Below are positions 1 through 26,433 of a DNA stretch of 26,433 bases, in pieces. Source of the stretch: a virus; the IMG/VR virus record IMGVR_UViG_3300022851_000097, positions 1-26,433 of that record; one strand, written 5' to 3'. Under the pieces are notes generated by a model. That model saw nothing but the letters and a program-made list of their open reading frames with translations. It did no database searches and had not been told where the DNA came from. Each line of letters begins with the position of its first letter. Position 1 is the first letter of the stretch. A program made the position numbers and the translations under genes.

Positions 1-1
1 A

Positions 2-628
2 GAATTTCCCATAAGAAAAATTTATAAAAAAGGTGAACCTATAAAACTAGTTCATCACTGCACACCCTGGAGAGGGTTAAACGTATTGTTACGTGCAATG
101 CAAGAAGTAAAAAACCCTAATATTATACTAGATGTCTATAGTTCAACTCAAGTCTATGGCGATGAGTTTAAAAAAGCTAATGACGAACAATTTAAACCTT
201 TATATGAACAGGCTAAACAATTACCTAATGTAAATTATATTGGTTACAAACCCAATGAATACATTAGAGAGATGATGCCTAACTACGATATGTTTGTATA
301 TCCTAGTATATTTGAAGAAACTTCTTGTGCTTCAGCTCTTGAAGCTTTAGCTTCTGGAGTTCATGTAATAACAAATAACTTTGGAGCCTTGTATGAAACA
401 TGTGCCGAATGGCCTGTGTATGTAAACTATACAAATAATTATGAAACAATGGGTATCGCTACAGGAGAGGCTATTAATACTGCAGCTAGATATTTACATG
501 AAGATTATATACAGAACCATTTAGAGGAACAACAAAAATTCTATAAAAGATTTTACAATTGGGATAAAAAAGGAATGGAATGGACAAGCTTTTTGAAAGG
601 AGCCATTAGTGAAAGAAACAGTAAATAA
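2..628 (+). CDS. Glycosyltransferase, GT-B/group 1 type (5' truncated by window edge)
   Basis: The reading frame is open to the left edge, so this is the C-terminal part of a longer protein (about 209 residues visible). The visible part begins with a classic linker (LVHHCTPWRGLNVLLRAM) between the two Rossmann lobes of GT-B enzymes. Later it has PNYDMFVYPSIFEETSCASALEAL cut by function: a Y-P-S segment, then an E-E-T-S/A-x-x-E-A-L segment, the usual nucleotide-sugar binding region of group 1 transferases. Such enzymes move a sugar from an activated nucleotide donor. In a phage they may modify DNA, virion protein or host surface glycans; the substrate cannot be told here. Its 3' end overlaps the next transferase by 20 bases. 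Family call is secure; role is inferred. Confidence 0.85.
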   Translation, partial: EFPIRKIYKKGEPIKLVHHCTPWRGLNVLLRAMQEVKNPNIILDVYSSTQVYGDEFKKANDEQFKPLYEQAKQLPNVNYIGYKPNEYIREMMPNYDMFVYPSIFEETSCASALEALASGVHVITNNFGALYETCAEWPVYVNYTNNYETMGIATGEAINTAARYLHEDYIQNHLEEQQKFYKRFYNWDKKGMEWTSFLKGAISERNSK

Positions 629-1481
629 AGATACCTACCAAACATTAAAAGAAATAAAAGTAAGTTCACAACCTTTTAATAAAGCTACAATACCTTTATG
701 GAAAAGTAATACTAAGACAGAAGAAGCAAAACCTTATTCTATTTTTTTAGCAACCCCCGTGCATAGTGAATGTTCAATACATTACACTCAAGCATTACTA
801 GAGTTACAACAGTTATGTCATGCAAAGAAAATTAAAATAACTTTTTCATTAATTAAATCATCACTAGTCACGCAAGGTAGAAACCTTTGTGTAGCAGGTT
901 TCTTAGAATCTAATTTTACTCATATGTTATTTATTGATTCTGATATTTACTTTAATGCTGAATCAATTATAAAAATGATTGAGAGAGATAAAGATGTATT
1001 ATCTATACCTTACCCACTAAAAACAATGATGTGGGATAAAGCATTAGAAAGAATTAAAAAAGGTTCTATTAGTACAATCAATGATTTAAAAAAATCATTA
1101 AATACTTATCCTATGAAAGTTGAGAATGATAATGATATATCGGTTGATAAAGGTATTATGGAAGTAACCCATAGTCCTACAGGATGCATGTTAATTAAAA
1201 GGTCTGTCTTTGATAAATTAATTAAAGCTTATCCAGATAAGGGTATAGTACAAAAGACTGTTATAAATGGTCAATACGTAGATAAGCCAAACATGTGGAA
1301 TTTCTTTGATACGATTCACGATCCACGGACCAAGATATACTTAGGCGAAGATTTTTCATTCTGTAAACTATGGAAAGATATAGGGGGTAAATGTCATGCC
1401 TATATTAATGATACTATAGTACATATTGGTGAGCATCAGTATGAAGGTAGATTTGCAGATGAGTTGAAACCTAGTAAGTAA
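609..1481 (+). CDS. Glycosyltransferase, GT-A/family 2-like
   Basis: A GTG start at 609 is supported by AAAGGAG at 597-603, inside the end of the preceding gene, so the two are translationally coupled. The 290-residue product has the GT-A layout: an N-terminal nucleotide-binding strand with the segment FLATPVHSE near residue 46, then MLFIDSDIYF near residues 106-115, whose D-S-D is the metal-binding DxD motif. Near the C-terminus G-E-D-F-S-F-C is followed by a late His (IVHIGEH), as in many family 2-like enzymes. Pelagic phages often carry such proteins close to tail genes. With its neighbour it forms a two-gene sugar-transfer unit; acceptor unknown. Confidence 0.8.
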   Translation: MKETVNKDTYQTLKEIKVSSQPFNKATIPLWKSNTKTEEAKPYSIFLATPVHSECSIHYTQALLELQQLCHAKKIKITFSLIKSSLVTQGRNLCVAGFLESNFTHMLFIDSDIYFNAESIIKMIERDKDVLSIPYPLKTMMWDKALERIKKGSISTINDLKKSLNTYPMKVENDNDISVDKGIMEVTHSPTGCMLIKRSVFDKLIKAYPDKGIVQKTVINGQYVDKPNMWNFFDTIHDPRTKIYLGEDFSFCKLWKDIGGKCHAYINDTIVHIGEHQYEGRFADELKPSK

Positions 1482-1516
1482 AATGGTATTATATGATAAC
1501 ATTAGGAAATTAGACT

Positions 1517-2428
1517 ATGGATCCATTTACAATAGCACTAGCCACATTTGGCGTACAAAAACTTAGAGGAAAATCAACGAAGAGAGCATTGAGAGATGCT
1601 GCTATTTTTGCAGGGGGTACTCAACTTGCAGGTATGGCAGGTGTTGGTTCTACAGTGGGACCTAACATGGGTGCTTTCGCACCACAAGCTTTTGGTTCAG
1701 TAGGTGCTAATACAGTAGCCTTTGGTGACACTATGATTGGTGGAGGTCTTCAAAGTTTAGTAGGGAAATCAGGAGTTGCAGAAAAAGAATTACTAAAAGA
1801 TTCAACTGGTAAAGTTATTCAAGAAGCTGCACCAGCAGTAAAAGGAAAAGGTTTTTTAGGTATGGGTACTTTTGGAAAACTAGCGACAGCAGGTAGTTTA
1901 CTTCCATTATTAGTGGGAGAAGATGAACCTGATAAACCATTATTCACAGAAGAAGATTATAAAAAAGCATACGAAGAACAGTCTGCTAAATTAGAAGGGG
2001 CATTCGTTCCGGCTACAAATACAAGACCCACGATGGATGAAACAATTAGATCAGATATGTTTTATGCAAACCAAGGTGGCCTTGCAACAGCAATACCAAA
2101 ATTTAATAAAGGAGGTGTAAATTATTTACCCTCTAAATCAGACCATGACGAAAATGATTATAGTAACTATGTAAGAGCTGAAGGCTACGTTGAAGATGGT
2201 GCTGGTAATGGTGATAAAGATGAGGATACAATGTTAGCACAATTAGCTGATGGAGAGTTTGTATCTAGAGCGGATGCTGTACTTGGTGCGGGTATTCTTT
2301 CAGGAGGTGACCCTAAAAGCTATAAGAGTATGAGAAAAGCAGGGGCTGGTTATTTTTACGATCAACAAAAAAAATTAAAAAGAATTTACGATTTAGTTAA
2401 TGAAAACAAATCTAGTTCAGTTCAGTAA
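1517..2428 (+). CDS. Probable virion-associated protein with DGEFVSRADAV motif
   Basis: This 303-residue protein has an N-terminal Gly/Ala-rich half with little charge, resembling membrane-interacting or tape-like phage proteins. It then has an acidic Glu/Lys stretch (about 130-160), and a C-terminal segment LADGEFVSRADAVLGAG followed by a Lys/Tyr-rich helix. That DGEFV-x(3)-AV-x-GAG pattern recurs in hypothetical proteins next to structural genes in pelagic podoviruses, as I remember them. Near residue 195 lies KFNKGGV, a short motif that returns in two further proteins of this block. It overlaps the following gene by 29 bases in another frame. A structural role is inferred from composition and position; no enzymatic motif is seen. 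Confidence 0.65.
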   Translation: MDPFTIALATFGVQKLRGKSTKRALRDAAIFAGGTQLAGMAGVGSTVGPNMGAFAPQAFGSVGANTVAFGDTMIGGGLQSLVGKSGVAEKELLKDSTGKVIQEAAPAVKGKGFLGMGTFGKLATAGSLLPLLVGEDEPDKPLFTEEDYKKAYEEQSAKLEGAFVPATNTRPTMDETIRSDMFYANQGGLATAIPKFNKGGVNYLPSKSDHDENDYSNYVRAEGYVEDGAGNGDKDEDTMLAQLADGEFVSRADAVLGAGILSGGDPKSYKSMRKAGAGYFYDQQKKLKRIYDLVNENKSSSVQ

Positions 2429-2816
2429 AGAAGAGGTAGATAAAGTATGGCCTTTAGCAAAAGAATTAATACACAAAGCTTGTATAAGAGCAGGGGGATT
2501 TGTAAGTGAAGAACATATTAAAGACTATTGTAAAAAAGGTACTATGCAGCTTTGGCTTGCAACTACAGAGGATAATGAAGTTCTTTGTGTTGGAGTTACA
2601 GAAATTAGGAAGTACCCTAACTACAGCGTTTGTGATGCTAAGATTGTCACTGGTAAACGTTACAAAGAATGGTTTGATCAAATTGATAAAGTTGCTGAAT
2701 GGGCTAAAGGACAAGGTTGTAAAAAAATGGAAATCTTTTCAAGGCCTGGTTATGTCCCTTTATTTAAAGCAAAAGGATATGTGGCAACGCATGTACAAGT
2801 AGAGAAAGAATTATGA
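2400..2816 (+). CDS. GNAT-like acetyltransferase-fold protein, T7 gp13-like position
   Basis: The 138-residue product reads as a small GNAT fold: an N-terminal helix pair, a strand with LWLATTEDNEVLCVGVTEI (central strands), and a C-terminal G-C-K-K-M-E-I-F-S-R-P-G-Y-V-P-L-F-K-A-K-G-Y, the usual last helix and strand of acetyltransferases. T7 internal virion protein gp13 is also 138 residues, GNAT-like, and encoded just before the other internal virion proteins, as here. I therefore favour a virion-morphogenesis role over catalysis. It starts inside the preceding gene, and its stop overlaps the next ATG (ATGA at 2813). The fold call is moderate; equivalence to gp13 is inference. Confidence 0.65.
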   Translation: MKTNLVQFSKEEVDKVWPLAKELIHKACIRAGGFVSEEHIKDYCKKGTMQLWLATTEDNEVLCVGVTEIRKYPNYSVCDAKIVTGKRYKEWFDQIDKVAEWAKGQGCKKMEIFSRPGYVPLFKAKGYVATHVQVEKEL

Positions 2817-3826
2817 TAAATATAAAAAAATTAAACGTACAAGAAAAAATAAAACTATTTAAAGAGTTATATAAAGATATTTCTAGTAAAGGTGTTAATG
2901 GGGATACAGAGTTAGCTCACATTAATCCATTTGAAAAAAAATTACTTATTCAACATGGGGGCTCTGGAACAATTAATATAGAGACAGGCTTACCACAATA
3001 TTTTGGTGGTGGAGGTGGTGGAGGATCTTCTAGTGGAACTCAAACAAGTATTGCAAGAGAAGCACCAGGAGTTGAGTCTAGAAAATTAGCATTGTACGAT
3101 GAAGCTGCAAATTTAGCTAAAGCCCCTGTATCATTACCAGGCCTTCAAGTTGCTGGTCTTAGTCCATTAGAACAAGCTGGTATTACCCAAGCAGGACAAA
3201 CAGGTGTTGGTGCAGGTACTGTTACTGGAGGTATTGGTTCAATACAAACAGGGATGCAAGATCCGAACATAGCTGGATTTTTAAATCCTTATCAACAATA
3301 TGTAACAAATGAAATTGGTAGACAAGGACAAATGATGCAAAACCAAGTAGGGGCTCAAGCAATCAATGCTGGTGCTTTTGGTGGAGGAAGAGAAGGAGTT
3401 CAACAAGCAGAACTTCAAGGAAGAACACTTTCAGCAATGGGCCAAGCTCAAGCATCAGGATTTAATACAGCTCTACAAGCTTCACAAAATCAAAGACAAC
3501 AACAATTAATGGGTGGCCAAATGTTAGGTCAACTAGGTGCACAACAACAAGCAATGTCCTTAGCAGATATAAATGCACAAATGCAAGCAGGTGCGGTACA
3601 GAGAGGTGTTGGTCAAGCAGGATTAGATGCACAAAGACAAACTGAATTACAAAGAGCTTATGAACCTTATCAAAGAGTAGAGTTCTTAAAAGGTATTATG
3701 ACTAACTTACCAACAACACAGAGTAGTATTACAGCAACCACGTCTCCTGGTTCTAATCCATTATCACAAGCAATAGGAACTGGTTTAAGTGCTTACTCAG
3801 CTTATAACATGGCACAACCGAGGTAG
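2813..3826 (+). CDS. Gly/Gln-rich internal virion (DNA ejection) protein candidate
   Basis: This 337-residue protein has a run of glycines at about residues 65-72. A long Ala/Gln/Gly-rich helical region (120-290) follows, with repeats such as GRQGQMMQNQVGAQAINAGA and GAFGGGREG, then a low-complexity Ser/Thr tail. The pattern NPYQQ..NEI-x-RQGQ..NQ, then GAFGG-R, is familiar from pelagic phage virion proteins. By order (after the GNAT-like protein, before two longer proteins) it is the counterpart of T7 gp14, although longer than that 196-residue protein. The start overlaps the upstream stop (ATGA), so translation is probably coupled. No signal peptide or enzymatic motif is seen. Confidence 0.6.
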   Translation: MINIKKLNVQEKIKLFKELYKDISSKGVNGDTELAHINPFEKKLLIQHGGSGTINIETGLPQYFGGGGGGGSSSGTQTSIAREAPGVESRKLALYDEAANLAKAPVSLPGLQVAGLSPLEQAGITQAGQTGVGAGTVTGGIGSIQTGMQDPNIAGFLNPYQQYVTNEIGRQGQMMQNQVGAQAINAGAFGGGREGVQQAELQGRTLSAMGQAQASGFNTALQASQNQRQQQLMGGQMLGQLGAQQQAMSLADINAQMQAGAVQRGVGQAGLDAQRQTELQRAYEPYQRVEFLKGIMTNLPTTQSSITATTSPGSNPLSQAIGTGLSAYSAYNMAQPR

Positions 3827-3828
3827 TT

Positions 3829-4686
3829 ATGGATGAAGTGTTAACTAGAAAAATGTTTAAGGCTAGATATTTTAAATCACTAAAGCCTACTATAAAACAT
3901 TTTCAAGAAGGTGGCCTTGGGTCACTATCACCAAAAGAAAAAGCTATTTATGCAGCAACACTAGCTGCTCCTTTGTTAGCAGGTAAAGGTAAAGGACTAA
4001 GTTCTACTTTAGCTTCATTAGGTGAAGGTGTTGCAAAACTACCATCCACTATTTTAGCTGTTGAAAAAGCAAAAGGGTCTGGAAAATCTATTAGAGATTT
4101 AACACCTGCTGAATTAAAAGCAAAAAGATTACCTGTTGGTACTTTTGCTCAAATAGATGGGGACGGAAAAATTACAGTTGTATCAAAACCTACTTCTAAA
4201 GAATTAGAAGAAAGAAGAGGGTTTCAAAGCACAAGAAGATTATTAGGTGATATCGCAACAGATTATGTAGAATTAGGTAAACCGGTTGGACCAGGAGATT
4301 TAAATAGACTAAGAGGATTTTTTGGTAAAGCAGCAGGAACTGATTATGCAAAATCATACGCAGGATTTAAAACTAAAATAGATCAAGCAACAATCTTCTT
4401 AACAAAAGCAGTTTCAGGTGCACAAGTATCAGACCAAGAAAGAGAAAGAATTAAAGAGCTGATTCCACAAGTGGGAGATACTGAAAGAGTATTTGAAGCT
4501 AAAATAGAAGCGCTTGAAAAATATTTAGGTACAGCACAAGATATATCAGAAAATACTGGTGGCGATTTCCAAACTGCTATTGAAATAATTGAGGGTCAAG
4601 GTGGGGTTTCGCAATTTATAGACTTTACTTCACCAGTTGGATTTGAAAAAACTAAATCAGGTGCAATTAAAATAACTACGGATTAA
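3829..4686 (+). CDS. Hypothetical virion-module protein
   Basis: The 285-residue product begins two bases after the previous stop. Residues 20-35 contain IKHFQEGGLGSLSPKE, a version of the K/E-G-G-hydrophobic motif seen in neighbouring proteins. An Ala/Gly-rich, weakly hydrophobic stretch follows (YAATLAAPLLAGKGKGL, about 41-57). The rest is charged and predicted largely helical, with a Glu/Arg segment around residues 190-230. No known catalytic motif is visible. Its place between the gp14-like protein and the 874-residue protein points to an internal or ejected virion component. Function not recognised. Confidence 0.55.
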   Translation: MDEVLTRKMFKARYFKSLKPTIKHFQEGGLGSLSPKEKAIYAATLAAPLLAGKGKGLSSTLASLGEGVAKLPSTILAVEKAKGSGKSIRDLTPAELKAKRLPVGTFAQIDGDGKITVVSKPTSKELEERRGFQSTRRLLGDIATDYVELGKPVGPGDLNRLRGFFGKAAGTDYAKSYAGFKTKIDQATIFLTKAVSGAQVSDQERERIKELIPQVGDTERVFEAKIEALEKYLGTAQDISENTGGDFQTAIEIIEGQGGVSQFIDFTSPVGFEKTKSGAIKITTD

Positions 4687-4689
4687 TGA

Positions 4690-7314
4690 ATGGCAGAGAT
4701 AGTACAAGCAGGACAAACGTTCGAAATAAAAGGAGAGCAACCTACTCCTCAGGAACAGGTAGCGATTGATACTTTTCTTCAAGCAAGAAACCTTGATGAT
4801 GAGAAAACTGGTATTCAAGATCTAGATGATGGCCAAATTTTTATTACTCCAGAAGATATTTTAAGCGATGCACAAAAAGGAAAGTATAACCAAGACACAG
4901 AGTCTTTTTTATCTTCTCCCTCATTTAAAAGAATTGTAACTGAAGTAGGGTTATCGATTGCCGGTGGAATAGCTGGAGCTGCTTTAGCTCCTTTTTCTGG
5001 TGGATCTTCATTAGCTTTAACTGCAACTATGGCTGCAAGAGTAGCAAGAATAGCAAGACCCCTTTTAAATATAAGTGCAGGTACAGTTGGTAAAATTGGA
5101 AGAGCAACTGTTGGTGCTGCAGCTGGGGGTGGATCAGGTGCCGCTATTGCACAAGCTTTTGATCCTAAAGAAGATATTGTAAAAGAAGTTGCAAGAGGTG
5201 CGTTCCAAGGTGGATTTGGTGAGGTACTTGGTTTTGGTATGGCAGGTGCTTTAGGTAAAGCTTACAATAAAGTTGCTGGTCAAAAACTTCAAATGATTAA
5301 AGGTGGTAGAGCTGCTTCACAAACTATATTAAGACAAAAAGCTTATTACTCATTGTTAGATGAAGCTAGAAAAGGTGCACCTATAACAGATGACTTGATT
5401 ACAAAAACTCAAACTAAAATTGGTGGACAACTTACAAAAGAGCAAGTTAAAATTTTAAAGGATCCTAAAAGAGCCTCAAAGAATGCTGAAATGTTAATAA
5501 CGGAAAGAGGGGCAGATTTTTTTAAAAGAGTAGAAGAAGGTACTTTAACACCAGCACTTGTTACCGAAAACAATATGATAGATACTTTAGAAAGTATTAT
5601 CGGAGCATCATTTTTTGGTGGGGGTAAAATGCTTACTGCAAAAGAAGGAGCTAGATTAGGATTACTTGGTTCTATGGATGAGTTTGTAGAACAAGTTATT
5701 AGAGGTGTTGATAAAGATGTGTTAGATCCAAATACATTAAATACATTAATTCAATCAGCAGTTACTAGAAGTAATGTTACCTATAATAGATTTTTAGATG
5801 ATGGGTTTAAAAGATTATACCCATCAATAGCTAAAGCTACTGAACAAACAGTTAATGGTAGGATTATTCCAAAGCCAGGTTATGGAATTGATTTATCATG
5901 GAGCGGTGTAAGAAAAAATTATGTTTTTAATGCAAGAACTAGAAAATCAGAATCTGCAATAAGTTTAAAAGCATTGTTAGCTAAAGAAGGTAGAAGATTA
6001 GAAAGTATTTCCCAAAGAGCTGGAACTGAGGACGCAAGAAGATTAGTTGCTGAATTAGGTACATTAGATGACACATCTACTTTTGGTACGGTCTTACAAG
6101 AATATAGACAATTGAGTAGAAACTTATCAGCGGGAGGAAGTTCTCCAGCATACCAAGAAGTTGGAAGGTCAGTTCAAAAATTATTAAAAGCTGAATTAGA
6201 TAAAATGCCTTTACCTCAAGCACTAAGAGCAGAGTATACTAAATTAAGTAATTTAACAAAAATGGGTAAAGATATGTTTAATGATGGAATCTTTCACCGT
6301 ATTTCTAAAACAGATATTGGCCAGAAAAAAGTTTTAGATCAAATATTAGTTAAAGGTAAAAATGATGTATCAGCTGATTTTTTAAGAAAATTAGATATGA
6401 CTGATACTGGAATTGTTGCAGGACAAAAAGGTGCCGGTAGAAGATTATTAGATGTTAATGAAGCAGAAAAAATTAAAGATGGTATTAGAGGACAGTTCAT
6501 TAAAAAATTTATAGATGATTCTACTGACTTAAAAGATCAATATATTTATTTAAGATCAGATAAAGCAAGAACTTTTGTTGAAAGAGATTTTAAAGAATTT
6601 ATAGAAAAAGGTGGTTTGTTAACAGAATTACAAGCAAAACATTTACAAGAATTTACTAATGCCCTTAAATTTGCAGACGGTGCAATCACTGCTCCTGGAG
6701 CTAAAGCGGGTAGAGGAACAATCTTTATTCAGTTAAAAGAAATGGGTGCTTTAACACAACTTGGTGCAGTAGCCGCAGCAGGGGGAGGTGTAATTGACCC
6801 TGGTTCTGCAATGGCTTTTGTAGCAGCCCCATTTGCATTATCAAGAGTATTTACTAATCCAAAATTAATGCAATTTTTAATTGATGGAACTAAAGGCGCT
6901 AAGAGTAGAGACTTTGGACAATTCTCAAGATTCATGGGCCAGTTTGGTTCAGCCTTAGTATCAGAAGGTATAATTGATGAAGAACAAAACTCTATGGTTC
7001 AGGCTAACATACAATCAAATAAGGATAACCTTGATAAAATATTTAAAGGTGAAATGCCGGATAATACTTTCTTTACTACGGAAGAAACATATAACCCAAC
7101 TAAAGAAGATCCTATACAAGTTGATCTACGTCAGCAACAAGGTACAGGTACAAATATAGCTAGTCAAAGCAATACAAGTAACATACCTTTACCAAATGTC
7201 ACGCCATCTAATCTACCTATGAGTGGAAGTACACAACAATCAAATACAGAACTAGCACAGGCCTTAAACCTTTTTAGTAAGGGAGGGATAGTCAGTGCCA
7301 AGAAAAACTTCTAG
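4690..7314 (+). CDS. Large internal virion/ejection protein candidate
   Basis: This is the longest gene of the window (874 residues), in the place of the big internal core proteins of T7 (gp15/gp16). After a short acidic N-terminal domain, residues 80-190 form two Gly/Ala-rich hydrophobic blocks (GGIAGAALAPFSGG; AAAGGGSGAAIAQ), like glycine-zipper segments of proteins that enter membranes during DNA ejection. The middle is Lys/Arg/Glu-rich and helical. Around residues 690-720 a second Ala/Gly-rich block follows. The C-terminus is low-complexity Asn/Thr/Gln and ends FSKGGIVSAKKNF. I see no lytic transglycosylase motif. The ATG at 4690 follows the previous stop closely. Role inferred from size, order and composition. 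Confidence 0.6.
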   Translation: MAEIVQAGQTFEIKGEQPTPQEQVAIDTFLQARNLDDEKTGIQDLDDGQIFITPEDILSDAQKGKYNQDTESFLSSPSFKRIVTEVGLSIAGGIAGAALAPFSGGSSLALTATMAARVARIARPLLNISAGTVGKIGRATVGAAAGGGSGAAIAQAFDPKEDIVKEVARGAFQGGFGEVLGFGMAGALGKAYNKVAGQKLQMIKGGRAASQTILRQKAYYSLLDEARKGAPITDDLITKTQTKIGGQLTKEQVKILKDPKRASKNAEMLITERGADFFKRVEEGTLTPALVTENNMIDTLESIIGASFFGGGKMLTAKEGARLGLLGSMDEFVEQVIRGVDKDVLDPNTLNTLIQSAVTRSNVTYNRFLDDGFKRLYPSIAKATEQTVNGRIIPKPGYGIDLSWSGVRKNYVFNARTRKSESAISLKALLAKEGRRLESISQRAGTEDARRLVAELGTLDDTSTFGTVLQEYRQLSRNLSAGGSSPAYQEVGRSVQKLLKAELDKMPLPQALRAEYTKLSNLTKMGKDMFNDGIFHRISKTDIGQKKVLDQILVKGKNDVSADFLRKLDMTDTGIVAGQKGAGRRLLDVNEAEKIKDGIRGQFIKKFIDDSTDLKDQYIYLRSDKARTFVERDFKEFIEKGGLLTELQAKHLQEFTNALKFADGAITAPGAKAGRGTIFIQLKEMGALTQLGAVAAAGGGVIDPGSAMAFVAAPFALSRVFTNPKLMQFLIDGTKGAKSRDFGQFSRFMGQFGSALVSEGIIDEEQNSMVQANIQSNKDNLDKIFKGEMPDNTFFTTEETYNPTKEDPIQVDLRQQQGTGTNIASQSNTSNIPLPNVTPSNLPMSGSTQQSNTELAQALNLFSKGGIVSAKKNF

Positions 7315-7510
7315 TAAAGATACATTGGCTCATCAAAGAATGGATGACCACGAGAAGTTATGCAGAATTATGCAAGAAGAAAATAACAAAAAAATAGATG
7401 CTATACATAAAGATATAAACAGATTAGAAAGAATAATGCTTTCTTCTACTGCATTTATAATAGTTACTTTAGTAGGAATAGTTGTTGCGTTCATATTCAA
7501 TTTAAAATAA
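7295..7510 (+). CDS. Small membrane protein, XhlA/holin-like
   Basis: A GTG start at 7295 is preceded by GGGAGG at 7281-7286, so this 71-residue gene is coupled to the end of the 874-residue protein gene. The N-terminal half is charged and amphipathic (KKIDAIHKDINRLERIM, coiled-coil-like). The C-terminus is a single hydrophobic helix (about residues 48-68, TAFIIVTLVGIVVAFIF) ending in Lys. That layout, a cytoplasmic coiled coil followed by one C-terminal membrane helix, is shared by XhlA-type lysis accessory proteins and some phage spanin or holin-like proteins. No endolysin gene lies next to it, so a lysis role is only a suggestion. Confidence 0.55.
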   Translation: MPRKTSSKDTLAHQRMDDHEKLCRIMQEENNKKIDAIHKDINRLERIMLSSTAFIIVTLVGIVVAFIFNLK

Positions 7511-7518
7511 AAGACCAT

Positions 7519-8259
7519 GTGCGTCTTATAAGAGAAAATAATAAATTTAGTATTACCGATCTAAAGCTAGAGAGGAAGTACGAATATAAAAAATATACTA
7601 GAGACATGGATCTCGGTACACGACACTATAATGTTGGTGATATAAAAATACCATCAGTTACAACTATACTATCAGCTACACAATCAGAAGATAAAAAAGC
7701 AGGCTTAGATCGTTGGAGAGAAAAAGTAGGGTATGCAGAAGCACAACGTATAACTACTGAAGCTGCAACTCGTGGAACTGAGATGCATTATGTACTTGAA
7801 AATTATATTGATGGTAAAGGTTACTTAAATCTATCAGATAAGGGAGCACATGCACGACTCATGGCTCATGAAATTGTAGACAACTTAGGTAAGTTAAAAG
7901 AAGTATGGGGTAATGAAGTTAGTTTAGCTTATGAAGATAGATGGGCTGGTGCAACAGACGTTGTTGGTTTGTATGATGATAAGCCAACTATCATTGACTT
8001 TAAACAATCTAATAAACCTAAACGAGAAGAATATATTGAAGACTACTATTATCAGATAGCCGCTTACTCACTTGCACATAAGAAACAATATGGTCCTATT
8101 ACACAAGGACTTATATGTGTATGTACTAAAGATAAACTTTACCAAGAATTTAAAATGAATGAATCAAAATTAGATGAGTATGAAAATAAATGGTTAGAGA
8201 GAGTTCAAAAATACCATGACACTAAAGCCACTTCTGTACCTGTTCACCAAGAGTCTTAG
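7519..8259 (+). CDS. PD-(D/E)XK nuclease, RecB/Cas4-like exonuclease
   Basis: The 246-residue protein has the motif set of RecB-like nucleases: an N-terminal PSVTTIL, then ATRGTEMH (residues 83-90, with the helical His), GATD with Asp147, IIDFKQ with Asp160 and Lys162, and Q-I-A-A-Y at about 179-183. Such enzymes degrade duplex DNA from an end. In lytic marine podoviruses they supply the recombination and host-DNA breakdown role that gp6 has in T7. Translation begins at GTG 7519; an ATG at 7517 lies in another frame, and the next in-frame ATG would lose the conserved N-terminus. No cysteine cluster is present, so it is not a true Cas4. The 3' end overlaps the opposite-strand helicase by 38 bases. 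Confidence 0.85.
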   Translation: MRLIRENNKFSITDLKLERKYEYKKYTRDMDLGTRHYNVGDIKIPSVTTILSATQSEDKKAGLDRWREKVGYAEAQRITTEAATRGTEMHYVLENYIDGKGYLNLSDKGAHARLMAHEIVDNLGKLKEVWGNEVSLAYEDRWAGATDVVGLYDDKPTIIDFKQSNKPKREEYIEDYYYQIAAYSLAHKKQYGPITQGLICVCTKDKLYQEFKMNESKLDEYENKWLERVQKYHDTKATSVPVHQES

Positions 8260-9628
8260 CAGACAATTCAATTTTATTCTCAAGATTGTGTAATACCATT
8301 TGATCAATAGTATCTCTACAAATTATATCAATATAAGTTACTTGAGATTTCTGTCCTATTCTGTGAGCCCTATCTTCACTTTGTTGACGGACCTCTAGGT
8401 TATAAGAATTACTAAAATAGATTACATACTTAGCGGCAGTTAAGGTTAAGCCGTAACCTCCTACTGTTGGATTACCAACTAGGAACCTACACTTGTCATC
8501 GTTTTGAAATTTCTCCACTGCTTGATTACGATCTTCAACGGAATCTTTTCCATAGATAGATACTACAGAATCTACACCATAGGTTTCAGCTAACTTACTT
8601 TTAATACTTTCAATGTTATGAACATAGTTTGCCCAGATAATACATTTGTCTTCAGTCTCTTCTATTATATTCATCAACTCTTTTAGTTTTGCATTTGTTT
8701 TAAAATCAATAATGTTACCTTCATTAGTTTTTACAAAACCATTTGTCACCTGTTGTAGTTTTAGTAATTCAGTTAACTTATTATTGTAAGACACCTCTTC
8801 ATCTTTCATTATCATAAGTGCAGTAATCTTTAATCTGTCATAAGCTTGTCTTTGTTCCTCTGGCATATCTACATATCTTTGTACATACATTTTCTCAGGT
8901 AGATCTAAACAATCTTTTTTTCTAACTCGATAGGAAAAGTTTTTTAATTTATATTCTAACTCTTCAAGATTAATATAGTACTTAGGGATTTGAATATTAT
9001 ACCCTCCTCTTTCTATACTAAACATCACAGCATACTTTGATTTAAATACTGTAAAGCTTTCATAACCTAATAATTTTTTATCTAAGAAAGCACACTGAGA
9101 AAATAAATCTAAGGGTGACTTAGTTATAGGAGAGCCTGTAAGTATTCTTTTATATCTAGCAAGTTGTCCTAATTTAATTATTGATTTAGTTCTAGAAGCC
9201 CTTAAATTTTTAATAGAAGTACTCTCATCTAATATAATCATACTTCTCATCCCATGTTTTTGTAATTTAGATTCTAACCATTTCTTACCTGAAGCATGAG
9301 ATAATGCTTCAACATTCATTAAAACAAATGTAAGTTTTTTAGCATCCATCTTAAATGTTTTATCTTTAGTTACTTTCCAAATATAAATATTAGTCTCCTC
9401 TGGACAATGTATATCTATTTCTTTTTTCCAATTTTGATAAACAGAGTTTGGTGCAATAACAAAAACATAATCTATCTTTTGATCTTGAAATAAGTAAGCT
9501 GCATTGTCTATAGCAACTTTTGTTTTACCTGTTCCCATCTCCATAAAATAAGCAAAATTATGAGGTTTAGCCCCTTCCATTAATGAATGTCTTTGGTGCT
9601 TAAATGGTTCTGTTTTATATTTATACAT
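8222..9628 (-). CDS. SNF2-family (superfamily 2) DNA helicase/translocase
   Basis: The protein has all the SF2/SNF2 motifs. From the ATG at 9628: motif I MGTGKT (residues 31-36), Ia VIAPNSVYQNW, motif II DEST (134-137), motif III LTGSP (163-167), IV CIIWANYVHNIESI, V NPTVGGYGLTLTAA, and VI RQQSEDRAHRIGQ. SNF2-type phage helicases couple ATP hydrolysis to movement on duplex DNA and assist replication or recombination. An in-frame TTG at 9658 would add ten residues, but no ribosome site supports it. It is the only leftward gene among the replication genes, and its tail overlaps the exonuclease gene by 38 bases. Confidence 0.9.
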   Translation of the reverse strand: MYKYKTEPFKHQRHSLMEGAKPHNFAYFMEMGTGKTKVAIDNAAYLFQDQKIDYVFVIAPNSVYQNWKKEIDIHCPEETNIYIWKVTKDKTFKMDAKKLTFVLMNVEALSHASGKKWLESKLQKHGMRSMIILDESTSIKNLRASRTKSIIKLGQLARYKRILTGSPITKSPLDLFSQCAFLDKKLLGYESFTVFKSKYAVMFSIERGGYNIQIPKYYINLEELEYKLKNFSYRVRKKDCLDLPEKMYVQRYVDMPEEQRQAYDRLKITALMIMKDEEVSYNNKLTELLKLQQVTNGFVKTNEGNIIDFKTNAKLKELMNIIEETEDKCIIWANYVHNIESIKSKLAETYGVDSVVSIYGKDSVEDRNQAVEKFQNDDKCRFLVGNPTVGGYGLTLTAAKYVIYFSNSYNLEVRQQSEDRAHRIGQKSQVTYIDIICRDTIDQMVLHNLENKIELSAKTLGEQVQKWL

Positions 9629-9700
9629 TATTAAATTATTTAAATTATTTATTTGCAAAGATCAAATAAATAATATATTGATTTGACCAAGGAGGTTCTT
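9629..9700. promoter_or_regulatory. Divergent AT-rich intergenic promoter region
   Basis: This 72-base gap separates the leftward helicase from the rightward replication genes and is almost pure A/T. On the minus strand TTGATC (9660-9665) and TAAATA (9637-9642) lie 17 bases apart, placing a transcript start close to the ATG at 9628, which would be nearly leaderless. On the plus strand TTGCAA (9653-9658) and TATATT are about 15 bases apart, a poorer match. AAGGAGG at 9689-9695 fixes the start of the rightward gene at ATG 9701. Confidence 0.4.
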
Positions 9701-10246
9701 ATGGACTTAGAAGCAGAATCTATCGTATCGATAGACACTGGCATGTCAGCTGACATTGCCAAATCTTGCAACAAGTTATTGGAGACTCAGAAACAAATAT
9801 TAACGACTGAAGAAGAACTAAAAAAGTTACGTGATGTTGAAGATATTCTTTCTGAACAAACAATTCCAAACTTAATGCAAAAAGCAGGTGTACAAATGAT
9901 TAAACTTGATGACGGGTCATCCGTTGAAGTTAAGCCATCGTACAAGGCTCGAATACCTGCATCAAGAACTGAGGAAGCTTTTTCTTGGCTTCGTGAAAAC
10001 GGTCATGGTGATTTGATCAAGAATCAAGTTATTATGGAGTTTGGCATGAGACAAGACAATGAAGCTAAATCAATTGTTGAAGAGCTAAAAAATAAAGGCC
10101 TACCAGTTCAGCAGAAAACAACTGTACACCCAAGTTCCCTTAAAGGATTTGTTAGAGAGCAGATTCAGGATCATGGTAAAGATGTGCCTGCTGATTTATT
10201 TGGGGTCTATATTGCAAATAAAACTAAAATAATAACGAAGGAATAA
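9701..10246 (+). CDS. Conserved phage replication-module protein, function unknown
   Basis: The start is ATG 9701, five bases after a perfect AAGGAGG; an upstream in-frame TTG at 9683 would place that ribosome site inside the gene. The 181-residue product begins with an acidic coiled coil (about residues 20-55), followed by a basic strand-rich segment (SVEVKPSYKARIP). It ends with W-L-R-E-N-G-H-G-D-L-I-K-N and VHPSSLKGFVREQI. This L-R-x-N-G-x-G-D-L-I-K then H-P-x-x-L-K-x-F-V-R-E pattern is one I associate with proteins beside the ssDNA-binding and primase genes of marine phages. It opens the rightward replication operon. No catalytic motif recognised. Confidence 0.65.
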   Translation: MDLEAESIVSIDTGMSADIAKSCNKLLETQKQILTTEEELKKLRDVEDILSEQTIPNLMQKAGVQMIKLDDGSSVEVKPSYKARIPASRTEEAFSWLRENGHGDLIKNQVIMEFGMRQDNEAKSIVEELKNKGLPVQQKTTVHPSSLKGFVREQIQDHGKDVPADLFGVYIANKTKIITKE

Positions 10247-10248
10247 TC

Positions 10249-11076
10249 ATGATTGAAAAAATAGACATAGAGAAAAAAGCGATGACGACAAAAAAAGATA
10301 ACCTACCCTCTACTATTGATTTAGAAGGTATGGCAGGACAAGGTAATGAGTTTGTAACAGCTCGAGATACCAAACTACCTATAATAAAATTATTATATGC
10401 TAGTTCACCAGTGTTAAATGATAGAGATCCTAGGTTTGATGAAACTGCATCCCTTGGAGATATCTGGAGTGAAACATCTGGAAGAGTATGGAAAGGCAGA
10501 ACAGGATTTTTTGCTGCACCATGCTTATTCATAAACACATTCAACGAGTGGAAAGATAAAGGTGAAAGCACAGGAAGACCTGTAAAGATTCATACTGATC
10601 CTGCTGTCATGAGTGAAACTAAAAGAGAAATGGATGGTAAAGACAGATTGCCAAATGGTAATTATGTTGAGGACACTGGAAACCATTTCATTTATATCTT
10701 AGATGAAAACTATAATGTTGTTGAACAAGCATTGCTTACAATGAAATCAACACAGAAGAAAAAATCTAAGATGTGGAATTCTATGATTGGTTCTAGAAGA
10801 GTAAAAGGTAAGAATGGATTTTACAATCCACCTAGCTTTTCTCAAGTCTACAAAATATCTACGACTAAGGAATCTAAAGGAGATTACACTTGGTCTGGTT
10901 GGGTTGTAGAGTTTGCTGACATCATGTCTCCAGATAAACATTTAAAAACTTTAGAGGCAACTCAAGGTTTTTATAAGTCTGCTATGACAAGTGATATCTT
11001 TGGAAAAGTAGATTTCTCTTCGGAGACTCAAGCTCAAGGTAACAACCAAGCTAATAAAGAAGCTGTTCCATTTTAA
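10249..11076 (+). CDS. Probable single-stranded DNA-binding protein
   Basis: The 275-residue protein follows two bases after the previous stop, with AAGGAA at 10238-10243 as ribosome site. The central 60-230 region is rich in strands with Lys and aromatic residues (KKSKMWNSMIGSRR; YTWSGWVVEF), compatible with an OB-like fold. The C-terminus is a Gln/Asn-rich linker ending in EAVPF, closely like the x-I/V-P-F tip of bacterial SSB proteins, which recruits replication partners. Its position between a conserved replication protein and the primase fits. The identification rests on the tail, size and context, not on a clear domain match. Confidence 0.55.
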   Translation: MIEKIDIEKKAMTTKKDNLPSTIDLEGMAGQGNEFVTARDTKLPIIKLLYASSPVLNDRDPRFDETASLGDIWSETSGRVWKGRTGFFAAPCLFINTFNEWKDKGESTGRPVKIHTDPAVMSETKREMDGKDRLPNGNYVEDTGNHFIYILDENYNVVEQALLTMKSTQKKKSKMWNSMIGSRRVKGKNGFYNPPSFSQVYKISTTKESKGDYTWSGWVVEFADIMSPDKHLKTLEATQGFYKSAMTSDIFGKVDFSSETQAQGNNQANKEAVPF

Positions 11077-11082
11077 ATTATC

Positions 11083-12636
11083 ATGGAGCAAAAACTCTTA
11101 AAAATATTTGAGGGTAATTCTAATCTCTATCTCACTACTTCTCCAACTGGAGAGGTAGATGATAGAGGTAAGGTTGAGGTTAAGTGTCTTACGATACATA
11201 AACCAATTACTCTTGAATTATGGAAAAATCATTTAGAAGGTAAACAAAGAATAGGAACACAGCCAGAGAAAGGTGATGTATGCAAATGGGGATGTATAGA
11301 TATAGACCCACAAAGTTACAAAGATTATTCACAAAAAAAAGTTATAGATATATTAAGAGATAATCAATTACCATTGGTCCCGGTAAGATCTAAGTCTGGT
11401 GGCCTACATTTATTTTTATTCTTAGACGATTGGTATTCAGTTAAAGATGTTTTGAAAAAACTAAATGAATGGAATAAAAATTTCTTTCAGGCATTAGAAG
11501 TATTTCCAATGAATAAGTGTATGAATATGCCTTACTTCAATATGAATGCTACAACTGAGTTTGCTTATAATGATCAGAATACACCAGTAATGATTGGTGC
11601 ATTCTTAGAAATGGTTAAGAATAAAACAATATCTTTAAAAGAACTTAATAATCTAAAAGTAAAAGAATATGAACCAGAGAGTGATTGGAAACATTATCCC
11701 CCATGTATTCAAAAAATGATTATGGATAAATGGTCTGGTAGTCACAGGAATGATTTACTTTACAACGTTGGTGTTTTGGAGATGAAAAAAGCTGACGGTA
11801 ATATTAATGCAAAAGATATGAGTGATATATTACAAAAAAGAAATCAAGAGTTATTTGTAACACCGATGGATCCAAAAGAAGTTGAGGCATCTGTTGCTAA
11901 ATCAGTTGTTAAAAAAGATTATAATTATAAATGTCCGCCTAAGCTTAATGCTATTACACCTATATGTAATAAAGACTTATGTAAATTGAGAAAGCTTGGT
12001 ATTGGTTCTCAAGTTCCAGATATGATTGATGACTTTGAAGATGTAGAGTTTGTTAGATCTACTAAATCAATTGAATATACATTTAAGTTTCAAGATGAGA
12101 AGATAATAATTAATCCAGAGGATATGAAAGATGAGAAATCTTTTAGAGTTAAACTATTACGCTATGGAATCTATTGGATGACATTACCTAAACCTAAGTC
12201 GGGTCCTTCTCCTTTTGAAATGCTTATGGCTACTTTAGTTAGGAAAGCAGTAGAGAATGAGAAGATGAAATTTAAAGATACATTAGATGAAGAGAAATAT
12301 AACTTTCTTAAAAAATTCTTTGAGAGCCATATTGAAGAAGATGACTTTGAAAAACTACAGGATAACTATGTTGTATTAGATTCTAAAACTAATATTTGTT
12401 ATTTTAAAAAAATTACTTTTGAGAAATTTTTAGGAAATGATAAAACATTTAAGAGTGCTAGTGAAGCTTTGAATCTTTTAAACTGTAGTAGATTAGATTA
12501 TCATGAGGGGGTTAAAAATGTATGGTCAGTTATGATGCCTAAGTTTGTTGAATATAAAGTAGTTGAGAAAAAAGAAACTAATCAAACCCCATCGGAAATG
12601 GATGACGCATACCACACAGGAAAGTTTAGAACTTAA
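11083..12636 (+). CDS. Archaeo-eukaryotic-type DNA primase (PrimPol-like)
   Basis: The 517-residue product has the two active-site signatures of the AEP superfamily: WGCIDID with Asp73 and Asp75 (metal binding), and KSGGLHLFLFL at about 104-114, the S-G-G-x-H nucleotide-binding motif. A downstream region (about 200-300) resembles a PriCT-type helical domain (DKWSGSHRNDLLYNVG), followed by cysteines spaced Y-K-C, C-N-K-D-L-C with L-R-K-L-G, perhaps metal binding. The remaining 200 residues are mixed. It probably lays primers for the family A polymerase at 14742. Its 3' end overlaps the SF1 helicase gene by 35 bases. There is no DnaG/TWINKLE fusion. Confidence 0.8.
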   Translation: MEQKLLKIFEGNSNLYLTTSPTGEVDDRGKVEVKCLTIHKPITLELWKNHLEGKQRIGTQPEKGDVCKWGCIDIDPQSYKDYSQKKVIDILRDNQLPLVPVRSKSGGLHLFLFLDDWYSVKDVLKKLNEWNKNFFQALEVFPMNKCMNMPYFNMNATTEFAYNDQNTPVMIGAFLEMVKNKTISLKELNNLKVKEYEPESDWKHYPPCIQKMIMDKWSGSHRNDLLYNVGVLEMKKADGNINAKDMSDILQKRNQELFVTPMDPKEVEASVAKSVVKKDYNYKCPPKLNAITPICNKDLCKLRKLGIGSQVPDMIDDFEDVEFVRSTKSIEYTFKFQDEKIIINPEDMKDEKSFRVKLLRYGIYWMTLPKPKSGPSPFEMLMATLVRKAVENEKMKFKDTLDEEKYNFLKKFFESHIEEDDFEKLQDNYVVLDSKTNICYFKKITFEKFLGNDKTFKSASEALNLLNCSRLDYHEGVKNVWSVMMPKFVEYKVVEKKETNQTPSEMDDAYHTGKFRT

Positions 12637-14245
12637 GGTACTTAAAGATCTTTACCATAAGACGGTGAAGATTTTTGGTCCCCCAGGTACAGGTAAAACA
12701 TATACTTTAATTGAGAGAGTATTAAAAAGTTATTTAAGAAAAGGTATTAGTCCAAGTGATATAGCTTATTTATCTTTTACTAACAAAGCAGTGAACACTG
12801 CCGTCAAAAGAACAATGGAGTCTTTTCCAAATTATAGTACAGAGGACTTCTCAAGATTTAAAACTCTACACACTTATTGTAGAAGATATTTTACAGAAGA
12901 TGTTTTTGATCCTAAAGATTGTACAATTGATTTTGCCTTACAAACTAAAGTAATTAAGTCTTCAGATAAAAGATTAGCTGATAATAACTTTATGTATAAG
13001 GATTGGTCTCTAGGAGTTTATAGTAAGTCTAGAAATTTATTAATCTCTCCAGAAGAAGCTTACAAAATGGAGAGTTATAAAAAAGATTCACTTACAGTTT
13101 TTCAAAGAAAGATAAGTACTTATGAACATTATAAAGCTAATGCAGGAGAAAAATCTTTTATAGACTTTGATGATATGATTCAAAGAGCAATAACAGAAGT
13201 AGACTTCCCTTCTCTTAAAGTTTTAATATTAGATGAAGCTCAAGATTGCACACCCTTACAGTGGTCAGTGTTATATAAGATGGCACCTAAGGTAGAGAGA
13301 ATATATCTAGCAGGAGATGATGATCAAGCAATATACAAATGGAATGGAGCTGATCCAAAATATTTTACAAAATTTTTCCCAGGCCGAAAAGTAAAATTAA
13401 GAAAGACTCAAAGATTTGGAGAAGCTATCCATAGTTTCTCACAAGTTATTAGAAGAGGGATAAGAGATAGTGAAGAGAAAGAATATCAGTCTGGAGATTC
13501 TAAAGGATCTGTAAAAAGTTATTTATCATTTAAAGAAATACCATTTGAGGCATTAAAAGAAGATTGGTATATCTTAGGACGTATTAATGAAACTGTAAAT
13601 GAACTTAGGATGTTAGCTAAGGATGCAGGTTTATATTACAAAGATAATAAGGGCACAAAATGTTTTGATCAAAAACAATGGGAAGCTATTAAAGCTTGGA
13701 CTACTCTTAGTAAGGATAAGAAGATAGATAAGAAAGCAGCACGTAATATGGTTAAGTATATAAGAGAGCTAGAAGACCCTGAATTTAGATCTGATAAATT
13801 TTGGAGAGCAGAACCAGATCTTAAAGATTATGATTTCCAAACATTAAAAGAATGGTGTGGCCTAACACTAGAAGATAATCAAAAAAATAAACCTTGGTAT
13901 TGGATACTGAGAAGAAATTTTAAACCAAAACAAATAAGACATTTTATTAGATTGTTAAGACGTTATGGACAGAAAGAATTAGATAGAGATCCATTAATTA
14001 CAATTGACACTATTCATTCTGTTAAAGGTGGAGAAGCAAATCATGTAGTCTTATATAGTAAAGGTAACTATCCATCTGACTATGCTAACAAGAATAAACA
14101 AGAAAAAAGTGATGAACGTAAGGTCTGGTATACCGGTGCAACAAGAGCAAGAAAAACTTTACATCTACTGAGAACTGACTATAAGTTTAACTACCCAATA
14201 GGTTCAGATTATTTAATTTATGTCCTGGAGAAAAATGACAAATAA
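12602..14245 (+). CDS. Superfamily 1 (UvrD/Rep-like) DNA helicase
   Basis: With the ATG at 12602 the product is 547 residues. The SF1A motifs run in order: GPPGTGKT (26-33), YLSFTNKAV (Ia), TLHTYCRR, DFDDM, ILDEAQD (209-215; Walker B), AGDDDQAIYKWNGA (motif III), KTQRF (IV), TIHSVKGGEANHVVL (V), and YTGATRARKTLHLL (VI). This is a 3'-5' type helicase that unwinds DNA using ATP. In this phage it is the likely replicative or recombination helicase, as no DnaB-type helicase is present. A TTG at 12563 would add 13 basic residues. The 3' end overlaps the next gene by 11 bases. Family call certain; replicative role inferred. Confidence 0.92.
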   Translation: MTHTTQESLELKVLKDLYHKTVKIFGPPGTGKTYTLIERVLKSYLRKGISPSDIAYLSFTNKAVNTAVKRTMESFPNYSTEDFSRFKTLHTYCRRYFTEDVFDPKDCTIDFALQTKVIKSSDKRLADNNFMYKDWSLGVYSKSRNLLISPEEAYKMESYKKDSLTVFQRKISTYEHYKANAGEKSFIDFDDMIQRAITEVDFPSLKVLILDEAQDCTPLQWSVLYKMAPKVERIYLAGDDDQAIYKWNGADPKYFTKFFPGRKVKLRKTQRFGEAIHSFSQVIRRGIRDSEEKEYQSGDSKGSVKSYLSFKEIPFEALKEDWYILGRINETVNELRMLAKDAGLYYKDNKGTKCFDQKQWEAIKAWTTLSKDKKIDKKAARNMVKYIRELEDPEFRSDKFWRAEPDLKDYDFQTLKEWCGLTLEDNQKNKPWYWILRRNFKPKQIRHFIRLLRRYGQKELDRDPLITIDTIHSVKGGEANHVVLYSKGNYPSDYANKNKQEKSDERKVWYTGATRARKTLHLLRTDYKFNYPIGSDYLIYVLEKNDK

Positions 14246-14510
14246 AGATATGTTCGATGAAAATTTTCCCGATGCTAAACAAGTAGGAGGCAAGCACTAT
14301 AAACAATTTATAATTCAACCATGGACGTTTATTAGAAAGAATGGCCTTAATCCATTTCAAGCAAATGTAATAAAATATGTTTGTAGATATTTAACTAAAG
14401 GTAAAACAGTTGAAGATATAGAGAAGATAAAACATTATTGTGATTTAGAGATACAACATCTAGAAGAGAAAAAATTAGATATGGGTATTTGGGGAGATAA
14501 AAAGAAATGA
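14235..14510 (+). CDS. DUF3310 family protein
   Basis: The start ATG 14235 is preceded by GGAG at 14227-14230; an in-frame ATG at 14220 lacks a ribosome site. The 91-residue protein carries the DUF3310 signature: G-G-K-H-Y at about residues 18-22, I-Q-P-W, then N-V-I-K-Y-V-C-R-Y followed by K-G-K and D-I-E-K-I-K-H-Y-C. The family is common in phages, often next to nucleotide-metabolism or replication genes, and is sometimes labelled nucleotide kinase without proof. It overlaps the upstream helicase gene by 11 bases and the downstream gene by 4 (ATGA), so it sits inside the replication operon. Confidence 0.8.
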   Translation: MTNKDMFDENFPDAKQVGGKHYKQFIIQPWTFIRKNGLNPFQANVIKYVCRYLTKGKTVEDIEKIKHYCDLEIQHLEEKKLDMGIWGDKKK

Positions 14511-14773
14511 AAACAATTAGAGATTATGTGTTAGTCACACAAACTAGAAAAGCTATTCGAATAAGATTAGAGAATGGTTATTGTATATGGTTACCTAAAT
14601 CTGTAATTCATAATGCAAGCAAAGATCATATTACAGTAGATGCAGGTATTTATCAGAACAATTTGAATGAAGCTATTTTAGATAAACACAACAAAGAACT
14701 TAAATTTTTAAGATCATTAGAAACAAACAAAAGTAAATTATATGAACGGACTACAGCTTACCCTAACGTTTAA
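14507..14773 (+). CDS. Small hypothetical protein of the replication operon
   Basis: This 88-residue gene begins at an ATG overlapping the previous stop and ends inside the polymerase gene. The N-terminal half alternates strands (VLVTQTRKAIRIRLENGYCIWLPKSVIHN) with W-L-P-K-S, a pattern known in short phage beta-rich proteins (A-I-x-V...W-I-P-K-S). The C-terminal half is a charged helix. No catalytic residues recognised. Tight overlap on both sides supports that it is a real gene. Confidence 0.6.
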   Translation: MKTIRDYVLVTQTRKAIRIRLENGYCIWLPKSVIHNASKDHITVDAGIYQNNLNEAILDKHNKELKFLRSLETNKSKLYERTTAYPNV

Positions 14774-16616
14774 GAAATCAATGTGGAATACACCATTAGA
14801 GTATAAAGATTTATCTGATGCAACTGAGATTGCAATTGACTTAGAGACTAGAGACGATGGTATTAATGAAAAGCTTGGAGCTGGTTGGGCTTTAGGTAAA
14901 GGAGAGATAGTTGGTTTCGCAGTAGCTGTTGATGGTTGGAAGGGCTACTTTCCTTTTGGTCATTTAGGTGGAGGTAACATGATACCTGAACAAGTAAAAA
15001 AATATATGAAAGATGTATGTGCACTTCCTTGTCCTAAAGTATTTCATAATGCTCAGTATGATGTTGGTTGGTTAGAAGCATCAGGGATCACGGTTCACGG
15101 CCCTATTATAGATACCATGATAGCAGCAGCACTAATAGATGAGAATAGATTTTCTTATTCATTGAATGCATTATCAGTAGATTATCTTGGAGAAATAAAA
15201 GCAGAGACAGAATTAAGAGAAGCTGCAGCAGCTCACGGTATAGATCCTAAAGCAGAGATGTGGAAGTTACCTGCAGAACATGTTGGTTACTATGCAGAAC
15301 AAGATGCAGAACTTACATTGAAGTTGTGGCAAAGATTTAAACAAGAGATAAGAATACAGAGTTTAGAAACGGTGTGGGAGTTAGAACAACAACTAATTCC
15401 GGTACTAATAAAAATGCGTCAACGAGGTGTGAGAGTCCAAGTGGAATCAGCTGAAAAATTAAAAACAGAAATGATGAGCCAAGAAAAAGAAATACTACAG
15501 GCCATAAAAAAAGAAACAGGAATAGACATAGATATTTGGGCACCCCGCCAGATTGCCAAAGCTTTTGACAAAAAGAAATTAGACTATCCAAGAACTGAAA
15601 AAACAAAAGAACCTTCCTTTACACAAAATTGGTTGATAAATAATAAGAATAAAATAGCACAACTTATTGTTAGTGCAAGAGAGATCAATAAATTTCATAG
15701 CACATTCTTATCTTCTATTCTAAGATACCAAGTCAAAGGTAGAATTCATGGAGAGATACAACAACTAAGATCTGATCTTGGAGGGACTGTATCAGGTAGA
15801 CTATCTATGAGTAATCCTAATTTACAACAAGTGCCAGCCAGGAACAAGGATCTTGGTCCTAAGATTAGGTCTCTATTTATTCCAGAAGAGGGCTACCAAT
15901 GGGGCTCATTTGATTACTCGCAACAAGAACCACGAATGACGGTTCACTATGCAGCATCTATTGGAGACAATGGATATGAAGGGGCACAAGAATTAGTAGA
16001 AGCCTATAGGAATGGTGATGCAGACTTCCACCAGACAGTTGCAGACCTAGTAGGTATTGAAAGAACTCAAGCAAAAACTATTGGCCTTGGTATTATGTAT
16101 GGAATGGGTAAGAATAAGTTAGCCTTATCTTTAGGAGTTACTAAGGATGAAGCGGATCAATTGATTGTTAAATACAATAAGAAGGTTCCATTCATTAAAA
16201 AATTATCAGATAGATGTAAAGTTGCTGCAGATGAAAAAGGAGTTATCAGAACTAAAAAAGGTAGGAAGTGTAGGTTTGATAAATGGGAGACAAGAGATTT
16301 TGGTCTCCACCAAGCGGAGAAGTATGAAGACGCTGTTGCTAAGTATGGTAGAAATAATATTAAGAGAGCCTTTACTTACAAAGCTTTGAATAGATTAATT
16401 CAAGGATCCTCAGCTGATCAAACTAAACAATCTATGTTGGATTGTTATAATGCAGGACACTTACCTATGTTACAAATACATGATGAACTTTGTTTTAATA
16501 TTAAAGATGATGCTCATGCAAAAGATATTAAAAAAATAATGGAAGAGTCAATTGATTTTAAAGTTAAGTCTGTAGTAGATGTAGGACTTGGAAAGAGTTG
16601 GGGTGATGCAAAATAG
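14742..16616 (+). CDS. polA: Family A DNA polymerase with 3'-5' proofreading domain
   Basis: The 624-residue protein has an N-terminal exonuclease domain: Exo I D-L-E-T (Asp33, Glu35), Exo II NAQYD (Asp107), and Exo III Y-x-E-Q-D (Asp188). The polymerase palm and fingers follow: motif A FDYSQQEPR (Asp391), the O-helix QAKTIGLGIMYG (about 443-454) and motif C IHDE (580-582). It has no 5'-3' exonuclease domain, as usual for phage enzymes. The residue at the position of E. coli Pol I Phe762 is Leu449. The start at 14742 overlaps the upstream gene by 32 bases; an ATG at 14781, after that gene's stop, is a fair alternative, since residue 14 begins the conserved region. It copies the phage genome with the primase and helicases nearby. 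Confidence 0.95.
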   Translation: MNGLQLTLTFKKSMWNTPLEYKDLSDATEIAIDLETRDDGINEKLGAGWALGKGEIVGFAVAVDGWKGYFPFGHLGGGNMIPEQVKKYMKDVCALPCPKVFHNAQYDVGWLEASGITVHGPIIDTMIAAALIDENRFSYSLNALSVDYLGEIKAETELREAAAAHGIDPKAEMWKLPAEHVGYYAEQDAELTLKLWQRFKQEIRIQSLETVWELEQQLIPVLIKMRQRGVRVQVESAEKLKTEMMSQEKEILQAIKKETGIDIDIWAPRQIAKAFDKKKLDYPRTEKTKEPSFTQNWLINNKNKIAQLIVSAREINKFHSTFLSSILRYQVKGRIHGEIQQLRSDLGGTVSGRLSMSNPNLQQVPARNKDLGPKIRSLFIPEEGYQWGSFDYSQQEPRMTVHYAASIGDNGYEGAQELVEAYRNGDADFHQTVADLVGIERTQAKTIGLGIMYGMGKNKLALSLGVTKDEADQLIVKYNKKVPFIKKLSDRCKVAADEKGVIRTKKGRKCRFDKWETRDFGLHQAEKYEDAVAKYGRNNIKRAFTYKALNRLIQGSSADQTKQSMLDCYNAGHLPMLQIHDELCFNIKDDAHAKDIKKIMEESIDFKVKSVVDVGLGKSWGDAK

Positions 16617-17034
16617 AAATATGCCTAATAATAACAATGACTTGATTGCTTATTGTGCAGGATTATTTGATGGTGAAGGTAGTATTAATTACGCAAAATA
16701 TAAATGTAATAAACCAAACGGTAAGACTTATTTAAAATGGAATGTTGCAATGGAAGTTGCCATGACAGATTTAGATTGTATTAAAAACTTTTATGATATT
16801 GTTGGAGTAGGAAGCATTCACTTCAAAGGTATTGGTAAAGGATCTCTAGGTAAGAAGGACCAATGGAGATGGAGGTGCTCTCATCAAAAAGCATTGTACC
16901 TAGCAAAATTATTTTTACCTTATAGTACAGTTAAAAGGCCTAAACTATTAGCTATAATAAATCACTATGAGTTCGTTAAGCCGAAAGAATCCCTAGGGAA
17001 AAAGTTTGATTTTATAAAACCTAAAAAAACTTAA
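16606..17034 (+). CDS. LAGLIDADG homing endonuclease, free-standing
   Basis: The product (142 residues from ATG 16606) has one LAGLIDADG helix, AYCAGLFDGEGSI at residues 15-27, with acidic metal ligands. It then has strands with W-N-V-A-M-E-V and a second-half pattern ALYLAKLFLPYSTVKRPKLLAII, typical of single-motif homing enzymes that act as homodimers. It starts inside the end of polA (11-base overlap) but leaves the polymerase C-terminus intact. It is therefore a free-standing mobile gene rather than an intron or intein. ATG 16621 and TTG 16588 are alternative starts. Its stop overlaps, on the opposite strand, the stop of the leftward operon. Confidence 0.85.
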   Translation: MQNRNMPNNNNDLIAYCAGLFDGEGSINYAKYKCNKPNGKTYLKWNVAMEVAMTDLDCIKNFYDIVGVGSIHFKGIGKGSLGKKDQWRWRCSHQKALYLAKLFLPYSTVKRPKLLAIINHYEFVKPKESLGKKFDFIKPKKT

Positions 17035-17216
17035 CCTGTTGCAGCTAAATTTTCTTGAACATCTTGGTATTTTAATTGATTTCTAAGAGATTTAATTTCA
17101 CTCTCAGTTGCCAACATTTCAGTAGTACAACCACCATGGGTCATTAGACTAGCTGTCCATTGATGCTCTTTGTGTTGAAGCTTTTTTATAAGCTCCACTT
17201 TTTCTTTACTTAACAT
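17031..17216 (-). CDS. Small coiled-coil hypothetical protein
   Basis: This 61-residue protein is the last gene of a leftward four-gene operon; its start overlaps the preceding gene by 11 bases. It is almost wholly helical and charged (KEKVELIKKLQHKEHQW, then ATESEIKSLRNQLKYQ), with a central MTHGGCTTE turn. Its stop codon overlaps the stop of the convergent homing endonuclease. No function recognised. Confidence 0.55.
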   Translation of the reverse strand: MLSKEKVELIKKLQHKEHQWTASLMTHGGCTTEMLATESEIKSLRNQLKYQDVQENLAATG

Positions 17217-17400
17217 TTACGATCTCCTCGTATGTTACGTGAAGTCTGGAGTTGCCGGTGAAACCATCTTTAATAACTTCAACGGTGCCATTCTCCACTT
17301 GTTCGGACACCTTAAGTATCGCTTCTTTACAATCGTTTGCTTCAACTACTTGGTCTAATTGCAAACCTCCCATGCATGCTTTGATACGATAAGCTGTCAT
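17206..17400 (-). CDS. Small hypothetical protein
   Basis: This 64-residue protein starts four bases inside the preceding gene (ATGA overlap) in the leftward operon. It reads as a small alpha/beta protein: M-T-A-Y-R-I-K-A strand, a helix K-E-A-I-L-K-V-S-E-Q-V, then strands VEVIKDG and RLHVTYEEIVNV. No signal peptide and no known motif. The tight overlap and sensible composition support a real gene; function unknown. Confidence 0.55.
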   Translation of the reverse strand: MTAYRIKACMGGLQLDQVVEANDCKEAILKVSEQVENGTVEVIKDGFTGNSRLHVTYEEIVNVK

Positions 17401-17654
17401 AAGATATTATAGGATATTTCGAAGGTCTGGTCAATAACCAAGCCCTCATTGTCAATAGCTAAACAAGATACATCATAAGAGGCCATAGAGCCCCCTAATG
17501 CTTCGATCTCACCTTTTTGAGCTGTACCTATAGCCTTAGCTGTAGATCTACATGTGGTGGCATCTGAGAGATCATTTATAAGGTATTGATTACACTTTGT
17601 TTCATTGTTTGGGTAAGTTAAGCAAAAGGTGTACATAAGAATAAATTTAATCAT
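17397..17654 (-). CDS. Small Cys-containing protein with possible signal peptide
   Basis: This 85-residue protein starts with a basic residue and a hydrophobic stretch (MIKFILMYTFCL), then a hydrophilic chain with Cys at about 11, 21, 35 and 65. An exported, disulfide-bonded product is possible, but the hydrophobic core is short and no clean cleavage site is seen. It follows its upstream partner by one base and overlaps the next gene. Function unknown. Confidence 0.5.
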   Translation of the reverse strand: MIKFILMYTFCLTYPNNETKCNQYLINDLSDATTCRSTAKAIGTAQKGEIEALGGSMASYDVSCLAIDNEGLVIDQTFEISYNIL

Positions 17655-17655
17655 A

Positions 17656-17868
17656 TTAAACTTCTAATATTTTTCGACAAACAAATTTTGTATAAATTTC
17701 ATGTTCATTTACTTCTTTTTTACCAATTTCTTGAAGGATGTCTATAGACTTTTTATACCCATCTATATGACAGGTATATATATCTTCATAAGGTTTTTCA
17801 ATTTGAAGGGGAGGCATACAGGTATTTGCAGTTATTGAACAAACATAAATTATTAAAATTATTTTCAT
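17656..17868 (-). CDS. Small exported Cys-rich phage protein
   Basis: This is the first gene of the leftward operon, 70 residues. It has the N-terminus MKIILIIYVCSITANTCMPP (basic, hydrophobic, then a small-residue region), a plausible short signal peptide. Cysteines follow in Y-T-C-H-I-D-G-Y-K-K-S and F-V-C-R-K. The pattern V-C-S..x-x-T-C-M-P-P..C..G-Y-x-x-S..F-x-C matches small proteins I recall from pelagic phage genomes, function unknown. It may act at the host envelope. Its start codon lies next to the divergent promoter at 17868-17924. Confidence 0.6.
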   Translation of the reverse strand: MKIILIIYVCSITANTCMPPLQIEKPYEDIYTCHIDGYKKSIDILQEIGKKEVNEHEIYTKFVCRKILEV

Positions 17869-17924
17869 TGACTTTTAATTACATCCCATGTAATTAAGAT
17901 ATCATAATAAAAAGTAACTAACAA
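17868..17924. promoter_or_regulatory. Divergent promoter pair with palindromic ATCCCAT operator
   Basis: Rightward: TTGACT (17868-17873), 17 bases, then TAATTA (17891-17896). Leftward: TTGTTA (17919-17924 read on minus), 17 bases, then TATCTT (17896-17901). Between and across them lies a perfect inverted repeat, arms TTAATTACAT (17875-17884) and ATGTAATTAA (17888-17897), with CCC as centre. The palindrome sits in the spacer and -10 of the rightward promoter and over the -10 and start point of the leftward one, so a bound protein could block both. The rightward gene has AGGGT at 17925-17929 before ATG 17935. The same ATCCCATG core occurs in promoters at 22495, 23794 and 25276. Confidence 0.7.
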
Positions 17925-17934
17925 TAGGGTACAT

Positions 17935-18120
17935 ATGAACACAAGTGAATGGAGAGACATAGTAAAAGAAGCTAATGATGGTATCAAAGCTTTAGGTGAA
18001 GAGGTAGTTGCACTTAGAAAAGAAAACAAAGAACTTAAGAAACAAGTTGCTAACCAACCTTTACTACTAACAGAGGATATGGAAATTAAAACACCAACAG
18101 ATGGAAGAGAGTTAATATAA
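17935..18120 (+). CDS. Small acidic coiled-coil protein
   Basis: This 61-residue protein is the first gene of the rightward regulatory operon. Residues 5-40 form one long charged helix with heptad spacing (IKALGEEVVALRKENKELKKQVANQ), followed by a short tail. Its ribosome site is AGGGT. Its stop overlaps the next ATG by one base (TAATG at 18118-18122). A coiled-coil partner of a DNA-binding protein is possible; no direct evidence. Confidence 0.55.
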   Translation: MNTSEWRDIVKEANDGIKALGEEVVALRKENKELKKQVANQPLLLTEDMEIKTPTDGRELI

Positions 18121-18314
18121 TGGACATAAATAAATGGAGATCAGTAGCAGTTAAAAAAGAAGATTATTTATTATTAAAAAAAATATGTGAAGATAAATAC
18201 AGAGCGCCAGGAGCTATGGTATCTAAGCTAATACATAATCATATTGAGTATGAAGCTAAGAAAAACAAAACTCCAATAGAAGTCTTTAAAAGAAAACTAT
18301 TAACGGGGATTTAA
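18120..18314 (+). CDS. Ribbon-helix-helix (Arc/CopG-like) DNA-binding protein candidate
   Basis: This 64-residue protein fits the RHH pattern: strand WRSVAVK, helix A KEDYLLLKKICEDKY, a turn R-A-P-G, and helix B AMVSKLIHNHIEYEAKKN, with the hydrophobic spacing and the V-S-x-L-I helix start usual for CopG/Arc repressors. RHH proteins bind as dimers to palindromes through the strand pair. It is the second gene after the palindromic operator at 17875-17897, so autoregulation is a natural guess. The fold call comes from pattern only; no close relative is recalled. Confidence 0.55.
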   Translation: MDINKWRSVAVKKEDYLLLKKICEDKYRAPGAMVSKLIHNHIEYEAKKNKTPIEVFKRKLLTGI

Positions 18315-18317
18315 AAT

Positions 18318-18551
18318 ATGATAACGGAAGATGATTTAAAGAGAGTTGATAGTAGAGTTAAAGCAAAAGAACTTTTCACCATTGAATTAGATCATGCTAC
18401 TAACACTCTTACCCTTACCGTAAATGGTAAGGTAATGAATATAGCTAAGACATATAAAGCAGAACCTTTGTTTGAAAAAATGTTAAAGATTGCAAAATTT
18501 AAATTCTTGAAGATGAGGGATGAGAAAAGAAAGGAGTTTATTGAAAATTAG
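18318..18551 (+). CDS. Small hypothetical protein of the regulatory operon
   Basis: This 77-residue protein lies three bases after the RHH candidate. It has an N-terminal charged helix, a pair of strands (LFTIELDHATNTLTLTVNGKVM), and a C-terminal basic helix FEKMLKIAKFKFLKMRDEKRKEF. No signal peptide. Not recognised; kept because of spacing, a good ATG and composition like its neighbours. Confidence 0.55.
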   Translation: MITEDDLKRVDSRVKAKELFTIELDHATNTLTLTVNGKVMNIAKTYKAEPLFEKMLKIAKFKFLKMRDEKRKEFIEN

Positions 18552-18633
18552 TATGGGAGGGTCCTATAAAAAAAGTTATTGCAGGGCTATCTCAGTTTGC
18601 TAAGTTTAGCAGAAAATAACCAAGAGGTAAAAA
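18552..18633 (+). promoter_or_regulatory. Leader of the sigma-like gene
   Basis: This 82-base gap contains GGGAGGG (18555-18561) before two tiny frames, a 16-codon ATG frame at 18553-18603 and a Lys-rich frame beginning at ATA 18566 and ending at 18619. TAACCAAGAGGTAAA (18617-18631) includes the ribosome site AAGAGGT for the gene at 18634. That same 15-base leader recurs at 23851-23865. No strong sigma-70 promoter is seen. Confidence 0.35.
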
Positions 18634-19332
18634 ATGACAAATGATTATAGAGTTAAAATAACAATAAGAAACGAACGAATACTAAAACTAATTGAAGACC
18701 AGGGATATGTTAGTGTTAGAAAATTTTGTGAAGCACAAAAAATAGAATACCAAAGAACAACAGAATTAATTAGTGGTAAACTTAAACCCGTTAAAGATAA
18801 TGGTGAGCTATCTTATACATGTAGCCAACTATTAAAAGTTTTAGGGGCGGAGTTTGAAGATTGCTTTACACCTAGACAAATGAAAGGATTTAATAAAAGA
18901 TCTTTTGAAATTAAAGTTAAAGAAGAAAGTCTTAAAGCGCTTATTAACCCAACTGTTAATCAAGAGATGAAAATGATTGAACAGGATGCAAAGAATAATA
19001 TTCGTTATGCAATTGAGATGGGCCTTGAACCTAGAGAAGCTGCCATGCTTAAAATGAAGTTTGGCTTTGATGATGGCCATGAACAAACGTTAGAACAAAT
19101 TGGTACAACTTTTGGAGTATCTAGAGAAAGAGTTAGGCAGATCATTGCTAAGGCTAAACGTAGAATGTCTCATCCAAGTGTTATGAGACAAATATTAAAA
19201 GCAGGAGCAGATGAAGTGTTTAATATACAAAATTTACCTAATCATTTAAAAAGACTTAAAAAAGAAAATGATGCGGATATGGATATGGATGATTCTTTTT
19301 TAGAACGGTTAAGTAAAAAACATTTAAACTAA
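18634..19332 (+). CDS. Sigma-70 region 4 protein with N-terminal helix-turn-helix-like domain
   Basis: Residues 130-185 are a clear sigma-70 region 4: EPREAAMLKMKFGFDDGHEQ is followed by T-L-E-Q-I-G-x-x-F-G-V-S-R-E-R-V-R-Q-I and K-x-R-R-M-x-H-P-S, including the -35-recognition helix. There is no region 2 or 3, so it cannot melt a -10 by itself. The N-terminus (DYRVKITIRNERILKLIEDQGY, cut at 1-24 by function; then KFCEAQ and ISGKLKP) matches the XRE-like domain found in related phage proteins. It probably redirects host RNA polymerase or binds DNA as a regulator of middle or late genes. Ribosome site AAGAGGT. Length 232. Confidence 0.85.
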   Translation: MTNDYRVKITIRNERILKLIEDQGYVSVRKFCEAQKIEYQRTTELISGKLKPVKDNGELSYTCSQLLKVLGAEFEDCFTPRQMKGFNKRSFEIKVKEESLKALINPTVNQEMKMIEQDAKNNIRYAIEMGLEPREAAMLKMKFGFDDGHEQTLEQIGTTFGVSRERVRQIIAKAKRRMSHPSVMRQILKAGADEVFNIQNLPNHLKRLKKENDADMDMDDSFLERLSKKHLN

Positions 19333-19616
19333 TGAATATTAATTTATTTAAAATAAACAAAATGAAAAAGGTTGGTCGATGGCTAGATGTGAGCTCAGTT
19401 GCCATTGATCTTTGGGAACAATACAATCCAATAGGCAAGATATATTTAGGATTAGAGAAAAGACAACAAGCAGCAGACGCTAGAGATAAATTTGTAAGGA
19501 CTAGAATGAAGACAAGGCCCGGCTGGAGAATGATGTTCCTAAGATACGAACAATCCTCTAAAGCATTAGACTTAATTAATTATATTTTAAAAAGATATCT
19601 TAGATCTAAAAAATAA
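19332..19616 (+). CDS. Small basic hypothetical protein
   Basis: This 94-residue protein starts one base inside the sigma-like gene's stop (TAATG), suggesting coupling. It is strongly basic, with Trp-containing helices (VGRWLDVSSVAIDLWEQY; KFVRTRMKTRPGWRMMFLRYE) and a Lys/Arg C-terminus. A second ATG at 19362 (MKKVGRW) could be the true start. Nucleic-acid or RNA polymerase binding would suit its charge, but there is no motif to support it. Confidence 0.5.
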   Translation: MNINLFKINKMKKVGRWLDVSSVAIDLWEQYNPIGKIYLGLEKRQQAADARDKFVRTRMKTRPGWRMMFLRYEQSSKALDLINYILKRYLRSKK

Positions 19617-19628
19617 TTTCTACCTCTC

Positions 19629-19658
19629 TTGTACCCACGACCCATATTAATTTATACT
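19629..19658 (+). promoter_or_regulatory. Sigma-70-like promoter candidate
   Basis: TTGTAC (19629-19634) is followed after 18 bases by TATACT (19653-19658). A transcript start near 19665 would lie just before the ATG at 19674, giving a very short leader and no Shine-Dalgarno. The spacer contains CCACGACCCAT, and CCACGACCCA recurs at 21066-21075. It does not have the ATCCCATG box at the spacing of the other promoters. Confidence 0.4.
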
Positions 19659-19673
19659 ATACACTTGCAATGT

Positions 19674-19907
19674 ATGGAAAAATTTAATACTAATAAGCTA
19701 GGCAAACTCTCTAAGTGTAAGGGATGTAAGGGGTTGGGTTGGATACTTCTTACTGATAAAAAAAATTACACTGAGTGCATCATTTGCAATTCTTCAGGAA
19801 CCACGTATCACGGACCAAGCGGCATAGAAAAAGAAGCTCAACAAACTTTATTATTTAAGAAAGCGTGGGATTATATTAATGGCAAAGAAAAAGGATGGTA
19901 TCACTGA
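19674..19907 (+). CDS. Small protein with DnaJ-like zinc knuckle
   Basis: From ATG 19674 the product is 77 residues, with two C-x-x-C-x-x-x-G units, CKGCKGLG (residues 15-22) and CIICNSSG (35-42). The spacing is like one DnaJ-type zinc site of four cysteines. The rest has a charged C-terminal helix. Such lone DnaJ-type zinc fingers occur in many small phage proteins with unknown partners. An upstream in-frame TTG at 19629 is part of the promoter and unlikely to be used. The next gene overlaps by 29 bases. Confidence 0.65.
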   Translation: MEKFNTNKLGKLSKCKGCKGLGWILLTDKKNYTECIICNSSGTTYHGPSGIEKEAQQTLLFKKAWDYINGKEKGWYH

Positions 19908-20178
19908 TTTAACTAAAACTTTAGTTAGTGCTGCTCAAAAATTTAACGATACTGAATACAATAGATTACAACACCTAATCTTTGCGTTACTCCATGGAGT
20001 AAACTATGGCTACACTTCAATGGATCAAAAATTCTTAGATGACTCATCTGACATATATTTTCTACACAAGGACAAAGAACTTTCTAAACAATTAATTAAA
20101 ACAAAAAAAAATAAATACAAAGACAACGTAATTCAACTTAAAGATTTTAGTAGAGGAGCCGTTAATGACAATGGCTGA
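19879..20178 (+). CDS. Hypothetical protein
   Basis: This 99-residue protein overlaps the zinc-knuckle gene by 29 bases and the next gene by 14. N-terminal Lys-rich start, then an amphipathic helix (DTEYNRLQHLIFALLHGVNYG), then a basic Lys/Asp tail. No family recognised. Overlaps on both sides and unbroken operon direction argue that it is real. Confidence 0.5.
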   Translation: MAKKKDGITDLTKTLVSAAQKFNDTEYNRLQHLIFALLHGVNYGYTSMDQKFLDDSSDIYFLHKDKELSKQLIKTKKNKYKDNVIQLKDFSRGAVNDNG

Positions 20179-20383
20179 TAACTACACAAAAGCAGAAGCA
20201 CAACTAGATTTCCAGGATTTATCCGACCATATTGCAGAAGAAAATTTGCAAGGCGCAGCCATCACAATATTAATTGATGATGTACACGAACACTTTGAGG
20301 TCGCCACTCGATTAAAATTTAAAAAATCGAAAGGCCATTATCGTGATCTACTCAGTAGACTTATTAAAACTTATGGGCACTAG
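20165..20383 (+). CDS. Small acidic hypothetical protein
   Basis: This 72-residue protein has the ribosome site GAGGAG (20153-20158), six bases before ATG 20165; an ATG at 20171 is an alternative. Two acidic helices (AEAQLDFQDLSDHIAEENLQ; ITILIDDVHEHFEVATRLKF) and a basic C-terminus with KKSKGHYRDLLSRLI. Unknown function. It overlaps the following gene by 41 or 11 bases, depending on that gene's start. Confidence 0.5.
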   Translation: MTMADNYTKAEAQLDFQDLSDHIAEENLQGAAITILIDDVHEHFEVATRLKFKKSKGHYRDLLSRLIKTYGH

Positions 20384-20816
20384 CATAGCTGCTGATATTG
20401 TTGCAGACAATCATGTTTGCAATGAACAGAAGTTATGGAGGCACGTTATATTGAATGCGTTTGAAGATACTAAAGTTATGTCTGGAGAACGTAAGTCAAG
20501 CTTACAAAAATGTGATGCTCATTTCTGGATTGCAAAATCATTAGACTTTGAACAGATCTGTTGGTGGGCCGGTTGGGAACCTGATAACGTTCGATATAGA
20601 TATTACAAAGCGTTAAAGAGTGGAGATATAAAATTTAAGAGAAGACATTTCTTATGGCATCAATATGATTTGTTGTTTCAAAGATTAAAGGTTGAAGGAG
20701 ATTTAGACAAGAGACGTGAACTAAGACGTAATGTTGAGAATAAGCGTAGACAAATAATGCTTGCCGATAATGTTTATGTGGACCACTTTAAAAAAGATTT
20801 GGGTATTGAGATTTAA
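20343..20816 (+). CDS. Conserved phage protein preceding terS
   Basis: The 157-residue product carries NEQKLWRHVILNAFEDT (about 27-43), then K-C-D-A-H-F-W-I and D-F-E-Q-I-C-W-W-A-G-W-E-P-D-N-V-R-x-R-Y. A basic helical tail with RRHFLWHQYDLLFQRL follows. I recall this E-Q-K-L-W-R-x-V-I and I-C-W-W-A-G pattern in proteins near terS of pelagic phages; function unknown, DNA binding plausible from its Arg/Lys content. GTG 20343 has AAAGG upstream; ATG 20373 is an alternative start without a clear ribosome site. It closes the block before the large noncoding stretch. Confidence 0.6.
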   Translation: MIYSVDLLKLMGTSIAADIVADNHVCNEQKLWRHVILNAFEDTKVMSGERKSSLQKCDAHFWIAKSLDFEQICWWAGWEPDNVRYRYYKALKSGDIKFKRRHFLWHQYDLLFQRLKVEGDLDKRRELRRNVENKRRQIMLADNVYVDHFKKDLGIEI

Positions 20817-20947
20817 ACTGCAGTCCAGGGAGCAATCTCTAAACTGCAGCAATCTAATTAACTAACCAAAAGGACATGCAAATGAGAAACATATTCTTTG
20901 TATCAATACTATTAAATTATTAGTTGTTTGTCAAAGGTTTAACTTTA

Positions 20948-21046
20948 GAGATGTTTTATTTAGGGTTACTTATTATTTATTCGTGAGACCTGGTGCGATT
21001 TATTTAAGTAATTTTTTCGAGATGATTTTTTAAGGGTTACTTATTA
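20948..21046. repeat. 28-base direct repeat pair with 71-base period
   Basis: Copies at 20948-20975 and 21019-21046 share GAGATG, then eight A/T-rich bases, then AGGGTTACTTATTA. Both parts keep the same distance, so the unit, not just the core, is duplicated. They lie upstream of the ACTRGGAA boxes. Confidence 0.75.
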
Positions 21047-21093
21047 AAGGTCAATGGTTCAGTGACCACGACCCACGGCTCAGGGTTCCTGAA

Positions 21094-21312
21094 TTCCTAG
21101 TACGTTTCCTTAGAAAAAAAAAATAAAAAAAATATTTGTAGGGGTTTTTTACTGGGAAACTAGGAAAAACGTTGATATATAACACTTCTAGAGCATTTTT
21201 CACTAGGAAAACACTGGGAAGATTCCTAGTAGTTCTGGGAAAAAAAATACAGAGAGGCCATTTTCTGCTAAAAAAAAATAAAAAATATATTTGTAAGGAA
21301 GTGTACTAGGAA
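21094..21312. repeat. Array of eight ACTRGGAA boxes (iterons) upstream of terS
   Basis: Direct copies: ACTGGGAA 21151-21158 and 21213-21220; ACTAGGAA 21159-21166, 21202-21209 and 21305-21312; TCTGGGAA 21234-21241. Inverted copies TTCCTAGT: 21094-21101 and 21223-21230. Four boxes at 21202, 21213, 21223 and 21234 are 10-11 bases apart, on one face of the helix. terS starts 24 bases after the last box. Binding by TerS, an initiator or a regulator is inference. Confidence 0.7.
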
Positions 21313-21335
21313 AAAATATGATATAACAGGTCAAG

Positions 21336-21845
21336 ATGGCAAAAAAGAAAAACATTTTGAAATCAAGTTCTGAGCTAACACTTAAACAAAAAGCGTTTGT
21401 AGATATATATGTTGGTAATTGGGGAGAGATATCAAAAGTAGAAGCCGCTAAAAGAGCTGGGTATACATCCGATAAACCTCAGGGACCCACCGAGATTGCA
21501 AGTAGACTTACCGATCCAAACAAAAATCCTCATGTTGTGCGTTATATGGAAATGAAATATAGCCAGGAACTAAAGAAGCATGAAGGGGATAAATTAAGAA
21601 AGTATAAAAATTTTGAACGTCTAAGTAAAAAGGCGGAAGACAAGAAACAATTTGGCCATGCTATAAATGCAGAATATCGTAGTGGACAGATGGCAGGATT
21701 TTTTATAGATAAGAAAGAAGTAACCCATGTTGGATTGGAGGGAATGAGTCGTGAACAACTTGAAAAAAGGTTATCCGAACTTGAAGGAAAAATCGGAGAA
21801 GCCAAAAATATCATTGACGTTACGCCAGACAAAATTAGTGAGTGA
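21336..21845 (+). CDS. terS: Terminase small subunit
   Basis: The 169-residue product has the N-terminal terminase helix-turn-helix: LTLKQKAFVDIYVGNW, then K-V-E-A-A-K-R-A-G-Y (residues 14-43), and the P-T-E-I-A-S-R-L-T pattern that follows it. A charged central helical region for oligomerisation comes next, then an acidic C-terminal tail that would contact the large subunit. TerS recognises the packaging start on phage DNA. No Shine-Dalgarno is obvious, but a -10-like TATGAT is close upstream. The large subunit does not follow within the remaining 4.6 kb, which is unusual. Confidence 0.8.
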   Translation: MAKKKNILKSSSELTLKQKAFVDIYVGNWGEISKVEAAKRAGYTSDKPQGPTEIASRLTDPNKNPHVVRYMEMKYSQELKKHEGDKLRKYKNFERLSKKAEDKKQFGHAINAEYRSGQMAGFFIDKKEVTHVGLEGMSREQLEKRLSELEGKIGEAKNIIDVTPDKISE

Positions 21846-21855
21846 AGGTAATTTT

Positions 21856-21942
21856 ATGACAGTGTTTAACGAAGTTCATAATAGTCATTTAAATTCATCT
21901 GTTGGTATTGTTTCAATTTTAATAGATAATAAAAATGAATAA
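21856..21942 (+). CDS. Tiny hypothetical protein after terS
   Basis: This 28-codon frame starts at ATG 21856, preceded by GAAGG at 21845-21849. The product (MTVFNEVHNSHLNSSVGI, then a hydrophobic-acidic tail) has no known motif. Its end enters the first unit of the 30-base tandem repeat. It could be the remnant of a longer gene. Low confidence. Confidence 0.3.
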   Translation: MTVFNEVHNSHLNSSVGIVSILIDNKNE

Positions 21943-22021
21943 TAGACTATGCATATGGGATAAAATGAATAATAGACTATCCATATGGCATTAAATGAAA
22001 AGCTGACTATACATATGGGAT
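21932..22021 (+). repeat. Three 30-base tandem repeats with start-codon motif
   Basis: Units at 21932-21961, 21962-21991 and 21992-22021 share A-A-A-T-G-A-A, then GACTATnCATATGG and a closing G/C-A-T. GACTAT recurs at exactly 30-base steps (21945, 21975, 22005). A fourth, cut unit supplies the ATG of the gene at 22025. Because 30 is a multiple of three, the first two units also read as a 19-residue frame (21935-21994) with repeated M-N-N-R-L. Confidence 0.85.
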
Positions 22022-22024
22022 TAT

Positions 22025-22351
22025 ATGAAAACTAAAAAAATAAAAAAAGGATCTAAAATTTTAAATTTTAATTTTAAAAATCTAGACAATAATATTTTAG
22101 ATTATCCCTTTGTAGAAATAAAGTGGCTTGATATTGAGGGTGATAGTGGTTGGTCAGATACTAAAAGTTTGAACAAAGAAAAATTACCAACGTGTGTTTC
22201 TAAAGGTTATTTATTATCTCAATCAAAAGGTATTACAAGAATTTTTACTGATTATATAGAAACCAAAAATAAACCTACGTTTGATAATATTGGTAATACT
22301 ACAATAATTCCAACGGCAGTAATTCAATCAATTAAAGAAATAAAAATTTAA
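22025..22351 (+). CDS. Small accessory phage protein, strand-rich
   Basis: This 108-residue protein has a Lys-rich N-terminus, then FVEIKWLDIEGDSGWSD, a middle CVSKGYLLSQSKGITRIFTDYI, and the ending I-I-P-T-A-V-I-Q-S-I-K-E-I. The order V-x-W-x-D...W, then S-K/T-G-x-L-L, then I-P-x-x-x-I-x-x-I is shared by many short phage proteins of unknown function. It starts in the fourth partial repeat, without a clear ribosome site, so the repeats may carry its expression signals. Confidence 0.6.
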   Translation: MKTKKIKKGSKILNFNFKNLDNNILDYPFVEIKWLDIEGDSGWSDTKSLNKEKLPTCVSKGYLLSQSKGITRIFTDYIETKNKPTFDNIGNTTIIPTAVIQSIKEIKI

Positions 22352-22393
22352 TTTAATCTTGTATTAATTTTTTTAACGTATATCTCTGGTGCT

Positions 22394-22486
22394 ATGGATA
22401 AGTTTTTAGCATTTATTATCAGAGCCCTAGTTTTTTACCCTTTACCCTTTGTAATAGTAGCAGTTTTATTAGCTTTTTTACTATAA
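22394..22486 (+). CDS. Tiny single-helix membrane peptide
   Basis: This 30-codon frame gives MDKFLAFIIRALVFYPLPFV, then IVAVLLAFLL: a hydrophobic helix after one Arg. A second frame at 26266-26355 gives MDAFLAFLIRIVVFFPGVVG, then LLIVLAVLL. The shared M-D-x-F-L-A-F-x-I-R-x-x-V-F-x-P shows homology and supports both as genes. The ribosome site is weak (CTGGTG). Size and helix fit a small phage membrane effector (holin-like, superinfection exclusion or envelope modulator); which one is unknown. Confidence 0.65.
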   Translation: MDKFLAFIIRALVFYPLPFVIVAVLLAFLL

Positions 22487-22494
22487 TTTTTTAT

Positions 22495-22534
22495 TTGACA
22501 TCTATTTTATAATATCATATCTTCATGGGATATG
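22495..22534 (+). promoter_or_regulatory. Promoter with ATCCCATG-type site (inverted)
   Basis: TTGACA (22495-22500), 17 bases, TATCTT (22518-22523), then CATGGGATATG (22524-22534), whose reverse complement contains ATCCCATG. The leftward promoter at 17896-17924 has the same order: TATCTT then an ACATGGGATGT box over the start point. It drives the gene at 22569, which has AAAGGAG at 22553-22559. Confidence 0.65.
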
Positions 22535-22568
22535 TATAAATTAACAATTAAAAAAAGGAGCAATTAAA

Positions 22569-22910
22569 ATGGGCTACACTAATTACTGGCATAAATATAA
22601 CGACTTTACCGATACAGAATGGAAACAAATCAAAGAGGAATTTAGCTATATCAAAACAGTTGTTGGTCATTTAATTGAAGACCAAAGCACAGAAGATATA
22701 ATTAAGTTTAATGGTGTTGGAGATAATGGACATGAAGATTTTTATCTTAACAAAGAAGCAAAAACACCCTTTGATAAAACTTGGGCAGGGCAAGACGTGT
22801 CTTTTGATTTTTGCAAAACTAAAGAAAAACCTTATGACATAGCCGTATGGTACTTATTAACTTTTATTAATAGGATTTGTCCACACTTTGCCATAAGCAG
22901 AGATAGATAA
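22569..22910 (+). CDS. MGYTxYW-family phage protein
   Basis: The 113-residue protein starts with MGYTNYWHKYNDFTDTEW, the hallmark of a widespread phage family (MGYTHYW). It also has its other signatures: a central F-N-G-V-G-D-N-G-H-E-D-F and F-D-F-C-K-T-K-E-K-P-Y-D, followed by a helix ending in a late aromatic-rich segment. Function is unknown; the family sits among early and accessory genes of phages and prophages. It has its own promoter and a good ribosome site. Complete at both ends. Confidence 0.8.
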   Translation: MGYTNYWHKYNDFTDTEWKQIKEEFSYIKTVVGHLIEDQSTEDIIKFNGVGDNGHEDFYLNKEAKTPFDKTWAGQDVSFDFCKTKEKPYDIAVWYLLTFINRICPHFAISRDR

Positions 22911-23042
22911 CTTATGTGGTGTACAACAATAGGAATGTATTTAAATTTATCCTGCTTGACTTTTTTAGGTCAAATAAAAAAGCCACTTACAAAATTTTTG
23001 TTTGTTTTTTATTAGTATTAAAACATTAAATAAAAACAATCA

Positions 23043-23077
23043 GAGTGTCCTCTGGAAGTTAGCCATTGAGGGCACTC
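23043..23077 (+). promoter_or_regulatory. Stem-loop in leader of 209-residue gene
   Basis: GAGTGTCCTC (23043-23052) pairs with GAGGGCACTC (23068-23077) through ten pairs, one a G-U pair, around a 15-base loop. No T tract follows; instead a leader TTAACTAACA and GGAGCAATAAAAATG lead to the gene at 23109. It may be a regulatory RNA element or processing site. Confidence 0.45.
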
Positions 23078-23108
23078 ATTAACTAACAATAAAAACGGAG
23101 CAATAAAA

Positions 23109-23738
23109 ATGAGCACAAAACAAATAAGCAAAGATAATAAAGAGTATTGGGAAAATAAACTTAATACAAAATATAATACTAAAATAAAAGCTATTGAGAG
23201 TATGCACCTTGCAGAGATAAGGGAGAATACTGAAAAAAACTTTGGTAGCTTCACAAAAATGCTTAGGGTTGAGACAGACCTAAAAGCTGTTGAAAAGGCA
23301 GAAAAGGATTATAACACCTTTTTTGAAAGTATTGATAAATTACTCAATACTAAAAGAGCTACATTAAGAGACGCTTGTCAAAAACTAGAAACCAAACTGA
23401 AAGATTGGGCTTCTAATCGTGGTTGGGATAATAGTTCTTATTCTGGGCCAGATAGAGTACCTAGTTGGGATTATGACAATAAGAAAGACTATTCTATGAA
23501 CTCTGATTTCACTAAATTTTTAGAGAGTAAGTGCCACGAGGAAACAAAAAAAGCATTTTACAAAACTAAAAAAGGTGAGGAGTTGCACGAAATAGCAAAA
23601 GATCAAGAGGAAGCTATTGATCTATTACACTCTGATATGATTGGTACAGAAATATTAAAACATATTTCAACTATTGCTAAAAGGTCTAAAATAGCAATTT
23701 CAATACCCCAATCAGACGTTAAACAATTAACAAGCTAA
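23109..23738 (+). CDS. Charged coiled-coil hypothetical protein
   Basis: The 209-residue product is preceded by CGGAG (23095-23099). It is nearly all charged helix: residues 1-100 are Lys/Glu-rich coiled coil, followed by a Ser/Tyr/Asp-rich loop (NSSYSGPDRVPSWDYDNKK, about 108-126) and a second helical part. No signal peptide, no cysteine pair, no catalytic motif. It might be a scaffold or an inhibitor of a host protein, but nothing visible decides this. Upstream TTGACT at about 22963 has no clear -10. Confidence 0.55.
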   Translation: MSTKQISKDNKEYWENKLNTKYNTKIKAIESMHLAEIRENTEKNFGSFTKMLRVETDLKAVEKAEKDYNTFFESIDKLLNTKRATLRDACQKLETKLKDWASNRGWDNSSYSGPDRVPSWDYDNKKDYSMNSDFTKFLESKCHEETKKAFYKTKKGEELHEIAKDQEEAIDLLHSDMIGTEILKHISTIAKRSKIAISIPQSDVKQLTS

Positions 23739-23749
23739 AAAATAAATAG

Positions 23750-23770
23750 CCCTATGTTATGAGCATAGGG
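23750..23770 (+). terminator. Hairpin after the coiled-coil gene, weak terminator candidate
   Basis: CCCTATG (23750-23756) pairs with CATAGGG (23764-23770) around TTATGAG, ten bases after the stop at 23738. There is an A-rich run before it but no T tract after it (TATTAAAA), so as a rightward intrinsic terminator it is weak. Read leftward, the A-rich run becomes a T-rich tail, which suits the opposite strand better. Confidence 0.35.
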
Positions 23771-23793
23771 TATTAAAATAATTAATTATCTTC

Positions 23794-23822
23794 TTGACTT
23801 CTTATTATATCCCATTAAATTG
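23794..23822 (+). promoter_or_regulatory. Promoter with ATCCCAT spacer box
   Basis: TTGACT (23794-23799), then ATCCCATT at 23809-23816, then a weak -10 AAATTG (23817-23822; spacing 17) or TTAAAT (23815-23820). The -35 and box keep the distance seen at 17868 (15 bases start to start). It precedes the gene at 23870. Confidence 0.5.
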
Positions 23823-23869
23823 AGAGAGTGTTAAACATAAAAAAACAACTTAACCAAGAGGTAAATCAA

Positions 23870-24202
23870 ATGACAACACAAAAAATAGTACAAATAAAAA
23901 AAACAAAAACACTTTCACCTATTGAAAATGTAAAATTATTCAAAGCGTGTGAGTTAAACGATAGCAGAAAAACATATAATAAATTATGGATTGATGTTAA
24001 ATCAGAGGCTTTAGAAATAGTTGATAGTTTAGGTGGTTCAATTATTAATAAATATAAGTCTAAATCTTATTATATAGAGATAGCTAAAAAGAATACCACT
24101 AGATTTGATGTCAAATCATTTAAAGAACAGCACCCACACTTATATGATAAATTTATTGTTGAGGGTGAAAGCGTTGAACTTAAAACAAAGATTGTAAAAT
24201 AA
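23870..24202 (+). CDS. Small accessory phage protein
   Basis: The start is ATG 23870, with AAGAGG (23856-23861) upstream; a GTG at 23828 would include that site. The 110-residue product has a Lys-rich start, a helix KLFKACELNDSRKTYNKLWI, and a strand region SKSYYIEIAKKNTTRFDVKSFKEQHPHLYDKFI, cut here by function. The F-D-x-x-x-F-K-x-x-x-P-x-L-Y-x-K-F ending recurs in short phage proteins I have seen, with unknown role. Its stop overlaps the next ATG by one base. Confidence 0.6.
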   Translation: MTTQKIVQIKKTKTLSPIENVKLFKACELNDSRKTYNKLWIDVKSEALEIVDSLGGSIINKYKSKSYYIEIAKKNTTRFDVKSFKEQHPHLYDKFIVEGESVELKTKIVK

Positions 24203-24423
24203 TGATACTTGATGACCAATATATTACCAAAGATATGCTTACTGATGATAGCTATAAGGGAGCTAATTTTGCAGAGGGTAGTGTAGTTAAATATGATCTA
24301 AAAAATGGTAAAATAAATATACTTTGTTTTTGTGCAGATGATGAAATTGCAAAGGGTATTGCTCAAGGTCTTAATCTATTAGATAATCTAGAAGCTAGTG
24401 GAATAGAGCTAAAAATATTTTAG
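24202..24423 (+). CDS. Small acidic hypothetical protein
   Basis: This 73-residue protein is coupled to the preceding gene by TAATG. It is acidic, with strands SVVKYDLKNGKINILCFCADDE and a C-terminal helix IAKGIAQGLNLLDNLEASGIELKIF. The layout, a strand pair followed by a helix, resembles small dimeric alpha/beta proteins, but no family is recognised. Followed by a hairpin and a clear terminator. Confidence 0.55.
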   Translation: MILDDQYITKDMLTDDSYKGANFAEGSVVKYDLKNGKINILCFCADDEIAKGIAQGLNLLDNLEASGIELKIF

Positions 24424-24430
24424 AATTCTT

Positions 24431-24461
24431 GATAATTGGGATACACCGACAACCAATTATC
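24431..24461. repeat. Inverted repeat before the terminator
   Basis: GATAATTGG (24431-24439) and CCAATTATC (24453-24461) form a perfect nine-base stem with a 13-base loop. It may be a second element of the terminator at 24470 or a protein site. Confidence 0.55.
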
Positions 24462-24469
24462 TTGATTAG

Positions 24470-24507
24470 AGAGGCAACAACGGGAGACTAGAGTTGCCTC
24501 TTTTTTT
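24470..24507 (+). terminator. Rho-independent terminator
   Basis: AGAGGCAAC (24470-24478) pairs perfectly with GTTGCCTCT (24493-24501), followed at once by a seven-T run (24501-24507). This is the clearest intrinsic terminator in the window, ending the 23870-24423 transcript. Confidence 0.85.
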
Positions 24508-24529
24508 ATGTTATTGACCTAATAGCATA

Positions 24530-24892
24530 ATGAAAAAACCAGAAAATAATCTTTGGCAACGTATTAAAAAACTAAAGCTAAAAGGTCAATTATTCCGTAT
24601 AGAATCTAACACTATTAATGGTATTCCAGATGTTTATTGGTTGGTAAATGGTAAAAGTATTTGGATTGAACTCAAGTCTAATGGTGTCAAGAATTTAGGC
24701 TTATCTAAGTATCAAATCAACTGGCACTTATCACACCACAAAAACGCTGGGCTATCTTTTATCCTGCGAGAAGACCTCTCGCACAGACCTTGCTCAGAAT
24801 ATCAAATCTTCGTGGTTCGTGAACCGAGAGACGTGCACCATGCCTACTCATCACTCAAATTGATTGACGCAATAAACTTCTTGAAAAAATAA
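24530..24892 (+). CDS. VRR-NUC-type PD-(D/E)XK nuclease
   Basis: The 120-residue protein has the VRR-NUC pattern: an early helix with L-W-Q-R-I-K, then R-I-E-S (Glu25), G-I-P-D (Asp34), I-W-I-E-L-K-S (Glu47, Lys49), and L-S-K-Y-Q (Gln62) with a conserved helix N-W-H. These residues make a metal-dependent nuclease site related to Holliday-junction resolvases. The role may be junction resolution before packaging, replacing T7 gp3. It lies alone between a terminator and a repeat array; no ribosome site is visible before ATG 24530. Downstream bases 24900-24910 hold nothing clear. Confidence 0.8.
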   Translation: MKKPENNLWQRIKKLKLKGQLFRIESNTINGIPDVYWLVNGKSIWIELKSNGVKNLGLSKYQINWHLSHHKNAGLSFILREDLSHRPCSEYQIFVVREPRDVHHAYSSLKLIDAINFLKK

Positions 24893-24910
24893 ACACGCTT
24901 CACGCATGAC

Positions 24911-24941
24911 TTAATGACCTTGCCTATGGCAAGGTCATTAA
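24911..24941. repeat. Perfect 13-base inverted repeat
   Basis: Arms TTAATGACCTTGC (24911-24923) and GCAAGGTCATTAA (24929-24941) flank CTATG. No T tract follows, so it is not a standard terminator. CCTTGCCTATGG inside it resembles the CCTTGCATATGG core of the 59-base repeats next to it. Confidence 0.75.
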
Positions 24942-24965
24942 CATGGTTCATTAACATTGAACCAT

Positions 24966-25153
24966 TAACCTTGCATATGGGGAATTTTCATTTTCATTAA
25001 CATTAACATTAGAAAAAAAATAACTAACCTTGCATATGGAGAATTTTCACTTCTATTAACATTAACATTAGTAAAAAAATAACTAACCTTGTATATGGAG
25101 AATTTTGACTTTGTTTACATTAACATAAAATCAATATCTGACTATCCATATGG
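24966..25153. repeat. 59-base tandem repeats with CATATGG and TTAACATTAACATTA
   Basis: TTGCATATGG (24971-24980; 25030-25039) and TTGTATATGG (25089-25098) recur at 59-base steps, each followed by G-A-A-T-T-T-T and, in the first two units, ATTAACATTAACATTAG, then an A tract and TAACTAAC. A shorter fourth unit ends in GACTATCCATATGG (25140-25153). Confidence 0.8.
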
Positions 25154-25162
25154 AGATATATA

Positions 25163-25180
25163 GGGCTAGGGCTAGGGCTA
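25163..25180 (+). repeat. Three copies of GGGCTA
   Basis: A perfect run of three GGGCTA units directly after the 59-base repeats. With the later GGG runs at 25215 and 25220 it has enough G runs on one strand for a G-quadruplex, though the spacing is wide. Confidence 0.6.
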
Positions 25181-25275
25181 AAAACTTTTTAAAAAAAAAT
25201 AATTCCAGGACCACGGGCCGGGACTCTTCTATATATATAAAGAATAAAAATAATTAAAAATAATTAAAAAAAGAT

Positions 25276-25304
25276 TTGACAGCTATTACATCCCATGTTA
25301 ATAA
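25276..25304 (+). promoter_or_regulatory. Strong sigma-70 promoter with ATCCCATG box
   Basis: TTGACA (25276-25281), a 17-base spacer holding ATTACATCCCATGT, then TAATAA (25299-25304). ATCCCATG is at 25290-25297, directly before the -10 and overlapping an extended TGt. The gene at 25332 follows with AAGGA upstream of its ATG. Confidence 0.75.
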
Positions 25305-25331
25305 GATGCATTAACCAACTAAGGATGTAAA

Positions 25332-25631
25332 ATGACTAAAAAAATAAGATCTAAAAAAAATAATTTATTTAATTATTTTGCTTGTGATCATAAAGACTTA
25401 AGCAAAGATTATTTAAAAAGCTGTAACAATTTTTTTAAAGAAATAAAAAAAAATAACGACCCGTTCGGCTTTAAAAAAGCAATTGATACCAGCGTGATTG
25501 ATAAGCTTACGCCAAAAGAATTAGACGAAGCAATGGAAGCGGCTGGCCTGGGTTTGAGTCGTGACGACTTCAGCGATGGCGGGGCGGATCTACAGGACCT
25601 TAAAGAAATAATAGAGGGGGATCAATCATGA
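25332..25631 (+). CDS. Hypothetical protein of the GP88 cassette
   Basis: This 99-residue protein has an N-terminal Lys/Arg-rich part with C-D-H and S-C-N-N-F-F, and an acidic C-terminus L-T-P-K-E-L-D-E-A-M-E-A-A-G-L-G-L-S-R-D-D-F-S-D-G-G. Codons from about 25450 on use GCG, CTG, CGT and GAC much more than neighbouring genes, suggesting recent arrival. Its stop overlaps the GP88 gene's ATG (ATGA), so the two are coupled. Function not recognised. Confidence 0.6.
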   Translation: MTKKIRSKKNNLFNYFACDHKDLSKDYLKSCNNFFKEIKKNNDPFGFKKAIDTSVIDKLTPKELDEAMEAAGLGLSRDDFSDGGADLQDLKEIIEGDQS

Positions 25632-26266
25632 TTCATATATCAAAAATGACCGGAAAGCTGGAAGGCTTTCAGGCCATCAGCACAAATACAATTACAAATT
25701 CTTATTGTAATAAAAATTATAATAAACAAGATCCGAATAATATTTGTACTTTTTGTTATTCAAACGAGATGTTAAAAACATTTAGAAAAAACATGGCGCC
25801 AGCTCTTCAGCGTAACACTGATTTACTAGCGGCTAAGGTTTTGCATCCTGACGGCTTGCCAGTTATAAACAGCGCTTTTTTTCGCTTCAACGCTCACGGT
25901 GAATTGATTAACGAAATCAATTTAATTAATTACGTAAATATTGCGATTAAAAACCCGCATTGTAACTTCAGCCTATGGACCAAAAGATACGACATAGTAG
26001 CCAAATATTTCAAAAAAAATGATAAGCCTAAGAATTTTATTTTGATTTATTCAACGCCCCGGATCAATCACATCCTGGATAAGATCCCGCCGTATTTTGA
26101 TAAAACATTTTCAACGGTCCCTGAGTCTCAGCATCAGGACCGGCAAAACTGTACGGGCCAAAAATGCAAGGATTGCCTGTTATGCTATAAGCTGGACACG
26201 GTCACCGTGATTGTTGAGAAGGTGAAGACCTACGGCAAAAAGAAATTTAAAAAGGCGGGTTTATAA
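25628..26266 (+). CDS. GP88 family protein with Cys clusters
   Basis: The 212-residue protein starts with MIHISKMTGKLEGFQAISTN and contains C-x(2)-C-Y (Cys40, Cys43) and Cys27. Then R-F-N-A-H-G-E-L-I-N (87-96), L-W-T-K-R, L-I-Y-S-x-P, and the C-terminal N-C-T-G-Q-K-C-K-D-C-L-L-C-Y (Cys175, 180, 183, 186). These fit the phage and plasmid GP88 family as I know it, a putative metal or iron-sulfur protein of unknown activity. The ribosome site is the GAGGGGG at 25614-25620. Coupled to the membrane peptide after it (TAATG). Higher G+C than the rest of the window. Confidence 0.8.
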   Translation: MIHISKMTGKLEGFQAISTNTITNSYCNKNYNKQDPNNICTFCYSNEMLKTFRKNMAPALQRNTDLLAAKVLHPDGLPVINSAFFRFNAHGELINEINLINYVNIAIKNPHCNFSLWTKRYDIVAKYFKKNDKPKNFILIYSTPRINHILDKIPPYFDKTFSTVPESQHQDRQNCTGQKCKDCLLCYKLDTVTVIVEKVKTYGKKKFKKAGL

Positions 26267-26355
26267 TGGATGCTTTTTTAGCTTTTTTAATTCGCATCGT
26301 AGTATTCTTTCCAGGCGTGGTTGGTTTGTTAATAGTCCTGGCCGTCCTTCTTTAG
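26266..26355 (+). CDS. Tiny single-helix membrane peptide, paralog of 22394-22486
   Basis: This 29-residue peptide, MDAFLAFLIRIVVFFPGVVG then LLIVLAVLL, starts in the last base of the GP88 stop. It is homologous to the peptide at 22394, sharing M-D-x-F-L-A-F-x-I-R-x-x-V-F-x-P. Its codons follow the higher G+C style of the cassette, unlike its AT-rich paralog. A single membrane helix with one Arg near the start; function unknown. Confidence 0.7.
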   Translation: MDAFLAFLIRIVVFFPGVVGLLIVLAVLL

Positions 26356-26368
26356 AATAATTCTAAAG
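26350..26368. repeat. Perfect palindrome over the end of the membrane-peptide gene
   Basis: CTTTAGAAT (26350-26358), one A, then ATTCTAAAG (26360-26368); it includes the TAG stop. Its near-continuous symmetry suits a protein site more than a hairpin. The remaining 65 bases to the right edge hold nothing I can name. Confidence 0.6.
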
Positions 26369-26433
26369 AGGGTACAACCTGGAATTGTGTGGATAACTTT
26401 AATTTATTTCTTGCTTATCTTATTTACGTGGGA

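Follow-up and report, generated by a model that had tools for sequence, protein, structure and literature searches.

A pelagiphage ribbon-helix-helix (RHH) protein is probably an autorepressor: bound at a conserved 18-bp operator, it would cover the -35/-10/start region of the promoter of its own operon and of several accessory promoters and so shut them off. This reading is drawn from sequence: the operator is conserved, it is placed in promoters, it is linked to the RHH gene, and divergent homologues of the protein stand behind altered boxes. The original prediction, in which one DNA-binding protein, the product of the gene at 18120, controls a phage regulon and regulates itself, is supported by the non-coding bias of the sites, their linkage to the RHH gene at 79 of 79 loci, and the protein-box pairs of sister phage groups.

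The phage fragment and its relatives

The window, by which we mean the whole 26,433-nt stretch analyzed (IMG/VR record IMGVR_UViG_3300022851_000097), is by its sequence a 26.4-kb fragment of an HTVC023P-like pelagiphage. Megablast matched it to Pelagibacter phage HTVC023P (79.3% identity over 31% of the query, in replication genes), and the gene order runs from replication genes through the RHH operon and the small terminase gene to an accessory region. The host of pelagiphages is SAR11, an abundant ocean bacterium. HTVC027P, an isolate relative of the window phage, has been described as lytic. According to its published transcriptome, it has no RNA polymerase gene and its early genes are of unknown function (PMC12753301), which leaves room for a regulatory switch. 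The RHH operon and its promoter comprise the following features.

17656-17868 (minus strand): 70-aa gene in divergent orientation, hydrophobic at its N-terminus; may be controlled by O1
17868-17873 (plus strand): -35-like TTGACT of the RHH-operon promoter, overlapping the start codon of the divergent gene just listed
17883-17900 (plus strand): operator O1, ATCCCA-TGTAAT-TAAGAT, an exact 18-bp unit scoring 25.4 bits
17935-18120 (plus strand): first operon gene, 61 aa, coiled-coil-like, not conserved across relatives
18120-18314 (plus strand): RHH-like regulator, 64 aa, putative operator binder
18318-18551 (plus strand): 77-aa protein of unknown function, directly 3' of the RHH gene in 6/6 genomes compared

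The operator as an 18-bp inverted repeat

The operator had originally been described as an 8-bp box, ATCCCATG at 17883-17890, 25290-25297, and 22524-22531 (minus strand) and ATCCCATT at 23809-23816. All of these copies were found, and one further exact ATCCCATG, at 9249 inside the helicase coding sequence, had been overlooked. As proposed, the box begins 14-15 bases after the start of TTGAC (17868 to 17883, 15; 25276 to 25290, 14; 23794 to 23809, 15), and at the 22495 promoter TTGACA-17-TATCTT continues directly into an inverted box. The recurrence itself is real, since the window has four exact copies of ATCCCATG whereas 100 dinucleotide shuffles averaged 0.60 and never exceeded 3, but the 8-mer is only the left end of a longer unit. 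Because its one-mismatch copies are at chance level in the window (15 found, 14.8 expected), the 8-mer alone is a weak definition.

In aligned homologous IMG/VR promoters, TTGAC is followed after 10 bases (rarely 9 or 11) by ATCCCATRTANNTAAGAT. Judged from this alignment, the conserved unit is an 18-bp imperfect inverted repeat, ATCCCA-N6-TRAGAT, which occurs in the window at 17883-17900, 25290-25307, 22514-22531 (minus strand, 1 mismatch), and 23809-23826 (1 mismatch); the expectation per genome is 0.0-0.1 exact copies and 0.2-1.0 copies with one mismatch. The ATCCCA/TAAGAT dyad had a complementarity of 0.60, the highest among the centers tried (others roughly 0.05-0.5), and about 4/6 of its pairs are strictly complementary at the RHH promoters. 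At other sites the second half-site reads TGAGAT or TAGGAT and the repeat takes either orientation relative to the promoter, both of which strengthen the dyad reading. The distance from TTGAC to the site shifts by 1-2 bases and the spacing of the half-sites is fixed; in four contigs the left half is doubled in tandem, as in TATCCCATGTATCCCATG. Chance recurrence of a short AT-rich word would agree with the number of one-mismatch 8-mers in the window, but all of the evidence for the 18-bp unit speaks against it and conservation had already refuted it, so that we regard this explanation as practically negligible.

A palindrome with ten-base arms, TTAATTACAT-CCC-ATGTAATTAA at 17875-17897, had also been proposed. 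It is indeed present in the window but is not kept in relatives: among 45 distinct homologous promoters, a mean of 6.0/10 arm positions were paired (range 3-10). We therefore rejected the CCC-centered palindrome as the operator and regard it as a local accident. A search of viral contigs with TTGACN8ACATCCCATGT returned mostly unrelated matches.

Linkage of the operator to the RHH gene

We searched IMG/VR with the RHH protein and with the pattern TTGACN{8,11}ATCCCATNNANNTAAGAT, the latter being found in 114 stretches. The operator lies upstream of the RHH operon in more than 100 IMG/VR stretches, and sites orthologous to O1 are present in IMG/VR relatives and at HTVC023P 7951. Where operator-selected loci had about 0.45 kb or more of downstream sequence, the RHH gene was located 0.2-1.4 kb downstream with a single exception (L071, a different promoter); a few loci with only 0.33-0.43 kb end before the expected gene and were not scored. 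The protein-selected set consisted of 80 loci chosen by the RHH profile with no demand on the DNA, and the site followed TTGAC at 10-11 bases in all 79 that had enough upstream sequence (59 of them without mismatch under a slightly relaxed consensus), a sample that shares contigs with the operator-selected set and is thus not fully independent of it. In this sample, loci with the RHH gene and enough upstream sequence thus keep the box as well. The first genes of the operon vary from phage to phage. In many relatives (e.g., L002 7936-7980) the first operon gene begins 36 bases downstream of the first base of TTGAC, and the transcript may therefore have little or no leader.

Such linkage could also arise if the block were the site of another phage protein or of a SAR11-host protein and the RHH gene were merely a conserved neighbor, and other small neighbors are equally conserved (the products of 18318, 20165, and 20343 and the minus-strand operon). 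However, the TTGAC-spaced form of the pattern, to which the host-genome comparison applies, had 5 occurrences in 257 Gb of genomes from bacteria and archaea, and no genome with a SAR11 title was among them, against the 114 viral stretches. Furthermore, the HTVC027P and psg01 groups have divergent RHH homologues at the matching locus, each immediately after a box that differs from that of the window but is related to it. We consider another binder unlikely on these grounds.

The promoters of HTVC027P and psg01 contained no good matches to the operator. In both groups the divergent RHH homologues are encoded after the replication genes, as in the window, and the boxes are related to that of the window but altered (ATCCTATAT and TTCCCATAT). 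Across tens of IMG/VR loci for each type, HTVC027P-type homologues have an ATCCYATAT box a little after TTGAC and psg01-type homologues have TTCCCATATRTGAGAA-like sites after TTGCAA; some loci in the psg01-type set, where another coding sequence precedes the gene, lack such a box. In HTVC027P, ATCCTATAT occurs three times (0.8 expected), each time downstream of TTGACA and before gp21, gp36, or gp02. HTVC027P gp21 and the psg01 10602 homologue thus resemble the window regulator in their place after the replication genes, in the homologous RHH protein, and in a conserved box over their own promoter; they differ in the box itself, ATCCTATAT or TTCCCATATRTGAGAA instead of the ATCCCATRTANNTAAGAT of the window group. 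A cognate pair would be expected to change protein and box together, as is seen between these groups. One phage contig, L079, has both types of RHH gene, encoding a KWKSVA-type protein and a KYKSLAV protein like HTVC027P gp21; relative to its promoter start at 4023, they occupy offsets 530-731 and 1708-1909.

Assignment of the 18120-18314 product

The product of 18120-18314 is plausibly an RHH protein. Proteins of this kind have an N-terminal strand that reads the DNA and then two helices, and their dimers insert a two-stranded sheet into the major groove at half-sites. AlphaFold2 predicted an extended N-terminus followed by helices 13-24, 30-48, and 53-62 (pLDDT 78.6), with the helices as expected for the fold; DSSP assigned no strand in this monomer model, in which strand pairing formed only in a dimer would be invisible. 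The window protein matched no Pfam RHH model, and one of 23 orthologues matched RHH_5 (at 0.03). The profile of its family, however, aligned with that of the psg01 family (hhalign E=2e-7), in which 9/10 members matched Pfam RHH_1 near or below the Pfam cut-off (best E 3e-4); a genome search gave RHH_1 at 2.4e-4, below the cut-off. Because the window protein itself reaches no curated RHH model, the assignment runs through this chain of relatives. The top Foldseek match was a permuted single-chain Arc and was weak (E=3.0, probability 0.20), and a PDB sequence search with profiles of two RHH families gave nothing useful. The KWKSVA strand is nearly invariant among 60-odd distinct orthologues. A G-x-S/T/N turn is common but not universal in RHH proteins. 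This motif lies between the RHH helices (PMC2812701) and is not found in the window protein, which has G31-A32-M33; the HTVC027P homologues mostly have G-V/I-T at the inter-helix turn. In addition, the promoter of the operon carries an operator with repeated or inverted half-sites, a trait of autoregulating viral RHH repressors.

Further sites and their positions in promoters

Seven genomes, namely HTVC023P, the five long contigs G001-G005, and that of the window, were scanned with a matrix trained on the 45 distinct RHH promoters. In all, 21 sites reached 15 bits, compared with 1.2 in shuffles. After subtraction of the seven RHH-operon sites, 12 of the remaining 14 are non-coding (p about 1e-12, with a non-coding share of the sequence of about 7% and with HTVC023P 15174, between annotated genes, counted as non-coding), and the two coding sites fall in the same conserved stretch of one gene. 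Strong sites outside the RHH operons are thus not equally frequent within coding sequence. The two coding matches, at HTVC023P 49103 and G004 58132, score 15.1 bits and are ATCCRATGTTTATAAGAT-like; they probably reflect protein-coding constraint. In the window, the scores were 25.4 (17883), 19.4 (25290), 15.1 (22514), and 11.7 bits (23809), and the sites beyond O1 belong to three promoters.

22495-22523 (plus strand): sigma-70-like promoter TTGACA-17-TATCTT of the 22569 gene
22514-22531 (minus strand): operator O2, ATCCCATGAAGATATGAT on the minus strand, 15.1 bits, covering the -10 and the presumed start
22569-22910 (plus strand): 113-aa MGYTNYW protein behind O2
23794-23799 (plus strand): TTGACT of the third promoter
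23809-23826 (plus strand): weak operator O3, ATCCCATTAAATTGAGAG, 11.7 bits, with a similar promoter at G002 58262 (minus strand)
23871-24202 (plus strand): gene behind O3, for which ATG 23871 after AAGAGG is a likelier start than the listed GTG 23828
25276-25281 (plus strand): TTGACA of the fourth promoter
25290-25307 (plus strand): operator O4, ATCCCATGTTAATAAGAT, 19.4 bits, with a close counterpart at G002 59398-59415
25332-25631 (plus strand): 99-aa gene behind O4
25628-26266 (plus strand): GP88-family protein of the O4 operon (Pfam PF17338)

O3 is not significant by itself (11.7 bits against 11.0 for a coding chance match) and was retained because it is placed after TTGAC and has a similar site in the relative G002. 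The layout of O2 is repeated in G001-G005 and HTVC023P and defines a second promoter class (window 22495, HTVC023P 13014, and G001-G005), in which TTGACA (TTGACT in G004) is followed after about 16-17 bases by TATATT or TATCTT; this element passes straight into CATGGGAT or a sequence close to it, with the operator over the -10 and the start. This promoter is constant and the gene behind it is swapped: MGYTNYW in the window, the unrelated MGFDLTG in HTVC023P, G001, G003, and G005; G002 and G004 have a short ORF there. HTVC023P gp26, which by eye resembles the GP88-family protein of the window, is also behind an operator (15174), and at HTVC023P gp28 the operator occupies the spacer between TTGACT and TATAAA. 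At the RHH promoters the arrangement is TTGAC-N10-operator, with TATANN at the operator center (TGTANN in the window and HTVC023P). Relative to TTGACA promoters the operator takes either orientation, and it sits in the spacer or over the -10; from any of these positions a bound protein could be expected to obstruct polymerase. O1 may also control the divergent gene for the secreted peptide (17656-17868), but the TATCTT proposed as the -10 of that gene falls on the right half-site, and conservation of the half-site could by itself explain why TATCTT is kept.

These arrangements also bear on whether the block might itself be a promoter element, with TTGAC and a CCCATATA-like or TAAGAT -10 read by host RpoH or by a phage protein with sigma region 4 encoded at 18634-19332. 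CCCAT in the block resembles the sigma-32 -10 element, the phage does encode a sigma region 4 protein, and TAAGAT is -10-like, though at a spacing of 20-21 bp. On the other hand, reversed sites lie over complete TTGACA-TATATT promoters, one reversed site stands 10 bases after TTGAC, and the distance from TTGAC varies around the fixed half-sites. HTVC023P and G001-G005 have no homologue of the sigma-like protein and retain the sites, so we rejected a sigma-32-like -10 read by this sigma-region-4/HTH protein, and a promoter element of any such kind is very unlikely. We likewise rejected TAAGAT as the -10 of a MerR-like long-spacer promoter, since the half-site also occurs reversed and away from such spacing. 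The 18634-19332 gene (plus strand) encodes a 232-aa protein with sigma-70 region 4 (Pfam E 3.5e-12), an HTH-like N-terminal half, and no recognized region 2; only a minority of relatives have it (e.g., L010, L043, and L059).

Proposed mechanism and comparison with known systems

In the repression circuit that we favor, the RHH protein would bind as paired dimers to the two half-sites of ATCCCA-N6-TRAGAT, whose centers are 12 bp apart. The bound protein would keep host sigma-70 RNA polymerase off TTGAC-type promoters, since in these the repeat lies across the spacer, the -10, or the start region. The protein would thereby limit its own operon in a negative feedback and turn down at least two, probably three, accessory promoters (22495, 25276, and 23794), and the timing may be that of an early-gene shut-off.

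Autoregulated RHH proteins are typically repressors. A protein that binds the same site but mainly activates, or has a dual role, for example by realigning a long-spacer promoter, is nevertheless conceivable, as the RHH promoters have no ideal -10 at 17 bp from TTGAC (TATANN stands at 15 and TAAGAT at 21) and the archaeal-virus RHH protein AvtR is described as stimulatory at low concentration (PMC5569661). The second promoter class argues against this alternative, as its site over a near-consensus -10 and start is a repressing position, and so does the typical role of the protein family; we judge it improbable.

Repression by the RHH protein would make the circuit work like that of Arc or SvtR, and it is best filed with that known type of regulatory circuit. 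In P22 Arc, as here, the operator lies inside the promoter and has two half-sites separated by roughly one turn of the helix. Like Arc (Arc/MetJ/CopG), the pelagiphage regulator is a small phage RHH protein encoded in an operon that it is thought to repress; unlike Arc, it belongs to a pelagiphage with isolate relatives described as lytic (HTVC027P) and has several target promoters and a different half-site, and no sequence relation between the two was detected. SvtR of Sulfolobus rod-shaped virus SIRV1, likewise a small viral RHH factor, represses transcription from its own promoter, has three further binding sites on the genome of the virus, and recognizes an imperfect inverted repeat (PMC5569661), in all of which it resembles the proposed regulator. 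It differs in belonging to an archaeal virus and promoter and in its site; at its gp30 target, SvtR binds about 80 bases from the promoter elements, whereas the pelagiphage operator lies on them. The antitoxins RelB and MazE6, which autoregulate toxin-antitoxin operons, share RHH autoregulation via short repeated half-sites, MazE6 having an 18-bp operator (PMC9477884). In contrast to these antitoxins, no toxin partner was recognized in the pelagiphage operon and the targets are dispersed over the phage genome.

A wider proposal is that HTVC023P-type pelagiphages use co-diverging RHH/operator pairs of three specificities to time gene expression by switching off early and accessory promoters, with accessory genes swapped between phages behind the same switched promoter; we hold this tentatively, as somewhat short of an even chance. 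What makes the system interesting is how abundant the phage group is, together with the existence of three related protein-box pairs. The regulator and its operator offer a testable handle on the order of pelagiphage gene expression with host polymerase only, and the 18-bp tag locates regulated accessory genes in metagenomic phage genomes.

Other repeats in the window

Two sets of CATATGG tandem repeats were considered as further operators and rejected because they score below the threshold. Three 30-bp repeats, GACTATNCATATGGNAT, at 21933-22034 stand just before the 22025 gene and partly resemble the reversed operator. Three 59-bp repeats at 24966-25162 contain TTGYATATGGRGAATTTT and the related GACTATCCATATGGAGATATA; they could be replication iterons or sites of another regulator. 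In the AT-rich stretch 21094-21312, upstream of the small terminase gene, CTAGGAAA-type motifs recur, and 21094-21116 and 21290-21312 form the arms of an inverted repeat; the stretch is possibly a packaging or origin signal.
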